DNA of 64,000 bases from the NCBI RefSeq assembly GCF_018967645.1, contig NZ_JAHLZF010000001.1:62001-126000 (forward strand). The letters are read 5' to 3'. This stretch comes from Allobacillus halotolerans. GTDB taxonomy: Bacteria; Bacillota; Bacilli; Bacillales; Alkalibacillaceae. Under the pieces are notes generated by a model. The model saw only the letters and a list, made by a program, of their open reading frames with translations. It did not search any database and was not told where the DNA came from. The position numbers were made by a program, and so were the translations under genes. Shown in pieces: positions 1 to 64,000 of this stretch (the first letter of the stretch is position 1; each line of letters starts with the position of its first letter).

Positions 1-1209
1 TACTTCCGTTTTTTCTAAAAAAGATTGATGGAAATGAGTGACTTGCGTTAACTCACCTGATGGAATATCCAAAGAGTAAAGCTCACTTGGATTTGTTGGT
101 GTACTGACCGTCAACAATGCTTGTTGGTTTTCGCCATTCACATCAAAGCCATAGATATGGAAGTCATCTTGTAATGCTGGGTACAATTCACCATCGACAT
201 TTCCATAATAAAGAACGAGATTTCCTTGTGTCGAAACTGGAAAATAAAAATCACGATTGCTTGCCCAGACTACCAATTGCAAGACGGGCTGCTGCTGAAT
301 ATCAGCCACGACAAAATCTCCGACAGGTGCGTCTAATCCTTCTGTCAAGCATGTTTTAATCCCTGTTTCAAGATCATAGTGATATAATTCTGTATGGGTT
401 GCATTTTCATAGGTTCTTCCCATTTCAACAAACAACAATTGTTTTCCGTCTGGGGAAACCCGTAAACCTGAGACATATCCTTCCTCTGTTTCGATTAGAC
501 TAGATTGCTTGCTGTCTAGATCATACCGATAAAGATTCATATTAAAATTAAAGTCTTGATCGACTTCTTCATCAGTTACATAGAAGAAAGATTGCCCATT
601 AGGTATCCAATCCAGGACATTGAAATTTTGCTTGCCACTTAATAAGGTCTCAACTTTTTCGTCTTCAAGGTTAACTAGTTTGACCTGTTGAAAGCTCTCT
701 TCTAATAATCCAACACTATCTGCTTTATATTTCATCCGTTCAATGACTTTAGGCTTTGGAAGATCTTTTTCATCTTTTTCTTCTGCCTTTTCATCACCGT
801 TTTTATTTTCATCTTTTTCTGCAGAAACGTGATAGATTACTTTTTTTCCGTCTGGGGAAAAGATTGCACTATTTACACCTTTTTCTTCGTCAGTGATCTG
901 TTTTGCTTCTCCTCCATTCTTGGACATCAAGAATACTTGGTTTTTCTCATTTCTTGTTGATAAAAATAGAAATTGTTCTCCATTTGGTGCCCACTGGATA
1001 CCAGACACTCTGTCTTTACCATGGGTCCAAGCACCTGTTGTATTTGTCGCTCGATCCCAATGGTATAAGTTCGAAACATACGTATTCTTCTCTTTATCCA
1101 TTTCTGTTCGGATGAAAAGAGCTTCACTTCCGTCTGGTGAAAATCGTGGATCGGAAATCGATGAAATATGAAACAGATCATCTGCTTGCATGAATTTTTT
1201 CTCAGCCAT
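1..1209 (-). CDS. S9 family peptidase (acylaminoacyl-peptidase type), N-terminal part
   Basis: The reading frame runs from an ATG at 1209 to the window edge (403 codons) without a stop, so only the N-terminal portion is visible. It contains repeated beta-propeller blades with the signatures DPRFSPDGSEA, IFSPDGKKV and RVSPDGKQL, typical of TolB/WD40-like propellers of prolyl oligopeptidases. The C-terminal alpha/beta hydrolase domain with the catalytic Ser-Asp-His would lie outside the window. It resembles B. subtilis YuxL-type cytoplasmic oligopeptidases that release acylated or short N-terminal residues from peptides. An AGGGGGG ribosome site precedes the ATG. The hydrolase half is inferred, not seen. 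Confidence 0.85.
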   Translation of the reverse strand, partial: MAEKKFMQADDLFHISSISDPRFSPDGSEALFIRTEMDKEKNTYVSNLYHWDRATNTTGAWTHGKDRVSGIQWAPNGEQFLFLSTRNEKNQVFLMSKNGGEAKQITDEEKGVNSAIFSPDGKKVIYHVSAEKDENKNGDEKAEEKDEKDLPKPKVIERMKYKADSVGLLEESFQQVKLVNLEDEKVETLLSGKQNFNVLDWIPNGQSFFYVTDEEVDQDFNFNMNLYRYDLDSKQSSLIETEEGYVSGLRVSPDGKQLLFVEMGRTYENATHTELYHYDLETGIKTCLTEGLDAPVGDFVVADIQQQPVLQLVVWASNRDFYFPVSTQGNLVLYYGNVDGELYPALQDDFHIYGFDVNGENQQALLTVSTPTNPSELYSLDIPSGELTQVTHFHQSFLEKTEV

Positions 1210-1230
1210 AAGTACCCCCCTAGAAAATGA

Positions 1231-1265
1231 AAAGCTAGTAGAATGATCTCTACTAGCTTTGATAG
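1231..1265 (-). terminator. Rho-independent terminator after dynA
   Basis: A perfect 12-bp inverted repeat, AAAGCTAGTAGA with TCTACTAGCTTT, has a 6-nt loop at 1231-1260. On the minus strand it is followed by a T-rich stretch. It separates dynA (stop at 1311) from the downstream S9 peptidase gene. Confidence 0.8.
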
Positions 1266-1310
1266 ATTAAGATTATTATAAATTAAAAGATAATTTTTGT
1301 CGATTACAAA

Positions 1311-4300
1311 TTAATTCAACTGATGTTCGGCAAGAATTTCATTCAGTCTTATCTGAAGCTGTTCTAGTGATGTGATGACTTCTTTACTTTCAAAAATCAA
1401 TTGTTTGTGTTTTCGTTCTAAATCGATATTCGTTAAGATTTCATCCATCAACGCATCTTTGGTAGTGTGTAATTTCTTCACAAAGGAAGTGTGCAATGTA
1501 TCGTTAAATTGTTTAATGACGTCTGTTTTCTTATTACCGATCCACCGAGTGATTTCCTCGAATAGTTCGCTCCGTGTGTTTTCTTCAAAGAAGTCCTTTT
1601 TATTTTTAAAGTATTTTAAGAATTGTTTTTGTTCATCATCCGTCATTTGGAACGAGAAGGCTGGAAGCTCTGTACCCGTATAATCCTCGGTTTCAAAAAA
1701 TAGCTTTTCTTGTGGAAAGCTTTCTTCAATGAATTCATTGAATTCATCAATCAGTTGATTTTTGATTCGATTCATTTGGTCATCCAATAATAAATCGATC
1801 TCGTACCATTCTTTTGTTAGTTTATGTTGAATGGATTGGACGGTTTGTTGTAATGCATTCGCTAGCTCTTCTTTTCCTTTTTTGCCGTTTGATTGGATGA
1901 CTGCTGGATTGATCGTTGCCTTTAGCCATTCAATTGACTGAATATCGATTCGTTCTGCTAAATAGTGTGTCAGTTCAGTTGCTTCTTGCGTGAGCTGGTT
2001 TTCTAATACACCAGCATCAAAACTACCTAATTTCTTTTCAAGTTCGTTTCTTTCTTCTAGCTCTTTCGACAGTTTTTCTTGTTTTTCTTCTTCGTCCAAG
2101 CTCGCTTCCTGAATTGTTTCTGCAATAAATTGTTCTAAATGAGTCAGCTCTCCAATCAGGTTTTGAAAGACAATTCCTTTCGCGCCTAAGTCCATGAATT
2201 GATAAAACACTGTTTGAAGCTGATCTAGCTGTTTGGCAGCAAAATCTGCTGGTTGTTCAGTCAAAAGCTCCTTACTGGATATAGGGAAAATTGCTGGTTG
2301 ACGGATTCCGTATTGTTTTAGCTGTGATTGCAAATAATTTTTCACATCATCTAACTCTTGGTCGGAATCAGCTAAGTCAGCGGCATTTAAGACAAAAAAC
2401 ATTTTTCCAGCGGTAATGGTTTCGCTTAGTCGACCTAATTGTCTTAAAAATTCACGGTCGGCACGTGAAAAAGCATGGTTATAATAATTTACATATAAAA
2501 TAACATCGGCTTGCTTAATGTATTGGAGTGAAACATTGGTATGTCTTGCATGGATCGAATCGGCTCCAGGTGTGTCCACAAGAGTGATCCCTTCTTGTGT
2601 TAACGCACAATCATAAAAAATTTCTACTTCGTTGACGAAACAAGAAATGTGTTCTTTCGTCACATAGTCCGAAAACGTATTCAATGTCTCTACTTTTGTT
2701 TGACTAAGCCATGTCTTAGCTTGTTGAATTCCTTGCAAAAATGCATCAATAAAGGAAGCTTCCGTCCGTTCGAAGTAAGCTCTTAATGTATTCCATTCTT
2801 TTTTTAAGTATTTTGTAATTTCTGGAATGCTAGTGAATTTCTTTCGTGTATATGGTTCAAGAATTAACTGTAATTGCTCTTGAAGCATTTCATCCGATTT
2901 AAACCGTACGATAACTTTTCCATGCTCATTTTCTTCCGATACAGGTCTAATTTTATTGATTGCAGCGGTTGTCGGATTTGGTGAAACCGGCAATAATGGA
3001 TTCCCGAGCAATACATTGGCGAACGATGATTTACCTGCACTGAAAGCTCCGAATAATGCAACCGTATACTCTTTTTCTTGAACTTGCTTATAGCGAGCTT
3101 TTAATTTAGTCGTCAGTTGGTCAACGATCGGTAATTGTTCAGCTTGACGGATGACTAATTCAGCATCCGATTCAATCTGTGTGTAATCTAATGATTGATC
3201 CGAGATTTCTTTCATAAAAGGGTCAGCATTTGTGATTGATTCATCTTTTTCTTTTTCATCTGCTGCTTGAATCAGTTGCTCAAGACTCTTCTTTTTTCGT
3301 TGAATTGACTTATCTTGCCAAGAACGTTCTATTTCCTGATTGATTTGCTGTGCATCTGCAGGATTAAACATTTGATTTCGCAATCGATGGATGACTTGTT
3401 TGATTTCTTCAGCGAAGTCTTGGTTGGTCTCTGACCGAATCGCTTCTTCTTCTTTGACAAGCTCATCTAATTGACGCTTTAATTCGTTGGATTTTTTTTC
3501 GCTAATGATTTCGATTAGCGGATAGATTTCTTGGATCAACTTCGATTGAATGGATTGATGTAACGATTTTGTATAAATCAATACATAATCACCAGTCACC
3601 TGAGCAGAAGGATTTACGTTACTTTGTATTAATTCTTTATCTGCTTGAAAAGAGACCGACTGAACTTGTTGTAAAAGTTTTTTTTCATTGGTCAGTTCGC
3701 GTACAGTCTCTTCTAAGTGAGAACGCACAGCCCAAACCATTTCCGACTGAATCCGGCTATTTAATTGATGGATGAAGTTAGTCATTCGTTCTTGTTTTGC
3801 TGCTTCTGTTTTTTTCTTGGTAAAAAGACTACCAACTTTAAAATTTTGTTGCTGTGATGTTAAAAATTCCTTTGCCAACTCACGTGTTTCAAAGGTCATT
3901 AAGTACGCATTGGATAAAATGGTACTCAATTCTTGTTGAAGCGATTGTTTAACAGAGCCAATTTTTTCGTGAATGTTTTCTTTTTGTTCTTCAATTAACT
4001 CTAACCGGTTCAATAATTGCTCTTGACCCGTATTTCCTGTTTGGTCGCTCTCCCATTTTTCAATAACCAAGTCCAATTCCCGTTTGATTTTTGAATCCAG
4101 TTGATCCGGAAGCTCTTCCATACGTTTTTGTAATGTTTTTTTGAATAAACTGAATTGATTCAATGGGGACTCTGAATCCTTCAATGAAGTAAAAAACATA
4201 GCATCTGGATATAAGTCCCATTCTTCATAACTGACTCGTAAACGTTGCTTATAAGAATCAAACAGCAATTCTTTTTCACGATGCTTATCAATTTGGTTAA

Positions 4301-4892
4301 TGACAATGATGAATGGGACTTCTCGTCGTTGTAATTCTTTTAAAAATCGAAAATTGACCTCAGATAAAACATGGTTATAATCCATAACGTAAACAAATAA
4401 ATCAATTAAATGGATTTGATTTAACGTACGATCGAATTCTGCATCGTCTGAAGAGTCAATCCCCGGCGTATCCATTATCGTTACTTGATGACGCAAAAAA
4501 TCGTTTTGCTTATAGATTTGAACTGCTTGCACGACTTCCCCATTTTTAGAAAGTTGCTTAATTCGTTGCTCATCGACATGGTCGTCTTCTGTATAAGTGC
4601 CATCGTTTAATTGATAAATGGCTTTATCTTTCCCCGCCCTGATCTCTACAATATTCGCACTCGTAGGAATTGGACTGGAAGGTAAAATGGTTTCACCTAA
4701 CAACGCATTGATCATTGAAGATTTACCGGCAGAAAAATGGCCAGTAAATCCAATGGTCACTTCTTTTTTTTGCCACTTTTCATATAAGTCGATCACTTTA
4801 TCACTGAGTTGATTGTGGTCACTTTCTGATAATAAATTCATCAATGGATCGAAGTTAATCCAATTCGATTTATTCTTTACTTGCTTGCTCAT
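1311..4892 (-). CDS. dynA: Bacterial dynamin-like protein DynA (two fused dynamin modules)
   Basis: This 1193-residue protein contains two complete dynamin GTPase modules in tandem. The first P-loop, GHFSAGKSS, is at residues 51-59 with switch motif DTPGID. The second P-loop, GAFSAGKSS, is near residue 615 with DTPGAD. Each GTPase is followed by long, charged, coiled-coil-rich stalk segments. Length and double architecture match B. subtilis DynA (YpbR). That protein tethers and fuses membranes at sites of damage or division and contributes to membrane surveillance against antibiotics and phage. A diguanylate cyclase-like gene lies 48 bp upstream on the same strand, so the two may be cotranscribed. 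Both GTPase sites look intact. Confidence 0.95.
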   Translation of the reverse strand: MSKQVKNKSNWINFDPLMNLLSESDHNQLSDKVIDLYEKWQKKEVTIGFTGHFSAGKSSMINALLGETILPSSPIPTSANIVEIRAGKDKAIYQLNDGTYTEDDHVDEQRIKQLSKNGEVVQAVQIYKQNDFLRHQVTIMDTPGIDSSDDAEFDRTLNQIHLIDLFVYVMDYNHVLSEVNFRFLKELQRREVPFIIVINQIDKHREKELLFDSYKQRLRVSYEEWDLYPDAMFFTSLKDSESPLNQFSLFKKTLQKRMEELPDQLDSKIKRELDLVIEKWESDQTGNTGQEQLLNRLELIEEQKENIHEKIGSVKQSLQQELSTILSNAYLMTFETRELAKEFLTSQQQNFKVGSLFTKKKTEAAKQERMTNFIHQLNSRIQSEMVWAVRSHLEETVRELTNEKKLLQQVQSVSFQADKELIQSNVNPSAQVTGDYVLIYTKSLHQSIQSKLIQEIYPLIEIISEKKSNELKRQLDELVKEEEAIRSETNQDFAEEIKQVIHRLRNQMFNPADAQQINQEIERSWQDKSIQRKKKSLEQLIQAADEKEKDESITNADPFMKEISDQSLDYTQIESDAELVIRQAEQLPIVDQLTTKLKARYKQVQEKEYTVALFGAFSAGKSSFANVLLGNPLLPVSPNPTTAAINKIRPVSEENEHGKVIVRFKSDEMLQEQLQLILEPYTRKKFTSIPEITKYLKKEWNTLRAYFERTEASFIDAFLQGIQQAKTWLSQTKVETLNTFSDYVTKEHISCFVNEVEIFYDCALTQEGITLVDTPGADSIHARHTNVSLQYIKQADVILYVNYYNHAFSRADREFLRQLGRLSETITAGKMFFVLNAADLADSDQELDDVKNYLQSQLKQYGIRQPAIFPISSKELLTEQPADFAAKQLDQLQTVFYQFMDLGAKGIVFQNLIGELTHLEQFIAETIQEASLDEEEKQEKLSKELEERNELEKKLGSFDAGVLENQLTQEATELTHYLAERIDIQSIEWLKATINPAVIQSNGKKGKEELANALQQTVQSIQHKLTKEWYEIDLLLDDQMNRIKNQLIDEFNEFIEESFPQEKLFFETEDYTGTELPAFSFQMTDDEQKQFLKYFKNKKDFFEENTRSELFEEITRWIGNKKTDVIKQFNDTLHTSFVKKLHTTKDALMDEILTNIDLERKHKQLIFESKEVITSLEQLQIRLNEILAEHQLN

Positions 4893-4940
4893 TTTCTCGA
4901 TCTCCCTAGTCTTGTAGTTTTTCTACATTGATTTCAGCAT

Positions 4941-5978
4941 TCAATCATGAACGATTTGGTTCTTACCTTTCTCTTTAGCGAGACGTAAATGGTTAGTTGC
5001 TCGGTTCAGAAGTTCTTCCTTCGACTCGTCTTTTCTATGGAAAGCTATGCCGTAACTGAGTGTAATCCATTCATCCTCAAGCTCTATAATGGAATCCAAG
5101 TTCGTGTTGAAGTCATTGTTCCAGAAAGTAATTGCTTTCTGGATCTCATGCAAATCAGTGGAAAATGCAAGCACGGCGAAGTCTTCGCCACGATAGCGAA
5201 AACAATAACCGTCATTACGTGATATGGAATTCCTAAGTGTATGACCCAATGCTGTAAGGACATGGTCGCCAATGATATAACCATATTTCTGATTGATTTC
5301 ATTAAAGTCATCAATATCCATTAACACAAGAGCGAATTTCCGTTCGTTCTGCACGAGTTTTTCAGTCGTATTGTGAAAAGATCTGTGATTATACAAACCT
5401 GTTAATGGATCTTTAACAACAGCGTCATCAAAATAACGGATTTCAAGTGGTTCAGGTTTCCGTTGTTTTGTAACGATGAATAACGAAATACCCACTAATA
5501 AGAGAAAAGTCATATAAAAACCATATACCCATAAATGCCATTCGTCGGTATATTGTTCTTGAAAAACCCATATACCTGTGTACCCTATGGAGATGAATGC
5601 AAATATGATTATGAAGCCAACGAGACGCCAATAAATGAGTCCGTGGATGATGACGAGCAATAAAAAAGGAGCAAACAGACTGTTGACGCCACCGGTGATG
5701 AAAATTAACCATAAAATGGCGACCAGGTCCATGCCAATTGATATAAGAGCAAAAACACGATAATACTGATGAAATAACGGTTTAATCCACAAAATGATTT
5801 GAATGACTACGGTGTAAATGAAGGCGAATCCAATAAAGTATAAAAATAGATCTTCGTGAGTTTTTAGGTAGTCCAGATAAGTTGAAAAATAAACAAGAAA
5901 AACCACTCCGATAAAAATCAACCAACGGACAATTGAAAAATAGTGCTCTGATTTTCGAAAATTATCTGTGTAGATCAT
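4941..5978 (-). CDS. Membrane GGDEF-domain protein with variant RGEDF signature
   Basis: This 345-residue protein has about six predicted membrane segments over residues 15-165 and a GGDEF domain from about 180 to 340. The N-terminal GGDEF features are conserved: DPLTGLYNHRSF and the metal-binding DIDDFNEINQKYG. The signature loop reads YRGEDFAVL instead of GG(D/E)EF, so the first glycine is arginine and the fourth glutamate is aspartate. No clear RxxD inhibitory site sits at the usual spacing. It may be a weak cyclic-di-GMP synthase or a nucleotide-binding sensor; activity cannot be read from sequence. An AGGGGAA site precedes the ATG. It lies directly upstream of dynA, and the N-terminal sensor domain was not recognised. 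Confidence 0.85.
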   Translation of the reverse strand: MIYTDNFRKSEHYFSIVRWLIFIGVVFLVYFSTYLDYLKTHEDLFLYFIGFAFIYTVVIQIILWIKPLFHQYYRVFALISIGMDLVAILWLIFITGGVNSLFAPFLLLVIIHGLIYWRLVGFIIIFAFISIGYTGIWVFQEQYTDEWHLWVYGFYMTFLLLVGISLFIVTKQRKPEPLEIRYFDDAVVKDPLTGLYNHRSFHNTTEKLVQNERKFALVLMDIDDFNEINQKYGYIIGDHVLTALGHTLRNSISRNDGYCFRYRGEDFAVLAFSTDLHEIQKAITFWNNDFNTNLDSIIELEDEWITLSYGIAFHRKDESKEELLNRATNHLRLAKEKGKNQIVHD

Positions 5979-6029
5979 ATGGATTCCCCTATATATGTTT
6001 TGTCGAAAATTTCTTGCAGAATTTATACA

Positions 6030-6062
6030 CTAAAAAGAGGCTGAATAAACATCCAGCCTCTT
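6030..6062 (-). terminator. Rho-independent terminator after ferredoxin
   Basis: The inverted repeat AGAGGCTG / CAGCCTCT has a 10-nt loop and is followed on the minus strand by TTTTTAG. It sits about 20 bp past the ferredoxin stop codon. Confidence 0.8.
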
Positions 6063-6081
6063 ACTTTGGTTCATTGGCTTA

Positions 6082-6318
6082 CTATTCTTGGAAGAACCTT
6101 CTGTTTAACTCGATGTATTCAGTTTCTTCCGCAGGAACCTCATCCTCATGATAAATGGCTTCAACTGGGCAAACTGCTTCACAAGCCCCACAGTCGATAC
6201 AAATATCAGGATCTATATAGAACATGTCCTTACCTTCTTCAATACAATCTACAGGACATACTTCGACGCATTCACCCGCTTTTTCATCTTTACACGGTGA
6301 TGTAATGACAAATGCCAC
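6082..6318 (-). CDS. fdxA: 7Fe-type ferredoxin (one 3Fe-4S and one 4Fe-4S cluster)
   Basis: This 78-residue cytoplasmic electron carrier has cysteines at 9, 17, 21, 25, 40, 43, 46 and 50. The spacing C-x7-C-x3-CP, then C25, then CIDCGAC and CP, is that of seven-iron ferredoxins of the Mycobacterium/Thermus FdxA type. It differs from the single-cluster Fer described for B. subtilis. The start is GTG at 6318, set by the strong AAGGAGGAATT site 5 nt upstream. It is monocistronic, with its own terminator. The partner reductase is not evident from the neighbours. Confidence 0.88.
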   Translation of the reverse strand: MAFVITSPCKDEKAGECVEVCPVDCIEEGKDMFYIDPDICIDCGACEAVCPVEAIYHEDEVPAEETEYIELNRRFFQE

Positions 6319-6572
6319 AATAATTCCTCCTTATTCATGTATATCTTTATCCTATCATTATTTTAAACAACCACCAAGCAGAAATAAACCCTCTCCCATG
6401 AAAATTATATGTACTTTTCGCCAAACTTGCAACAGTGCTACATCGGTTGCATATTCTATACCAGTTCATTGGCTATTTATAAACCTGTCTTTTCACGGCA
6501 AAAACTCATGCTAATACGCTTCACAGCTAAACAGTCTACCATCATTCGATCAGACATTTGGAGGGATAAGCT

Positions 6573-7760
6573 TTGGAAATTATTGTTCAACCGGGAATGA
6601 CGTTTTACGATCTTTCTCGGACGTTCGGCATTTCATTGGATCTATTATTGAAATCCAATCGTTTCTTGGAACCCGATCAGTTGATTCCAGGCCAAGTTAT
6701 AAAAATACCTGGTTATGAAACGGTTTCTCATCGGATTCAATCGGGTGATACGCTTTATCAATTAGGGACGACTTACGATGTACCTATAGAGCAATTATTA
6801 CTGATTAACCAAGTTGAACCGACAAGGCTTGAAATCGGCCAAACGTTGGAAATACCTCGAATAACAGAACAACGAATCACGAATGTACGTAAGCCATATA
6901 CGTCCGAACGCGTGGAAGATGAATTGATGTTACTTATCTCTCGCTATCCTTTTATGGAACTTCGAACAATTGGAGAATCCGTCTTGGGAAAACCAATTTA
7001 TGAGCTGCATATCGGGACAGGAGATAAGCTCGTTCATATAAATGGTTCATTCCATGCGAATGAGTCGATTACGACGAATGTTATTATGGCTTTTATAGAG
7101 AATTATGCATATTCAATGGTTAATCAAGATCCCATTCGTGGAATTGATATGAGTTCATTTTTTAGAGAGGTTCGGCTTTCAGTTGTTCCCTTAGTCAATC
7201 CCGATGGTGTTGATTTAGTGAATGGACAATTACCGAGCGATCAGGAAATTCGTGAACAGGTAATTGAAATCAATAACGGTAGCACAGATTTTCGCTCGTG
7301 GAAGGCGAATATCAGAGGGGTCGATTTGAATAATCAATATCCTGCAGGGTGGACGATTGAGCAACAAAGAAAACCCAAAACACCCCAACCACGTAATTTC
7401 CCTGGGTTTGGCCCGTTGACGGAACCAGAAGCATTGGCTTTATATAATCTTGCATTTGAAGAGCAATTTGACCGCGTTCTAGCACTTCATACACAAGGTG
7501 AGGTTATTTATTGGGGATATGAGGGTCTTGAACCACCTGAAGCGGAACAGATTGCATTGGAGTATCAACAAGTCAGTTCATATACACCGATCCGTTATGT
7601 CGACAGTCATGCAGGCTATAAAGATTGGTTTATTCAAGAGTTCCGAAGACCAGGCTTCACTATTGAATTAGGTAAAGGTGTGAACCCACTCCCAATTAGT
7701 CAGTTTGATGTTCTTTATGAAGAAATGTTGGGTATTTTCCTGGCCAATTATTATATTTAA
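6573..7760 (+). CDS. LysM-LysM-M14 gamma-D-glutamyl-diaminoacid endopeptidase
   Basis: This 395-residue cell-wall hydrolase has two LysM peptidoglycan-binding repeats (residues about 2-46 and 51-96) followed by a zinc carboxypeptidase M14 domain. Zinc ligands are visible as H161-A-N-E164 and H306. RGVDLNNQYP (249-258) is the usual substrate-pocket motif and E365 in FTIELGKG is the expected general base. The architecture matches endopeptidase I of Bacillus sphaericus and B. subtilis YqgT, which cut gamma-D-Glu-diaminopimelate bonds in stem peptides. The start is TTG at 6573, chosen by the GGAGGG site 7 nt upstream. There is no signal peptide, so action on recycled muropeptides or in the spore/mother cell is possible. 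Confidence 0.9.
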   Translation: MEIIVQPGMTFYDLSRTFGISLDLLLKSNRFLEPDQLIPGQVIKIPGYETVSHRIQSGDTLYQLGTTYDVPIEQLLLINQVEPTRLEIGQTLEIPRITEQRITNVRKPYTSERVEDELMLLISRYPFMELRTIGESVLGKPIYELHIGTGDKLVHINGSFHANESITTNVIMAFIENYAYSMVNQDPIRGIDMSSFFREVRLSVVPLVNPDGVDLVNGQLPSDQEIREQVIEINNGSTDFRSWKANIRGVDLNNQYPAGWTIEQQRKPKTPQPRNFPGFGPLTEPEALALYNLAFEEQFDRVLALHTQGEVIYWGYEGLEPPEAEQIALEYQQVSSYTPIRYVDSHAGYKDWFIQEFRRPGFTIELGKGVNPLPISQFDVLYEEMLGIFLANYYI

Positions 7761-7765
7761 ACACA

Positions 7766-7816
7766 AAAAAGAGAGTACACCTCTCAATGACTATAGTAAA
7801 GGTGTAACTCTCTTTA
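7766..7816. terminator. Bidirectional terminator between convergent genes
   Basis: Arms AAAGAGAGTACACCT (7768-7782) and AGGTGTAACTCTCTTT (7800-7815) pair with one bulged base. Short A/T runs flank the stem, so it can end transcription of the plus-strand endopeptidase and of the minus-strand small gene at 7864. Confidence 0.8.
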
Positions 7817-7863
7817 ATCATTTTAAAAAGAACAATTATGAAATTGACTCTACTTTATAATAC

Positions 7864-8064
7864 TTATTCTTCAAAATAGTTTTTGTAGAATCCGCCCATT
7901 TTACCGGTATCATCAATCACAAAATAAAATTCTTCCGTTTCATTCTTCACTTGATAAGTCTTTCCGACTGTAAGACAGTCTGTGACGGTGAACTTTTCTG
8001 CATCCGTATTGACACACTTAATTTCTTTTAATGTTTTATTTTCATTCCATGTTTTATGAATCAT
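7864..8064 (-). CDS. Small conserved protein, possibly DUF6501
   Basis: This 66-residue soluble acidic protein starts MIHKTWNENKTLK and ends GGFYKNYFEE. Its pattern of basic-aromatic start, central VGKTYQVKNETEEFYFVIDD and closing GGFYK..YFEE resembles a family of short Bacillaceae proteins, which I believe is DUF6501. No enzymatic motif is visible, and the two cysteines (17 and 30) do not form a recognisable metal site. An AAGGTGGAG site sits 6 nt before the ATG. The adjacent msrAB gene lies on the same strand 45 bp upstream. Function is unknown. Confidence 0.7.
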   Translation of the reverse strand: MIHKTWNENKTLKEIKCVNTDAEKFTVTDCLTVGKTYQVKNETEEFYFVIDDTGKMGGFYKNYFEE

Positions 8065-8109
8065 CGACTACTCCACCTTTTAATCAAACGTATGATTAAT
8101 TCTTAGATT

Positions 8110-9060
8110 TTACTCAAATAATTGCTTGTACTTCCCGTAACCTTCTTTTTCTAAGTCCTCTTTTGGGATGAATCGCAGTGCTGCAGAATTGATGCAATAT
8201 CTCATGCCACCTTGATCTTGTGGTCCGTCATTGAATACGTGGCCAAGATGTGAATCAGCATGTCCACTACGAACTTCCACTCTCCGCATACCGAATGATG
8301 TATCGAGTTCTTCGTTCAATGGAGCAATTGGTTTAGTGAAGCTTGGCCACCCGCAATTCGCATCATACTTCTCATTTGAAGAGAATAGTGGTTCTCCACT
8401 CACGATGTCTACATAAATCCCTTCTTCTTCATGATCCCAATATTCGTTTTGGTAGGGTGGTTCAGTGCCATTTTCTTGTGTGACAATATATTGCATTTCA
8501 TTCAGACGATTGCGAAGGTCCTCTTTATCTTGGTCTTTCCAAGTGTTTTCAATAAATTGCTTTCTTCCTGATCCTTTTTTATACAGTTGGTAATGAAAAG
8601 AATTTTTTTTGTAATAATCTTGGTGTTCTTCTTCAGCTTCATAGAACGTTTCTGCCGGACGAATTTCTACAACAATGGGTTGGTCGAATTTATTGCTCTC
8701 CTCCATTTTCTGTTTCGATTGTTCGGCTAATTGCTTTTGTTCATCATCATGGTAAAAAATAGCTGGTTTATAGGACTCCCCGCGGTCGGCAAACTGACCC
8801 TCTGCATCAGTTGGATCAATTTGTTGCCAATAAATCTCCAACAACTCATCATAAGGAAAAATGTTTGGATTGTATGTGATTTGTACTGCTTCCAGGTGAC
8901 CTGTCGTTTCCGAACATACCTCTTGATAGGTAGGATTTTCAACAGATCCACCTGTATAGCCAGAAACAATCTTCTCTATTCCTGGTCTTCGGTCAAATGG
9001 TTCGACCATACACCAGAAGCATCCTCCCGCGAATGTTGCTTTTTTTAATTGTTGTTCCAT
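8110..9060 (-). CDS. msrAB: Bifunctional peptide methionine sulfoxide reductase MsrA/MsrB
   Basis: This 316-residue fusion has an MsrA domain (about 1-155) with GGCFWC and catalytic C14, and an MsrB domain (about 175-316) with [11 protein letters not shown] and catalytic C289. MsrA reduces S-, and MsrB R-methionine sulfoxide in oxidised proteins, with thioredoxin as reductant. The MsrB part has only CGWPSF where zinc-containing forms carry CxxC pairs, so it appears to be the zinc-free form. B. subtilis encodes the two activities as separate adjacent genes, so the fusion is a lineage difference. An AAGGAGC site precedes the ATG. No signal peptide is visible, so it is cytoplasmic. Confidence 0.95.
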
Positions 9061-9081
9061 AATAAGCTCCTTTCTGAATGG

Positions 9082-9531
9082 CTAAATATATAGTTTAGGT
9101 CCTGGTATTCCATCAATTTCGTTTTTATGATCGGTTGTATCTGGTTGTTTCTGTAGCTGCTTATCACCAGAATCAGCTGCTTGAATCGAGCCTCCATCCT
9201 CTTGGTCTTCGGTAAGTGACTCTTCTTCCTGATCCTCTGACTCTTCAGTTAACATGATTTTAGCCATATCAATCAACATCGGTGCGTTTTTTATTAGTGG
9301 TGCGTATTGTTTCCAAATGGGCAAAACTTGCTGAACAACCTGTAAACCTTTATGGACTTTCGTAATTGAATTTACGAGACTACTCGTTTGTGAATACGGT
9401 GCTAAGCCTGCATTGGGTGGCATGGCGTATGGTGGTACATCCTGTGCCTTCGCAGGTAAGTAATTGAGTACCTGTTGCAAAAATGGTGGCTTCTGTGCCG
9501 GCGGCTGTTGATAAAAATTAAAAGGATACAT
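9082..9531 (-). CDS. Proline/glutamine-rich hypothetical protein, YqfQ/VrrA-like core
   Basis: This 149-residue protein has three parts. The N-terminus is rich in Pro, Gln, Tyr and Phe (FYQQPPAQKPPF). A central helical segment, residues about 50-95, contains LPIWKQYAPLIKNAPML. The tail is very acidic (EESEDQEEE). The central block recalls YqfQ/VrrA-type spore-associated proteins, but similarity is limited and I do not assign a function. It starts at an ATG preceded by GAGGAGG. It lies 21 bp upstream of msrAB on the same strand, so cotranscription is likely. The tail composition fits a salt-adapted proteome. Confidence 0.65.
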   Translation of the reverse strand: MYPFNFYQQPPAQKPPFLQQVLNYLPAKAQDVPPYAMPPNAGLAPYSQTSSLVNSITKVHKGLQVVQQVLPIWKQYAPLIKNAPMLIDMAKIMLTEESEDQEEESLTEDQEDGGSIQAADSGDKQLQKQPDTTDHKNEIDGIPGPKLYI

Positions 9532-9599
9532 AAAGAAAACCTCCTCATAGACTACTACTTATAGTCTACGAATAGGACAGCTATCACGTATGGGCGATT

Positions 9600-10265
9600 T
9601 TACGATATTCTCCAATCAATTGGATTTTTACCTTTCTCGATTAAGTACTGATTCGTTTTCGAGAACGGTTTGCTGCCAAAGAAGCCCCTATATGCGGATA
9701 GAGGGCTTGGATGTGCAGAGTGGATGACCAGATGTTTGAATGGATTAATGGTTTGCCCTTTTTTTAATGCATGTTTTCCCCAAAGAATAAACACCACATT
9801 TTCTTTTTGCTTACTAATTTTCTCAATGACATGATCTGTAAACTGCTCCCAGCCTAGATTTTGGTGAGAGAATGCCTCACCATCTCGCACGGTCAAAACT
9901 GAATTCAGTAACAGAACACCTTGGTTTGCCCAACCGGTTAAGTCGCCATGTTTTGGTTCGCTTATTTGCATATCGTCACTTAATTCTTTAAAAATGTTCC
10001 GTAATGATGGTGGAATCGTCTGTCCTTTTGCGACAGAGAAACTTAATCCGTTTGCTTGATTAACGCCGTGATAAGGATCTTGTCCGATAATGACCACTTT
10101 CGTTTGGTTAAAAGGTGTTTCATTGAATGCACGGAATAAATCCTGTTTAGCTGGAAAAACGGTTTCTTTCTCATATGCATGCTGCACTGCCTGTATTAAT
10201 TGTTGAAAATAAGGCTGTTTAAATTCATTCGCTAATTCTTCGTTCCAATCGGTAATTATTTGCAT
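9600..10265 (-). CDS. ung: Uracil-DNA glycosylase (family 1)
   Basis: This enzyme removes uracil from DNA arising by cytosine deamination or dUMP misincorporation, the first step of base excision repair. Visible motifs are the water-activating GQDPYHG loop, LLLNSVLTV and the DNA-intercalation loop HPSPLSAYRGFFGS. I place the start at ATG 10265 (221 residues), because AAGGGGAA lies 6 nt upstream and the protein then begins MQIITDWNEEL as family members do. An in-frame ATG at 10313 has no ribosome site. The small DUF2584-like gene lies 76 bp upstream. Confidence 0.95.
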   Translation of the reverse strand: MQIITDWNEELANEFKQPYFQQLIQAVQHAYEKETVFPAKQDLFRAFNETPFNQTKVVIIGQDPYHGVNQANGLSFSVAKGQTIPPSLRNIFKELSDDMQISEPKHGDLTGWANQGVLLLNSVLTVRDGEAFSHQNLGWEQFTDHVIEKISKQKENVVFILWGKHALKKGQTINPFKHLVIHSAHPSPLSAYRGFFGSKPFSKTNQYLIEKGKNPIDWRIS

Positions 10266-10341
10266 AGTATTTCCCCTTATTATTTCCTGGGAAAGCGCAG
10301 GAAACGTAGACATTCGACATGATTATGAAAGGATTATGTCA

Positions 10342-10590
10342 TTAATTGACGCTATATAGTGAAATTAATTGATATTGGCAAATGGTAAGACCTTTAGAAA
10401 ATGATAATTTAGCAACTTTTGCAGTGCCAATTTGGTCTGAATCAAGTGACCGCTGGATATCAATTGGTTCTTCCATCGGAAATATATGGTATCCATCAAA
10501 AATTATTTCAAATAAATCGTTTTCCTCAGAGATTCGACGTTCCTGACCTTCCGTAACGATCTTCCATTGCATCACAAAGTGATTGGACAT
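10342..10590 (-). CDS. Small conserved protein, DUF2584-like
   Basis: This 82-residue soluble protein has the core MQWKIVTEGQERRI, GYHIFPMEEPIDIQR and a C-terminal CQYQLISLYSVN. The pattern matches my recollection of DUF2584, a Bacillaceae family of unknown function. It has no catalytic motif, membrane segment or signal peptide. AGGTGAAAGG lies next to the ATG. It precedes ung on the same strand, but the 76-bp gap makes cotranscription uncertain. Confidence 0.7.
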   Translation of the reverse strand: MSNHFVMQWKIVTEGQERRISEENDLFEIIFDGYHIFPMEEPIDIQRSLDSDQIGTAKVAKLSFSKGLTICQYQLISLYSVN

Positions 10591-10692
10591 CCTTTCACCT
10601 CTCCTCTGTTCCTTACTATTATCCTAGACGATAGACAGGTTAAGTTTCAAGATATTTGTCATGAACATTCTCAATTTGTGCTATAGACAAAG

Positions 10693-10740
10693 GAAAGCTG
10701 CACTCAACTAGTCAAATCTATGACTCTGAGTACAGCTTTC
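10693..10740 (-). terminator. Hairpin terminator after yozE
   Basis: Arms GAAAGCTGcACTCA and TGAGTaCAGCTTTC form a 14-bp stem with one mismatch, starting 2 bp past the yozE stop. The following T-tract is interrupted (CTTTGTC), so efficiency may be moderate. Confidence 0.6.
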
Positions 10741-10742
10741 GG

Positions 10743-10967
10743 TTAGTCATTTTCGTAATTTAAGTATTCCGTCCATAATTCATCGAATATGGATAATGCC
10801 TCCGGAAAAGGACTATTGAATTCAAGGTAATCTGTCAGCTCGGCATAACTGGTTGTTTGTTTTGGAAAGTCATGTTCTTGAAACATCCAGTCAGCGAGCC
10901 TTTTTTTATTATTATGTCGATCTCGAATACCTCGATAGCTCATGGCAAAATGATAAAAACTTCTCAA
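10743..10967 (-). CDS. yozE: YozE family protein (UPF0346, SAM-like fold)
   Basis: This 74-residue protein shows the family pattern RSFYHFAMSYRG, LADWMFQEHDFPKQ and YLEFNSPFPEALSIFDELW. YozE proteins are small helical proteins of unknown function in Bacillus. The start is TTG at 10967: no ATG fits, and AGGTGAG lies 6 nt upstream. It follows tatC by 15 bp on the same strand and is probably the last gene of the tat transcript, ending at the hairpin just after its stop. Confidence 0.85.
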   Translation of the reverse strand: MRSFYHFAMSYRGIRDRHNNKKRLADWMFQEHDFPKQTTSYAELTDYLEFNSPFPEALSIFDELWTEYLNYEND

Positions 10968-10982
10968 TTAAACTCACCTACA

Positions 10983-11741
10983 TTATTCATCAGTATCTGT
11001 ATACAATGATTTCAAGTGTCTCATTCTTCTTCGGTAAACGATACCAGACATAAAGATTGCTATTTCATATAACAAAATTAACGGTCCAGCAACGAGTAAT
11101 TGTAATACGAAGTCTGGAGGAGATAACATCGCTCCTAGAATAACAAGAATTAAATAAGCGTACTTTCTTGTTTTCTTCATTACCTTTGGATCCAAAATAC
11201 CTAAACTCGTTAGAAACATTGCAATTAATGGAACTTCGAAAAAGAACGCAAAAGGAATGGTTGTTTGCATGATGAATTTAAAATAATTTCTGGCTGTGTA
11301 CATTTCTTGTACAACACCCTCACTTAAATCCAAAAGAAAATGTAAAATTAAGTCTTTAATGAAAAAGAAGCCAAAACCAAGACCCAATACAAACAACAAA
11401 AACATTGCGGGAATGTATAACAAACTCACTTTCCGTTCCTTTTTCGTTAATCCTGGGCTGATGAATAGCCACAATTGTAATCCTAGAAATGGCAAGGTAA
11501 TGATCAATCCTGCCATCGTGGCAATCATAATGTAGACCCAAATAATTTCAAAAGGGCTCAAAATTGTCAGCTGGAAAGGTACATCGCCTTCAACGTAAAA
11601 GTAGATATCTTTTGCGAAATAAAATCCAAGTCCAAAAAAGACAATAAATACACCTAGAGAAATGAACAATCTTTTTCTTAACTCACCTAGGTGACCTGTC
11701 CAATGCATATCTTCTGGAATTGTTTGTGTGTTTTTTGCCAT
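10983..11741 (-). CDS. tatC: Sec-independent protein translocase TatC
   Basis: This six-membrane-segment receptor of the twin-arginine translocase binds RR signal peptides with TatA/B partners. It is 252 residues from ATG 11741, chosen for the AAGGGTG site 6 nt upstream; an in-frame upstream extension to 11792 has none. The cytoplasmic N-terminus HLGELRKRLFISL is the conserved signal-peptide-binding segment. The periplasmic-side stretch SPGLTKKER and the FEVPLIAMFL segment are also typical. Two tatA genes lie directly upstream. A visible likely client is the Rieske subunit QcrA in this window. Confidence 0.95.
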   Translation of the reverse strand: MAKNTQTIPEDMHWTGHLGELRKRLFISLGVFIVFFGLGFYFAKDIYFYVEGDVPFQLTILSPFEIIWVYIMIATMAGLIITLPFLGLQLWLFISPGLTKKERKVSLLYIPAMFLLFVLGLGFGFFFIKDLILHFLLDLSEGVVQEMYTARNYFKFIMQTTIPFAFFFEVPLIAMFLTSLGILDPKVMKKTRKYAYLILVILGAMLSPPDFVLQLLVAGPLILLYEIAIFMSGIVYRRRMRHLKSLYTDTDE

Positions 11742-11812
11742 ATCTTTCACCCTTCTAACGACAAAGCTTACTCTTTTGAACGAATAAAACAAGTATTAAG
11801 AATAAAAGAAGA

Positions 11813-11830
11813 TGTAAGGGAGTCCTTACA
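11813..11830 (-). promoter_or_regulatory. Intercistronic hairpin between tatA and tatC
   Basis: TGTAAGG and CCTTACA pair around a 4-nt loop in the 109-bp gap between tatA and tatC. The minus-strand sequence downstream is only moderately T-rich. It could act as a weak terminator or RNA-stability element lowering tatC relative to tatA; this is inference. Confidence 0.45.
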
Positions 11831-11850
11831 CCTTTCAGTTCCCAACGTAT

Positions 11851-12051
11851 TTATTGATCTTTTTGATTCGTATCTTTTTGATCTTTTGAAGAGGAGTCAT
11901 CATTCACTAAATCGTTTGTTGCTTTTTTAAATTCTTTCAACGTGCTACCAAAGGCCTTTCCGACTTCAGGAAGCTTAGAAGGTCCGAATACCAACAATGC
12001 AACAATTAGAATCAAAATCAAGCCAGGAATACCAATTCCTCCAAGTGACAT
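11851..12051 (-). CDS. tatA: Twin-arginine translocase subunit TatA
   Basis: This 66-residue protein (from ATG 12051, with AGGTG 7 nt upstream) has an N-terminal membrane helix, [18 protein letters not shown]. The hinge [23 protein letters not shown] and a charged C-terminus follow. TatA oligomers form the translocation pore or membrane-thinning patch for folded proteins. It lies between a second, shorter tatA and tatC. The annotated upstream extension (MRCIF) is unlikely, given the ribosome site position. Confidence 0.93.
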
Positions 12052-12094
12052 AAAAATGCACCTCACGATAATAAGTTAGTTTATTTCAATGAAC

Positions 12095-12259
12095 TTAACG
12101 ATTATTTTCCTTTTCATCTTCTTTTTCACTTTTTGATGAATTTTTGAATTCTTTGAACGTTTGTCCAAATGCTTTACCTAATTCGGGCAGTTTTTTTGGC
12201 CCGAATAAAACAAGTAAAATTAATAGAATTAATATTAATCCTGGAATTCCTACATGCAC
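12095..12259 (-). CDS. tatA: Second, short TatA-family subunit (54 residues)
   Basis: A 54-codon frame begins at GTG 12259 with AGGTG 6 nt upstream. It encodes a membrane helix from [17 protein letters not shown], followed by the TatA hinge [20 protein letters not shown] and a short charged tail [12 protein letters not shown]. It is clearly homologous to the adjacent tatA and lies 43 bp upstream of it, so the pair is a tandem duplication. The very short C-terminus is unusual, as most TatA proteins exceed 60 residues. Whether it acts as the TatA or the TatB-like partner cannot be told. It is easily missed because of its length and GTG start. Confidence 0.85.
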
Positions 12260-12352
12260 GGCTCACACCTGCCATTTCTTCATCTGTTACCTTCTTATTT
12301 TCACCGATTTGGAGAAATATTGCAAACATAAGGTTCATTTGTTGTAAAATAT

Positions 12353-12838
12353 TCACGTTTTATCTCGTTCGTAAACATAAAATACATGCTCATATTTATT
12401 TTTCTCATCCACAATACCTTTTTGACTGGATACTTCCTCCCATTGACTCCAATTGACTTCAGGAAAATAAGTGTCCCCTTCAAATGTTTCATGAATTTTT
12501 GTGACATACATTCGGTCGACAAAATCAATCGCTTTTTCAAATAGTTGCGAACCACCGATGATGATGATTTCATCATAAGATTTAAAGCGATCTAGCTCGT
12601 CCCATGAATGAATGACGGTACAACCTTCCTGCTCATATTTTTCATCTCTGGTCATGATAATATTCTCTCTATTCGGCAAGGGCCTTCCAATGGATTCAAA
12701 CGTTTTCCGTCCCATTACGATGGGTTTACCTGTAGTCACTTTTTTAAAATATTTTAGGTCATTCGGTAGATGCCAAGGCATTCCGTTCTGATGACCGATG
12801 ACTTGATTTTCATCAAATGCAACCATTAACGAATACAT
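12353..12838 (-). CDS. dfrA: Dihydrofolate reductase
   Basis: This 161-residue enzyme reduces dihydrofolate to tetrahydrofolate with NADPH. The motifs are NGMPWHLPNDLKYFK, with the substrate-binding Asp, then GRKTFESIGRPLPNR for the cofactor pyrophosphate, and IIIGGSQLFEKA. It starts 14 bp after the thyA stop, so the enzyme that regenerates tetrahydrofolate is cotranscribed with the one that consumes it. AAGGAGTGATG precedes the ATG. Trimethoprim-target family. Confidence 0.96.
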   Translation of the reverse strand: MYSLMVAFDENQVIGHQNGMPWHLPNDLKYFKKVTTGKPIVMGRKTFESIGRPLPNRENIIMTRDEKYEQEGCTVIHSWDELDRFKSYDEIIIIGGSQLFEKAIDFVDRMYVTKIHETFEGDTYFPEVNWSQWEEVSSQKGIVDEKNKYEHVFYVYERDKT

Positions 12839-12852
12839 GCTGTCATCACTCC

Positions 12853-13812
12853 TTAAACCGCAACAGGTGCTTTAATTGGTGGGTGCGGATGATAGTTCTC
12901 GATCTGAATATCTTCCACATTAAAATCGAAAATATGTTGTTTGTCTTTATTCAGTGTTAATGTTGGCCCCGTTTTAGGTGTTCGGGAAAGTAACGTGTTT
13001 ATTTGCTCAAAATGATTATGGTAAATATGAGCGTCCCCAATCGTATGGATAAACTCACCGACTTCAAGTTGACATTCATGGGCGACAAGATGAGTCAATA
13101 AAGCATAACTTGCAATATTGAATGGAATACCAAGGAAAACATCACCACTTCTTTGGTAAAGCTGACAGGAAAGTTTCCCGTTTTCTACATAGAATTGGAA
13201 TAATGTGTGGCAGGGTGGTAAAGCCATTGATGGAACATCTACCGGGTTCCATGCAGAAACAATTAACCTTCTTGACGAAGGATTTTGTTTAATTTGTTCA
13301 ATGACTTGTTTTAGCTGGTCAACCGTTTCATCGGCTGGTCCACGCCAATCTCGCCACTGTTTTCCATATACATTTCCCAGTTCGCCAAAACGATTGGCGA
13401 ACTCATCGTCAGTAAGAATATTTTCTTTAAAAATCGCTAATTGCTTTTCGTATTGCTTTTTAAATTCAGGATCTTTTTGTGATCGAATACCAAAATCGGT
13501 CATGTCAGGCCCGTCATATTCTTCACTTTCCACCCAAGATTTAAAAGCCCACTCGTTCCAAATATTGTTGTTGTGCTCCAATAAATAACGAATATTTGTA
13601 TCACCTTTGATGAACCAGAGTAATTCACTGACGATTAATCGGAGAGGCACTTTTTTTGTTGTCAATAATGGAAAGTTTTCATTTAAATCAAATCGCATTT
13701 GATAACCAAAGATCGACCTTGTTCCTGTTTTCGTTCGATCATCTCGGTCAGAGCCATTTTCCATTACTTGCTTGCATAAATCTAAATAAGCGTGTTCATT
13801 TTTATTCACCAC
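12853..13812 (-). CDS. thyA: Thymidylate synthase (ThyA type)
   Basis: This 319-residue enzyme methylates dUMP to dTMP with methylene-tetrahydrofolate. The catalytic C201 lies in [13 protein letters not shown]. The phosphate-binding RR is in [12 protein letters not shown], and the dUMP-binding site is [16 protein letters not shown]. The roughly 50-residue insert after KSWVESEEY is the long form found in Lactobacillus casei and relatives. The start is GTG-GTG at 13812 behind GGGAGG. It is the first gene of thyA-dfrA, possibly continuing into the tat genes, since no terminator is visible in between. Confidence 0.96.
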
Positions 13813-13957
13813 TTATGCCTCCCTATCTGTTTCTTATTCATATTGTACCTAATTTTCAGCGATTATGACAATCATATAACAAATAGTCTTAATCCGAATA
13901 ATTAATCATGCCCACTCATAAAAGTTTTAATATCAAAGTGCAAAGGGTGATGAAAAG

Positions 13958-14989
13958 ATGTTACGCAAAAAAAGAGGAAGACCAATGTTGTTGGGAACCG
14001 TTGCAGGTAGTTTGGCCATCAGTTCACCCCTCATCCTTCATGTACCCGTTGACGCTCAAACAAAAGAACAAATATCAGAGCTTAAACAATTGAAGTATGG
14101 AGACCATGAACAAGCGGTTGTTGAACTACAACGAAAATTAAAGGTACTTAGACATTATCAAGGTGAGTATACACCCAATTACAATATCCTAACTGAACAC
14201 GCTGTGAAGAGTTTTCAATCAGAACACTCACTAGAAGTCAGCGGTGCAGTGAACGATGAAACCATTATTGCCTTGGAAGATGAAATGGAACAACATTACC
14301 ATGAATCGATTCGTCGTTATGCTGAAAAATTAACATATGGTGAACAATCCAATCGGGTCAAAAATGTTCAACGCGCGCTAAGCTACTTTGGCTATTACGA
14401 TTTTGCGATTGACGGGATTGCTGGTGTAAAAACAAAAAACGCATTGGAAAGCTATGGAGATATTGAAGGATTCGACCTGGCTTTGGACACATTGAAGACA
14501 CCTGAACCGACTGTCCAGCAAGTGCAGTCTTCCAATAGTCCAACCAACCGTTCACAAGTAACACAATCGCAATCAGCGTCAACGAAACCTAAAGAACAAT
14601 CCGTTACGAAGACTAAAACAACAAGCAAAGCGAGCCACGCATCGGTTATGAAAACAGCTCAATCTCATATTGGAACACCTTATGTTTGGGGTGGAGAAAC
14701 GCCTACTGGATTCGATTGTAGTGGATTCTTACAATATGTATATAATCAGCATGGCATTTCGCTGCCAAGAACAGTGAGTTCCATTTGGAATTCGACAAAA
14801 TCGGTGGATCAACCAAGTATCGGTGATTTAGTGTTTTTTGAAACCTACCGCTCAGGTCCTTCTCACGCCGGTATTTATCTTGGTAATGGCAAGTTTATTC
14901 ATGCGGGTGCGTCAACGGGTGTGACCATTAGTCATTTAGATAATAACTACTGGAAGTCACGATATATCGGTGCAAAATCCGTCCGTTAA
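13958..14989 (+). CDS. Secreted NlpC/P60 endopeptidase with two peptidoglycan-binding domains
   Basis: This 343-residue exported cell-wall hydrolase has a signal peptide over residues 1-34 (basic RKKRGR, hydrophobic core, cleavage near VDAQ). Two PG_binding_1 modules lie at about 44-108 and 125-167. A Ser/Thr/Gln linker covers 181-228 and an NlpC/P60 domain 229-343. The catalytic residues are C254 in GFDCSGFL, H303 in GPSHAGIYLG and H315 in KFIHAG. Such enzymes cut D-Glu-diaminopimelate bonds in stem peptides, supporting growth or separation. GGGTG lies about 10 nt before the ATG. It is transcribed alone and ends at a strong terminator. Confidence 0.92.
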   Translation: MLRKKRGRPMLLGTVAGSLAISSPLILHVPVDAQTKEQISELKQLKYGDHEQAVVELQRKLKVLRHYQGEYTPNYNILTEHAVKSFQSEHSLEVSGAVNDETIIALEDEMEQHYHESIRRYAEKLTYGEQSNRVKNVQRALSYFGYYDFAIDGIAGVKTKNALESYGDIEGFDLALDTLKTPEPTVQQVQSSNSPTNRSQVTQSQSASTKPKEQSVTKTKTTSKASHASVMKTAQSHIGTPYVWGGETPTGFDCSGFLQYVYNQHGISLPRTVSSIWNSTKSVDQPSIGDLVFFETYRSGPSHAGIYLGNGKFIHAGASTGVTISHLDNNYWKSRYIGAKSVR

Positions 14990-14994
14990 CATTA

Positions 14995-15037
14995 AAAAGG
15001 ATCATCGATTCTCTGGGTGAATCGGATGATCCTTTTT
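14995..15037 (+). terminator. Rho-independent terminator after NlpC/P60 gene
   Basis: AAAAGGATCATCgATTC pairs with GAATcGGATGATCCTTTT around a 7-nt loop, followed by TTTTTT. Confidence 0.85.
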
Positions 15038-15100
15038 TGTGTATACTATTCTTGCTCAATTCTTTTTGTTCTGCTGGTTCACTGGCTAATATGTTATTGC

Positions 15101-15129
15101 TTGACGCTAAACTGACTATTCAGTATACT
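15101..15129 (+). promoter_or_regulatory. SigA-type promoter and long leader of the cold-shock gene
   Basis: TTGACG at 15101-15106 and TATACT at 15124-15129 have an exact 17-bp spacer. The predicted start near 15136 gives a 5' leader of about 150 nt before the ATG at 15289. Long structured leaders are typical of cold-inducible csp mRNAs, where they change fold with temperature. Nothing else was seen in the 14990-15288 gap. Confidence 0.75.
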
Positions 15130-15288
15130 GAAAGTGCAATAAAGATGTGAAGGATTTGGTTTTTTTTGGCAAGTGATTGATGAATTTCAGATGGTGAATC
15201 ATTGATCTTGCAAACGAACTAGTCACTTTACATGTTATTGTGAATATCACACACCATCAGGTGAAAGTTTTTAGGAGGATTTATTTAA

Positions 15289-15489
15289 ATGGAAAACGGC
15301 GTAGTAAAATGGTTTAATGCTGAAAAGGGCTATGGATTCATTCAAGTTGAAGGTGGAGACGATGTATTCGTACACTACTCTGCAATTCAAGAAGAAGGAT
15401 TCAAAACATTAGATGAAGGTCAAGAAGTTGAATTTGAAATTGTGGAAGGCGACCGCGGACCACAAGCAGCTAATGTAAATAAAAAATAA
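15289..15489 (+). CDS. Cold-shock protein (CspA/CspB family)
   Basis: This 66-residue single-stranded nucleic-acid chaperone folds as one OB barrel. RNP1 is KGYGFIQ and RNP2 is VFVHYS, and VKWFN precedes them as in all members. It binds nascent mRNA and melts secondary structure, especially in the cold. Which csp paralogue (B, C or D) it corresponds to cannot be decided here. It is monocistronic, with its own promoter, long leader, AGGAGG site 10 nt before ATG, and strong terminator. Confidence 0.95.
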
Positions 15490-15506
15490 TAAACAAAAAA
15501 TATACC

Positions 15507-15546
15507 CTGGCCAAGCCTATCGTAGGTTTGGCCAGTTTTCTTTTTG
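15507..15546 (+). terminator. Rho-independent terminator after csp
   Basis: CTGGCCAAGCCTA and TAGGTTTGGCCAG form a 13-bp stem (one G-T pair) with a 3-nt loop, followed by TTTTCTTTTT. Confidence 0.9.
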
Positions 15547-15576
15547 ATAAACACACATAAAATTTTCAATCAGCTA

Positions 15577-15605
15577 TTGTTTATTTTCTAATTCTTTATT
15601 ATGCT
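15577..15605 (+). promoter_or_regulatory. Putative SigA promoter of the riboswitch-controlled transporter
   Basis: TTGTTT (15577-15582) and TATGCT (15600-15605) have a 17-bp spacer. The predicted start near 15612 falls just before the preQ1 aptamer, as expected for a leader made only of the riboswitch. Confidence 0.5.
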
Positions 15606-15618
15606 TATAGTTGTTTTA

Positions 15619-15658
15619 AACGCAGTTCGCAAAATCCTGCGTAATCAAAACTAAGGAG
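15619..15658 (+). promoter_or_regulatory. preQ1-I riboswitch (translational type)
   Basis: ACGCAG (15620-15625) and CTGCGT (15637-15642) form stem P1 around the loop TTCGCAAAATC. The A-rich linker AATCAAAACTAAGGAG follows. The tail AAGGAG is both the pseudoknot partner of the loop and the Shine-Dalgarno of the gene at 15667. This layout is that of class I preQ1 aptamers such as the one from Thermoanaerobacter tengcongensis. Ligand binding would hide the ribosome site and shut off uptake of queuosine precursor when preQ1 is plentiful. The downstream transporter family supports the call. Confidence 0.85.
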
Positions 15659-15666
15659 TGGTTTGA

Positions 15667-16347
15667 ATGTCAAACGAAGTATTATGGTTAATTTTTGCAT
15701 TGGTCAATTTCTTATTGGTCATATTTATCTATCGTATTTTTGGGAAAAATGGTTTGATTGTTTGGATTGGGATGTCCACCGTACTCGCAAATATGCAGGT
15801 GTTGAAAACAGTAGAATTATTTGGTGTGACGGCGACGTTAGGGAATATCGTTTATGGAACGATTTTTCTCGCAACAGACATCATCAACGAAAAATACGGT
15901 AAAGAAGAAGCACGAAAAGCAGTGTGGTTAGGCTTTTACACGTTGATTACGATGACTATTGTCATGCAATTTGCCTTGCTATTTCAACCGCATGAATCAG
16001 ATGTTGCCCATGAAGCACTTTCGGATATTTTCAGTCTTGTTCCGCAAGTGGCGGTTGGTAGTTTGCTGGCATATATCATCAGTCAGAACATTGATGTCGT
16101 TATATTTGCGAAATTAAAGAGCAAATTTGCCGGAACGAAATTTTTATGGATACGTAATAACTTAAGTACTATGATCAGTCAGTTGATTGATACGACGATC
16201 TTCTCAGTTATAGCATTTTGGCATTTCCTAACGACGGATATGAGTGTGTGGCTTTCCATTTTCCTTTCAACTTATGTCATCAAATTTCTCGTATCAGCAC
16301 TGGACACACCGTTTATGTATATGGCCAAGAAAATCCATAAATCATAA
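15667..16347 (+). CDS. ypdP: Queuosine precursor transporter (YhhQ/VUT family, YpdP-like)
   Basis: This 226-residue integral membrane protein has about six helices and the family signature GNIVYGTIFLATDIINEKYG near residues 57-76. The family (DUF165/VUT_1, COG1738) includes E. coli YhhQ, shown to import queuosine precursors preQ0/preQ1. B. subtilis YpdP belongs to it. The preQ1-I riboswitch directly upstream, whose last bases form the ribosome site, strongly supports preQ1-class substrate specificity. The gene is monocistronic, with a bidirectional terminator behind it. Confidence 0.9.
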   Translation: MSNEVLWLIFALVNFLLVIFIYRIFGKNGLIVWIGMSTVLANMQVLKTVELFGVTATLGNIVYGTIFLATDIINEKYGKEEARKAVWLGFYTLITMTIVMQFALLFQPHESDVAHEALSDIFSLVPQVAVGSLLAYIISQNIDVVIFAKLKSKFAGTKFLWIRNNLSTMISQLIDTTIFSVIAFWHFLTTDMSVWLSIFLSTYVIKFLVSALDTPFMYMAKKIHKS

Positions 16348-16395
16348 TTGAATTCCCCTGTTAAAGTAATCAACGTTAATACTTAACAGAACCAT

Positions 16396-16444
16396 AAAAA
16401 AAGGATGCTACAAGTCTTATGAACACGTAGACATCCTTTTTTTT
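16396..16444. terminator. Bidirectional terminator between ypdP and rhodanese
   Basis: AAAAAAAGGATG-CTAC and GTAG-a-CATCCTTTTTTTT form a long stem with one bulge. A and T runs on both sides suit convergent transcription. Confidence 0.85.
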
Positions 16445-16457
16445 ACATTCACTTCAC

Positions 16458-17288
16458 CTATTTTTTGGTTTCTACGGGATTCTGGTCATTCGAAATCCAG
16501 TCACTGAAACTTCCCGGGTATAGCTTCACATTCTCGTAGCCTGCTTGCAATAAGGCTAAGACATTCGGTGTTGCCGTTACACCAGAGCCACAATAAACAA
16601 TCACTTCCTTATTCCGGTCGATTTCTTGAAAATGTTTATTAATTTCTGGCTGGCTTTTCAACTGTCCATCTTCAAAAAGTTGTGACCAATCATAATTCAC
16701 AGCACCTGGTATATGCCCTGCTTTGTGGTCGATTGGTTCGATTTTTCCACTATACCTTTCAGCACTTCGTGAATCAATCAAGGTTACATCTTCATTATTG
16801 AGCTTTTGTTTCACTTCTTTCTGATTGACCATAAGCTTTTCGTTTACTTGAAAATCTCCGTACGTTACAGGTTCTTTTTCGACCGAACCCGATTCAGTAG
16901 GAAAACCATGATCTTTCCACGCAGTGAAACCCCCATTCAATATCGAAATGTTTGAATGGCCGATGACCATTAGCATCCAATACATCCTAGAAGCAAAAGC
17001 ATGATTATCATCATAAACAATGACTTCGGTATTCCGGTCAATTCCTCGATCGCCTAGTTTTTGAGCAAATGCTTGCCAATCTGGAAGCGGATGCCTACCA
17101 CCAATTCGATGTTCATGCACAGGGTCACTGAGATCACTGTCTAAGTTGAAATAGACGGCACCAGGTATATGGGCGGAACGATAATCCATTTCCCCTTTCG
17201 ATGTGTCTTGTAAATCGAAGCGGCAATCCACAAACTGTACGTTCGAATCTTTCCATTTTTGATAAGCCTCATCTACTGAAATAAACAT
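16458..17288 (-). CDS. sseA: Two-domain rhodanese sulfurtransferase (SseA-like)
   Basis: This 276-residue protein has two rhodanese domains. The first (about 1-130) is inactive in the loop position; the second carries the catalytic C233 in VYCGSGVTAT. The CGSGVTA loop is the mercaptopyruvate-type sequence rather than the thiosulfate-type CRxGxR. It moves sulfane sulfur to thiol acceptors in the cytoplasm. Its ATG shares one base with the stop of the methyltransferase gene upstream (TAATG), so it is translationally coupled to the polyketide genes. The reason for this link is unknown. Confidence 0.9.
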   Translation of the reverse strand: MFISVDEAYQKWKDSNVQFVDCRFDLQDTSKGEMDYRSAHIPGAVYFNLDSDLSDPVHEHRIGGRHPLPDWQAFAQKLGDRGIDRNTEVIVYDDNHAFASRMYWMLMVIGHSNISILNGGFTAWKDHGFPTESGSVEKEPVTYGDFQVNEKLMVNQKEVKQKLNNEDVTLIDSRSAERYSGKIEPIDHKAGHIPGAVNYDWSQLFEDGQLKSQPEINKHFQEIDRNKEVIVYCGSGVTATPNVLALLQAGYENVKLYPGSFSDWISNDQNPVETKK

Positions 17289-17809
17289 TAAACCTCTCCC
17301 CTTCCCTCGTTATATTTTTCTAAAGCTCTATTTTCCATCGGAATTCGTTTGGACATTAGCACGATGTGTAAAATGGGGAATATAATTGCTGACCAATAGG
17401 CATGAAACAATAAAGAAATTACGATGAATTCTAGGAACACAATCCAATAATTTGGATGTCTTACAAAACGAAAAAGTCCTCTATTCACTAACCTTGCGCC
17501 TGGTAGCACAATGATTTTCGTGTTCCAAAATCGCCCCATAGTGTGGAGCAACCAAAAACGCAAGAGTTGTAGCACGACAAAGCTAATCAACCATATGGCA
17601 GATAAAGTAGCTTGTAGTTGATGGTTAAAATAGGCTTCAATCAACAACGCCAAGAAAAATATTGTGTGCACCCAAACAATCCAATGATAATAAGGATCTT
17701 GGATTTCGATTGCTCCTCGGGCTTTCTGATATTTTTCATTCGATTTGGCCAGACGTAATTCATAAAGCCGTTGTAAGATAAGATAAAACCAGATGCCAAG
17801 ATAAATCAT
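17288..17809 (-). CDS. bpsB: Isoprenylcysteine carboxyl methyltransferase-family protein, alkylpyrone methyltransferase BpsB
   Basis: This 173-residue membrane protein has about five helices and the ICMT-family motifs GLFRFVRHPNYW and RIPMENRAL. B. subtilis YpbQ/BpsB, the likely counterpart, methylates the hydroxyl of long-chain alkylpyrones made by the adjacent type III polyketide synthase. The start codon overlaps the stop of the synthase gene by 4 bases (ATGA) and its stop overlaps the rhodanese start. The three genes are therefore coupled. Function is inferred from family and context. Confidence 0.85.
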   Translation of the reverse strand: MIYLGIWFYLILQRLYELRLAKSNEKYQKARGAIEIQDPYYHWIVWVHTIFFLALLIEAYFNHQLQATLSAIWLISFVVLQLLRFWLLHTMGRFWNTKIIVLPGARLVNRGLFRFVRHPNYWIVFLEFIVISLLFHAYWSAIIFPILHIVLMSKRIPMENRALEKYNEGRGEV

Positions 17810-18870
17810 TCGCTACGCTCCATTAATAGCATCTCTGATGAAAATCCTGGCCCTAAAGCAGTCACTAAGTGTTTTCCTTCTTTTTTAGACGTTTCTTCAT
17901 TCAAAAATGCCTCTAAGACAAAAAGTACGGTCGCTGATGACATGTTCCCGAATTGCCGTAAAACGATTGAGGACAGGTGGGCATCTTGATGGGGATAGAG
18001 TAATTCTTCTATATTTTTAAGTATTTTTTTACCGCCAGGATGAGCGATTAACTGATTGATTTCACTTAAATCTATGCTGTTATTTGCAAGGAAATCATTC
18101 AAGTGATTTTTCCAAAAAGTATGGACGAGTTCAGGTATTTCGCGAGAAAAGATGACGTGGAACCCATCATCTTTTACATCCCATCCCATAAGATCCATGG
18201 AATTTTTCTTAATTCGTGAACTGGATGCGGTCAATTGAAAACTCGGACCATTTTCATTTGATGGATGGTCCGTTCCCAACAGCAATACAGCCCCTGCCCC
18301 ATCTGAAAATAAGGCTGTACCGACAATATCCTTAGGTGTTAGGTCATCCGGATGAAAGGCGACACTCGCCAATTCGGTAGCAACGAGTAAAACAGATTTC
18401 GTTGGATGCGCTTTCAAGTAATCATACGCACGAGCCAGACCACTGGCGCCACCTGCACAACCTAGGCCAAATAAAGGCATGCGTATAATCCGGTCGTTCA
18501 AATCTAACCGGTTGATGAGTTGGGCGTCCAAGGTTGGCGTTAATACCCCGGTGCTATTGACGGTGATGATGGCATCAATATCCGGTACCTGCACTTCATG
18601 TTGATTGTTGAGGCATTTTTTAACAGCTTCAAAAGCAAGTTGAACGCCATGTTCTTCATATAATTTGTTTCGTTCCCGAAACGATCTTTGTTGCTGAAAA
18701 AAAGAAGGATGAACAACAAAATGGCGTTTGCTGATATCCGCTTGGTCAAATACATTCAAAAAGCGTCGCAATCGTCGATCAGACACAAAAGAACTGATGA
18801 ATTTTTTTGCGTCTTCTTGTGTTAATTGCTGTTCAGGAACAGCTGTACCAACCGAATGAATCATCGCCAT
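17806..18870 (-). CDS. bpsA: Type III polyketide synthase (BpsA-like alkylpyrone synthase)
   Basis: This 354-residue homodimeric chalcone-synthase-fold enzyme condenses long-chain acyl-CoA starters with malonyl-CoA to alkylpyrones. The catalytic triad is visible: C138 in GLGCAGGASGL, H277 in LIAHPGGKKIL and N309 in FGNMSSATVLF. Its partner BpsB overlaps it by 4 bases, as in the B. subtilis bpsA-bpsB pair. AAGGAGG lies 9 nt before ATG 18870. The gene starts only 32 bp after ypwA with no terminator, so it may also be read from upstream. Product chain length cannot be predicted from sequence alone. Confidence 0.93.
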   Translation of the reverse strand: MAMIHSVGTAVPEQQLTQEDAKKFISSFVSDRRLRRFLNVFDQADISKRHFVVHPSFFQQQRSFRERNKLYEEHGVQLAFEAVKKCLNNQHEVQVPDIDAIITVNSTGVLTPTLDAQLINRLDLNDRIIRMPLFGLGCAGGASGLARAYDYLKAHPTKSVLLVATELASVAFHPDDLTPKDIVGTALFSDGAGAVLLLGTDHPSNENGPSFQLTASSSRIKKNSMDLMGWDVKDDGFHVIFSREIPELVHTFWKNHLNDFLANNSIDLSEINQLIAHPGGKKILKNIEELLYPHQDAHLSSIVLRQFGNMSSATVLFVLEAFLNEETSKKEGKHLVTALGPGFSSEMLLMERSE

Positions 18871-18902
18871 ATAGATGTTCCTCCTTCAAATTCAGGTCTA
18901 AT

Positions 18903-20405
18903 TTAAGAAAGAGAAATTCCATAAATATCCGAATACTTACTCGTCAGGTATTCGACAAGATATTGATGGTTTAACCCTTCACCTGTTACATCGTGCAATA
19001 AATCGAGAGGTTCTTTCATGCTACCATGTTGGTGAATATGGTGATTTAACCATTCTTTAATCTTTCCTAGTTCGTTTTGTTCAATTGCTTGTTCGATATT
19101 GATTTCTTTTTCAAGTGTATGTTTAAACTGAGCGCCATACATATAGCCCAGTGCATAAGAAGGAAAATAACCAAAGTCTCCGCCAGCCCAATGAATATCC
19201 TGTAACACGCCTTGACGGTCTGATGGTGGCTGGATGCCTAAGTATGTTTCCATTTTGTCATTCCAAATTTCAGGTAAATCTTTTACCTTTAAATCGCCGT
19301 TCAATAAGCCTTTTTCAATTTCATAGCGTAGCATGATATGCAGTGCATAGGTCATTTCGTCAGCTTCAATTCGAATAAACGACGGTTTCACTTCATTGAT
19401 CGCTCGGTAAAAATCCTCTGTTGCAAGATCTTTAAACGATTCAGGTGCATAGTTTAAGAATGTAGGATAATTCGTATCCCAAAATGTTTTGCTTCTACCA
19501 ATGAAGTTTTCCCAAAATAATGATTGTGATTCATGTATTCCCATTGAAGTGGCAGAACAAACCGGTAACCCATAGAGCTTAGGATCGAATCCTTGTTCAT
19601 ACAAGGCGTGTCCACCTTCATGAATCGTTCCGAAAACTGCTGTTCGGAAATCTTTTTCATCATAATTCGTGGTAACTCGAACGTCTTGTGGATTGATTTC
19701 AATTGCAAAAGGATGAACGGTTTCATCTAGCCTACCTGCTTCAAAATCGTATCCCATTTGATCTAGCACATATAAGGCAAATGCCTCTTGCTTCTCTTTT
19801 GGAAATTGAACGGTAATTTGATCGATTTTTGGTTTGATCGGTGATGCTTTTACCTGTTCGATCATACGAGATAAATCTTTTTGCAACTTAGGAAATACAC
19901 CGTCTAACGTATCGACAGTCATGCCCGGCTCATAATGCTTTAAATGCGCATTGTAAATATGTCCTTCGTATCCCCAGTAATTCGCAAACCGAATATTATA
20001 ATCGACGATCTTTTCTAAATAAGGTTGAAACATGGAATAATCATTTTTGTCCTTTGCTTCCTGCCAAACCGATTCGGATTCAGAAGTTAACTGAACAAAC
20101 GCTTTGAACTCTTCAACTGGAATTTTATGATGAAACTCGTATTCACGTTGCACTAATTCAATCGAGCGACGAATATATGGATTTTCTGATGATTGTAGCT
20201 CATCAATGAATTCTTTCATCCGGTCAGATGTCTGTAATTGATGGAGTCTCTCAGATAAATAAGATAATGTTTCGGAACGTTGTTTGATGCCTTTTCTCGG
20301 TGCTTTTGTCCGAAGATCCCAAGCAATTAAACTACTTGCTTCTCTGTAGTGTGAAATCGTTTTATATTCTTCTAGAAATAGCTGTTCACTTTTTGTTAAT
20401 TTCAT
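18903..20405 (-). CDS. ypwA: Carboxypeptidase Taq family (M32) metallopeptidase YpwA
   Basis: This 500-residue cytoplasmic zinc metallocarboxypeptidase removes C-terminal residues from peptides and is probably dimeric. The zinc site H262-E263-G-G-H266 and the third ligand E292 in GIHESQS are present. The C-terminal PSDRQGVLQDIHWAGGDFGYFPSY region, with its conserved substrate arginine, is also intact. Length matches B. subtilis YpwA. It lies 18 bp after ypsC and 32 bp before bpsA on one strand, so a five-gene transcript ypsC-ypwA-bpsA-bpsB-sseA is plausible. Confidence 0.93.
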   Translation of the reverse strand: MKLTKSEQLFLEEYKTISHYREASSLIAWDLRTKAPRKGIKQRSETLSYLSERLHQLQTSDRMKEFIDELQSSENPYIRRSIELVQREYEFHHKIPVEEFKAFVQLTSESESVWQEAKDKNDYSMFQPYLEKIVDYNIRFANYWGYEGHIYNAHLKHYEPGMTVDTLDGVFPKLQKDLSRMIEQVKASPIKPKIDQITVQFPKEKQEAFALYVLDQMGYDFEAGRLDETVHPFAIEINPQDVRVTTNYDEKDFRTAVFGTIHEGGHALYEQGFDPKLYGLPVCSATSMGIHESQSLFWENFIGRSKTFWDTNYPTFLNYAPESFKDLATEDFYRAINEVKPSFIRIEADEMTYALHIMLRYEIEKGLLNGDLKVKDLPEIWNDKMETYLGIQPPSDRQGVLQDIHWAGGDFGYFPSYALGYMYGAQFKHTLEKEINIEQAIEQNELGKIKEWLNHHIHQHGSMKEPLDLLHDVTGEGLNHQYLVEYLTSKYSDIYGISLS

Positions 20406-20423
20406 TGCTGGAGCACCTGCTTC

Positions 20424-21560
20424 CTACTTTGGTTTTCTTCCGAAATATTGATAATAGTCCGTTCGAATAAATCCATTGAATAACTTTCTTTTCTTTGTGG
20501 CTTTTTTGCCATAAAGTTGTTCAAAATTTTCGTTCGAGGTTAGTATATATACACTCCATGTCGGATAGTCTTTCATAATACTTCCTAAGGATTGATACAT
20601 TTTCTCGACATCTTTCTTTTCACCAATCCGATCCCCATAAGGCGGATTTCCAATCAAGTAGCCACCTTCAGTCCTAGGTTTGAAATCCTCGACACGCATT
20701 TGTTTAAACTGGATGAGATCTCCAAGTCCGGCTTCTAAAGCGTTCTGTTTTGAAATTTGAATCGCTTTTGGATCTAAATCACTGCCGTGAATATCAAGAG
20801 GTTGATCATAATTGGCTAAGTCCTCAGCTTCTTCCAGCGCCCGATCCCAAATATCCTGTGGAAGTGTATTCCACTCTTCAGCCGCGAAGCTACGATTGAA
20901 TCCAGGGGCGATATTTTGACCGATTAAAGCGGCTTCAATTGGAATCGTTCCAGAACCGGCGAATGGATCGACAAATGTCCGGTCCGGTCGCCAATTAGTC
21001 AACTGAATTAAAGCAGCTGCCAATGTTTCTTTCAGGGGTGCTTCCACTTGGTCAATCCGGTAGCCTCTTTTATGCAATCCTGCTCCGGAAGCATCCAGTG
21101 ATAAAGTGACTTGGTCTTTTAATATGGAAACTTCAACTTTGTACCGAGGTCCCGTTTCTGGCAACGCAGTATAAATTTTCTTTCGCTCTTGAATTTTTTT
21201 CACAATTGCTTTTTTGACAATACGTTGACTATCCGGTACCGAATAGAGTTTCGATTTATGTGATTTACCTACGACATGAATAAAACCTTCTTCTTCAATC
21301 CATTCGTGCCATGGAAGCTCAAATGTCTGGTCAAATAGTTCTTCAAACGAAAAAGCGGAAAATTGCCCTATCATAATTTTAATTCGATCAGCGGTTCGCA
21401 ACCAAATATTCGTTCGGGCGATCCCTGCTAAATCGGATTCAAATATGACACGACCATTTTCCGTTTGAATGTTTTCATAACCTAGTTGTTTAATTTCTTC
21501 TTTGACAAGACCTTCGAGCCCCATTGCTGCTGTAGCAATCAATGTTACGTTGTCTTTCAA
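20424..21560 (-). CDS. ypsC: THUMP-domain rRNA guanine-N2 methyltransferase YpsC
   Basis: This 378-residue enzyme has an N-terminal ferredoxin-like/THUMP RNA-binding region (about 1-160) and a C-terminal class I SAM methyltransferase. Motif I is DPFAGSGTIPIEAAL and the catalytic motif N305-PPYG fits N2-guanine methylation. It is the Bacillus counterpart of the RlmL N-terminal methyltransferase acting on 23S rRNA. The start is TTG at 21560 behind AAGGGAA. It lies just downstream of rnpB, as in B. subtilis. Confidence 0.9.
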   Translation of the reverse strand: MKDNVTLIATAAMGLEGLVKEEIKQLGYENIQTENGRVIFESDLAGIARTNIWLRTADRIKIMIGQFSAFSFEELFDQTFELPWHEWIEEEGFIHVVGKSHKSKLYSVPDSQRIVKKAIVKKIQERKKIYTALPETGPRYKVEVSILKDQVTLSLDASGAGLHKRGYRIDQVEAPLKETLAAALIQLTNWRPDRTFVDPFAGSGTIPIEAALIGQNIAPGFNRSFAAEEWNTLPQDIWDRALEEAEDLANYDQPLDIHGSDLDPKAIQISKQNALEAGLGDLIQFKQMRVEDFKPRTEGGYLIGNPPYGDRIGEKKDVEKMYQSLGSIMKDYPTWSVYILTSNENFEQLYGKKATKKRKLFNGFIRTDYYQYFGRKPK

Positions 21561-21610
21561 AAGTATTCATTCCCTTCTAGGGCTCCCTCTATATGTATAA
21601 AAAAATGACC

Positions 21611-22010
21611 GATAAATGCTACATAAGCCATGTTCTGTTCCTTTGTACTGCAAACGGTGGTCAGCCTCGTACTCCGGTGTAACCATCTATCTGCAGACTT
21701 GTCTAGCAAGCCTGCCTCTATGCTAGGTTGAATTCCCTGCAATAGAGCGCCCCTACCTTATTTTGGGTTTCTCACTCGAGGGGTTTACCGCGTTCCACCT
21801 TGATTGTTTCCAATCAAGCTCGTCTCTGTGGCACTTTAAAGGGTCATGGACCATATCCATTAAGGACGTAGGTCGAAACCCTGCCGTCAGCGATTCTTCG
21901 CTGCCTTGACTTATTGTTTCGTCAAGCACGAACACTACAAGCATCTCAGCTTGTGTGAGCATGGACTTTCCTCTCGCAAACATGTGCGAGCGGTTACTTG
22001 AGCATTTATC
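21611..22010 (-). ncRNA. rnpB: RNase P RNA component (type B)
   Basis: The minus strand carries the universally conserved 5' core GAGGAAAGTCCATGCTC and a 3' end containing ACAGAACATGGCTTATG. The ends pair as a perfect 10-bp helix P1, GATAAATGCT with AGCATTTATC, which sets the RNA at about 400 nt. This is the size of the Bacillus type B ribozyme, which matures tRNA 5' ends with RnpA. Its place between gpsB and ypsC is as in B. subtilis. GGTCATTTTTTT just past P1 is a likely 3' stop signal. Reading frames inside it are spurious. Confidence 0.96.
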
Positions 22011-22030
22011 ATATTTGGTTTAGTTCATCT

Positions 22031-22036
22031 ATTATA
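22031..22036 (-). promoter_or_regulatory. -10 element of rnpB promoter
   Basis: TATAAT lies about 20 nt upstream of the RNA 5' end. The hexamer 17 bp further up (TTATAC) is a poor -35 match. A short precursor leader trimmed to the P1 helix is implied. Confidence 0.45.
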
Positions 22037-22091
22037 ACATAGGAAGAAGGGCCAGTATAAGTAATTTGCTGGAATTTTAATCATAATCGTT

Positions 22092-22382
22092 TTAGTATTT
22101 TTTTCCAAATACAGCTTTTTCAAGGTTCGACAAACGTTGTAACACATCCGCATTCACTTGAGAACGTGGCGTTGAACCAGTCGATGTGTTTGTTGAGCTC
22201 GCTTGTGTTAATCTGCTTACTTCTTCTTTCAGACGCGTGATTTCTTTTTGAAACTGTTCATAATCCTGAATGACAACATCTAAAAACTCGTCCACTTCAT
22301 CTTGGTTATAACCTCGCATCGTTGTTTTGAACTCTTTATCCAGTATTTCCTGTGACGTTAAATTAATTCCTTTCACTTCCAT
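22092..22382 (-). CDS. gpsB: Cell-division/cell-wall adaptor GpsB
   Basis: This 96-residue DivIVA-like protein has an N-terminal membrane-binding domain (residues 1-60: [30 protein letters not shown]) that continues into a coiled coil. A Ser/Thr linker and a short C-terminal helix ([13 protein letters not shown]) follow. GpsB shuttles penicillin-binding proteins, including PonA, between side wall and septum. PonA is encoded at 25911. GGAGGTGA lies immediately before the ATG, and ypsA ends 13 bp upstream. Confidence 0.95.
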
Positions 22383-22395
22383 TCACCTCCACGAT

Positions 22396-22944
22396 CTATA
22401 ACTCATTCATCTCTCTAGCAATATCCTCTAATGTAAAAGATGAAATAACATCCATTTCATACATATGACTTTCTTGGTACGTTCTTGCCAATTCTTCGAA
22501 ATATTTCGGTGAGCCTCCATGTTCTTCTTCATAAACGAGTATACAAGCGTCTGTTTTTTCAATAAACCATTTATCCTTGGTGACATACTGCCGCGGATGT
22601 TCGTAAGGTTTGTTCATTAAAGGTTGATAAAAATCAGCTTGTTGAATCATTTGGTAATATTTTTCCTGAACGGGCTCTTTCCATACTTTTTCTTGTTCCA
22701 TAAATGGTGGAACGATGGCTGTATAGATGGTGTATGCTTCTTTTAGTTCTTGAATGAGATCAAATGCCCATGTTTCCACACCTGGTTGCCCAGAAAGCAA
22801 TACCCATTCTACGCCGTTCTCCAGATAGCGCAAGAGAGATCGTTTAATGGCTTCTTTAATAACAAGGATTTTCTCATCTTTGTCATCTCGGATATTCAAT
22901 TCATATGGTTTATAACCTGTAATGGTAATTGCATTCATCGTCAT
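22396..22944 (-). CDS. ypsA: SLOG-superfamily protein YpsA (DUF1273)
   Basis: This 182-residue soluble protein has a Rossmann-like fold, with TITGYKPYELNI at the N-terminus, WVLLSGQPGVETWA at about 46-60 and a conserved KWFIEKTDACILVYEEEHGGSPKY segment toward the end. B. subtilis YpsA affects cell division and is predicted to bind a nucleotide-like ligand. It forms a pair with gpsB, consistent with a division link. No clear Shine-Dalgarno precedes ATG 22944 or the in-frame ATG 22938. A TATACT box lies only 7 nt upstream of the first ATG. Confidence 0.9.
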   Translation of the reverse strand: MTMNAITITGYKPYELNIRDDKDEKILVIKEAIKRSLLRYLENGVEWVLLSGQPGVETWAFDLIQELKEAYTIYTAIVPPFMEQEKVWKEPVQEKYYQMIQQADFYQPLMNKPYEHPRQYVTKDKWFIEKTDACILVYEEEHGGSPKYFEELARTYQESHMYEMDVISSFTLEDIAREMNEL

Positions 22945-22957
22945 AATATCAGTATAT

Positions 22958-22989
22958 CAAAAAAAGAGCTAGATTTCTCTAGCTCTTCT
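22958..22989 (-). terminator. Rho-independent terminator after cdd
   Basis: AAGAGCTAGA and TCTAGCTCTT pair around a 4-nt loop, followed on the minus strand by TTTTTTTGA. It lies between cdd and ypsA. Confidence 0.88.
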
Positions 22990-23002
22990 GACATAATTCC
23001 AT

Positions 23003-23416
23003 CTAATTTTTTTCTTGACCTGATCGTAGGTCTGCTGTAGTGAATGAATAAGGTAATAAATTCCCAATAGTCGTTTCTTCAATTTCGCCCGTTCGATTCC
23101 CCATATAGATCGGTGTATCAGCTGAAAAGAATTCGGCCATCACTTGCCTACAAGAGCCACACGGTGCAACTGGCCGGTCCGTATTAGCAATGACCGCAAG
23201 TTGGTCAAAGTCTTTTTCCCCTTCTGAAACAGCTTTGAAAATAGCGACACGTTCTGCACAACAGCTAACTGGATAAGCGGCATTTTCAATATTACATCCT
23301 TGGTAAACTTTCCCGCTTTTCGTTACCAAAGCAGCTCCTACTGGGAATTCAGAATAAGGAACATACGCTTTGTCCAGCATTTCTTTTGCCAGGTTCATTA
23401 ATCGATCTCGATCCAT
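23003..23416 (-). CDS. cdd: Cytidine deaminase (tetrameric type)
   Basis: This 137-residue pyrimidine-salvage enzyme converts cytidine and deoxycytidine to uridine forms. The zinc site is C53-A-E55 in SCCAERVAIF plus C86 and C89 in PCGSCRQ, with E55 as proton shuttle. The short length matches the homotetrameric class. It stands alone, followed by a strong terminator. The yppE-like gene upstream ends 45 bp away. Confidence 0.95.
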   Translation of the reverse strand: MDRDRLMNLAKEMLDKAYVPYSEFPVGAALVTKSGKVYQGCNIENAAYPVSCCAERVAIFKAVSEGEKDFDQLAVIANTDRPVAPCGSCRQVMAEFFSADTPIYMGNRTGEIEETTIGNLLPYSFTTADLRSGQEKN

Positions 23417-23461
23417 TTTGCTTCCCCCTACCCTATCTCAGTTTACTATTGATCTTCATAA

Positions 23462-23815
23462 TTACTGTGCGTCAAATTGGTCTAAAACCAAATCGAAGTT
23501 ATATAAAACCGAGTGATATAGCTCCATAAACCTCTTTCTTCTGACGTCGTGAAAATAACTATGTAAGATCATGATTTCGAGGTTATCTTTCGTGTTTGTT
23601 ATTTGATTGGGAAAAATCGGGAGTTTATGAACGATAGCCTGGGCCTCTGTCTCCCATTTTTCTATTTGATCGAAAAGCGGATAACTTTCTTTTTTAACAA
23701 TAGCAAAATCGTCATAATCTTTTCGATTAAACTTTCTGCCTTCTGTATATTTGTAAAATAAGTCCTCGAGTAAGTTTTCTTTTAAATCTTTAGTAAACGC
23801 GATAAATTCTTCCAT
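23462..23815 (-). CDS. yppE: YppE family protein (DUF1798)
   Basis: This all-helical 117-residue protein of unknown function has the family signature DNLEIMILHSYFHDVRRKRFMELYHSVLY. I choose ATG 23815 because TAGGTGAG lies directly upstream. An in-frame ATG at 23875 touches the upstream stop but has no ribosome site. YppE belongs to the ypp cluster next to recU in B. subtilis, and the order here is similar. No catalytic motif is visible. Confidence 0.82.
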   Translation of the reverse strand: MEEFIAFTKDLKENLLEDLFYKYTEGRKFNRKDYDDFAIVKKESYPLFDQIEKWETEAQAIVHKLPIFPNQITNTKDNLEIMILHSYFHDVRRKRFMELYHSVLYNFDLVLDQFDAQ

Positions 23816-23875
23816 GATCTCACCTACCAGTGATGATAATGTATCATGAAATAGCCTATTGCGCCAATCATTCAT

Positions 23876-24004
23876 TTATTTTTTTACATGCGCTTTTGAA
23901 AAAAAACGATCTTCTAAAATGGTCAATTCTTTCTCCAAACGTCCTAGTGATTTCAACAGTAATTCCTTTCGAACGTGATCTTCTCTTATAATCGGCTTCT
24001 TCAT
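23876..24004 (-). CDS. Small basic hypothetical protein (42 residues)
   Basis: ATG 24004 follows a consensus GGAGG with 9-nt spacing and opens a 42-residue basic, helical frame (MKKPIIREDHVRKELLLKSL, then LEKELTILEDRFF). A longer frame up to 24079 lacks a ribosome site. It occupies the position of yppF in B. subtilis, but I see no convincing similarity. Function is unknown. Confidence 0.6.
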   Translation of the reverse strand: MKKPIIREDHVRKELLLKSLGRLEKELTILEDRFFSKAHVKK

Positions 24005-24112
24005 CAGTATCGTCCTCCTTTGTTTTCGCTTAGCTATACGTTTACACACCTTATAAAGAATCTCCTTCAAGCCTGACAAAACTAGAAGGATACCGACAAA
24101 GAATCTGTTGAA

Positions 24113-25075
24113 TCACCTCTTCTCGGCAAATGGATTTTTCACCTTTTCGATTGTATTCGTCAAATTTGCCAATCCGCCTCGTTTCGCATAAAATTGCTCC
24201 CCGATCGGTTTGATTTCTTTTATTTTAATATCTTTGAACCAACGTTTTTTGACTCTCTTTCGATCAAACCAATCTGTTCGTCTTTCAAACAAATAATGTT
24301 TTGTGTCTGAAAATGTTTGATCAAGTGTAGGTGTCTCAATTCGTTTCTCAAATAAAAACTGTTCATATTCCATTCGGCTTCCGGTCACTTCCACTTGATC
24401 CGAGAACGCCTTAAATAATGGGTAGTGATCTTGCTCAAACAAAATAGAGGCAATTTTTTTTCCAAATTGAATGCGCTTTGTTACTTGTTTGAAACGTGGA
24501 ACAAAGTCGCCGTATAGTTCGCCGTTTAACGTGGGTAATAACACAGCATTCAAGTTAAAGATTGACTGGAGATGATAAGGAATCCGGCGGAATACCTTTT
24601 TTCGATAAGGTTCGTTTTCAATGATTGGATGCTGGATTAAGTTTTGTTCATTGATGATTTGGGCATACATTAGTTGATTAAGGTCTTTATTCTTAAAAAA
24701 TTCATACCACATCTCTTCCATGAATGAAGAAACATGGAAGTATTTCAGTAGAAAAAACATCGGCCTATTTTGTTCTACAGATAAATGGTAGATGAGTAAT
24801 TGAGGATACGCATCTTGGAATATATACCAATTGGTACTTTCATACGTCAAATAGAGAGATTTCAGTTCTTGTTTTGATAATAAATTTTGGTATGTCTCAG
24901 TCGATAAATCTGTCATATTCCATCCTGCATTCCGAGAAACAAAACTTGCTAAAAATGCCCACTGTATATCTGGGTAACGTTCATAGAACTCTAAATATGC
25001 TTTCGTTCTAGATACATTATCGATATTATGTTTTTCTGTTTGGTCCTTAATATAGTGAATCCATAGCTGTATCAT
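24113..25075 (-). CDS. yppC: YppC family protein (DUF2515)
   Basis: This 320-residue soluble protein of unknown function is recognised by NVSRTKAYLEFY, WAFLASFVSRNAGWNMTDL and YLTYESTNWYIFQDAYPQLL. It lies divergently next to recU-ponA, as in B. subtilis. The start at ATG 25075 follows AAGGAAGAGG; an in-frame ATG at 25141 would add 22 residues but has only a weak site. CTGACA-17-TATTTT near 25190-25220 is a candidate promoter. No catalytic motif is recognised. Confidence 0.85.
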   Translation of the reverse strand: MIQLWIHYIKDQTEKHNIDNVSRTKAYLEFYERYPDIQWAFLASFVSRNAGWNMTDLSTETYQNLLSKQELKSLYLTYESTNWYIFQDAYPQLLIYHLSVEQNRPMFFLLKYFHVSSFMEEMWYEFFKNKDLNQLMYAQIINEQNLIQHPIIENEPYRKKVFRRIPYHLQSIFNLNAVLLPTLNGELYGDFVPRFKQVTKRIQFGKKIASILFEQDHYPLFKAFSDQVEVTGSRMEYEQFLFEKRIETPTLDQTFSDTKHYLFERRTDWFDRKRVKKRWFKDIKIKEIKPIGEQFYAKRGGLANLTNTIEKVKNPFAEKR

Positions 25076-25262
25076 GTACCTCTTCCTTTGCGCGCTGTTT
25101 TTATACAGTATGTACAAATGAGTCGATTCAAAAACGTTCATTCTGCTTCATTTTATTGATTCACAATAGGAACCTACTCTATTGTTTGGTAAAATAGATA
25201 GGAAACACACGTTTGTCAGTGTACGATTTAACGATATTGTAAAACGGCAATGACTACACTTC

Positions 25263-25271
25263 TGATACAAT
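25263..25271 (+). promoter_or_regulatory. Extended -10 promoter of recU-ponA
   Basis: TGATACAAT combines an extended TG motif with TACAAT, placing the start near 25278, about 25 nt before the recU ATG at 25303. This supports 25303 over the in-frame ATG at 25273, which would lie upstream of the transcript. Confidence 0.5.
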
Positions 25272-25302
25272 AATGTCAGGGTTCCATGAAAGGAAGGTAT
25301 CC

Positions 25303-25908
25303 ATGAATTATCCGAATGGAAAAAAAGCCACACCAAAAGCGACGATCAATCAATCAAAAAACATACTGAATACATACGGTAATCGCGGAATGACCCTCGA
25401 AAATGAAATTGTGGAAACGAATAAGTTTTATTTAGATACAAATATTGCTGTCATTCATAAAAAACCGACACCTGTTCAAGTCGTACAAGTCGATTATCCG
25501 AAACGTAGTGCAGCGGTCATTAAGGAAGCTTATTATCGAAGACCCTCGACTACAGACTTCAATGGCTTGTATAAAGGCAGATATATTGACTTTGAAGCAA
25601 AAGAAACGAATAATAAGACATCTTTGCCATTTTCCAATATTCATGACCACCAGGTAGAACATATGCGAAATGTCGATCAACATGGAGGTATTTGCTTTTT
25701 CATTATTCGATTCAAACCTTTAAATGAAACTTATTTGTTACCGATACGTCCATTTATACGAGCATGGGATACGGAGTTTGATGGAAAACGAAAATCCCTA
25801 CCCTACACTTTTATTAAAGAAAAAGGCTTTGAAATTCCTTTTAGATTACAAGCAAAAGTTGATTACATCAAAGTCATCGAGAAGGTATACATTAACGGAG
25901 GAGATTAA
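25303..25908 (+). CDS. recU: Holliday junction resolvase RecU
   Basis: This 201-residue homodimeric endonuclease resolves four-way junctions during recombination and chromosome segregation. The PD-(D/E)xK-type active site is visible as TTD85 and ID96-F-E98-A-K100. The N-terminus MNYPNGKK and GNRGMTLENE match Bacillus RecU, fixing the start at 25303 behind AAAGGAAGG. Its last codons contain the ribosome site of ponA (GGAGGAG), and the stop is 2 bp from the ponA ATG. This coupling is conserved in Firmicutes. Confidence 0.95.
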   Translation: MNYPNGKKATPKATINQSKNILNTYGNRGMTLENEIVETNKFYLDTNIAVIHKKPTPVQVVQVDYPKRSAAVIKEAYYRRPSTTDFNGLYKGRYIDFEAKETNNKTSLPFSNIHDHQVEHMRNVDQHGGICFFIIRFKPLNETYLLPIRPFIRAWDTEFDGKRKSLPYTFIKEKGFEIPFRLQAKVDYIKVIEKVYINGGD

Positions 25909-25910
25909 TT

Positions 25911-28553
25911 ATGAGTCAAGAAACAAAAAGTCGAAAGGCTAAGAAACAACAAAATAAAAAGAAGAAAAAGTTTAGTTGGAAAAAATTATTTATCAGCTTA
26001 TTGATTGTCGGTTTATTAGGTACAGTGATTGCTGTAGCTGTTGCGATATCTTTTATTAGCGATGCACCAAGCTTAGATGCTGAACAGCTTGAAGATCCAC
26101 TTTCTACAATAATCTTAGATAGAAACGGTGATTTTGTAGGCGAACTAGGTTCAGAAAAAAGACGTAAGATTACTTATGAAGAACTGTCTCCATTAATGGA
26201 AGACGCCGTATTGGCTACGGAGGATGTACGATTTTGGGATCACAACGGCATTGATTTCAGGCGTACAGCAGCTGCAGTCGTTGCGAACATTACAGACGGC
26301 TTTGGATCACAAGGCGGAAGTACAATTACTCAACAAGTCGTCAAAAATGCATTTTTAACGAAAGATAAGAAAATTAAGCGTAAAGTCCAAGAACAATACT
26401 TGGCCATTCAATTAGAACAAGAATACTCAAAGCAACAAATCTTGATGATGTACTTAAATAAAATTTATTATGGTAACGGGCTTTACGGTGTTGCCAAAGC
26501 TTCAGAGGTTTACTTTGGAAAGAAAGACTTGGAAGAATTGACGATTGCCGAAGCGGCATTACTGGCAGGGATTCCACAGCGACCTTCCGCTTATGATCCG
26601 ATCAAGAACCCGGATTTAGCTGAAGAGCGTCGGAATACGGTATTGGACTTAATGGTTCACCACGATAAAATTACCGAAGAGCAGGCTGAAGAAGCTAAAC
26701 AAGTAGCTGTAGCCGATATGATTCAAGATGGTTATGAAACAGAAATACCTTATGATTCATTCATCGAACAAGTCATTCGTGAAACGGAAGATGAATTAGG
26801 CGATGATGTTGACATCTTCTCTTCTGGATTAACGATTCATACGACACTTGATCGATCTGCCCAAGAACATGTTGAATATCTGTTAAGTGACGATTCACCT
26901 GTAAGCTTCCCGGATGACGAAATGGAAGCAGGGATTGCCGCAATTGATACAAAGACAGGTGAAATTTTAGCAATTGGTGGCGGTCGGAACAAAAAAGACG
27001 GTATTGGTGCTGGTTTTAACTATGCATTAAGTTCAAACCGTCCACCAGGTTCAGCCATTAAACCTGTATTGGATTTTGGACCTGCCATTGAACATTTAAA
27101 ATGGTCTACGTATCATCAAATGAATGATGAGCCAATATCTTTTCCTGGTAAAGATGAACCAATTCGAAACGCAGGGAGAGGTTATCATGGCTGGATGACA
27201 ATGCGCGAGGCATTGTACCAATCCTATAACACGACAGCCTACAAAGCGTTTGATGAAGTTGGTGCTGAGAAAGCATATGAGTTTGCTGAAGGCTTAGGTA
27301 TGAAAATGCCAGAACACCTCGTTCCTGCTGATTCAATCGGTGGTGGCAAATTGGAAACGAATCCACTTGAAATGGCCGGAGCTTTTACAGCCTTTGGAAA
27401 TGAGGGAATTTACAATGAACCTCACTCAGTCAAAAAAGTCGTTATGAGCGATGGAGAAGAAATTGAAATCAACCCAGAGTCTCGTGTAGCTATGTCTGAT
27501 TACACCGCTTATATGATTACGGATGTATTGAAAGATGTACCTAGAATTGGTACTGGTTCAAGATATACCAATGTGAGCGTTCCTGTTGCTGCGAAAACAG
27601 GTACGACTAATGACGACAAGGATTCGTGGTTGGTCGGTTATTCAACCAATTTCACGATATCCGTTTGGAGTGGTTACGCTGAGGAACAAAAATCAATTCC
27701 GGATAAATCAATATCTCAACGATTATTCAGTCAACTGATGAACCATATGTCTGAAGGTATAGAAACAGCTGATTTCGCACGACCAAGCTCTGTCATAGAA
27801 GTTGCGGTCGAAAAAGGTTCTCGTCCAGCAAAATTAGCTAGTGATTATACACCATCTAGTCAGATCGTTACAGAGTTATTTGTAAAAGGTCATGAACCTA
27901 CTGAAACATCTGATACCTATGTTGAAATGGATCCTGTTTCCAACTTTGATGCAATCTATGAGGAAGAAGATCAGCTCATTAACTTGTTCTGGGAGCATCC
28001 ATTACTTGGTGATTCTGATCGAGATATCGATGTTGAATTTGAACTAAGTGTCTCTGTAGATGGTAGTGACATGCAATCTGTCACAACGACACCTGAGACA
28101 GAATTCACATTCGATGAAATTGAACCAGGATCTACTTATGCGTTTGAACTCGTTGCGATTGATGCCAATAATAGTGAAAACCAAAGTGATCCTGTCACTG
28201 CCTCAGTAGAAATTCCTGAAGAAGAGGAAGAAGAACCAGAGCAAGACGAGGAAGAATCGGAAGAAGAAAATGAAGAAGAAAATCAAGAAAACAATGGTAA
28301 TAACGAAAATGGTAACGACGGTAATAGTGGAAATGGTAACGATGACAGTAATAACGATGAAAACACTAATGGTGGCAACACTAATTCTGGCGACGACAAT
28401 GATAGTCAAGAAGGTGACCAAGAACAAGATCAAACCGAAGAACAAAATGGAAATGATAACACGGAGACTGAGCCTGATAGTGAAGAAACTGATAACACAA
28501 CGAATGACTCTTCAGGAAACCAGTCTTCTGAAAATCAAGAAGACGCTGCATAA
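25911..28553 (+). CDS. ponA: Class A penicillin-binding protein 1 (glycosyltransferase/transpeptidase)
   Basis: This 880-residue bifunctional enzyme has a basic cytoplasmic start and a membrane anchor at about 23-48. The GT51 glycosyltransferase has catalytic E104 in ATEDVRFWDH, plus GGSTITQQ and RKVQEQYLAIQLE. The transpeptidase carries S381-A-I-K, S438-Y-N and K562-TGT. Residues about 690-765 look like a fibronectin type III domain. The last roughly 110 residues are a disordered run of Glu, Asp, Asn and Gly. It polymerises and cross-links peptidoglycan and is guided by GpsB. It is coupled to recU and ends at a strong terminator. Confidence 0.96.
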   Translation: MSQETKSRKAKKQQNKKKKKFSWKKLFISLLIVGLLGTVIAVAVAISFISDAPSLDAEQLEDPLSTIILDRNGDFVGELGSEKRRKITYEELSPLMEDAVLATEDVRFWDHNGIDFRRTAAAVVANITDGFGSQGGSTITQQVVKNAFLTKDKKIKRKVQEQYLAIQLEQEYSKQQILMMYLNKIYYGNGLYGVAKASEVYFGKKDLEELTIAEAALLAGIPQRPSAYDPIKNPDLAEERRNTVLDLMVHHDKITEEQAEEAKQVAVADMIQDGYETEIPYDSFIEQVIRETEDELGDDVDIFSSGLTIHTTLDRSAQEHVEYLLSDDSPVSFPDDEMEAGIAAIDTKTGEILAIGGGRNKKDGIGAGFNYALSSNRPPGSAIKPVLDFGPAIEHLKWSTYHQMNDEPISFPGKDEPIRNAGRGYHGWMTMREALYQSYNTTAYKAFDEVGAEKAYEFAEGLGMKMPEHLVPADSIGGGKLETNPLEMAGAFTAFGNEGIYNEPHSVKKVVMSDGEEIEINPESRVAMSDYTAYMITDVLKDVPRIGTGSRYTNVSVPVAAKTGTTNDDKDSWLVGYSTNFTISVWSGYAEEQKSIPDKSISQRLFSQLMNHMSEGIETADFARPSSVIEVAVEKGSRPAKLASDYTPSSQIVTELFVKGHEPTETSDTYVEMDPVSNFDAIYEEEDQLINLFWEHPLLGDSDRDIDVEFELSVSVDGSDMQSVTTTPETEFTFDEIEPGSTYAFELVAIDANNSENQSDPVTASVEIPEEEEEEPEQDEEESEEENEEENQENNGNNENGNDGNSGNGNDDSNNDENTNGGNTNSGDDNDSQEGDQEQDQTEEQNGNDNTETEPDSEETDNTTNDSSGNQSSENQEDAA

Positions 28554-28561
28554 ATAAAAAC

Positions 28562-28598
28562 AAAAAGACATTGAGATTCAGTTCTCAATGTCTTTTTT
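28562..28598 (+). terminator. Rho-independent terminator after ponA
   Basis: AAAAAGACATTGAGA and TTCTCAATGTCTTTTTT form a near-perfect stem with a 5-nt loop and terminal T run. Confidence 0.9.
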
Positions 28599-28636
28599 GT
28601 GATGTTTTATTTTCGTGCTACTCCCTGAGTGTATGT

Positions 28637-28795
28637 CTTCACGGTTAATATGCTTATCTTCAACATTAATTGGCTACGCTTCAACATTTATTTTTATTTG
28701 TTCAACGTTAATTAGCTGGGCTTCAACATTAACTTTCAATTCTTCAACACTAATCAATCATTCTTCAGCATTAATCTAAAGATCTTCAACATATG
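28637..28795. repeat. 21-bp tandem repeat array (about 7.5 units)
   Basis: Units begin at 28637, 28658, 28679, 28700, 28721, 28742, 28763 and 28784, exactly 21 bp apart with no insertions. The first 13 positions follow the consensus CTTCAACATTAAT and TTCA is present in every unit. The remaining 8 positions are essentially unrelated between units. The array fills the gap between the ponA terminator and the nth terminator hairpin. Frames on both strands are broken by stops, so it is probably non-coding. Its function is unknown. Confidence 0.9.
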
Positions 28796-28798
28796 AAA

Positions 28799-28822
28799 GC
28801 CAGCTTCTCAATAGAAGCTGGC
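28799..28822 (-). terminator. Hairpin after nth
   Basis: GCCAGCTTCT and AGAAGCTGGC form a perfect 10-bp stem with a CAAT loop, 16 bp past the nth stop. The T tract is weak on both strands. Confidence 0.6.
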
Positions 28823-28837
28823 GATTGTTTTGTTCAG

Positions 28838-29503
28838 TTACGTTTTCGAAATGACTTCCTTTTTCTTCATCCGCTTTTGGCCTTCCCTGCAGAGTTCCAG
28901 TAAAGGACATTCTGGACAGTTTGGTGACTTTGCTCTACAATGATAACGACCGAAGAAAATCATTCGGTGATGCGTATCGCTCCATTCTTCCTTTGGGATT
29001 TTTCGCATTAATGTTTTTTCTACTTCAAGTACTGAATCCTTCCAACGACAGATTCCCAGTCGCTTTGAAACACGCTCAACATGTGTATCAACAGCTATTG
29101 CTGGCATACCAAAAGCGACAGACATCACAACATTGGCTGTTTTTCTTCCTACACCAGCCAAACCAATTAATTGATCATAATCATTCGGTACTTTCCCATC
29201 ATAGTTTGCAATCAAATCTTCGGAAAGTTTGCGAATGTTTTTTGCTTTACTTCTAAAGAGTCCGATCCGTCGGATATCATTTTCCAATTCTTCTAATGGA
29301 ACATTTAAATAGTCTTCTGGTGATTGATATTTCTTAAAAAGATCGGGAGTTACTTTGTTAATGAGCGCATCTGTTGCTTGGGCTGATAAAACGACGGCAA
29401 TCAATAGTTCAAATTCGTTTGAATGAGTCAATTCACACTCAGCATCTGGAAACATATCTTCGAAAGTATCTAGAACAACTCTTATTTGTTTCTTCGTCAG
29501 CAA
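28838..29503 (-). CDS. nth: Endonuclease III (DNA glycosylase/AP lyase)
   Basis: This 221-residue base-excision-repair enzyme acts on oxidised pyrimidines. The helix-hairpin-helix GLAGVGRKTANVV with its catalytic lysine is present. The 4Fe-4S ligand set near the C-terminus reads CRAKSPNCPECPLLELC. The start is TTG 29503: GGGGGG lies 6 nt upstream and the protein then begins MLTKKQ like B. subtilis Nth. The longer frame from 29530 would overlap dnaD. It lies 11 bp after dnaD, as in other Bacillaceae. Confidence 0.95.
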   Translation of the reverse strand: MLTKKQIRVVLDTFEDMFPDAECELTHSNEFELLIAVVLSAQATDALINKVTPDLFKKYQSPEDYLNVPLEELENDIRRIGLFRSKAKNIRKLSEDLIANYDGKVPNDYDQLIGLAGVGRKTANVVMSVAFGMPAIAVDTHVERVSKRLGICRWKDSVLEVEKTLMRKIPKEEWSDTHHRMIFFGRYHCRAKSPNCPECPLLELCREGQKRMKKKEVISKT

Positions 29504-29514
29504 GGTTTTCCCCC

Positions 29515-30177
29515 CTACTCTTCCAACCAATTATAATAAACCGATGTATCCCGTTTCTCTTTTGGTTTTTCTTGTATCGGCTCTTTCGTTTGGTTCATAT
29601 CCGCTGAACTCCGTATACCTCTCTTCTTCCACTCTGCCAAAATCCGATCAATATAGCGGAAATTCATTTTCCCCATTAAAACAGCTTCACGAAGAGCTGC
29701 TTTAATTAAAGCTGGTTTAAATTGATCTTGATCAAGCCAGTGGCTTACGGTTTCAATCTCTATAGGTGACAACGCACGACCGAATTCCTGCTCAAATAAT
29801 CCGAAAAGCTTTCCTTCTTCCTTCTTCTCTTCTTCTTTTGTCGAGGTAGAGCCTTCGTATAATTTATTAATTAACGGTTCAAGAGAATACCATTCATGCA
29901 CCATGCGCTGTTCATCCTCTATTTGTTCAATTCGTAAATAACCGTTATTTTTAAGTTTCTTTAAAATATTTGCTACTTCATGTGGAGATAGTTGCATATT
30001 TTCGGAGATAAATTCAAATGAAGGCAATAAATCTCCTTGTTGCTGTAAAGTGATCAGTTGCAAAATAACAATGACATCTTGTTCAACGAGGTCAAGTTTT
30101 CGATAAGAACGAATTAACTCCGTTGGAACACTGATCTGATGCATCATCATTTTTTGATAAGAAAATGGTATATCCAA
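29515..30177 (-). CDS. dnaD: DNA replication initiation protein DnaD
   Basis: This 220-residue primosomal protein, working with DnaB and DnaI, remodels DNA at oriC and restarts forks. An N-terminal winged helix (about 10-90) and the C-terminal DDBH2 domain with SHWLDQDQFKPALIKAALREAV and the following YIDRILAEWKKRGI are visible. The start is placed at TTG 30177, where AGAGGG has 6-nt spacing. The frame extends upstream to a GTG at 30279, but that would add 34 residues not typical of the family. The asnS terminator lies upstream. Confidence 0.9.
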   Translation of the reverse strand: MDIPFSYQKMMMHQISVPTELIRSYRKLDLVEQDVIVILQLITLQQQGDLLPSFEFISENMQLSPHEVANILKKLKNNGYLRIEQIEDEQRMVHEWYSLEPLINKLYEGSTSTKEEEKKEEGKLFGLFEQEFGRALSPIEIETVSHWLDQDQFKPALIKAALREAVLMGKMNFRYIDRILAEWKKRGIRSSADMNQTKEPIQEKPKEKRDTSVYYNWLEE

Positions 30178-30293
30178 AACGATCCCTCTTTCTAGGCCGT
30201 TCATATTCCTGAAGTGTATAACCGCTGTTTGTATAGAAATTCTAAAACTTTCATGATAATCGTTGAGAAGGTAAGTCACTTAATCTCTTAAAA

Positions 30294-30321
30294 AGATGAC
30301 TCAATATAAATTGAGCCATCT
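30294..30321 (-). terminator. Rho-independent terminator after asnS
   Basis: AGATGaCTCAAT and ATTGAGcCATCT form a 12-bp stem with one mismatch, followed on the minus strand by TTTTT. Confidence 0.8.
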
Positions 30322-30327
30322 GTCTTC

Positions 30328-31620
30328 TTAAGGATACAATCGATTTAATAAGCGTGGGAATGGAATCGTTTCACGGATATGTTCTGTTCCGGAAATCCAT
30401 GCAACTGTACGTTCCAACCCGAGTCCGAACCCGGAATGTGGTACACTTCCGTATTCGCGTAACTGTAAATACCACTCATATGCAGGACCTTCTAGCCCAT
30501 GTTCTTCGTAGCGTTTTTTCATTAATTCATAGTCGTATATTCTTTCGGAACCACCGATAATTTCACCATAGCCTTCAGGAGCGATCAAATCAGCGCAAAG
30601 AGCGACTTTCTCGTTGTTTGGATCGGGTTGCATATAAAATGCTTTAATTTCCGTCGGGAAGTGCGTGATGAATACGGGTTGATCATGTGCTTTCGCAATC
30701 GCCGTCTCATGTGGCGCACCAAAATCATCGCCCCAATCAATATCTTCAAAACCTTCTTTTTTCAAGAATTCAATAGCATCATCATACGTAATCCGTGGGA
30801 ATGGTGCTTTGATTTTCTCTAATTGTTCTTTATCTCGTTCCAATACATCCAATTCCATATCACAGTTTTTCAAAACAGATTGAACTAGATGCTGTACGTA
30901 ATTTTCTTGAATGACTAAACTATCGTCATGATCCATGAAAGCCATTTCTGGTTCGATCATCCAGAATTCAATTAAATGGCGTCGTGTTTTTGATTTTTCT
31001 GCACGGAAAGTCGGACCGAATGAAAAAACTTTACCTAGCGCCATCGCAGCAGCTTCTAAATAAAGCTGGCCACTTTGAGATAAATAGGCATCTTCATCAA
31101 AGTATTTCGTGTGGAATAATTCCGTTGTTCCTTCCGCTGAAGCTCCGGTTAAAATTGGTGGATCGATTTTAACAAAACCTTCATCATTGAAAAATTCGTA
31201 AGTTGCACGAATAATTTCATTTCTCACTTTCATAATGGCATGTTGTTTTTTTGAACGTAACCATAAATGGCGGTGATCCATTAGAAATTCTGGTCCGTGT
31301 TCTTTTGGTGTAATTGGGTAATCATGAGCTTCTTGAATGATCTCAAAGCCTGTTACTTGTAATTCATAGCCTAAAGGGCTTCTTTTGTCTTCTACAATTT
31401 CACCTGTTACATAGAGAGAAGTTTCTTGATTCAAATGCTTCGCTTGTTCGAATAATTCTTCTCCCACAACAGACTTTACAATAACTCCTTGGATAAACCC
31501 TGTTCCATCACGTAATTGTAAAAATGCAATTTTTCCACTAGAACGTTTATTATGAAGCCAGACACCAATCGTTACCGATTCATTTACATGTTTGCCGACT
31601 TCTGCGATTGTTGTTTTCAT
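30328..31620 (-). CDS. asnS: Asparaginyl-tRNA synthetase
   Basis: This 430-residue class IIb synthetase, identical in length to B. subtilis AsnS, has an N-terminal OB anticodon-binding domain (about 1-105). The catalytic core has motif 2 ([21 protein letters not shown]) and motif 3 ([15 protein letters not shown]). It charges tRNA-Asn directly. It follows aspB by 14 bp, so the aminotransferase that makes aspartate, the precursor of asparagine, is cotranscribed. No T-box leader was seen. Confidence 0.96.
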
Positions 31621-31634
31621 TTATTACTTCCTCC

Positions 31635-32822
31635 TTAATTCGACGAATGCTTCTTCACAAAGCGAGCAATTCGTTTGGATGCTTCTTCTAAATTCTCAAG
31701 TGATGTCGCGTATGATAGACGTATGTTTTCTGGCGAACCAAAGCCAGAACCAGGAACGACGGCTACTTTTTCTTCCTCTAGTAATTGTTTCACCCATTCA
31801 TCTGTTGAATCAAAAGGCGAATTTGCTACAACTTCAGATATGTTCGGGAACAAATAAAATGCTCCTTTAGGCTTTACACAAGAAATACCAGGAATATCTG
31901 TCATCCATTCATATAATTTGTTCAGTCGTTCTTCAAATGCTTTTTTCATTTCGTTCAATTTATGCTGATCCATGGAGTATGCACCAATGGCAGCAAACTG
32001 CGAAATGGTTGTCGGGTTCGATGTCGAATGAGATGACAAGTTACTCATCGCTTGAATAATTTGTTGATTTCCAGCGGCATATCCAATACGCCAACCTGTC
32101 ATGGCATGCGACTTGCTCACTCCGTTAATGACAACCGTATGTTCTTTTAAATCATCGGATAACTGAGCGATCGAGACATGATCGTCGGATCCATAAATTA
32201 ACTTCTCATAGATTTCATCAGAAACGATGATTAACTCGTGTTTAAGAGCAACTTCTCCAAGTGCTTTCAATTCTTCTTCTGTATAAAGTGTGCCTGTTGG
32301 GTTTGAAGGTGAATTTAAAATAACAGCCTTCGTGTAATCCGTTATCGAATTTTCCAGCTGCTCTGGTGTTATTTTAAAGTCATTTTCTTCTGAAGCTTTT
32401 ACATAGACGGGCTGCCCCTCTGCTAATTTTACTTGTTCTGGATAACTTACCCAGTAAGGAACAGGAATAACGACCTCGTCGCCACGGTTCAACAACACTT
32501 GAAACAGATTATACAAGGCATGCTTGGCACCAGTCGTTACGATAATTTCTTCTTCCGTATACTGTAACCCTTGATCTTCTTGCAATTTTTTAATGATCGC
32601 TTGTTTTAATGCAGGAATACCACCAGCAGGTGTGTAAGTTGTCTTTCCTTCATCCATCGCTTTTTTGGCTACATTCAAAATGTCTTCCGGTGTGTTGAAA
32701 TCAGGTTCTCCAGCACCAAGACCAATCACATCATGGCCTTCTTCTTTTAATGCCTTCGCTTTAGATGTAATAGCTAAAGTCGTTGATGGGGTCAATGCTT
32801 GAACGCGATCGGCTAATTCCAT
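31635..32822 (-). CDS. aspB: Aspartate aminotransferase (class I, PLP)
   Basis: This 395-residue PLP enzyme interconverts oxaloacetate/glutamate and aspartate/2-oxoglutarate. The Schiff-base K237 lies in NGVSKSHAMTGWRIGYAAG. GAGEPDFNTP and SPSNPTGTLY bind cofactor and substrate. The start is ATG 32822, behind GGAGTGGTG. A GTG 12 bp upstream overlaps that site and is unlikely. It forms a run ypmB-aspB-asnS as in B. subtilis. Confidence 0.95.
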   Translation of the reverse strand: MELADRVQALTPSTTLAITSKAKALKEEGHDVIGLGAGEPDFNTPEDILNVAKKAMDEGKTTYTPAGGIPALKQAIIKKLQEDQGLQYTEEEIIVTTGAKHALYNLFQVLLNRGDEVVIPVPYWVSYPEQVKLAEGQPVYVKASEENDFKITPEQLENSITDYTKAVILNSPSNPTGTLYTEEELKALGEVALKHELIIVSDEIYEKLIYGSDDHVSIAQLSDDLKEHTVVINGVSKSHAMTGWRIGYAAGNQQIIQAMSNLSSHSTSNPTTISQFAAIGAYSMDQHKLNEMKKAFEERLNKLYEWMTDIPGISCVKPKGAFYLFPNISEVVANSPFDSTDEWVKQLLEEEKVAVVPGSGFGSPENIRLSYATSLENLEEASKRIARFVKKHSSN

Positions 32823-32852
32823 ATGTAACACCACTCCTTCATTTCGATTTCA

Positions 32853-33359
32853 TTATTCTTTTTGAAACGAGATTGAATCGTAAATTTCTCCGTCACTAAA
32901 ATGGAAGTTCTGGAAGTAATATTGCTCACTCGTTGTGTAGATCACTTCCCAAATAAAACGATCTTGGATAATTCCTGGTGAGATGGACACGAGTTCACAG
33001 TTCGTGCATTGAGAAGACCATTGGTTCAGCATCTCTTCTTTTGTCAACCCGTTCTCTTGCTCAAGTGTTTTCATTTCTTCAACTTTTTCTGTCTTTGGTA
33101 CAAATACATAGTAAGCCTTATCTTCATTATTTTTACCTAAATAGACAAAATAAGATGATTCACCATTGAATTCAAACGATTCATCTACGGACTCAATTGG
33201 ACCGTGCTCAAGAGCAATTTCCGCTACACGTTCCATGTGATCCTTATGATCTTTCTTTGTGTTATAAGATGTAACCATGAGAATACTGAAAAGAGCAACC
33301 AAGAACAAAACGATCAGTGTAATAATCCCGATGACAATATATTTTTTCTTTATTTGCAT
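32853..33359 (-). CDS. ypmB: YpmB-like membrane-anchored protein (DUF5590)
   Basis: This 168-residue protein has a basic start, one membrane segment at about 8-30 and an extracellular domain. That domain has two PepSY-like units (YYVFVPKTEKVEEM and the later FIWEVIYTTSEQYYFQNFHF). Position before aspB and architecture match B. subtilis YpmB, whose function is unknown. A cysteine pair at SQCTNCE may form a disulfide outside the cell. A GGTAGG site lies about 10 nt before the ATG. Confidence 0.82.
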   Translation of the reverse strand: MQIKKKYIVIGIITLIVLFLVALFSILMVTSYNTKKDHKDHMERVAEIALEHGPIESVDESFEFNGESSYFVYLGKNNEDKAYYVFVPKTEKVEEMKTLEQENGLTKEEMLNQWSSQCTNCELVSISPGIIQDRFIWEVIYTTSEQYYFQNFHFSDGEIYDSISFQKE

Positions 33360-33462
33360 TTCTGTGGAACCTACCTTGCGTTTTCTTTAGACTATTTAAG
33401 CACACTGTTCATTATAACAGTAATCAACAATTTTTTTCATTGTTTTCACCCAAATTCATTGG

Positions 33463-34209
33463 TTATCGTCTGACAAGGAAGATTCGATAAGGATTATTTC
33501 CTAATTCTATATGAACAGATAGTTGATTGGTTAAAAAGAACGCTTCAATCCACTCCTTTGAAAACACGTCATTCAGTAACCTCATTTGTTTTTTCTTCGC
33601 TTTTTCCTGAATGACTGCAACGCGTGGATCCAGTTTATCCAAGAATCCTATATCTAAATCTGATTCATAAATATATGAAGGAACATAAACGACGGTCGTT
33701 CGGTCGCTGTACTGCTTGACCGACGAAGTTTCATACCAATAGGCAGAAAAGTTATCACGCTTTAATTCCAGGTTTCCTGTTATTCCATGTTTGGATGGAT
33801 AATACTTCACTTGGTATTCATCGTTAAAATGGACGGATTTTTCTTTCGATAAATCGATGACTTGGACATCTTTTTGATTCACTGTACAAGTTTTTGATCG
33901 TTCGGGAATTATTAATTGGTCCACAGAATATTTTTTTGTGAGAAATGTTAAGTTTCCACAGTTGTGCTCATCGATTTTCGTAATAACAATTCCACGAATT
34001 GTATAATCATCCCATTGATCTAATTGGTTTAAAATTTGTTGTCGATCAAGTTCATGCCCTGTGTTGAATAAATAGATATCCGTCTCATTCACTTTCAGGA
34101 AAGCAATATTCCCTTCATTCAGTGGATAGTAAATTAATTCATCATTATGATCCGTTTGAAATAGCGGAAAAGAAGTTATACCGATTAGTAGAGCAAGAAT
34201 TAGTTTCAA
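33463..34209 (-). CDS. Secreted protein with degenerate metallo-beta-lactamase-like fold
   Basis: A signal peptide (MKLILALLIGITSFPLF) precedes a domain of about 225 residues. Its order of segments, GNIAFLKVNETDIYLFNTG, IRGIVITKIDEHNCGNLTFL and VDQLIIPE, mimics the ComEC-type extracellular metallo-beta-lactamase domain. The metal motif HxHxDH is replaced by TKIDEHNCG and later histidine ligands are not evident, so hydrolase activity is doubtful. The start is taken as TTG 34209 (AGGTG 6 nt upstream). It sits between dinG and ypmB, where B. subtilis has ypmA. Fold assignment is by pattern only. Confidence 0.6.
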   Translation of the reverse strand: MKLILALLIGITSFPLFQTDHNDELIYYPLNEGNIAFLKVNETDIYLFNTGHELDRQQILNQLDQWDDYTIRGIVITKIDEHNCGNLTFLTKKYSVDQLIIPERSKTCTVNQKDVQVIDLSKEKSVHFNDEYQVKYYPSKHGITGNLELKRDNFSAYWYETSSVKQYSDRTTVVYVPSYIYESDLDIGFLDKLDPRVAVIQEKAKKKQMRLLNDVFSKEWIEAFFLTNQLSVHIELGNNPYRIFLVRR

Positions 34210-34249
34210 TGGCTTCACCTATCCATAAAGATTTCTGACATCCCTCTTA

Positions 34250-36931
34250 TCATCTGTCATTGTCTTTATCATATGAGAGCCATTTTTTTGCATGGTCAAT
34301 CATTTGCGGCGTATCTTCATAAAGTACAGCAGTTTCACCAAGTGATTGGATGAATTGCTTCCCATAATGCTTACTCATGATCCGTTTGTCCAAAATGATT
34401 AATAATCCGCGATCTCCAGAATGTCTGATTAATCGTCCAAATGCCTGACGAAATCGTGTAATTGCTAGTGGTAAGGCTAGCTGCTCAAAAGGATTTTCTT
34501 TTTGTTGTTTAAGCAAATTCCACTTCGCCTGGAATACGGGGTGATTCGGCGACTCAAATGGAAGCCGAGCCATGCAAATAATCTTATCGGTATCATTTAG
34601 AAGATCTACGCCTTCCCAAAATGAATTCGTTCCCAATAATATGCCATCATCCGTTTCTTCAAAAAGTTTTTTCAATTTATCTCTACTGCTGGATTGAATC
34701 CCTTGAGCCAATATCGTCATTGTACGAGATGTTGGTTGCAACCGTTCGTACGTATCTTTTAATAACTGATGAGACGTGAATAACACGAGCATTTTTTTAT
34801 TCGTTTGTGCATGAAAGCGATCGACAAACGAAGCGACGTGTTGTGCGTAGGTTTTCGCGCTTACATCCGTTATATTCGGGAAATCTGCAGGAATCAAAAC
34901 TTCTGAACGATTCGCATAGGAACTTGGTAATGGATATATGGAAGTAGGCGTTTCTTCTGGTAAACCAATCTGTGTTAAAAAATGTTGAAACGAATTTTTT
35001 AATTGTAAAGTAGAACTCATGAAAACGACACTATTCGTGTATTGCTCATACCAATTATTTAACTGCTCACTCAAGTCAAGTTGCTCAATATTTAATGAGG
35101 CTGCATTTTTGGCCCCTTGTTGATCAATTTCAATCCAACGTACCATCTTCTTTCCTTGATGGAAAAACGTTGTTAAAAAGTCTATAATTTCTTCTAACTG
35201 TCGATTCGCTTTCATTTGAATGGAACGTTCAAGATCCGTTTTTAAATATTTTTTCAGCATTGAATTCCGTAACTGGTCGCAACTTAACAAGAATTGATTT
35301 AATTGTTCACGAATTTCACCGCTGAAAATCATCTCTAAAGCTTCTTCATCAACAGAAAGTTGGATTTTTCCGGTGTCTGATACTGGGTCCTTTGGCGAGT
35401 GAAGAAAATCAACCGCCTGATAAATAAGCCTAAAAAAAGAGTCTGCATTTACTTTGGCAGTTTCAATCACCTCGCCCATACCGATTCGAGCAAGTGACTG
35501 AAACAACTGTAATGTGGAAATATAGTCAATTTGATTTGATAGTTGGTTTCTTGTGACATTTTCAAACTGATGAGCTTCATCTACTATAATCTGTCTACTT
35601 GGTGGAATTGCTTTTCTTCCTTTTTTAAAGTCAGCTGTCAAAAATGCATGGTTTACAATAACAATCGATGCATTTTTCGCTCTTTCTTTGGCGGAAAAAA
35701 AATAAGATGATTGGTCCGTAGGTTCATCATCATGATCACAAGAGATCAATTTCCAAATATCTTGGCCTCGAGATGGTAATTGCAGCTCTTCTACATCACC
35801 CGTTTCCGTTTCTGTTAACCAGACGAGAATAATCGCTAACGATAACGTAATATCAAAATTGGATGCATCCTTAATGGAGCGGTCGTAAAATGCCTTAAAT
35901 CTTCGCACATGCAAATAATTATGAGGACTCTTCAGTAGTGCAAGACTCCCAGCTGGAAATAATTCCGGAAAGCGTTCGCTATAACGCTCAATTTGTTTTT
36001 GAAGCTGCAAGGTGTATGTACTGATGATCGTACGGACATCATACTTACGGCTATATGCATAGGCAGCTAATAAATAAGCTAACGTTTTCCCTAATCCTGA
36101 AGGTGCCTCGATCACCCGATGCTGTCTCATCTGAAAGCCTTGGTAAATCTCACCAGCAATTTCTTGCTGACCTTCACGCTTTTCAAACAAAGGACCTGAC
36201 AAAGTTTCATTCAAAAAGTAATTAAAATCACTAAGTTCTATGTCGTTTTCCTTGCCAATACTATTACTCTGCTTGATCGCCAATCCATAACGAAAATCAA
36301 GCGCATAATTCGAGTCATTATGTTTTCTTTTTTCATTGATCAAATCATCGAAGAAAAACTCCGTGTCCGTTTGAAAATTACTAATTAACGGCTTCAGTTG
36401 TAGCAGTGTTTCTAGTGGGAGTCCATTCATTTTTTGAACGATTTCCAGAAAAATAAGAGCCGTTACATATGCATCAGATAGCGCACGATGTGGTTTGAAA
36501 TGCTTGATGTTTAAATAATTTGTCAAATCTTGAAGTCGATAACCGGGTGCCGAAGGGAAAAAAACACGTGACAATTCCACTGTATCGATGACTGCACAAG
36601 CAATCGGAGAGTGTCCCGCTTTAACCAAACTTTGATTTAAAAACTCATAATCAAAATGAACCGGATGTGCAATGAAAAAGCAATCATCAAAGTAAGGTAA
36701 GATTTCAGGGATCACTTCCTTGAATGTCGGGGCGTCGACTAAATCGCTTTCGTTGATTCCTGTCAATTGTGATACGAACGGTGGAATCGACCCATTCGGT
36801 CTGACATGTGTTTCATACTCATCGATAATTTTGCCGTCTTCGATAACCACAATGCCAATTTCTATAATTTCGTCTCCGTTTTTTACCGAGTTTCCCGTCG
36901 TTTCTAAATCGACTGATACAAACCGAGTCAT
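34250..36931 (-). CDS. dinG: DinG-family helicase with N-terminal DEDD exonuclease domain
   Basis: This 893-residue protein begins with a DnaQ-like 3'-5' exonuclease domain (VDLETTG with D8/E10, HPVHFDYEFL and HRALSDAYV). It continues as an XPD/DinG superfamily 2 helicase with P-loop EAPSGLGKT near 276 and VDEAH near 449, then FWEGVDLLND and RFRQAFGRLIR. The cysteine motif of iron-sulfur DinG is absent, as in Gram-positive homologues, which act mainly as single-strand exonucleases. ATG 36931 follows GAGGAGGAG. Role in repair or replication is inferred. Confidence 0.93.
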   Translation of the reverse strand: MTRFVSVDLETTGNSVKNGDEIIEIGIVVIEDGKIIDEYETHVRPNGSIPPFVSQLTGINESDLVDAPTFKEVIPEILPYFDDCFFIAHPVHFDYEFLNQSLVKAGHSPIACAVIDTVELSRVFFPSAPGYRLQDLTNYLNIKHFKPHRALSDAYVTALIFLEIVQKMNGLPLETLLQLKPLISNFQTDTEFFFDDLINEKRKHNDSNYALDFRYGLAIKQSNSIGKENDIELSDFNYFLNETLSGPLFEKREGQQEIAGEIYQGFQMRQHRVIEAPSGLGKTLAYLLAAYAYSRKYDVRTIISTYTLQLQKQIERYSERFPELFPAGSLALLKSPHNYLHVRRFKAFYDRSIKDASNFDITLSLAIILVWLTETETGDVEELQLPSRGQDIWKLISCDHDDEPTDQSSYFFSAKERAKNASIVIVNHAFLTADFKKGRKAIPPSRQIIVDEAHQFENVTRNQLSNQIDYISTLQLFQSLARIGMGEVIETAKVNADSFFRLIYQAVDFLHSPKDPVSDTGKIQLSVDEEALEMIFSGEIREQLNQFLLSCDQLRNSMLKKYLKTDLERSIQMKANRQLEEIIDFLTTFFHQGKKMVRWIEIDQQGAKNAASLNIEQLDLSEQLNNWYEQYTNSVVFMSSTLQLKNSFQHFLTQIGLPEETPTSIYPLPSSYANRSEVLIPADFPNITDVSAKTYAQHVASFVDRFHAQTNKKMLVLFTSHQLLKDTYERLQPTSRTMTILAQGIQSSSRDKLKKLFEETDDGILLGTNSFWEGVDLLNDTDKIICMARLPFESPNHPVFQAKWNLLKQQKENPFEQLALPLAITRFRQAFGRLIRHSGDRGLLIILDKRIMSKHYGKQFIQSLGETAVLYEDTPQMIDHAKKWLSYDKDNDR

Positions 36932-36972
36932 TTTTCTCCTCCTCTCTACCATTAATAGTAACTAACAAAACA

Positions 36973-36995
36973 AACTCCCACTTGAAATGGGAGTT
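36973..36995 (-). terminator. Probable terminator after panD
   Basis: AACTCCCA and TGGGAGTT pair around a 7-nt loop, with TTTGTTTTG following on the minus strand. The stem overlaps the panD stop codon and may partly separate the pan genes from dinG. Confidence 0.6.
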
Positions 36996-37377
36996 ATAGG
37001 ATCATTAATGGCGGTTCCTCTTCAAGCTGCTGTTCAATTTGATTATTTTCATTCAAAATAGCGATGGATGGTTTGTGGTCGCTAAGTTCCTTCGCATCAA
37101 CTTGGACATATGAAATAATAATAACATGATCCCCCGGTTGAAACTTCCGTGCTGCAGCTCCATTCAGACAAATGATCCCGCTGTTTGGTTCACCGGCGAT
37201 CACATAGGTTTCAATCCGCTCACCATTATTATTATTGACAATCTGAACCTTTTCATGAGGCAAGATGCCTACCTCTTTCAACAATGTAGAATCAATTGTG
37301 ATGCTTCCAACATAGTTTAAGTTTGCTTCTGTCACTGTCGCTCTATGAAGCTTTGCGTTCATCATGGTATGGATCAT
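36994..37377 (-). CDS. panD: Aspartate 1-decarboxylase
   Basis: This 127-residue pyruvoyl enzyme makes beta-alanine for pantothenate. The self-cleavage site is Gly24-Ser25 in YVGSITID; Ser25 becomes the pyruvoyl group. The N-terminus [16 protein letters not shown] and central GAAAR are diagnostic. Its ATG shares one base with the panC stop (TAATG), giving tight coupling in panB-panC-panD order. Confidence 0.97.
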
Positions 37378-38258
37378 TATTTTTTGTCACTCCTGTAGAT
37401 TTCTTCGCCCGATTGATCAAGAATGAGATTATCAATTAACCGGGCATTCTCATAATACACAGCTACCGCTAATATGACCGAATCATTTTCATTTATTAAA
37501 GGCTGTAAATCTGGGTAAGTCAAACAATTCACGTAATCAACCTTACCACTGATCCGTTCTCGGAGTATATGTTCCATATAGTCGATCACTTGATCGCGCG
37601 ACCAATATTCATTGGAACGAATGTATTGTTGGCCAGCACGCAACGCTTGATAGATATTCGTTGCATCCTTTCGCTCTTCAGGAGATAAACGAACATTTCG
37701 ACTGCTTAAGGCCAATCCATCTGGCTCACGTATAGTTGGAACAGGAACAAGTGTAATATCGAAGTTTAATTCCTCAATTAATGCTTCAACGACTGCTACT
37801 TGTTGTGCATCTTTTATTCCGAAATAAGTCTTTGTTGGTTGAATGATCAAAAATAATTTTGAAAGGACTTTCAGAACTCCTTCGAAATGACCTGGTCTAC
37901 TTGCTCCACAAAGAACGTCCTGTCTACTGAGAAGACTCATTTGGACAACGCTTTGTTTAGGGTACATTTCTTCGACGCTCGGATGAAAAACAATATCAAC
38001 ACCTTCTGCTTCCAAAAGTGCAGTGTCTCGAGCTAAATCTCTTGGATAAGTAGCTAAATCACTCGATTGATTGAATTGTAATGGATTTACGAAAATACTG
38101 ACGACGACTAAGTCATTTTCTTTCCTTGCATTTTTCACCAATTGCAGATGGCCTTCGTGCAAAAAGCCCATTGTAGCCACGAAGCCGATCGACTGCCCAT
38201 TCTGTCGAGCGGCTTGCGATTTGTCTCTCATTTCTTTGATCGTTTCAATGTGTATCAT
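37377..38258 (-). CDS. panC: Pantoate-beta-alanine ligase (pantothenate synthetase)
   Basis: This 293-residue ATP-dependent enzyme joins pantoate and beta-alanine. MGFLHEGHL is the HIGH-like adenylate motif, and the pantoate/beta-alanine pocket [18 protein letters not shown] and [12 protein letters not shown] are present. The start overlaps the panB stop (ATGA) and the stop overlaps the panD start. All three steps from ketoisovalerate and aspartate are therefore made from one message. Confidence 0.96.
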
Positions 38259-39091
38259 TTTTCTCCACCATACAACCCATCAAGCACATCATCGTCAATG
38301 GCATATGTATGCTCATCAGACGGAAAAGCAGTCGTTTTTACTTCGTTTATGTAGCTTCTAATAGCCTGATCGATACTTTCATTTAAATTGGTTTGTGGTT
38401 TCACGAATTTCGCTAGACGGTCGACACCGTATTGCAAGAGATCATGATAGACAAGCACTTGCCCATCTGTTCCATTCCCTGCTCCAATACCAATTGTCGG
38501 CACTTTGGAGTTCTTAGTTACATTCGTGGCAAGTTTCGCAGGAACACATTCAAGAACAATAGAAATAACACCTGCTTCATTTAAAGCGACAGCATCTTCA
38601 ATTAATTGTCTCGCTTCTTCTGTTGTTTTACCTTGAACACGATAGCCACCCAACACTTGGAATGTTTGAGGTGTCAGTCCGATATGCCCGACCACTGGAA
38701 TGCCTGCTTGTGTCAGTTTACGAATAATTGGCACAAGTTCTTTTCCGCCTTCTAATTTCACTGCATCTGCACCAGCTTCCTGAACAATACGAGCAGCATT
38801 TCTCATCGCATCTGCTTCGGAAATATGAAAAGACATAAAAGGCAAATCAACTACGGTAAATGTATTGGGTGCCCCGCGCTTCACGGCTTTTCCGTGATGA
38901 ATCATGTCATCTACTGTCACGGGAATCGTTGAGTCGTAGCCAAGGACAACCATCCCCAACGAATCTCCTACTAAGATCATGTCAACACCTGCTGTTTCTG
39001 CTGTTTTGGCAGATGGATAATCATAGGCCGTTAACATGGTAATTTTTTCATTTTCCCGTTTCATTTTTTCGAAACTCCGTCTTGTTTTCAA
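38255..39091 (-). CDS. panB: 3-methyl-2-oxobutanoate hydroxymethyltransferase
   Basis: This 278-residue TIM-barrel enzyme transfers a hydroxymethyl group from methylene-tetrahydrofolate to ketoisovalerate, the first pantothenate step. Conserved stretches are [24 protein letters not shown] (Mg/substrate Asp), VKLEGG and [15 protein letters not shown] place the start at TTG 39091, where GGAGG has 8-nt spacing and the product begins [11 protein letters not shown] like other PanB. A GTG at 39112 would run through the ribosome site. Confidence 0.95.
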
Positions 39092-39105
39092 AATCAATGC
39101 CTCCT

Positions 39106-40077
39106 TCACCAATATATTTCTGCCGAATACAATGCTGTTTGTTTTCCATATTCATCTTCGATAAGAAGAGCGCCATCGTGTTGAATTCCAACAAATTTCG
39201 CTTGGAAAGAATCTTTTGTCTTTATTGTCAACCATTCATTTAATCGGTAAGCGTGCTGCTCCCACTCTCTCTTGATCGGTTGAAATCCTTCTTTTATAAA
39301 TGTATCATACTTTTCTTCCAACCGCTGTGCAACCTCATGAAAAACATGTGCTAAATCGTTTGCCTTACCCGTTTCAATCTTTAAGGATGTCACTTTATCT
39401 CTAAGTTCTTCAGGAAAATGTTCTCGCTCTTGATTAATATTCATTCCGATTCCAAGCAATATATATTCAATTTGATCTTGTTCAGCTTGCATTTCGGTCA
39501 AAATTCCCGTTAATTTAAAACCTCTCGAAAAAACATCGTTCGGCCACTTAATTTTAACGTCAAGACCTAAATGACGAAAGGTTTCAACCAACGCAACTGC
39601 AGCAACCAGTGTTAATTGGTTGGCATCTTTGGGTTCAAGAGATGTAGGCCTTAAAATAACAGTAAACCAAAGTCCGTGCTTGTCCTCAGAATGCCATTGT
39701 CTTTTAAGCCTGCCACGACCTTTCGTTTGATGATCAGCGATAATGACGGTCCCGTGTGGTGCATCCTCTCTCGCTAAGTCGTGACCTGAAAATTGAGTTG
39801 AATCGATAGATTTATGGTGAATCAAGTTTTTTCCAAGCCAATTTGTAGAAAGACCCCATTGTAAGGAAGAGGCTGATAATTCACTCGGAACCCCTGTAAT
39901 ACGGTACCCTTTGTTTCTTACTGCTTCAATTTGATAGCCAACTTTCTTCAACTCATTCATATGCTTCCAGATCGCTGACCTGGAAATGCCGAGTTGCTTA
40001 GATAAACTTTCACCTGATACATACGTATCTGAATGATTTGAAAGCAACTCGATTAGTTTTGTCCGGTTTGATTCCAT
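39106..40077 (-). CDS. birA: Biotin operon repressor / biotin-protein ligase BirA
   Basis: This 323-residue protein has an N-terminal helix-turn-helix ([23 protein letters not shown]) and a C-terminal biotinyl-AMP-forming ligase domain with [12 protein letters not shown] and KWPNDV. It biotinylates carboxylases and represses biotin genes. ATG 40077 lies inside the 3' end of cca (25-bp overlap) and matches the family N-terminus. The in-frame extension to 40128 is unlikely. panB starts 14 bp downstream. Confidence 0.94.
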
Positions 40078-41258
40078 GCTTTCACTTGTCCTTCCAATGT
40101 ATCTTTTTGATTCTGTAACTCCCCACAAAGTACTAAATGTTCTAATTCACGGAGATAATCACTGATCCATTTTCCTTGTTTCCGTTCAGGGAATAGACGA
40201 ATCAAGTCAGTACCATTAATCGCCAAGTCGCTCTTTTGCTGAATGGGCAATTGATCGTACATTGAATAAAGTTCTTCTAACACATACGATTTCCCTGCAA
40301 CGAAGCGAACAAAATCGTTCCATGGTTGGATGTGCTCATACGTCAATTGATACAGGAGGCCTTTTGTTAAACCCTGTTCTTGATGTTTGTCAAAAGCTTC
40401 ATAAATAATAGTCGCTTTTCGTTTGACTGCGTTAGACAGTTTATAGGCTTTTACCCATGTTGAAATTGATATCGACGGGTCCATATAGTGAAAGTAAGCG
40501 ACCAAAACAGCTGCATCGGCAATTGGTTCTGAAAGTTGTTCATGTACCAGTGAAAAAACATTCTCATTCATTCCAAATATCGGCAATTGTTGGTAAAGAG
40601 ATGTTTCGTTTAAATAATCCAGCGCTTTGCCAACACCCATTCCGCCGAACATTTTGGTCAATTCCACTGTAATTCGTTCTACAGAAATCGCCTCTAAAAG
40701 TGTACGGTTTTCCTTGATAGCGGTAATGACCTCATCATCGATGCTGAAATTCAATTGACTGGAGAATCGAATGGCCCGTAACATCCGAAGTGCGTCCTCG
40801 CTGAAACGGTCTTGTGCATATCTAACGGTCTGGATTCGTTTTAGTTTTAAGTCCTGCAGGCCATTAAATGGATCGATAATCTTACCATCAAGACCCATAG
40901 CCATAGCATTAATAGTGAAATCTCTTCGACTTAAGTCTTCTTCGATATTCTCTACAAAAAACACTTGTTCTGGATGGCGGTGATCTTTATACTCCCCTTC
41001 TGTCCGATAAGTCGTTACTTCATAGGATTCATCACCCAATAAAACCAATATCGTTCCATGATCGATGCCAACAGGTACGGTTCGATCAAATAAACGTTGA
41101 ACGGTGTATGGATCGGCATTCGTGGCCAGATCAATATCCCCAATCGGTCGTTTCAATTGATAATCACGCACGGACCCACCCACAAAGAAACACTCATATC
41201 CATTATTATTGAATGTATGTATAATTGGTGCCGCTTGATTGAATGGTTTACCAACCAT
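40053..41258 (-). CDS. cca: CCA-adding tRNA nucleotidyltransferase
   Basis: This 401-residue class II enzyme adds or repairs the 3' CCA of tRNAs. The nucleotidyltransferase motif GGSVRDYQLKRPIGDIDLAT carries D41 and D43. Motif B/C is RRDFTINAMAMG and the nucleotide-selecting region (EDALRMLRAIRF) is also present. It lies between bshA (15 bp upstream) and birA (overlapping), as in B. subtilis. Confidence 0.96.
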   Translation of the reverse strand: MVGKPFNQAAPIIHTFNNNGYECFFVGGSVRDYQLKRPIGDIDLATNADPYTVQRLFDRTVPVGIDHGTILVLLGDESYEVTTYRTEGEYKDHRHPEQVFFVENIEEDLSRRDFTINAMAMGLDGKIIDPFNGLQDLKLKRIQTVRYAQDRFSEDALRMLRAIRFSSQLNFSIDDEVITAIKENRTLLEAISVERITVELTKMFGGMGVGKALDYLNETSLYQQLPIFGMNENVFSLVHEQLSEPIADAAVLVAYFHYMDPSISISTWVKAYKLSNAVKRKATIIYEAFDKHQEQGLTKGLLYQLTYEHIQPWNDFVRFVAGKSYVLEELYSMYDQLPIQQKSDLAINGTDLIRLFPERKQGKWISDYLRELEHLVLCGELQNQKDTLEGQVKAWNQTGQN

Positions 41259-41273
41259 AGGATCTACCGCCTT

Positions 41274-42398
41274 CTATACTTCATAATAAATATTCTCATA
41301 GCGCTTAATAATTTGTTCAGCATCAAATAACTCTTTTACACGAGCCTTGGAAAGAAGGGATTGCCGTTTCCACTCGGACTCTTCGGATAATAGATGAATG
41401 GCTCTCTTGCTCATGGTTTCAACATCGCCAACTTCACAAATATACCCTGTTTCTCCATCATCGATCACTTCAGGGATTCCACCGGTGTTCGACCCAATAG
41501 ATGGTACTCCAGAGATCATAGCTTCCAAAAGCACCAGTCCAAAACTCTCCTTCTCAGAAACCAATAGATTTAAATCACTCATTGCGAATAAATCATGTAT
41601 ATTGTCCTGTCTCCCCATAAAAATAACTTTATCTTGTAAACCTAGATTTTGAACAAGTTGATATGCATCTCCATATTCTGGTCCATCGCCCACTAAAAGA
41701 AGTTTTGTTTTAATCGATTGCTGGACTCGGTGAAAAACATGAATGACATCTTGAACTCTCTTCACTTTACGAAAGTTAGAGATATGAATCATTACTTTTT
41801 CGTCTGATTGAATATTCAGTCTTCTTTTTAATTTATCAGTATCACTCGGTTCCTCCAGCTTGTCTGTATCGATAAAATTATGAACAACTTGAATTTCTTT
41901 TTGTATATTCAATAATTTCTTTGTTTGATCTCTTAAACTATAAGAAACAGCGGTGACTGCATCTGACTCTTCGATACCAAAACGAATTAAATTAGTCAAA
42001 CTCGGATCAATTCCCAGCACGGTAATATCTGTACCGTGAAGAGTCGTAATGACACGAACATCTTTTTTAGCCATTTGTTTCGCCAACAACGCACAAATTG
42101 CATGAGGCATAGCATAGTGGGCATGAATAATATCTAATTGTTCACGATCGATGACCTCAGCGATTTTACTGGCCAGTGATAAATCATAAGGTGGATGCTT
42201 AAATACCGGATAATTTGCAACATCCACTTCATGAAAAAAGATATTTGGGTCTAGACGTTTTAAGCGAAACGGCATTGTCTGTGAAATGAAATGAATTTCA
42301 TAATCATGATCCGATAAGTGCATACCTAGTTCAGTTGCTACCACGCCAGATCCCCCGACTGTTGGATAGCAAACGATACCTATTTTTTTATTCATCAT
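41274..42398 (-). CDS. bshA: N-acetylglucosaminyl-L-malate synthase BshA (bacillithiol)
   Basis: This GT4 glycosyltransferase of 374 residues joins GlcNAc from UDP-GlcNAc to malate, the first step of bacillithiol synthesis. [19 protein letters not shown] is the N-terminal nucleotide-sugar loop and [14 protein letters not shown] the C-terminal EX7E motif. Its ATG-ATG start overlaps the stop of mgsA, with AAGGAG about 12 nt upstream. Bacillithiol detoxifies methylglyoxal, which fits coupling to mgsA. Confidence 0.94.
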
Positions 42399-42804
42399 AT
42401 AGGGATGTTGACTCCTTGACGTTTCTCCAATCAAGCCATCCGCTTTGAATGCCTCGTATCATAATTTCAGCAGATGCTTCGTTGGTTGCGAGAGGGATTC
42501 GATATACATCGCATAATCTTAATAATGCAGTCACATCTGGTTCATGTGGCTGAGCTGTCAATGGATCTCTAAAGAAAACAACCAAATCTAAATCATTGGC
42601 TGCGATTTTAGCACCGATTTGCTGGTCGCCACCTAATGGACCTGATTGAAACCGATGAACATCCAACCCAATCTCTTCTTGAATCATTTTTCCTGTTGTA
42701 CCTGTAGCAAACAATTCATAATCACTAAAGATATCTTTGTAAGCTGTAACGAAATTGAGTAAATTTCTTTTTCTTTTGTCATGTGCGATTAATGCGATTT
42801 TCAT
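42388..42804 (-). CDS. mgsA: Methylglyoxal synthase
   Basis: This 138-residue enzyme converts dihydroxyacetone phosphate to methylglyoxal, an overflow bypass of glycolysis. [20 protein letters not shown] and [14 protein letters not shown], with the catalytic aspartate, are all present. It starts 11 bp after dapB and its stop overlaps the bshA start. Confidence 0.96.
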
Positions 42805-42815
42805 TATTTCACAAC

Positions 42816-43619
42816 CTATTCCATTAAGTTTTCAAGTCCATAAACGAAATCTTCACGGTTCACAACTTCATTGACCGCAAATTCAACACCACTCATAAAC
42901 GAAGCTCTATCTGCTGAATTATGATTAATGGTTAAAGTTTGTCCACTCATTCCAAACACAACCTCTTGCTGTGCAATATACCCTGGGAGTCGCATGCTAT
43001 GAATTTTCATCCCATCCACATCAGCTCCTCGTGCTCCTTCAATCGTTTCTTTTTCATCTGGGTGGCCTTGTTTATGCTTTTCCCTTACTTCTTGAATGAG
43101 CTTAGCTGTTTTGACTGCTGTTCCAGATGGCGCATCCAGCTTATTGTCATGATGTTTTTCAATAATTTCCACATCAGGAAAATATTTAGCAGCCTCTTTC
43201 GCAAACCGCATCATTAAAATAGCACCAATCGCAAAATTCGGTGCAATGACAATGCCTGTTGCATTCGACGTACTTAAGTCTTTAAGTTCTTGCAACTGAT
43301 CTTCCGAAAATCCAGAAGTACCAACCACTGGACGTACGTGATGAATCAGTGCTTGCTTCGCATGGTGATACCCGGCCTCAGGGTTCGTCAATTCGATTAA
43401 TACATCAGCATTCACCTGATCGAATGCTTCCGTCGCATCTGTGAAAATAGGTGCATCGAATGCCGGCAGACCTTCTAGATCACGTAGTTTCTTTCCATTA
43501 TTCTTCCGGTCGATACAACCGACTAAATGAAAATGGTCCGTTCGTTCAATTAATGCTAAAGCTTCTTGCCCCATTTTACCGCGGGGACCGGCAACGATCA
43601 TATTAATGGTCTTATTCAT
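42816..43619 (-). CDS. dapB: 4-hydroxy-tetrahydrodipicolinate reductase
   Basis: This 267-residue enzyme acts in the lysine/diaminopimelate pathway and feeds peptidoglycan and spore dipicolinate. Nucleotide-binding [13 protein letters not shown] starts near residue 9, and the signature [19 protein letters not shown] carries the catalytic His and Lys. The start overlaps the ypjD stop by 8 bp. No lysine riboswitch was seen upstream. Confidence 0.96.
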
Positions 43620-43956
43620 GTTGATTCTCCTTCTTCGTCCAACGATTTTGGTCTCTTTGTTCTATTTTTGACATACTTCGATCAAATGCTTCATCAAGCT
43701 GAATGCCAAGTGAATTAGCTAGTGTTACCAACACAAAATAAACATCACCTAGCTCATCTTCAATCGATTTCTCTTTTTCTGTTGATTTTTTTGGCTTTTC
43801 TCCGTAGTAATGATTAATTTCTCGAGCTAGCTCACCCATTTCTTCAGTAAACCTAGCCATCATAGAAAGTGGAGAAAAATAACCCTCTTCAAATTGACTG
43901 ATAAACCGATCAACACGTTCTTGAGATTCTTTCAATGTTACTGATTGTTTCTCCAT
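43612..43956 (-). CDS. ypjD: MazG-like nucleotide pyrophosphohydrolase YpjD
   Basis: This 114-residue helical protein has the MazG metal-binding pattern EEMGELAREINH and EDELGDVYFVLVTLANSLGI. The family hydrolyses non-canonical or excess nucleoside triphosphates; the substrate here is unknown. ATG 43956 follows AAGGAGA; an upstream ATG at 43974 lies before that site. It heads the dapB-mgsA-bshA-cca-birA-pan cluster. Confidence 0.9.
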   Translation of the reverse strand: MEKQSVTLKESQERVDRFISQFEEGYFSPLSMMARFTEEMGELAREINHYYGEKPKKSTEKEKSIEDELGDVYFVLVTLANSLGIQLDEAFDRSMSKIEQRDQNRWTKKENQHE

Positions 43957-44034
43957 GATATACGTCTCCTTCATGAAAACATCTAATCATATGGTAGCTA
44001 AACAGACGAATTTTGACAAATCATTAAACTTTGT

Positions 44035-44063
44035 TTGATGAATCTGATTTATTTGTCTATAAT
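44035..44063 (+). promoter_or_regulatory. SigA-type promoter of ypjC
   Basis: TTGATG (44035-44040) and TATAAT (44058-44063) have an exact 17-bp spacer, and the start is about 20 nt before the ATG at 44092. Confidence 0.75.
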
Positions 44064-44091
44064 ATTCTGGAGATATGTTTGGAGTGGTTAA

Positions 44092-44964
44092 ATGAAAATA
44101 CCGATTAAAATGAAGAATACACTGTTTATTATCATTGGTTCTGCAATCTTTTCATTCGGAGTCGTCAATTTCAACATGGCGAACAATTTAACAGAAGGTG
44201 GATTTACCGGTATCACCCTTCTATTATACTTTCTATTTTCTTGGGATCCCGCAATTATGAACCTTGTTCTGAATATCCCGGTATTTATTGTAGGGTGGCG
44301 TTTATTAGGAGTGTCGACGTTTATTTATACGGTAATCGGAACAGTTATGGTTTCTGTATTTCTATGGGTATTTCAAATCTTTCCGTACGGTTTTTCGTTA
44401 CAAAACGATATGACATTGGCAGCATTGTTTGCCGGTTCCTTTATTGGTGTAGGATTGGGAATTATTTTCCGCTATGGAGGTACAACTGGCGGAGTCGACA
44501 TCATTGCCCGGCTAGTCAATAAATATGTTGGCTGGGGAATGGGACGAACGATGTTTTTGTTTGATGCTGTCGTTATTGTTGCATCCGTGATTCTTTATCT
44601 AAATGAAATTGAAGGAATGTATACGTTAGTTGCCGTATTTATCGCCGCTCGAGTGATTGATTTCATGGTAGATGGTGCTTACGCTGCAAGAGGTGCATTG
44701 ATTGTATCAGAGCACCAAGATGCAATTGCCAGTAAGATATTGAAGGATATGGATCGTGGAGTGACGCTCTTACATGGAAGTGGAAGTTACACAGGCGAAG
44801 ATAAGAGAGTTATTTACTGTGTAGTCGGACGAAATGAGATTATTCGATTGAAAAATTTAATTAACGAAATTGACCCACATGCCTTCGTTTCCATGATGAC
44901 TGTTCATGACGTTCTAGGAGAAGGATTCACTCTGGATGAAAATAAAAATCCGATTGATTCATAA
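44092..44964 (+). CDS. ypjC: YitT family membrane protein (YpjC)
   Basis: This 290-residue protein has five or six membrane helices (about 1-200), including NMANNLTEGGFTGITLLLYF and FRYGGTTGGVDIIARLVNKY. A C-terminal cytoplasmic DUF2179 domain (about 215-282) with KRVIYCVVGRNEI follows. The family is widespread in Firmicutes and its transport role is unproven. It is alone on the plus strand here, divergent from ypjD, with its own promoter and GGAGTGG site. Confidence 0.88.
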   Translation: MKIPIKMKNTLFIIIGSAIFSFGVVNFNMANNLTEGGFTGITLLLYFLFSWDPAIMNLVLNIPVFIVGWRLLGVSTFIYTVIGTVMVSVFLWVFQIFPYGFSLQNDMTLAALFAGSFIGVGLGIIFRYGGTTGGVDIIARLVNKYVGWGMGRTMFLFDAVVIVASVILYLNEIEGMYTLVAVFIAARVIDFMVDGAYAARGALIVSEHQDAIASKILKDMDRGVTLLHGSGSYTGEDKRVIYCVVGRNEIIRLKNLINEIDPHAFVSMMTVHDVLGEGFTLDENKNPIDS

Positions 44965-44970
44965 TTTCAT

Positions 44971-45012
44971 TGCCTGAATGAAGTTGCAAACGCCTCTTTA
45001 TTCAGGCATTTT
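44971..45012 (+). terminator. Terminator after ypjC
   Basis: TGCCTGAAT (44971-44979) and ATTCAGGCA (45000-45008) form a perfect 9-bp stem with a 20-nt loop, followed by TTTT. Confidence 0.65.
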
Positions 45013-45029
45013 AATGTTATAAATTAGGT

Positions 45030-45485
45030 TTACAAATCATCCACGAATGATGAAACATGCTTCTTCACTTTTTTCTTTTCGTCGGCTGATAATGTTTTGC
45101 TAAACTGCTCAAAGTTTTCTTGCGGAATGAATATCGTTAATGGTGTTGTGGTTGTCTTCTTTTGTTCGTTTCCATCCTCGAACTGTGTCACTGTTGATTT
45201 TTCGAAATAGGAATGAATAATCTCTGTATGCAAATAACGCCCCTCTGCGTCATAATAATCCTTAATCGCTTTGATTGTTGTATTGATATGATTCTCACTC
45301 CTCTCAGTCGTTGTTATGGAATTTATTTTCTCATAACCCTTCCTTTCAAACATCCCTTCTTCGTTTGCTTCAAGACTTTCTGATACAAACACTTCGATAT
45401 GTTCGGTTACTTCTGTTTCACTGCAAGCTGTTAACATTATATTGAGTGATAAAATTAAGAGTATGTATTTTGAATATGATTTCAT
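45030..45485 (-). CDS. Putative lipoprotein of unknown function
   Basis: From ATG 45485 (AGAGGG 9 nt upstream) this 151-residue protein has a lipoprotein signal ending in LTAC. The mature acidic domain contains IEVFVSESLEANEEGMFERKGYEK and a Lys-rich C-terminus (DEKKKVKKHVSSF). It should be anchored to the outer face of the membrane. No family was recognised. A terminator just upstream suggests separate transcription. Confidence 0.7.
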   Translation of the reverse strand: MKSYSKYILLILSLNIMLTACSETEVTEHIEVFVSESLEANEEGMFERKGYEKINSITTTERSENHINTTIKAIKDYYDAEGRYLHTEIIHSYFEKSTVTQFEDGNEQKKTTTTPLTIFIPQENFEQFSKTLSADEKKKVKKHVSSFVDDL

Positions 45486-45501
45486 CAGCATCATCCCTCT
45501 A

Positions 45502-45542
45502 ATAAAAAATGGCATACCAGTATGTAACGCCTAGTATGCCAT
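45502..45542 (-). terminator. Rho-independent terminator after yugP-like gene
   Basis: ATGGCATAC (45509-45517) and GTATGCCAT (45534-45542) form a perfect 9-bp stem, followed on the minus strand by TTTTTTATT. Confidence 0.8.
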
Positions 45543-45576
45543 GTATGAATATTAATTTTTTTCCTGCTTCAGGTTA

Positions 45577-46257
45577 TTAGTTATCACTGTTTAAATACAA
45601 CAGAACAAAACGGAGAAGCTCCATAACTGCTACTGCTGCTGCAGCAACATATGTTAAAGCTGCGGCATTCAATACTTTCTTCGTTTCACGATGTTCACTA
45701 CTTGTCACAACGCCTGTTGAGACCAGTTGATTCATCGCTCGGTTAGAAGCATCAAATTCAACAGGTAATGTGACCAACTGGAACAGTACGGCAAAAGCCA
45801 TTAGGACGATTCCAGCTAGATAAAGTTCTCCGAGGCCAAGGAATATACCACCTAAAATCAAAAAGTACGACATATTGGAACCTAAACTCGCCATTGGAAC
45901 CAAAGCCGTTCTAAAACGCAAGAATGCATAATCTTGCGCATGCTGGATAGCATGTCCTACCTCGTGAGCTGCAATGGCTGCAGCTGCTTGTGAAGGTCGG
46001 TGATAGTTATCCGACGATAATCGGACAACTTTTTGCCGTGGATCATAATGGTCGGATAGCACGCCCTTCGTTTCCTCAACGCGCACATCGTATAAACCAT
46101 TATCCTGTAATATTTTTAAAGCGACATCTCTTCCAGTCATGCCAGAGGAGTTACGTACTTTTGAATATTTTTGATACGTTTTCTTTACTCTGTTACTCGC
46201 CCATAAGGGTAGTAGGAGCAATATTCCGAAATAAACTAACATTGAACCGATTGTCAT
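45577..46257 (-). CDS. yugP: YugP-type integral membrane zinc metallopeptidase
   Basis: This 226-residue protein of the neutral zinc metallopeptidase family (PF04298) has an N-terminal membrane helix, the zinc site H98-E-V-G-H102 in AAIAAHEVGHAIQH and three further C-terminal helices. The conserved DHYDPRQKVVRLSSDNY lies just before the active site. Substrate is unknown, and the active site should face the cytoplasm or membrane surface. ATG 46257 follows GGGAGG. In B. subtilis yugP is elsewhere, so its place beside the ypj genes is a local rearrangement. Confidence 0.92.
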   Translation of the reverse strand: MTIGSMLVYFGILLLLPLWASNRVKKTYQKYSKVRNSSGMTGRDVALKILQDNGLYDVRVEETKGVLSDHYDPRQKVVRLSSDNYHRPSQAAAAIAAHEVGHAIQHAQDYAFLRFRTALVPMASLGSNMSYFLILGGIFLGLGELYLAGIVLMAFAVLFQLVTLPVEFDASNRAMNQLVSTGVVTSSEHRETKKVLNAAALTYVAAAAVAVMELLRFVLLYLNSDN

Positions 46258-46299
46258 AGTCGTTCCTCCCATATTTCTTTCTCTCTCTATAGGTCAATT

Positions 46300-46488
46300 T
46301 TAGTCAAATTCATCATCGTTTTCAACACTTTTGCTCTGTTGCGTCTGTTTATATTTTTTCCATGAAACGTAAATTAATGAACTGATAACAATGGTAAAAA
46401 TAATGGCCACAATAAGAAAGAATTGTCCCCAGCTGGGCGTTCTGCTTAATGCAAAAAAAGAACTAATCAGATGCCATTTGTAATCCAC
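46300..46488 (-). CDS. Single-pass small membrane protein (possible YpjB remnant)
   Basis: This 62-residue frame from GTG 46488 (AGGGGTGG upstream) has one membrane helix at about 22-43 and a charged tail, KKYKQTQQSKSVENDDEFD. It sits where B. subtilis carries ypjB, a larger sporulation protein with a C-terminal membrane helix. It could be a shortened relative, but sequence evidence is thin. Function is unknown. Confidence 0.6.
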   Translation of the reverse strand: MDYKWHLISSFFALSRTPSWGQFFLIVAIIFTIVISSLIYVSWKKYKQTQQSKSVENDDEFD

Positions 46489-46527
46489 AGCTCCACCCCT
46501 CTATAAGGCTTTGTTCATTTTATGCGC

Positions 46528-47130
46528 TTATAGTGTCCAATTAGAACGAGTGGATTTTATGCCATATCGATAGACGAGCCAAATTGAGAGTATACTTAAC
46601 CAAAAGGTGAAATAACCGACATGGTTCATCGAATCGGTCAATTGGTGATAGATTGGCATCATACCATATACATAGTCAATGACATCATTGTGTAATGTCC
46701 AAATTGCCGCAACAACCAAGTGCTTCATTTCGATTCGATAAAATTTAGCATACAGTAATCCTTGTACAGCCATAGCTCCATGTGAAACGACCAACATTAA
46801 ACCGACAGCGGATACAGAAGACAATTGAATAAATGTTAAACCATTCATAACAACAGCCCACACACCATATTTGAATAATGTCAGCATAGCTAAAGCTTCT
46901 ATGTATTTAAAATTTCGTCCTAATAAGAAGCCAATTAAAACAATAACGAAAAACAAAGATGCTGTAGGAGAATCGGGAACGAAAGGAATAAAGATCGGTG
47001 GGGTTATCTCAAGCTGCCAACCATACCAAATGTACCCATATATTGTACCTAAGATGTTGATGATTAATAAAAGAATAAGAAACGTTCGATCCATCAATAA
47101 GTATTTAAACATGTATTTTTCAACCCGCAC
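46528..47130 (-). CDS. ypjA: YpjA family membrane protein (DUF1405)
   Basis: This protein of about 200 residues has six membrane helices, with family traits GTIYGYIWYGWQL and DSPTASLFFVIVLIGFLLGRN near the N-terminus and NDVIDYVYGM later. Function is unknown; it always neighbours the qcr genes in Bacillaceae. The start is uncertain: GTG 47130 or ATG 47112, neither with a strong ribosome site. It lies just past the qcr terminator. Confidence 0.85.
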   Translation of the reverse strand: MRVEKYMFKYLLMDRTFLILLLIINILGTIYGYIWYGWQLEITPPIFIPFVPDSPTASLFFVIVLIGFLLGRNFKYIEALAMLTLFKYGVWAVVMNGLTFIQLSSVSAVGLMLVVSHGAMAVQGLLYAKFYRIEMKHLVVAAIWTLHNDVIDYVYGMMPIYHQLTDSMNHVGYFTFWLSILSIWLVYRYGIKSTRSNWTL

Positions 47131-47149
47131 TTTCTTGAATGCTTATGTG

Positions 47150-47188
47150 AAAAAGACCGACAAAATCAATTAATCGATTTTGCCGGTC
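47150..47188 (-). terminator. Rho-independent terminator of the qcrABC operon
   Basis: AGACCGaCAAAATC and GATTTTGcCGGTCT form a 14-bp stem with one mismatch, followed on the minus strand by TTTTTCAC. Confidence 0.88.
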
Positions 47189-47208
47189 TACTTCTTTAAA
47201 TTATTACT

Positions 47209-48045
47209 TTACTCAGAAGAATCTTCACCTTCATTGCTACTTTCAGAACCAGAGCTCTCTCCTTCTGAACCTTCACCGTCGGAATTGGTTGCGACGATAA
47301 ATTCAGCAAGCTGGTTTAATTCTTCATCAGTGCCGCTAAACATGTCTGCAGGCATTTCTCCGATACCATTTTGTGCAATGTCTTTAATTGCTTCAGCATC
47401 GTATGGAAGACCTATTAATTCTGGAGCCATTCCAGGGACACCTTGCAAACTGTCACCGTGACAGCTCATACAGTTATTCGCATATACTTCATAACCTGCA
47501 TGGTCTGTATCTACTTCAACTTCCGTCATATTTGCAACGGAATATTCAGCGCGCTCTTCCCAGTTAACTGCAGAAGCAGATTCATACGTTAACCAGATCA
47601 CGGAAGTAACCGCTAAAAGCATAAGGATAACTGCAATTGGTCGTTGTGTCGGACGACGACCAGGTTTTGTATCTAGGAAAGGTGCAAGTAATAGTGCACC
47701 GAAAGCTAGTCCTGGAATTCCGATCGTACCGATTACCACATACTCTGCAGCCGCGTACTCATATTTCAACAGTTCATATAAAAACAAGAAATACCAGTCA
47801 GGCAACGGAATATAGCCTGATGTATTTGGATCTGCTTTAATCTCTAATGGAGATGGGTGAGCAGCAACCAAGCATAGAAAACCAATTAAGAATACAGCAC
47901 CCACTAACCATTCTTTCAATAGAAAGTTTGGCCAAAATGGTTCTGTCCTACCAGGATATTCTGAATAGTCTTTTGGAATGGTTTGCTTTGGTCCCACTTT
48001 AATACGGGAATCGCCAACAAACTTCATACCTTTACCTTTTTGCAC
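47209..48045 (-). CDS. qcrC: Menaquinol:cytochrome c reductase, fused cytochrome b subunit IV/cytochrome c
   Basis: This 278-residue protein of the Bacillus b6c-type complex III has an N-terminal half with three helices like subunit IV (PLPDWYFLFLYELLKYEYAA). The extracytoplasmic cytochrome c domain carries the haem site CMSCH near residue 195 and axial Met in the EMPADMF region. The last 25 residues are Ser/Glu/Gly-rich and absent from the B. subtilis protein, a likely salt-adaptation feature. It is the last gene of the operon. Confidence 0.96.
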   Translation of the reverse strand: MQKGKGMKFVGDSRIKVGPKQTIPKDYSEYPGRTEPFWPNFLLKEWLVGAVFLIGFLCLVAAHPSPLEIKADPNTSGYIPLPDWYFLFLYELLKYEYAAAEYVVIGTIGIPGLAFGALLLAPFLDTKPGRRPTQRPIAVILMLLAVTSVIWLTYESASAVNWEERAEYSVANMTEVEVDTDHAGYEVYANNCMSCHGDSLQGVPGMAPELIGLPYDAEAIKDIAQNGIGEMPADMFSGTDEELNQLAEFIVATNSDGEGSEGESSGSESSNEGEDSSE

Positions 48046-48080
48046 AGTGTTCCCTCCTTTTTGTATTCACTAAATATAAC

Positions 48081-48755
48081 TTATAGTGGTCCGCTGATTC
48101 CTTGACGACGAATCATGATAAAGTGAGCTGCTAATAAACCAAATAAAACAGCTGGCAAGAAGAACACATGAATCGCAAAGAATCTGGTCAGGGTCTGTGC
48201 ACCAACTATCGTAGGATCACCAGCTAGAAGCGTTTTAATCTCAGTTCCTATAAATGGTACACTTTCAGCAATTTCCAACCCAACTTGTGTAGCGAAAAAT
48301 GCTTTGTTGTCCCATGGTAATAGGTAACCAGTAAACCCTAAACCTAAAATGACAAAGAATAATAATACACCAACAATCCAGTTCAATTCGCGAGGTTTTT
48401 TGTATGCACCTTGGAAAAACACACGCAGTGTATGTAAGAAAATCATAACGATTACTACACTGGCACCCCAGTGGTGCATTCCTCGAACGATCTGCCCGTG
48501 AGCAACTTCTGTTTGCAAGTAGCGAACAGATTCCCAAGCGTTTTCAATATCCGGTACATAGTACATCGTTAAAAACATACCAGATAGAATTTGAATGACG
48601 ACAACGAAAAACGTTAATCCACCAAAACAATAAACAAAAGCTGAGAAATGGTGGGCTGGGTTTACGTGCTCAGGAACTTCGTGATCGGCAATATCACGCC
48701 AGATTGGCGTCACATCCAATCGTTCATCAATCCAGTCATAAATTTTGTTTAACAC
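48081..48755 (-). CDS. qcrB: Menaquinol:cytochrome c reductase cytochrome b subunit
   Basis: This 224-residue cytochrome b6-type subunit has four helices. Haem b ligands lie in MHHWGASVVIVMIFLHTLR and FAIHVFFLPAVLFGLLAAHF. C43, in FVYCFGGLTFF, is at the position of the cysteine that holds the extra covalent haem in Bacillus. It oxidises menaquinol, supplied by the hepS-menG-hepT pathway encoded downstream in this window. It lies 3 bp after qcrA. Confidence 0.96.
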   Translation of the reverse strand: MLNKIYDWIDERLDVTPIWRDIADHEVPEHVNPAHHFSAFVYCFGGLTFFVVVIQILSGMFLTMYYVPDIENAWESVRYLQTEVAHGQIVRGMHHWGASVVIVMIFLHTLRVFFQGAYKKPRELNWIVGVLLFFVILGLGFTGYLLPWDNKAFFATQVGLEIAESVPFIGTEIKTLLAGDPTIVGAQTLTRFFAIHVFFLPAVLFGLLAAHFIMIRRQGISGPL

Positions 48756-48758
48756 GTA

Positions 48759-49268
48759 TTATGCCCCCCCTCTTGCATGCGTTTCTGGACTTAGATACAG
48801 TTTTCCTTCTTCAACCTTAAACGTATACTCATGTAATGGTTCAGTTGGAGGAGTACCTGCAATGTTTTCTCCTTCAGCGTTGTAACGACCATCATGACAT
48901 GGGCAGAAAAACTCGTTTTCCTTTTCTGTCGCCCAGTCTACTGTACAACCTAAGTGCGTACATACTGGTGATAAAGCTAAAATATCACCATTACTGTCAT
49001 AAAATACGAAAGCATTTTTTTCAACTTTCGATTCATACCAACCATCTGTTTGATCGACTTGGAATGAGACTTTCTGTGGTGTCTCCGTGATCTCATCTAC
49101 GTCCAAAACGTAAACAAAGTCACCAGATTTCTCACCTTTCAATAGTGGATCTACTGCAAATCCAACCATCGGAGCTATCAATGCAGCACCCATAAAACCA
49201 CCAACACCTGTTAAGGTATAGTTCAAAAATTGTCGACGAGAAACTTGGTTATTCTTTTTATTGCTCAT
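48759..49268 (-). CDS. qcrA: Rieske iron-sulfur subunit of menaquinol:cytochrome c reductase
   Basis: This 169-residue protein has an N-terminal twin-arginine signal anchor (SRRQFLN at 10-16, then a hydrophobic helix) and a Rieske domain. The 2Fe-2S ligands are C103/H105 in CTHLGC and C122/H125 in CPCHDGRY, with C108 and C124 positioned for the disulfide. Export of the folded cluster protein should need the TatA/TatC genes at 11-12.3 kb. It is the first gene of qcrABC behind a good promoter. Confidence 0.96.
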   Translation of the reverse strand: MSNKKNNQVSRRQFLNYTLTGVGGFMGAALIAPMVGFAVDPLLKGEKSGDFVYVLDVDEITETPQKVSFQVDQTDGWYESKVEKNAFVFYDSNGDILALSPVCTHLGCTVDWATEKENEFFCPCHDGRYNAEGENIAGTPPTEPLHEYTFKVEEGKLYLSPETHARGGA

Positions 49269-49339
49269 TCTTTTCCCCCCTCTACCATCTGATGCAACGC
49301 ATAGGGTCTTTCGTAACGATTATTTATTAGGACAATACA

Positions 49340-49368
49340 ATGATAGCGTATCCCATCATTACGGTCAA
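49340..49368 (-). promoter_or_regulatory. SigA-type promoter of qcrABC
   Basis: TTGACC (49363-49368) and TATCAT (49340-49345) have a 17-bp spacer on the minus strand. The start near 49333 gives a leader of about 65 nt. Confidence 0.75.
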
Positions 49369-49401
49369 TAAAAATCCTATTTCGACGAAAATTTTTCAAA
49401 A

Positions 49402-49863
49402 TTAAGACCAACTTTCTTTGATTAATTCTTCGATATCGATAATTTGAGATTGAATGACTTCACGAACTTCATTGGATTGTAAATTACCGTTTTTGATTGC
49501 CGGTAGCCATACTAATTCACCTTTTAATGAAGTTCCATGTTTACGCCATTGTTTATCAAACGTTAATAGAAACACTTCGTTGAAAGGTTGTTTTTTCACT
49601 TCATCGATCAGCTGATTGATTCGATCAATTTCATTTTCAATCAAACTATTATTTAAGTACGTATAAACCGGGAAAAGAAATAACCGGCCTTTCAATCTTT
49701 GTTCAAGTTGATGGGAATATAAAGTCATTAGCTCTTGTTGGAATGATGTCAAAATCATTTCTTGATCATCATCAATCGCATAAGGAACGAGTGGAATGAT
49801 TGCTGTATCAATATATTCTTTTTCGGCAATATACATTTTTATATCTTCTTCAATATATTTCAT
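49402..49863 (-). CDS. ypiF: YpiF family protein (DUF2487)
   Basis: This 153-residue soluble protein has the family pattern MKYIEEDIKMYIAEKEYIDTAIIPLVP and LFLFPVYTYLNN. Function is unknown, but it lies between ypiB and qcrABC in Bacillus generally. It starts 15 bp after ypiB and appears to close the aro-ypi transcript before the qcr promoter. No catalytic motif is visible. Confidence 0.88.
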   Translation of the reverse strand: MKYIEEDIKMYIAEKEYIDTAIIPLVPYAIDDDQEMILTSFQQELMTLYSHQLEQRLKGRLFLFPVYTYLNNSLIENEIDRINQLIDEVKKQPFNEVFLLTFDKQWRKHGTSLKGELVWLPAIKNGNLQSNEVREVIQSQIIDIEELIKESWS

Positions 49864-49878
49864 ATTATACTTCCCTTC

Positions 49879-50427
49879 TCATTCGGAGTGTTCTTTGTTG
49901 TGATTATTCAATAACTTGCTCCACTTTAGAAAAGCTTTCTCATCTCCCTGGTCTAATGCTTCATTCACCCTTTTTCGCAAGGATTGTCTCTTATTTTCTT
50001 GGGAGGTTGCCTGTAGAAATTGTTCGATCGCATGATAATCCGTGTTTTCTAAATAATAATCATCAGGTAGGTATGGATTTTCTTCTAATACTTCTGCATA
50101 TTCAGCTGAATGACGGACGTCTTCAAATATGAATTCCACAAACAGTTCTTGATCTTGATTTAAACGAATGTCATGAAATGCTTTATCAACGTCTGTGGTC
50201 ACAATATGCTCTTTGTAAAAGCGGAAGGGTCTATTTTCAGCCGCTTCGGTAGAAATAATGATACTTCGTGGTGTTAAGTGAGCTTCATAGATGAAATGAA
50301 TGCGACTAAGCAATTGATCCCTTTTTGACATATATTGAAGTAACCACACGACTTCTCGCTGTTCTGGCGGATGTGTGGCTAAAAACCATTCAATGAAAGC
50401 CTTTTTCTTTTCAGAAGGTACTTGCAT
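49879..50427 (-). CDS. ypiB: YpiB family protein (UPF0302)
   Basis: This 182-residue soluble protein is recognised by KKAFIEWFLATHPPEQREVVWLL, the basic-aromatic PFRFYKEHIVTTDVDKAFHDIR and a C-terminal helical tail (LRKRVNEALDQGDEKAFLKW). Function is unknown. It is cotranscribed with ypiA (16 bp upstream) and ypiF. No membrane segment or signal peptide is seen. Confidence 0.9.
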   Translation of the reverse strand: MQVPSEKKKAFIEWFLATHPPEQREVVWLLQYMSKRDQLLSRIHFIYEAHLTPRSIIISTEAAENRPFRFYKEHIVTTDVDKAFHDIRLNQDQELFVEFIFEDVRHSAEYAEVLEENPYLPDDYYLENTDYHAIEQFLQATSQENKRQSLRKRVNEALDQGDEKAFLKWSKLLNNHNKEHSE

Positions 50428-50443
50428 TTCGGCTCACCTGCCT

Positions 50444-51697
50444 TTACTCATTCGTCAAACGACTGACAAATTCACTAACCTCTTCATCTTCGGGACGAAA
50501 CGTCAAATAACTTTCCAACAACGATAGACTTTGTTCGCGATTGCCTTCTTCGTTCATAAAGTAACCATATTCTTTTAAAAAGTCTGGTTGCTCTCGAAAT
50601 GACGGATAAGCCTTTTCGTAGGCTTTCTTAGCTTCTTTAAACTGTTCCAGTTCGACAGAAACTTGAGCTTTTCGCCATAATAATAGGTCTGGGTAGGCTT
50701 CATAGCTTAACAGTTCATCCAATAAGTCATTTGCCGCCTCATAATCCAAATCATCTTCATATAGCTCTAGCAACCGTTCAGCAGCTTCTTCAAATCCAGG
50801 ATCTAACGATAGAGATTGCTTCAAATACGCTTCTGCATCCTCTCGTCTTCCTAGCTCAACAGCGTACTCTGCTGCCAATAAGTATAATTCATTGTTGAAT
50901 TCATCTTTTTGGATTCCCTGTTCTAATGCTTCAAAAGCCTCTTGTACGGCACCTTCTTCATGTAAGGAGGTTGCCAATAGGGGATAAACACTTGTATAGT
51001 CTTGGTCAATTTCAAGCAGTTTTCGCCAAGCTTCAATCGCTACCTGATATCTTTCCAATTGATAAGCTGTATATCCATATTTAAATAATTGATCTGGATG
51101 CTCCAGAGTAATCATTTCATAGTAACGTAATGCTTCTTCCCAATTACCCAGTGATGATAGTGATTCAGCCAATCGTTCCTTAACATTGACAATAGATACT
51201 TCTTCATCCAATCGTTCAATCCGTTCATAGTATGGAATGGCTTTTTGAAATTCACCATTTGAGAAAGCCAATTCAGCTAATGCCAAATCAATGATTGGCT
51301 CAGTGGGGGCGAGGTCTTTTGCTTCCAATAACTTCTGTTCCGATACTTCAAACAACCCTTGTGTTTGATATAAATCCGCTAATTGAACTAAAGCTGGCAC
51401 ATATGCTTCTTCCTCAGGACTGATGGCCTCCATTAACTCGATGACTTTCTCGTCATCACCGATATCGGTATATATTTCAGCCAATAGTAATTTAATATGT
51501 GAATCTTCTGGGTAAAGCAATAACATGTCTTCATAAATGGCTATGGCATCATTCATTAACCCCCAGTCTTGAAAAAGTTGGGCAATTTCTAGACGCTCCT
51601 CTTCTCCAGCACTCCGTTGATATTCCTGCAGGAGCTGAATTGCATCATTAATTTTGTCTTGGTCCTTCAATTGAAGTGCCTGATTAATAATATCCAT
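50444..51697 (-). CDS. ypiA: Tetratricopeptide-repeat protein YpiA
   Basis: This acidic protein of about 417 residues is made of at least nine TPR units, recognisable by repeats such as YTDIGDDEKVIELMEAI, ALADLYQTQG-like spacing and LGRREDAEAYLKQSLSLDPG. TPR solenoids serve as protein-docking surfaces; the partner is unknown. ATG 51697 has AGGTGA at 9-nt spacing; the ATG 6 bp earlier is too close to it. It follows aroA by 20 bp. Confidence 0.88.
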   Translation of the reverse strand: MDIINQALQLKDQDKINDAIQLLQEYQRSAGEEERLEIAQLFQDWGLMNDAIAIYEDMLLLYPEDSHIKLLLAEIYTDIGDDEKVIELMEAISPEEEAYVPALVQLADLYQTQGLFEVSEQKLLEAKDLAPTEPIIDLALAELAFSNGEFQKAIPYYERIERLDEEVSIVNVKERLAESLSSLGNWEEALRYYEMITLEHPDQLFKYGYTAYQLERYQVAIEAWRKLLEIDQDYTSVYPLLATSLHEEGAVQEAFEALEQGIQKDEFNNELYLLAAEYAVELGRREDAEAYLKQSLSLDPGFEEAAERLLELYEDDLDYEAANDLLDELLSYEAYPDLLLWRKAQVSVELEQFKEAKKAYEKAYPSFREQPDFLKEYGYFMNEEGNREQSLSLLESYLTFRPEDEEVSEFVSRLTNE

Positions 51698-51717
51698 TGT
51701 CATCGGTCACCTTTCTT

Positions 51718-53010
51718 TCAATCTTTTGGTGAATGTTCCGGTTGCTTGAGTTGGTTAAATTGTTCAAAGAAATTAGGATAAGAGATTTTAACACAATCAT
51801 AATCATCGATTGTAACGGCATCATTTGTAATCAATGAGGCGATCATCGCTGTCATGGCTATTCGGTGATCATGAAATGTTTTGACCATCCCGCCATGTAG
51901 TCGACTCTGGCCTTGTACAATCATTCCATCCTCTTCCGCTTTAATCGATACACCCAATGCGGCTAACCCTTGAACAGTTGCTTGAATTCGGTCCGTCTCC
52001 TTAAAGCGTAACTCTCTTAAATGATGAAAGCGAGATATACCTTTTGCCTGTGATGCGACCAAAGCTAAAATCGGTATCTCATCAATTAAAGTTGGTATCT
52101 CCTCTTCTTTCAATGTTGTCGCTTTTAATGTTGAATGCTTAGCAATAATTGTTCCGACAGGTTCGTTCATCATGTTCGGCTTCTGTATAACTTCGATGGA
52201 TGCTCCCATTCTCTTCAGTACATTCAGAAAGCCGATTCTCGTCGGATTAAGGCCGACTCGTTCAATGGTCAATTCACTTCCCGGTGTAATGACTGCCGCA
52301 GCAATCCAATAGGCAGCTGAAGAAAAATCTCCAGGGACTTTTATGTTTTTTGCATGTAACACTTGGTTTTCTTTTAATGTAATTGTACCATTTTCATCCG
52401 TGATATGAACCCCGTAAGCTTCGAGCATGCGTTCAGTATGATCTCTTGATTTAGTTTGTTCCGTCACCGTAACATTAACTTGTCCGGTTAATCCTGCTAA
52501 AAGAATGGCTGATTTTACTTGAGCACTGGCAACAGGCATATCATACTCAATTTTCTTTAGTGACCCACCAACAATTTTCATTGGCAAATGTCCATCTTCT
52601 GTCAAAAATTCAACCGTTGCTCCCATCATAGAGAGTGGTTGGGACACCCGCTTCATCGGTCGCTTTGATAAAGAGGGATCACCTACTAATTCCGTTTGAA
52701 ACGGCATGGCAGCCAACACACCTGCCAATAACCGAGCTGTCGTACCTGAATTACCGAGGTCAATCGCATCTGTAGGTGCGGATAGCTTCGATGCACCTTC
52801 ACTATCTATGATGACTTGCTGGTCCTGCTTCTTCACTTGAACACCCATCGCTTGAAAAGCATCTAACGTACGTAAACAATCGTCTGAGAACAAAAAATTG
52901 TCAATGACAGTTTTTCCAGTAGATAAGCTTGCTAAAATGGCTGCACGATGGGAGATGGATTTGTCACCAGGGATGCTGATTGTTCCGTGTAATGCGTTTA
53001 TTTGAGCCAA
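51718..53010 (-). CDS. aroA: 3-phosphoshikimate 1-carboxyvinyltransferase (EPSP synthase)
   Basis: This 430-residue shikimate-pathway enzyme joins PEP to shikimate 3-phosphate. GDKSISHRAAIL, DLGNSGTTARLL and LRFKETDRI are the substrate-binding motifs. The loop ALVASQ sits in the class II context typical of Bacillus. It overlaps the aroB 3' end by 13 bp. B. subtilis has aroH, trp, hisC and tyrA between aroB and this gene; here they are absent. Confidence 0.96.
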   Translation of the reverse strand: MAQINALHGTISIPGDKSISHRAAILASLSTGKTVIDNFLFSDDCLRTLDAFQAMGVQVKKQDQQVIIDSEGASKLSAPTDAIDLGNSGTTARLLAGVLAAMPFQTELVGDPSLSKRPMKRVSQPLSMMGATVEFLTEDGHLPMKIVGGSLKKIEYDMPVASAQVKSAILLAGLTGQVNVTVTEQTKSRDHTERMLEAYGVHITDENGTITLKENQVLHAKNIKVPGDFSSAAYWIAAAVITPGSELTIERVGLNPTRIGFLNVLKRMGASIEVIQKPNMMNEPVGTIIAKHSTLKATTLKEEEIPTLIDEIPILALVASQAKGISRFHHLRELRFKETDRIQATVQGLAALGVSIKAEEDGMIVQGQSRLHGGMVKTFHDHRIAMTAMIASLITNDAVTIDDYDCVKISYPNFFEQFNQLKQPEHSPKD

Positions 53011-54101
53011 TTAAATTCACCCTGATTCCACTTTGTCATAAATTCATTGAGATAGTTTTCCATTGTATTCACATCTATTTTTTGTAAGTAAGGTTTTCCA
53101 ACCTGTTCTAAAAGGACGAATTGAAAATCATCACGTGTATTTTTTTTATCAAATTTCATGAGATTCAGAATTTCTTCACTTGTTACGTTATCCAAGTTTA
53201 ATGGGTAATCCATCTTTTTCACCCAATGGATCAATTCTTGTATTGATAAATCGTTTAGGTGATTAAACTTTTCGTTCGATACCCATAAAGCAAAAATCAT
53301 ACCAAGCATCACACATTCACCATGTGTACGTTCGTTCATTCGGACGGCTTCCAATGCATGACCAAATGAGTGGCCGAAGTTCAAAAATTGACGGATGTTC
53401 GTTTCTTTTTCATCCAATTGAACAATGTTGTTTTTCACTTGGATCGATCGTACGAGTAAATGCTTAAAGTCACTTGAAGAAAGGTCCATGCCCATTCGGG
53501 TGAATGTCAGTAAATCATCATACAACCGTCGATCGGCAATTAGACCATGTTTCACCATTTCAGCTAGGCCTGAGCGTATTTCTTGGTCATTCAGTGTTTG
53601 GAACATGTCGAGATCAAAAATAACTTGGTGAGGGGGATAAAAGCTACCGATGATATTTTTCTTTCCATCCAAATTGACAGCAACTTTCCCTCCAATACTA
53701 CTATCGTGTGCAAGAATTGTAGATGGCATTTGAATAAAACCAATGCCTCTCGCATAGGTAGCAGCAGCAAAGCCTGCTAAATCACCAACAACCCCACCAC
53801 CAAGTGCGAGAATGGCTGATTTCCTTGTCATTCGTTGTCTTAATAGAAATTGTTGTAAGCTTTTATATTCTTCCAACGACTTTGATTGCTCACCAGGCGG
53901 GATGACGTATACGTCAGTCGGAAAAGATGAGTTCAATGCATGTAAGCAATCATCGAGATAATACTTTTGTACATGCTCATCGGTAACAATCACAAGTTTT
54001 TCAATCGATGGATCAAGAAGTTCAGCCAATTTATGGCGTATGCCTGCATCAATTGAGATACGATAATTATGCGACGCTGCTGTAACCGAAAGTTCGATCA
54101 A
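52998..54101 (-). CDS. aroB: 3-dehydroquinate synthase
   Basis: This 367-residue NAD- and metal-dependent enzyme converts DAHP to 3-dehydroquinate. [31 protein letters not shown] and [11 protein letters not shown], with metal-binding His, are conserved. The start overlaps the aroC stop by 4 bp and the stop lies inside aroA. The three aro genes are therefore translationally coupled. Confidence 0.96.
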
Positions 54102-55264
54102 AATAAACGAGTCCTTTCTCTGTATTCTGCAACTGATTTTTTCAATTGATCCATGAAGTCAGCTGAAAACTGATCAAGAATTGCGTTAGCGACTTCCCAA
54201 GCAACAACATGTTCCATGACAACAGCAGCGGCCGGAACAGCACAAGAATCTGACCGTTCGATACTCGCTTTAAACGTTTCTTTCGTATCGATATCAACAC
54301 TGTTTAATGGTTTATACAAAGTGGGAATTGGCTTCATTACTCCTTTTACGACGATTGGCATCCCCGTTGTCATGCCGCCTTCAAAACCACCTAATCGATT
54401 CGTTTCTCGTTGATATCCATTTTGCTCACTATAGCTAATCTCATCGTGAATGTCACTTCCGCGTTTGTTTGCTACCTCGAATCCTTCGCCAAACTCTACT
54501 CCTTTGAATGCATTGATACTCATCACACTTCCAGCTATCTTCCCGTCCAGTTTCCGATCAAAATGAACATGCGACCCCAATCCTACTGGTACACCCTCTA
54601 CATGCACTTCACATATGCCACCTATGGAGTCGCCATCTTGTTTCGCCTGATCAATAGCAGCTTTCATATCTTCTTCAACTGAAGGATCAATGACATGCAG
54701 TGCTGATTGATGAGAAATTTCTTGTTTTTCTTGCATCGTTAGCTTGGGTTGGTCATTTGCTTTTACTTGATAAATTTGTTTGACAAAACCCAACACTTCA
54801 ATACCGATTTCACGTAATAACTGTTTGGCAACTGACCCAGCTGCCACCCTCGCAGCTGTTTCACGAGCCGAAGAACGCTCAAGGATATTGCGCATGTCCC
54901 GATGATTGTACTTTAACGCACCGTTCAAATCGGCGTGCCCTGGACGAGGCTTCGTTACTTGCCTACGGATTTCGGTATCATCCTGCAGTGGTTCTGCTCC
55001 CATGATATCCGTCCAATGCTTAAAATCATCATTTTTTAGTACTAGACTAATCGGTGAACCTAAAGTAGATCCGTGTCTGACTCCGGAAGTAATCTCAATT
55101 AAATCTTTTTCGATTTTCATTCGACGGCCTCTGCCGTAGCCACCTTGTCTACGGATCAATGAGTGATTGATATCCTCAGCTAGTAATTGTAAATGAGCTG
55201 GTATCCCTTCGATAATGGTAGTAAGTTGTTTTCCATGTGATTCTCCTGCAGTTAAGTAACGCAT
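54098..55264 (-). CDS. aroC: Chorismate synthase
   Basis: This 388-residue FMN-dependent enzyme makes chorismate from EPSP. The signatures [16 protein letters not shown] and the [18 protein letters not shown] stretch are intact, as is the C-terminal [19 protein letters not shown]. It is called aroF in B. subtilis. It lies 15 bp after cheR and overlaps aroB. Chorismate also feeds menaquinone synthesis. Confidence 0.97.
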
Positions 55265-55279
55265 TGCTCAAGACTCCTT

Positions 55280-56053
55280 TTAAACCTTTTGATAAAAAAA
55301 TGAATCAATCGCTTGTAGACCATATTTTTCAGGTTGAAATATTTGTTCTGTACTCCCTACAAATAAAATTCCACCCTGCTTTAAATGATTCGCAAATTGT
55401 GTATATATTTTCGTCTTCGCTTCGTCCGTAAAATAAATTAATACGTTTCTGCAACAAATTAGATCATACATTCCTGTATAAGGATCAGCGAGTAAATTAT
55501 GTTGTTTAAATGATATGACCTCTTTTAATGCATTGTTGACTTGAAAAACTTGACTGTTTTGATGAAAATACTTTCTCTTTTGTCCAGTTGTAACTTCTTT
55601 CAATGAACGTTCATGATAAATACCTTGTTGTGCTTTATGTAATACGGTTTCATCCAAGTCCGTTGCCAAGATCTTCATTTGATCCCAACGTAAGAACTCA
55701 TGTAAAAGAATTGCGAGCGTGTAAGGTTCTTCACCTGTTGAACAAGCAGCACTCCATACGTTGATTTGATTTTTATCTTTTATCAATTCAGGCAATAAAT
55801 TAAACTTCAGCCGATCCCATCTTGAACGATTTCGAAAAAATTCGGATACATTGATTGTCATTCGGTCTAACAGTTCTGTTAATAAATCTCGATTATTCTT
55901 TACTGCATCGAAATAGCCAGAAAACGTGTCAAACCCTCGCTTATCCCTTAGAGAAGTCAATCTTCGTTTCATTTGTTTCTCTTTGTATAACCCTAAATCA
56001 ATACCTGTTTGCTGTTTAATCGAACGTACAAATTCAGTATAATCATTCCCCAC
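55280..56053 (-). CDS. cheR: Chemotaxis protein methyltransferase CheR
   Basis: This 257-residue SAM-dependent enzyme methylates glutamates of chemoreceptors. The N-terminal helical domain has KQMKRRLTSLRDKRG, and the SAM site is WSAACSTGEEPYTLAILL. C-terminal RNVLIYFTDEAK and GSTEQIF follow. The start is GTG 56053 with AGGAGAG at 8-nt spacing, giving B. subtilis-like length. An in-frame extension to 56116 has no ribosome site. It implies a motile organism. Confidence 0.95.
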   Translation of the reverse strand: MGNDYTEFVRSIKQQTGIDLGLYKEKQMKRRLTSLRDKRGFDTFSGYFDAVKNNRDLLTELLDRMTINVSEFFRNRSRWDRLKFNLLPELIKDKNQINVWSAACSTGEEPYTLAILLHEFLRWDQMKILATDLDETVLHKAQQGIYHERSLKEVTTGQKRKYFHQNSQVFQVNNALKEVISFKQHNLLADPYTGMYDLICCRNVLIYFTDEAKTKIYTQFANHLKQGGILFVGSTEQIFQPEKYGLQAIDSFFYQKV

Positions 56054-56168
56054 AACTTTTACTCTCCTATATCTGTAATACTTCTTATTATAAAGATAAT
56101 AACGATATAATGCCATTGTTCCATAAGCTCAAGTATATGAAATTAATTCAATCATTTAAACAAACAGC

Positions 56169-56201
56169 AAAAAACCAGCTACGATTTGTAGCTGGTTTTA
56201 A
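56169..56201 (-). terminator. Rho-independent terminator after ndk
   Basis: AAAACCAGCTAC and GTAGCTGGTTTT form a perfect 12-bp stem with a 5-nt loop, flanked by A and T runs on both sides. Confidence 0.88.
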
Positions 56202-56215
56202 GGGCATTTAGATAA

Positions 56216-56662
56216 TTAGTAAACCCAAGTATCTTGATCTTTTTGATAATCAACTAGCTCTTCATTTAGGAAAAATAGTTCGATCTCACGTTTTGCTGAC
56301 TCTTCAGAATCAGAACCATGAATGATGTTCTTCCCAACTGTTAAACCAAAATCACCGCGAATTGTTGCAACGTCTGCATCTTTCGGGTTTGTTGCACCCA
56401 TCATTTTACGTGCTGTTGCAATAACATTTTCACCTTCCCATACCATTGCAAAGACAGGTCCGGAAGTGATGAAGTTAACCAACTCACCGAAGAATGGTTT
56501 ATCACTATGCTCACCGTAATGTGTTTCAGCTAAGTTCTGGGAGATTTGCATTAATTTAGCGCCTGCTAGTTTAAATCCTTTGTTTTCAAAGCGAGATACA
56601 ATATCTCCTACTAGATTACGTTGTACACCATCAGGCTTGACCATAACGAAAGTTCTTTCCAT
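56216..56662 (-). CDS. ndk: Nucleoside diphosphate kinase
   Basis: This 148-residue enzyme equalises nucleoside triphosphate pools by way of a phosphohistidine. The catalytic H115 lies in [12 protein letters not shown] and the N-terminal [13 protein letters not shown] is diagnostic. ATG 56662 is preceded by AGAGGTG; the longer frame to 56692 is not supported. It lies 83 bp after hepT and is followed by a strong terminator. Confidence 0.97.
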
Positions 56663-56745
56663 AGATAACACCTCTTTAATATATTTATGCATTCTTCAAA
56701 CCGTAAAAAGTTTATCAAAGATTGACGAAAATTACAATTTAAATA

Positions 56746-57720
56746 TTAATATTTACGTTTTCCTAAGTAGACTGCGATTTTTCGTAGCGTTTTTTTAATC
56801 GGATGAGACGGTAACGACTCTAATGCATTTAGCGCTCTGTCTAAATAGGCATCACTCCAAGCATAAGCTTCATCAATTGAAGGTGAACTGCTGATATCTT
56901 GGATGGTTTGTTTAATCAGACCTTTATTGTATTCAGTTGGATCTTTAAAATAAGCTTCAATCGATGAACGGGAAGCATCATCATTTTGAATGGCTAAAAT
57001 CGTCGGCAATGTAAGGTGGCCATTCAGCAAATCACTTCCAACGGGTTTACCAAGTTTTTCTTCGGTTGAAGTGAAATCAAGAATATCATCGATGATTTGA
57101 TAAGCCATTCCGATATAGTAGCCAAACTTCTTCAGCTGAATGATTTCTTCATCGTTGCATTTCGAAGAGATTGCTCCAAGCTCCGTACTCGAAGCAATTA
57201 ATAGAGCTGTTTTACGCTTGATCCTTCTAAAATACCGAAATAAATTTTGACCGATCAAGTAACGATCTTTCAATTGTTCAATCTCACCTAAAGTAAGCTG
57301 ATGAATCGTATGGGATAAAACGTGGTGAAGTCTCGGTTCATTCAATTGTTGCAATAATTCCACTGACCGAGCAAAGATAAAATCACCCGTAAACATAGCT
57401 GTGCCATTATCCCAACGATCGTTTACAGTCGGTCGCCCTCTCCGTATTGTTGCTCGGTCAATGACATCGTCATGGACAAGCGAAGCCATGTGGATCAATT
57501 CAAGTGCAACGGCAACTTCAATAACATCTCCCTGTTTTGAAGCACCAAATTTGGATGCTAGCAAGACAAACACCGGACGAATCCGCTTGCCACCCGCTTC
57601 CAATAGGTGATTGGATGTATTGCTGATCATAGACGGTTCAGCAGAGGTTATCTCTTTGATTTTACGTTCAACTTGATCCATCTCTGGCTTGATTGATGAT
57701 AAAGTCGCTGCAAGTTTCAT
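56746..57720 (-). CDS. hepT: Heptaprenyl diphosphate synthase component II
   Basis: This 324-residue catalytic prenyltransferase subunit makes the C35 side chain of menaquinone-7. The first Asp-rich motif is VHDDVIDRA and the second IIDDILDFT; GGKRIRPVF binds substrate. It works with HepS, encoded two genes upstream (hepS-menG-hepT order as in B. subtilis). It starts 17 bp after menG. Confidence 0.95.
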   Translation of the reverse strand: MKLAATLSSIKPEMDQVERKIKEITSAEPSMISNTSNHLLEAGGKRIRPVFVLLASKFGASKQGDVIEVAVALELIHMASLVHDDVIDRATIRRGRPTVNDRWDNGTAMFTGDFIFARSVELLQQLNEPRLHHVLSHTIHQLTLGEIEQLKDRYLIGQNLFRYFRRIKRKTALLIASSTELGAISSKCNDEEIIQLKKFGYYIGMAYQIIDDILDFTSTEEKLGKPVGSDLLNGHLTLPTILAIQNDDASRSSIEAYFKDPTEYNKGLIKQTIQDISSSPSIDEAYAWSDAYLDRALNALESLPSHPIKKTLRKIAVYLGKRKY

Positions 57721-57737
57721 CCGTTTTCACCTTTTCT

Positions 57738-58442
57738 TTATTTAGTGCCTTTATGCATTGCTGCTGCGCCAAGTGCGTATGATTTCACTTGGACTTTCTT
57801 AAATCCTGCTTTTAAAAACATTTTTTTCAGTGTTGCTTTATCGGGAAAGTTTTTTGTTGATTCATTTAACCAGACGTATTCGTCATAACTTTTTGCAAAT
57901 AACTTACCAAACAAAGGCATGATATGTCGGAAATAAAAGAAATACAGTTGCTTATAAACCGGTAATGTTGGCTGTGATGTCTCGAGACAGACAACTTTTC
58001 CACCGGGTTTAACAACGCGGTACATCTCTTGCAATACACGATCGTAATCAGGAACATTACGTAAACCGAATCCGATAGTGACATAGTCGAATGAGTTATC
58101 CGCATACGGCAAATTCATTGCATCTCCATGAGTGAAGGTGATGTTCTCAATTTTTTGGTCTGCGATCTTTTTCTTTCCGACCGAAAGCATATTTTGACTA
58201 AAATCCAAGCCGACGACATGGCCATCTTGTCCGGTTGCTTCAGATAAGGCAATTGTCCAATCGCCAGTCCCACAGCAAACATCCAAGCAATCCGAGCCTT
58301 GTTCCACAGCCATTCGCTTCATTACATCTTTGCGCCATGCTTTGTGGCGTTGAAATGATATGATTGAATTCATTTTATCGTAACGGCTATATATTTTTTC
58401 AAATACAGAATGTACTTTTTCAGATTTTGTTTGAGGGTCCAT
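57738..58442 (-). CDS. menG: Demethylmenaquinone methyltransferase
   Basis: This 234-residue SAM enzyme does the last step of menaquinone synthesis. SAM motif I is [14 protein letters not shown] and the family signature [10 protein letters not shown] follows. ATG 58442 with AGGAG upstream gives B. subtilis-like length (MenH/UbiE). An extension to 58484 would overlap hepS further and lacks a site. Flanked by hepS and hepT, it completes a menaquinone tail and ring-methylation operon. Confidence 0.95.
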
Positions 58443-58455
58443 TTGTCTCCTACTT

Positions 58456-59109
58456 TCATTCACAGTTAATTGAAGTCTCTTCAAACTGTGATTTTCGTTC
58501 TAGCCATTTCTCTATTACTTGGCTGTTTTGTTTAATCATCTTTTCAATCCAAAATGGCTGTTGCCGATAGACAAAATGATAAATAATTTGTTTGCGCAGG
58601 TAATTATAGTCAGTAAGCTGATAATACGAGGCATAAGCATCATATAAACCGATATAAATATCCTCGACTTTATTAAGGATCTCTATAGCGGATAACTGTT
58701 CATTATGTAGAAGCTCAATTTTCGTACGGTTAACTTGCTTAACTGGTTCAAGAAAGTGATCCAGAGCGCTTAGTTCACCACTGCCAGATAACAGTTTATA
58801 GAACCAGGAACTATGATAATCCCCAATCAGTGCATTCATTTGTATCGATCCAACCATGTTATATGTGCGGTCATTTGGTAAAAAATCAAACTCGACACGG
58901 TCGTGGATTTGAAGGGAAACTTGCATATGAATGACAGCATCATAAATAACCTGCTCCCGACTATCCAGTTCAGGTTTTAATTCCCTAAAAAAACGTAGGT
59001 GATGCTTAAGACCGGTCATGTCATAACGGTCTGCTTTTACGTATGTATGTTTGTATTGTTCTATAAATGTATGGACCAATTGATCCTGATACTCATTTAC
59101 TGAATTCAA
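58456..59109 (-). CDS. hepS: Heptaprenyl diphosphate synthase component I
   Basis: This 217-residue non-catalytic subunit binds substrate and determines chain length with HepT. Helical segments such as [22 protein letters not shown] and the C-terminal [22 protein letters not shown] fit the family. It is somewhat shorter at the N-terminus than B. subtilis HepS, as I recall it. The start is TTG 59109, preceded by GGTGA at 5-nt spacing. In B. subtilis mtrA and mtrB precede it; here only intergenic DNA does. Confidence 0.88.
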
Positions 59110-59383
59110 TTAAATCACCAACTATTACGTTCTAGGACTCCTATGATATTTTAGCATGTCCGAGTGAAATTCGCTAACAAGATGAAGGGAAAAATCAAAA
59201 TTTCATTTACTGATTTAAATTGAAAATCGATTTTTTATTCCTCATTCGTTTAGTTCGACTTCTTACAGGATATATTGACTCCCCGGTTACACCTTTGGAT
59301 CTGATTTAAACGATTCGCTAATTTGACCAAAAAAACAATATAAACGAGGTCAAAAATTATCTCTATCGTTATTATAGACAAAA
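59110..59383. other. Intergenic region upstream of hepS without a gene
   Basis: AT-rich DNA between the hup terminator and hepS. It should hold the hepS-menG-hepT promoter, but only weak hexamers were found (TAAAAT near 59145). No open frame, RNA motif or remnant of mtrA/mtrB was recognised. Confidence 0.6.
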
Positions 59384-59414
59384 ATAAAAAAAGGAGGTTA
59401 AACCTCCTTTTTAG
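59384..59414 (-). terminator. Rho-independent terminator after hup, with anti-Shine-Dalgarno arm
   Basis: AAAAAGGAGGTT and AACCTCCTTTTT form a near-perfect stem with a tiny loop, then TTTTATTTTT on the minus strand. The ACCTCCT arm is complementary to AGGAGGT of the hup ribosome site. Confidence 0.92.
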
Positions 59415-59432
59415 GGAACACCCTATGTACTG

Positions 59433-59705
59433 TTATTTCACAGCATCTTTTAGGGCTTTACCAGCTTTAAATGCTGGAACTTTACTTGCAGGGATGTCAA
59501 TTTGTTCACCAGTTTGAGGGTTACGTCCCTTACGAGCAGAACGCTCACGTACCTCAAAGTTACCGAAACCGATTAATTGTACTTTTTCTGATTTTTTCAA
59601 TGAACCAGTGATTGCATCAAATACTGCATCAACAGCGTTGGAAGCATCTTTTTTAGAAAGATCAGCTTGCTCTGCAACTGCATTAATTAAGTCTGTTTTG
59701 TTCAT
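59433..59705 (-). CDS. hup: Nucleoid protein HU
   Basis: This 90-residue dimeric DNA-bending protein has [20 protein letters not shown] at the N-terminus. The beta-arm region [21 protein letters not shown] includes the intercalating RNPQTG tip. It is hbs of B. subtilis, essential for nucleoid structure. ATG 59705 follows AGGAGGTGAG; the frame to 59714 runs into that site. It lies between spoIVA and hepS as in B. subtilis, with a leader of nearly 200 nt. Confidence 0.97.
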
Positions 59706-59908
59706 CCGTCTCACCTCCTCTCAAAGAGTGAGTAACTATATTAAATTGCACATTGTAGAATTTATACAATTGCAACTTAACCATAATTTACACGAAATGA
59801 TAATTCTGCATCGTTTACTTGTGTTGCTTGTTTTCAATTCACAAACCGGAACATTGGCTTCTAAGCTTTACAAAGCCTATATCCTCTAGGCTCGCTAGCT
59901 GTATTTGA

Positions 59909-59937
59909 ATAGTATCACAAGCATATCCACCTTTCAA
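59909..59937 (-). promoter_or_regulatory. SigA-type promoter of hup, with long leader
   Basis: TTGAAA (59932-59937) and TACTAT (59909-59914) have an exact 17-bp spacer. The predicted start near 59902 gives a leader of about 197 nt before ATG 59705. A second, weaker set (TTAAGT-17-TACAAT) lies closer to the gene. Nothing else was found in the 59706-59999 gap. Confidence 0.7.
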
Positions 59938-59999
59938 TATAAAAATGCCTAAAAGCCCTAATTTATCAACGTTTTAAGACATTTTTCTCATTTTAAACA

Positions 60000-60029
60000 G
60001 AAAAAAAGCGACAACTTTTTGTCGCTTTT
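60000..60029 (-). terminator. Rho-independent terminator after spoIVA
   Basis: AAAAGCGACAA and TTGTCGCTTTT form a perfect stem with a 4-nt loop, ending in TTTTTTT on the minus strand. Confidence 0.9.
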
Positions 60030-60035
60030 GCAAAT

Positions 60036-61514
60036 TTATAGGATAATGGCAATCAACCCGCCGCTTCCTTCATTAATGATTCGCTCTAGTGTATCTTTCA
60101 GTTTATATCGTGCGTGTTCTGGCATGAGTGTTAACTTAGCATGTATTCCTTCTCGGACAATAGAACTCAATGAACGCCCAAAAATGTCTGACTTCCAAAT
60201 GGATAAAGGATCTTCTTCAAAATCTTGCATTAAATAGCGAACAAGCTCTTCACTTTGTTTTTCTGTTCCAATAATCGGAGCGAATTCCGATTCGACATCC
60301 ACTTTAATCATATGAATGGAAGGAGCAACAGCCTTTAACCTGACTCCATATCGAGGACCTTGACGTATAATTTCAGGCTCTTCCAATTTCATATCTTCTA
60401 AGGTAGGATTTGCAACCCCATAACCGGTCTGCCTGACCATAGCAATCGCATCTTGATACTGATCGTATTCTCTTTTGGCATCTGCATAATCCTGAATCAA
60501 TTCAAGTAAATGATCTTTACCACGTATTTCAACACCAACAATTTCATTCAATACTTGATCATATAACTCATCTGATGTGTGTAACTCAACTTCAGCAATA
60601 CCTTCGCCCATCTCCATTCCGGACAATCTGGCATCGGTGACGAAATCATAATCATAAAAATTACCTACTACTTGGTCGACATCTCTCAGGCGCCGAACAT
60701 CTTTGACCGTTTCTTGTATGGCCTCTTGAAATTGCTTTCTAAGCCAATGTTCTTCTTTTAAGGACATGACCCAACTTGGTAGATTCACATTGACTTCAAT
60801 GACTGGAAACTCATACAATGCTTCCCGTAAAATATTGTGAATGTCATCTTCTCTCATATCTTCCACAGATACTGAGATGACAGGAATATCATATTCCTCC
60901 GCCAATTCATTACGAAGCTCGATCGTTTCCTGTTCATGTGGCCTAGAGGAATTGAGCACCATAATAAAAGGTTTTCCCACCTCTTTTAATTCTTCTACCA
61001 CACGAGCTTCCGCATCCACATATTCATCCCTTGGAATTTCACCAAAAGACCCATCTGTTGTCACGACAACGCCAATCGTCGAATGCTCTTGAATAACTTT
61101 TCTTGTTCCAATTTCCGCTGCATCCGGAAAAGGTATAGCCTCTTCATACCAAGGTGTATGAATCATTCGTGGGCCATTCTCATCTTCAAAACCTTTTGCT
61201 CCATTAACCGTATACCCTACACAATCAACTAATCTGACTTTGACATCCAAACCTTCATCAACGGAAATTTCCACTGCGTTGTTCGGTATAAACTTAGGTT
61301 CTGTCGTCATAATTGTTTTTCCGGCTGCACTTTGTGGAAGTTCGTCCGTAGCACGATCACGCTCATCTTCAGATTCAATGTTTGGCAAAACAATCTGATT
61401 CATGAATTTTTTGATGAACGTGGATTTACCTGTTCGCACAGCACCTACAACACCTAGGTAAATATCTCCGTTGGTCCGCTTTGATATGTCGTGAAACACG
61501 TTGAAATTATCCAT
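60036..61514 (-). CDS. spoIVA: Spore coat morphogenetic ATPase SpoIVA
   Basis: This 492-residue ATPase polymerises on the forespore surface as the coat basement layer. The Walker A motif GAVRTGKS is at 24-31, with DCVGYTVNG and VLNSSRPHE in the TRAFAC-derived NTPase domain (about 1-240). The C-terminal middle and targeting regions, ending GSGGLIAIIL, are intact and the length equals B. subtilis SpoIVA. GGAGGG precedes the ATG and a SigE-like promoter lies upstream. It marks the organism as spore-forming. Confidence 0.98.
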   Translation of the reverse strand: MDNFNVFHDISKRTNGDIYLGVVGAVRTGKSTFIKKFMNQIVLPNIESEDERDRATDELPQSAAGKTIMTTEPKFIPNNAVEISVDEGLDVKVRLVDCVGYTVNGAKGFEDENGPRMIHTPWYEEAIPFPDAAEIGTRKVIQEHSTIGVVVTTDGSFGEIPRDEYVDAEARVVEELKEVGKPFIMVLNSSRPHEQETIELRNELAEEYDIPVISVSVEDMREDDIHNILREALYEFPVIEVNVNLPSWVMSLKEEHWLRKQFQEAIQETVKDVRRLRDVDQVVGNFYDYDFVTDARLSGMEMGEGIAEVELHTSDELYDQVLNEIVGVEIRGKDHLLELIQDYADAKREYDQYQDAIAMVRQTGYGVANPTLEDMKLEEPEIIRQGPRYGVRLKAVAPSIHMIKVDVESEFAPIIGTEKQSEELVRYLMQDFEEDPLSIWKSDIFGRSLSSIVREGIHAKLTLMPEHARYKLKDTLERIINEGSGGLIAIIL

Positions 61515-61570
61515 CTTATCCCTCCGACCTTTTATACAGTATCGATTAACTGTTATTCATATGCACTATT

Positions 61571-61600
61571 AACTTATGACGTTGTCCTACTTGAATATGC
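61571..61600 (-). promoter_or_regulatory. Putative SigE promoter of spoIVA
   Basis: GCATATT (61594-61600) and CATAAGTT (61571-61578) are 15 bp apart on the minus strand, close to the SigE pattern of an ATATT -35 and a CATACAxT -10. The start would be about 50 nt before ATG 61514. SigE control of spoIVA is established in B. subtilis. Confidence 0.5.
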
Positions 61601-61611
61601 CAGAAACACAT

Positions 61612-61654
61612 AAAAAAATAGAGATCCTACAGTTTCCTTAGTAGAATCTCTATG
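61612..61654 (-). terminator. Rho-independent terminator after yphF
   Basis: ATAGAGATcCTAC (from 61618) and GTAGaATCTCTAT (to 61653) form a 13-bp stem with one mismatch, followed on the minus strand by TTTTTTTAT. Confidence 0.85.
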
Positions 61655-61669
61655 TCATAAGATTAAAAG

Positions 61670-62380
61670 TTATTCGGATGACTCCAATATAATTTCTCCA
61701 TTATCCAAAAACATGGCTGGTGAATAGGCTGGCACGATTGGGTAATGCTCTGTAAGAAGGTAACGAAGGTCTCCTTCGTATTCCTCAATCCCTTCTTCCT
61801 CCATTAATTGGTATACATCTGGCCTGAAGTCGACTTTTGCTTCTCCTCCTTTACCGATAACGAGATCTAACGTTTGTTCGGTATAGGGACTATCGACTGT
61901 ATAACCATCTTTTAGTCTTAATTTTTCCTGATCTATGGAGAAAACCCCTTTACCTAACCGATCACCAAAGGGTGCAAAATCATGTTCATTTCGATATAAA
62001 TTGATTTGATAATTGACTGTTCTTAAACGCTGTGTAATTCGTGCGTCAACGACCTTTACGGTTGGATCGTTCTCTGGATTAATTAGAACATAAGAATAAG
62101 CTCCTCCACCTGCGAATGAGTTGCTAGGTACTTCACCCATTATTCCTTTTTCTCGTAACACTTGGAAATCAATAGGGTATTTAATAAAAATAGGTGTGTT
62201 TTGATCTTTTGTTTCAATTGGCAACAATCCGTCTGTTGCTTTTCGGTATTCATCAACAGCTTCTTGTACACGATTTAATTGTTCATCATTCGTTGCTTGG
62301 TTTTCAGTAAGCTGATCATTCGGATAAAGACACCCAGTTAAAAGGATGCTCGAAAAGATCAATAAAAGAATACGCATCAT
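61670..62380 (-). CDS. yphF: YphF-like lipoprotein
   Basis: This 236-residue protein has a lipoprotein signal with lipobox LLTGC. A helical stretch (RVQEAVDEYRKATDGLLPIETKD) and a predominantly beta domain with SFAGGGAYSYVLINPENDPTVKV follow. Position between spoIVA and yphE matches B. subtilis yphF, of unknown function. It should sit on the outer membrane face or in the forespore intermembrane space. It lies 14 bp after yphE. Confidence 0.85.
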   Translation of the reverse strand: MMRILLLIFSSILLTGCLYPNDQLTENQATNDEQLNRVQEAVDEYRKATDGLLPIETKDQNTPIFIKYPIDFQVLREKGIMGEVPSNSFAGGGAYSYVLINPENDPTVKVVDARITQRLRTVNYQINLYRNEHDFAPFGDRLGKGVFSIDQEKLRLKDGYTVDSPYTEQTLDLVIGKGGEAKVDFRPDVYQLMEEEGIEEYEGDLRYLLTEHYPIVPAYSPAMFLDNGEIILESSE

Positions 62381-62394
62381 TCTTCATCCCTCAT

Positions 62395-62592
62395 TTATTC
62401 AGTAGGTCCACTTAGAACAATATAGAAAATAATGATTGCTCCGACTATCAAACATATGTAAGCCGTTAAAGAAACGATAAATCGCAAAATACCTGACAGC
62501 TTGTTTCGGGCCAAAATAATTAATCCAGTTGCAGCAAAGAGTAAAACCATTCCTCCAAATGATATGTACATATTCAGCATTGATTGAGACAT
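62395..62592 (-). CDS. yphE: YphE family small membrane protein (DUF2768)
   Basis: This 65-residue protein is almost entirely two membrane helices (about 8-28 and 36-60) joined by the basic loop LARNKLSG. Family and position match YphE of B. subtilis, of unknown function. GAGG lies 7 nt before the ATG. It is probably cotranscribed with yphF. Confidence 0.85.
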   Translation of the reverse strand: MSQSMLNMYISFGGMVLLFAATGLIILARNKLSGILRFIVSLTAYICLIVGAIIIFYIVLSGPTE

Positions 62593-62727
62593 GTTACAAC
62601 CTCACTTTCTTCCCCACTGATTATATCACATTCTATCATTCGCTTATAAGTATTGAACTTGAAAGCTTTGTGAATTCTTAGGGCAAATGTACAGGTCAGG
62701 TGAAAACGATATAACAAACCAAAAAAA

Positions 62728-62760
62728 AGAAAAAAGAGGTGTAGGGGCATACACCTCTCA
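62728..62760 (-). terminator. Rho-independent terminator after spoVIF
   Basis: AGAGGTGTA (62735-62743) and TACACCTCT (62750-62758) form a perfect 9-bp stem, followed on the minus strand by TTTTTTCTTTTTTTT. It lies in the 62593-62848 gap, where no gene was seen. Confidence 0.85.
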
Positions 62761-62848
62761 GACTAATTCCTCACAAGCAGCTCATCAATCTTTCACCATA
62801 TCATATGACAATCGTGTGGGTTTGAACGTTCGCTAGCCTATACAATTG

Positions 62849-63112
62849 CTATTTTTTAAAAATTTGTTGAAGCATGTTCGCATCCATTGATTGATTCTTT
62901 TTTGTAACCAATTCAACAATTCGGTCTTCTTTCTCTTTTGTTACCGGACGATTGGCTATTTTTCCTAACTTCCTGACAAGATTTCTAACCGTATTTTCAT
63001 CCGAGAAATTTGCTTGCTGCATAGCATTTGCTACTTGCATGATTTCCTGTGGTGAAATATCAGCTTTCTTGCTCAGATGATCCATAATTGAATTTGTAAC
63101 GTCATCCTTCAT
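62849..63112 (-). CDS. spoVIF: Stage VI sporulation protein F-like protein
   Basis: This 87-residue helical protein has the family core ISPQEIMQVANAMQQANFSDENTVRNLVRKLGKIANRPVTKEKED. SpoVIF of B. subtilis is needed for late coat assembly and works with the coat regulator GerE. ATG 63112 follows AAGGAGG at 7-nt spacing; the longer frame to 63136 is unsupported. It lies close to spoIVA, in keeping with a sporulation role. Confidence 0.8.
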   Translation of the reverse strand: MKDDVTNSIMDHLSKKADISPQEIMQVANAMQQANFSDENTVRNLVRKLGKIANRPVTKEKEDRIVELVTKKNQSMDANMLQQIFKK

Positions 63113-63202
63113 ACATTTTCCTCCTTGTGAATGCATTCATATTACTATATGCATTGTGGAGAAAGCTGTTCGTTTTGACGCTTGAAGGATACGTGATTAA
63201 TT

Positions 63203-64000
63203 TTAATTTTTAAAATCAACTGAGAGAGCGTTTAATTCATTTGTTTTTCCTCGTTGCATCAAGTCGTCTACAACCTGCCGTGGATCTTTTCCTTCAAAAA
63301 GCAAGTCGTAAATACCACTTGTAATCGGCATGTCAACAGCCTCTTTTTCAGCTAGTTGATGGACTGCCTTCGTCGTTCGTACACCCTCGACAACCATTCC
63401 CATTTTATCAAGCACATCGGGTAAATTATACCCTTCACCTAACATATGTCCAGCTCGGTAGTTACGACTATGCTGGCTTGTACATGTGACAATGAGGTCA
63501 CCTATACCTGTTAATCCTGCGAAGGTTAATGGTGTTGCGCCCAACTTAACACCAAGCTTTGCCATTTCAGCTAAACCTCTAGTGATCAGTGCTGCTTTAG
63601 CATTATCTCCATATCCAAGTCCATCTGAAATACCAGCACCGAGAGCGATTATATTTTTGAGTGCTCCGCCAATCTCGACACCGATAAAATCTTCATTTGT
63701 ATAAACCCGAAAAACATTATTCATAAACAAATCTTGTGCTTTTTCAGACTCGCTTAACTGTAGTGAAGAAACAGTCACTGTTGTTGGCTGTTTCAAAGCA
63801 ACTTCTTCAGCATGGCTTGGACCTGATAAAACAACTATTTTTTCACCATATGGTTCCCCTAATTCTTCGGCAATCATTTCAGAGATTCGTTTATGTGTTT
63901 CAGGCTCAATACCTTTTGATGCATGCATGAGAACCTGTTCGCTTGTCAGATGCTCTTTAGCTTGTTTAATAACGTCCCGCATCGCTTTCGTCGGAACGAC
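63203..64000 (-). CDS. gpsA: Glycerol-3-phosphate dehydrogenase (NAD(P)+), C-terminal part
   Basis: The frame is open to the window edge, so the N-terminal Rossmann GxGxxG is outside. The visible 266 residues begin [10 protein letters not shown] and carry [10 protein letters not shown], the substrate site [20 protein letters not shown] with its catalytic lysine, and [14 protein letters not shown]. It makes sn-glycerol 3-phosphate for phospholipids. Position after spoVIF and upstream of the spoIVA group is Bacillus-like. Confidence 0.96.

Follow-up and report, generated by a model that had tools for sequence, protein, structure and literature searches.

Three motifs mark class I preQ1 riboswitches of type I, UU after the 5' strand of helix P1, UC before its 3' strand and a CUA in the tail (PMC11625349, PMC8752633), and these riboswitches bind two stacked preQ1 molecules (PMC8752633). 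In the structure from Carnobacterium antarcticus (Can), as given in the cited part of PMC8752633, the key residues of the alpha and beta sites are U6, U7, U16, C17, A30 and C31, and helix P2 consists of the contacts C8-A12-U32 and G9-A33, with a C10-G34 pair hypothesised only. The targets named for type I in the cited part of PMC11625349 are queCDEF and queT. The yhhQ leader of E. coli belongs to type III (PMC10622847), and yhhQ, which RegPrecise names YpdP, stands under various preQ1 riboswitches in different bacteria (PMC5372724). The same source indicates that E. coli YhhQ seems to be a better carrier of preQ0 than of preQ1, and Zallot et al. suggested specificity subgroups of YhhQ from sequence networks (PMC5372724, section 2.4).

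The locus described here lies in a window of 64,000 nucleotides, the whole stretch of Allobacillus halotolerans DNA that was analysed. It is very probable that almost the whole yhhQ leader in this window is a class I type I preQ1 riboswitch, which would lower translation of the transporter at high preQ1 and thereby exert feedback on uptake. With the Can riboswitch of RF00522, the aptamer shares all of U6, U7, U16, C17, A30 and C31, the bases of the C8-A12-U32 and G9-A33 contacts and a Shine-Dalgarno sequence (SD) directly behind CUA, whereas its loop has 11 nt against 12 in the Can numbering, an extra A stands between CUA and GGAG, and the gene is yhhQ (cited part of PMC8752633). With the E. 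coli type III leader it shares the target gene family, an SD at the aptamer and the UU motif, but it has UC rather than AC, no pyrimidine-rich loop and CUA in the tail, and the predicted stoichiometry differs (cited part of PMC10622847). The RegPrecise preQ1 riboswitch-YpdP regulon, as cited in PMC5372724, likewise places a preQ1 riboswitch upstream of COG1738/YpdP. A literature search recognised no publication on the pairing of type I with yhhQ in this lineage, which is not proof of absence.

The yhhQ leader and its gene

Read from the sequence, the aptamer occupies 15620-15658 (+) as ACGCAG-UUCGCAAAAUC-CUGCGU-AAUCAAAA-CUAAGGAG, and the gene begins 8 nt after its end. Residue numbers are those of the Can structure, with residue roles taken from the cited part of PMC8752633. 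The features, in window coordinates, are:

15507-15535, + strand: predicted intrinsic terminator downstream of the cold-shock gene that precedes yhhQ (13-pair stem, loop of 3, T tract)
15577-15611, + strand: weak candidate promoter (TTGTTT 15577-15582, 17 nt, TATGCT 15600-15605; or -10 TATAGT 15606-15611)
15620-15625, + strand: P1 5' strand ACGCAG (RF00522 and leader alignments; outermost A-U pair not conserved)
15626-15636, + strand: loop UUCGCAAAAUC, 11 nt, with U6 and U7 (alpha and beta sites), C8, G9 and A12 (P2), U16, and C17 (preQ1 specificity base)
15637-15642, + strand: P1 3' strand CUGCGU (two P1 pairs altered on either side, 25 cells)
15643-15650, + strand: A-rich L3 linker AAUCAAAA (RF00522 and leader alignments)
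15651-15654, + strand: P2 3' strand CUA(A), with C31 (beta site), U32 opposite A12 and A33 opposite G9; CUA is 15651-15653
15653-15658, + strand: SD AAGGAG (from sequence), followed by an 8-nt spacer and the ATG at 15667
15667-16347, + strand: yhhQ/ypdP, 226 aa, queuosine-precursor transporter (Vut_1; PF02592, TIGR00697)

The assignment of the gene to the YhhQ/VUT transporters, made in an earlier sequence-only reading, holds: the protein scores 177.7 bits against PF02592 (cut-off 27.2) and 226.4 bits against TIGR00697, 'queuosine precursor transporter' (cut-off 50.95), and stays below the narrower model PRK11212 (70 against 252). The nearest named YhhQ proteins among the matches listed are those of A. 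saliphilus (94%) and A. salarius (93%); phmmer at E 0.01 returned no homologue of solved structure.

Transcription of yhhQ is separated from the upstream cold-shock gene by the terminator at 15507-15535. The same reading had placed the promoter start right at the aptamer, and this finds more support in the relatives than in the window: across 58 distinct leaders the end of the best-scoring -10-like box lies 0-36 nt upstream of the five-pair P1, with a mean score of 9.4/12 against 7.3 for shuffled sequence, so that the very short leader it proposed is likely, whereas the window has no + strand sigma-70 site reaching 9/12 in 15440-15760 (best 8/12) and scores lower than the relatives average at the same place. 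Behind yhhQ, no terminator was found in 16300-16500; the transcript nevertheless probably holds the one gene, since the next gene-sized frame (16458-17288) lies on the other strand. As a separate observation, a cspA thermoregulator-like RNA is matched at the upstream cold-shock gene (15186-15480; RF01766, 48 bits, under the cut-off of 78), and RF01766 is also matched upstream of yhhQ in 16 of 19 named loci, over the cut-off in 9 of the 19, at varying distance.

A match below the Rfam cut-off

RF00522 (preQ1-I) covers 15616-15660 over the full model length, with 27.3 bits and E 0.00093 in a search of 281 bases against 4227 families. None of the other 14 RF00522 matches (15 in all at E up to 10) in the 2.72-Mb genome scores as high, the next lying 7 bits lower. 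Since 27.3 bits is under the gathering score of 39, which is a screening rule, the aptamer is absent from the output of a default Rfam scan of the window, which reports RNase P alone (bacterial class B RNA, 21619-22005 on the - strand, 306 bits). The earlier reading had suggested a covariance search and named the lack of a hit as grounds for refutation; the search does yield a full-length match, and at the default cut-off that refutation is triggered falsely. The same holds more widely: of 19 named yhhQ loci, chosen from the 67 that carry the aptamer, 17 matched RF00522 at E up to 1, one of them over the cut-off (L153, 39.1 bits; next L151, 38.7), and none of the 11 yhhQ1-linked matches among those listed exceeds it. 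The default cut-off thus hides most of the tested aptamers of this yhhQ-linked lineage. The leader of E. coli K-12 yhhQ (L156, 2677-2711), a proven type III riboswitch, has no RF00522 match at E up to 10 in 161 bases.

Conservation and covariation among relatives

A protein search detected YhhQ-like genes in 37 of 60 genomes, among which the host's is counted; by identity to the window protein they fall into Y1 (yhhQ1; 47-100%, 27 genomes) and Y2 (yhhQ2; 35-46%, 20 genomes). A second, named set holds the best 80 of at least 465 confirmed loci and overlaps the first in genomes. The same aptamer stands before yhhQ orthologues in 67 of the 80 named loci (66 by a parser, L141 by model) and in 18 of the 27 Y1 loci (16 by parser, L031 and L034 by model). 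Two further Y1 loci (L033 and L035) carry a different aptamer. By parser and model together, no aptamer was found before yhhQ1 in 13 of the 80 and 7 of the 27, which indicates that the control is dispensable. The strict parser requires five P1 pairs; L031, L034 and L141, which it missed, were left out of the alignment of 58 distinct leader sequences, as were L033 and L035, which pass the parser and differ in loop and tail.

In this alignment the inner five of the six P1 pairs are standard in 58/58 leaders and the outermost in 10/58. Pair 3-24 is changed on both sides in nine sequences (C-G to U-A or A-U) and pair 6-21 in sixteen (G-C to A-U), and the P1 covariation score is 0.236 against 0.136 for shuffled alignments, a value that none of 500 shuffles reached, with slid controls at 0.008-0.121. 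Two of the five P1 covariation measures do not exceed shuffles, namely the number of pairs changed on both sides (2 against 2.8) and of further pair types (5 against 6.0), each value being reached by 500/500 shuffles. U6, U7, A12, C17, A30, U32 and A33 are invariant (58/58), C8, G9, U16 and C31 are present in 57/58, and A28-A30 in 57, 57 and 58. Of the features that mark RF00522, about five P1 pairs with covariation support, a specificity base C preceding the P1 3' strand with an A-rich L3, and a position before a queuosine gene are found in the yhhQ leaders. The loop has 11 nt in 56 leaders and 12 nt in two; its length is not special, given that 11-nt loops also occur in other preQ1 leaders of relatives with scores over the cut-off (for example L040).

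The best RF00522 match of the genome, the recurrence in 67 of 80 named loci and the compensatory changes in P1 bear out the preQ1-I aptamer that the sequence-only reading had recognised, and the window aptamer is a real, ordinary member of a known riboswitch class.

The sole natural C31U change in the alignment (L028) lies before a yhhQ with a damaged reading frame, as relaxed selection would give. Broken yhhQ1 frames behind a recognisable aptamer occur in G003:C33 (L028, L167) and G014:C8 (L034), both in genomes that also carry a queF-yhhQ2 operon; the break in G014 may be an assembly fault, that genome being just 82% complete.

A model built from the 58 yhhQ1 leaders alone (R1) was run over the 60 genomes. 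Its 33 top matches, from 65.1 down to 36.9 bits, all precede queuosine-salvage genes: 18 abut yhhQ1, 14 precede queF followed by yhhQ2, and one (G029) precedes queF without yhhQ2. Gene context was judged by coordinates, and in G009 and G029 also read in sequence. Of the 18 yhhQ1 matches, 16 belong to the training set or repeat one of its sequences and so carry little weight; the independent test is given by the 15 queF cases, which lie outside it. From 35.3 bits down, R1 finds other preQ1 leaders that RF00522 also finds and, further down, chance-like matches.

Subtype and predicted ligand

The sequence-only reading left the subtype unnamed. UU, UC and CUA are all present in the window aptamer, and by these motifs it is type I, not type II or III and not the type III of E. 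coli. Given the conservation of the type I residues, two stacked preQ1 per RNA are predicted by homology. A side observation concerns L033 and L035 (G020 and G013; 1449-1489), where an orthologous yhhQ, 48% identical, stands behind a different aptamer, CAGCAG-UUACCCAAAAC-CUGCU followed by AUAAAAAAAUUAAGGAG, in which AC precedes the P1 3' strand and the loop has a CCC (RF00522 14.8 bits for L033, R1 22.2 bits). Its motifs appear closer to type II/III. Since type III is almost confined to gamma-proteobacteria (PMC10622847, cited part), these two loci may represent a subtype swap before the same gene.

The predicted pseudoknot, the Shine-Dalgarno sequence and the probable mode of control

The SD begins with the A or As of the P2 3' strand CUA(A) (15651-15654). 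By the type I structure, P2 comprises CUA and perhaps the next G, and here it would reach no further into AAGGAG than its first A or AA. The P2 contact bases are conserved, yet A12-U32 is unchanged in 58/58 and C10-G35 shows no covariation above shuffles; jointly, the score of these two pairs was reached by 140/500 shuffles. C10-G35 (columns 12-38) is a standard pair in 31/58 leaders, position 10 being C in 19, A in 19, U in 13 and G in 7, and C in the window. The commonest tail is CUAAGGA (37/58), followed by CUAGGAG (9/58), and the remainder have other spacings; in L029 and L031 the SD starts 4 and 7 nt beyond CUA, clear of the pseudoknot. That the ribosome binding site takes part in the pseudoknot, as the earlier reading held, is thus only partly correct, since in the window just the first A or AA of the SD would be involved. 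Given the variable spacing and the lack of covariation at C10-G35, the switch most likely limits ribosome access through partial burial of the SD and proximity to it, with no complete helix over the SD.

With the end of P1 24 nt upstream of the start codon, translational control is most likely. In the mechanism that we propose, scarce preQ1 would leave the 3' tail free, ribosomes would bind AAGGAG and the transporter would be made. At high preQ1, two stacked molecules would bind between P1 and P2, one contacted by C17, A30 and U6 and the other by C31, U7 and U16, so that CUA and the first A or As of the SD would be trapped in the pseudoknot and less of the transporter would be translated. The switch would in this way close a feedback loop on preQ1 uptake.

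Alternative explanations

Three other readings of the leader could be considered. A chance hairpin beside an SD, with no riboswitch, would sit well with the sub-threshold Rfam score and with the ordinary fold energy of the 79-nt leader (z -0.43), which makes the evidence for the aptamer comparative, not energetic. It is exactly the comparative result that refutes it, namely conservation and covariation over 58 distinct leaders and an R1 model with all 33 top matches in front of queuosine-salvage genes, in 15 cases a gene outside the training set, and its probability is close to nil. An aptamer of type II or III that follows the E. coli yhhQ pattern, with a single preQ1 and a loop that pairs with the SD itself, is very unlikely. 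The controlled gene is yhhQ as for type III (PMC10622847, cited part), AAGG lies within the tail, and UU after the P1 5' strand is common to type III as well (PMC11625349, cited part); against these stand C31 before UA in 57/58 leaders, UC in place of AC before the P1 3' strand, and a window loop, UUCGCAAAAUC, that is not pyrimidine-rich as the E. coli loop, UUCCCUCAC, is. By the last two differences in motif, type III in its E. coli yhhQ form was rejected.

The remaining alternative accepts a preQ1-I aptamer and lets it act by transcription termination or mRNA decay instead of translation. Among the relatives, several other preQ1 leaders have an apparent hairpin and T run behind them, judged by eye (L040, L047, L052); the window leaves just 24 nt between P1 and the start codon, and a scan between aptamer and start codon found no terminator-like site, which makes this reading very unlikely.

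Queuosine genes and two YhhQ clades

The search for queuosine genes covered tgt, queA, queG, queC, queF, queT and queH. The genome carries tgt (612 bits), queA (485) and queG (411), all over cut-off, with tgt and queA side by side. No match was found in it to queF, queT or queH, and queC was represented just by a 23.6-bit match (positions 4-59 in a 619-aa frame; cut-off 150.3). At 95.55% completeness in 94 contigs, these absences could be gaps; the congener G001 (98% complete) likewise has neither queF nor an over-cut-off queC. The host thus seems unable to make preQ1 itself and probably salvages it, with YhhQ as the likely importer; lacking queF and an over-cut-off queC, it would most likely import preQ1 itself. 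The earlier proposal that the riboswitch ties YpdP-like proteins to preQ1 uptake gains support from this, and it is not new, preQ1 control of YpdP/YhhQ having been published (PMC5372724, cited part). Transfer of the substrate from E. coli YhhQ was rejected, as that protein shares about 27% identity with the window protein and sits on a branch too long for it to be placed.

In a tree of E. coli YhhQ with 20 Y1 and 18 Y2 proteins the two groups separate (support 97/88 for Y2, and 88/73 for Y1, which is drawn open), some long rows, those of E. coli, L177 and L033 being placed with little certainty. All 20 Y2 genomes have queF, which adjoins Y2 in 19 (exception G048). Among the 60 genomes, 19, the host's own included, are without an over-cut-off queC. 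Seven of these have no queF, and six of the seven carry Y1, none Y2 and one (G027) neither; the 12 with queF include 11 with Y2 and 10 with Y1 (G014, one of the 12, is only 82% complete). Over the 19, the association of Y2 with queF gives a Fisher p of 0.00016, with kinship ignored. The queF split points to Y1 as a preQ1 importer and Y2 as a preQ0 importer. Against this, 11 genomes that possess queC as well as queF also carry yhhQ1, which is hence not confined to salvagers. Whether in these Bacillota the two clades do divide the substrates under one shared riboswitch lineage, the lone, type I-controlled YpdP clade of the window taking up preQ1 and sufficing in genomes that lack queF, and the queF-linked clade taking up preQ0 for reduction, we regard as an evenly balanced question.

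Overall, the locus joins a compact, predicted two-ligand switch and a single target in a host seemingly dependent on preQ1 uptake, so that transporter specificity and switch response could be tested together in one organism. Further, the queF split makes one of the YhhQ specificity subgroups of Zallot et al. directly testable (PMC5372724, cited part). Finally, if the division of substrates between the clades is true, both routes by which preQ1 is salvaged would be under the control of one and the same two-ligand sensor.
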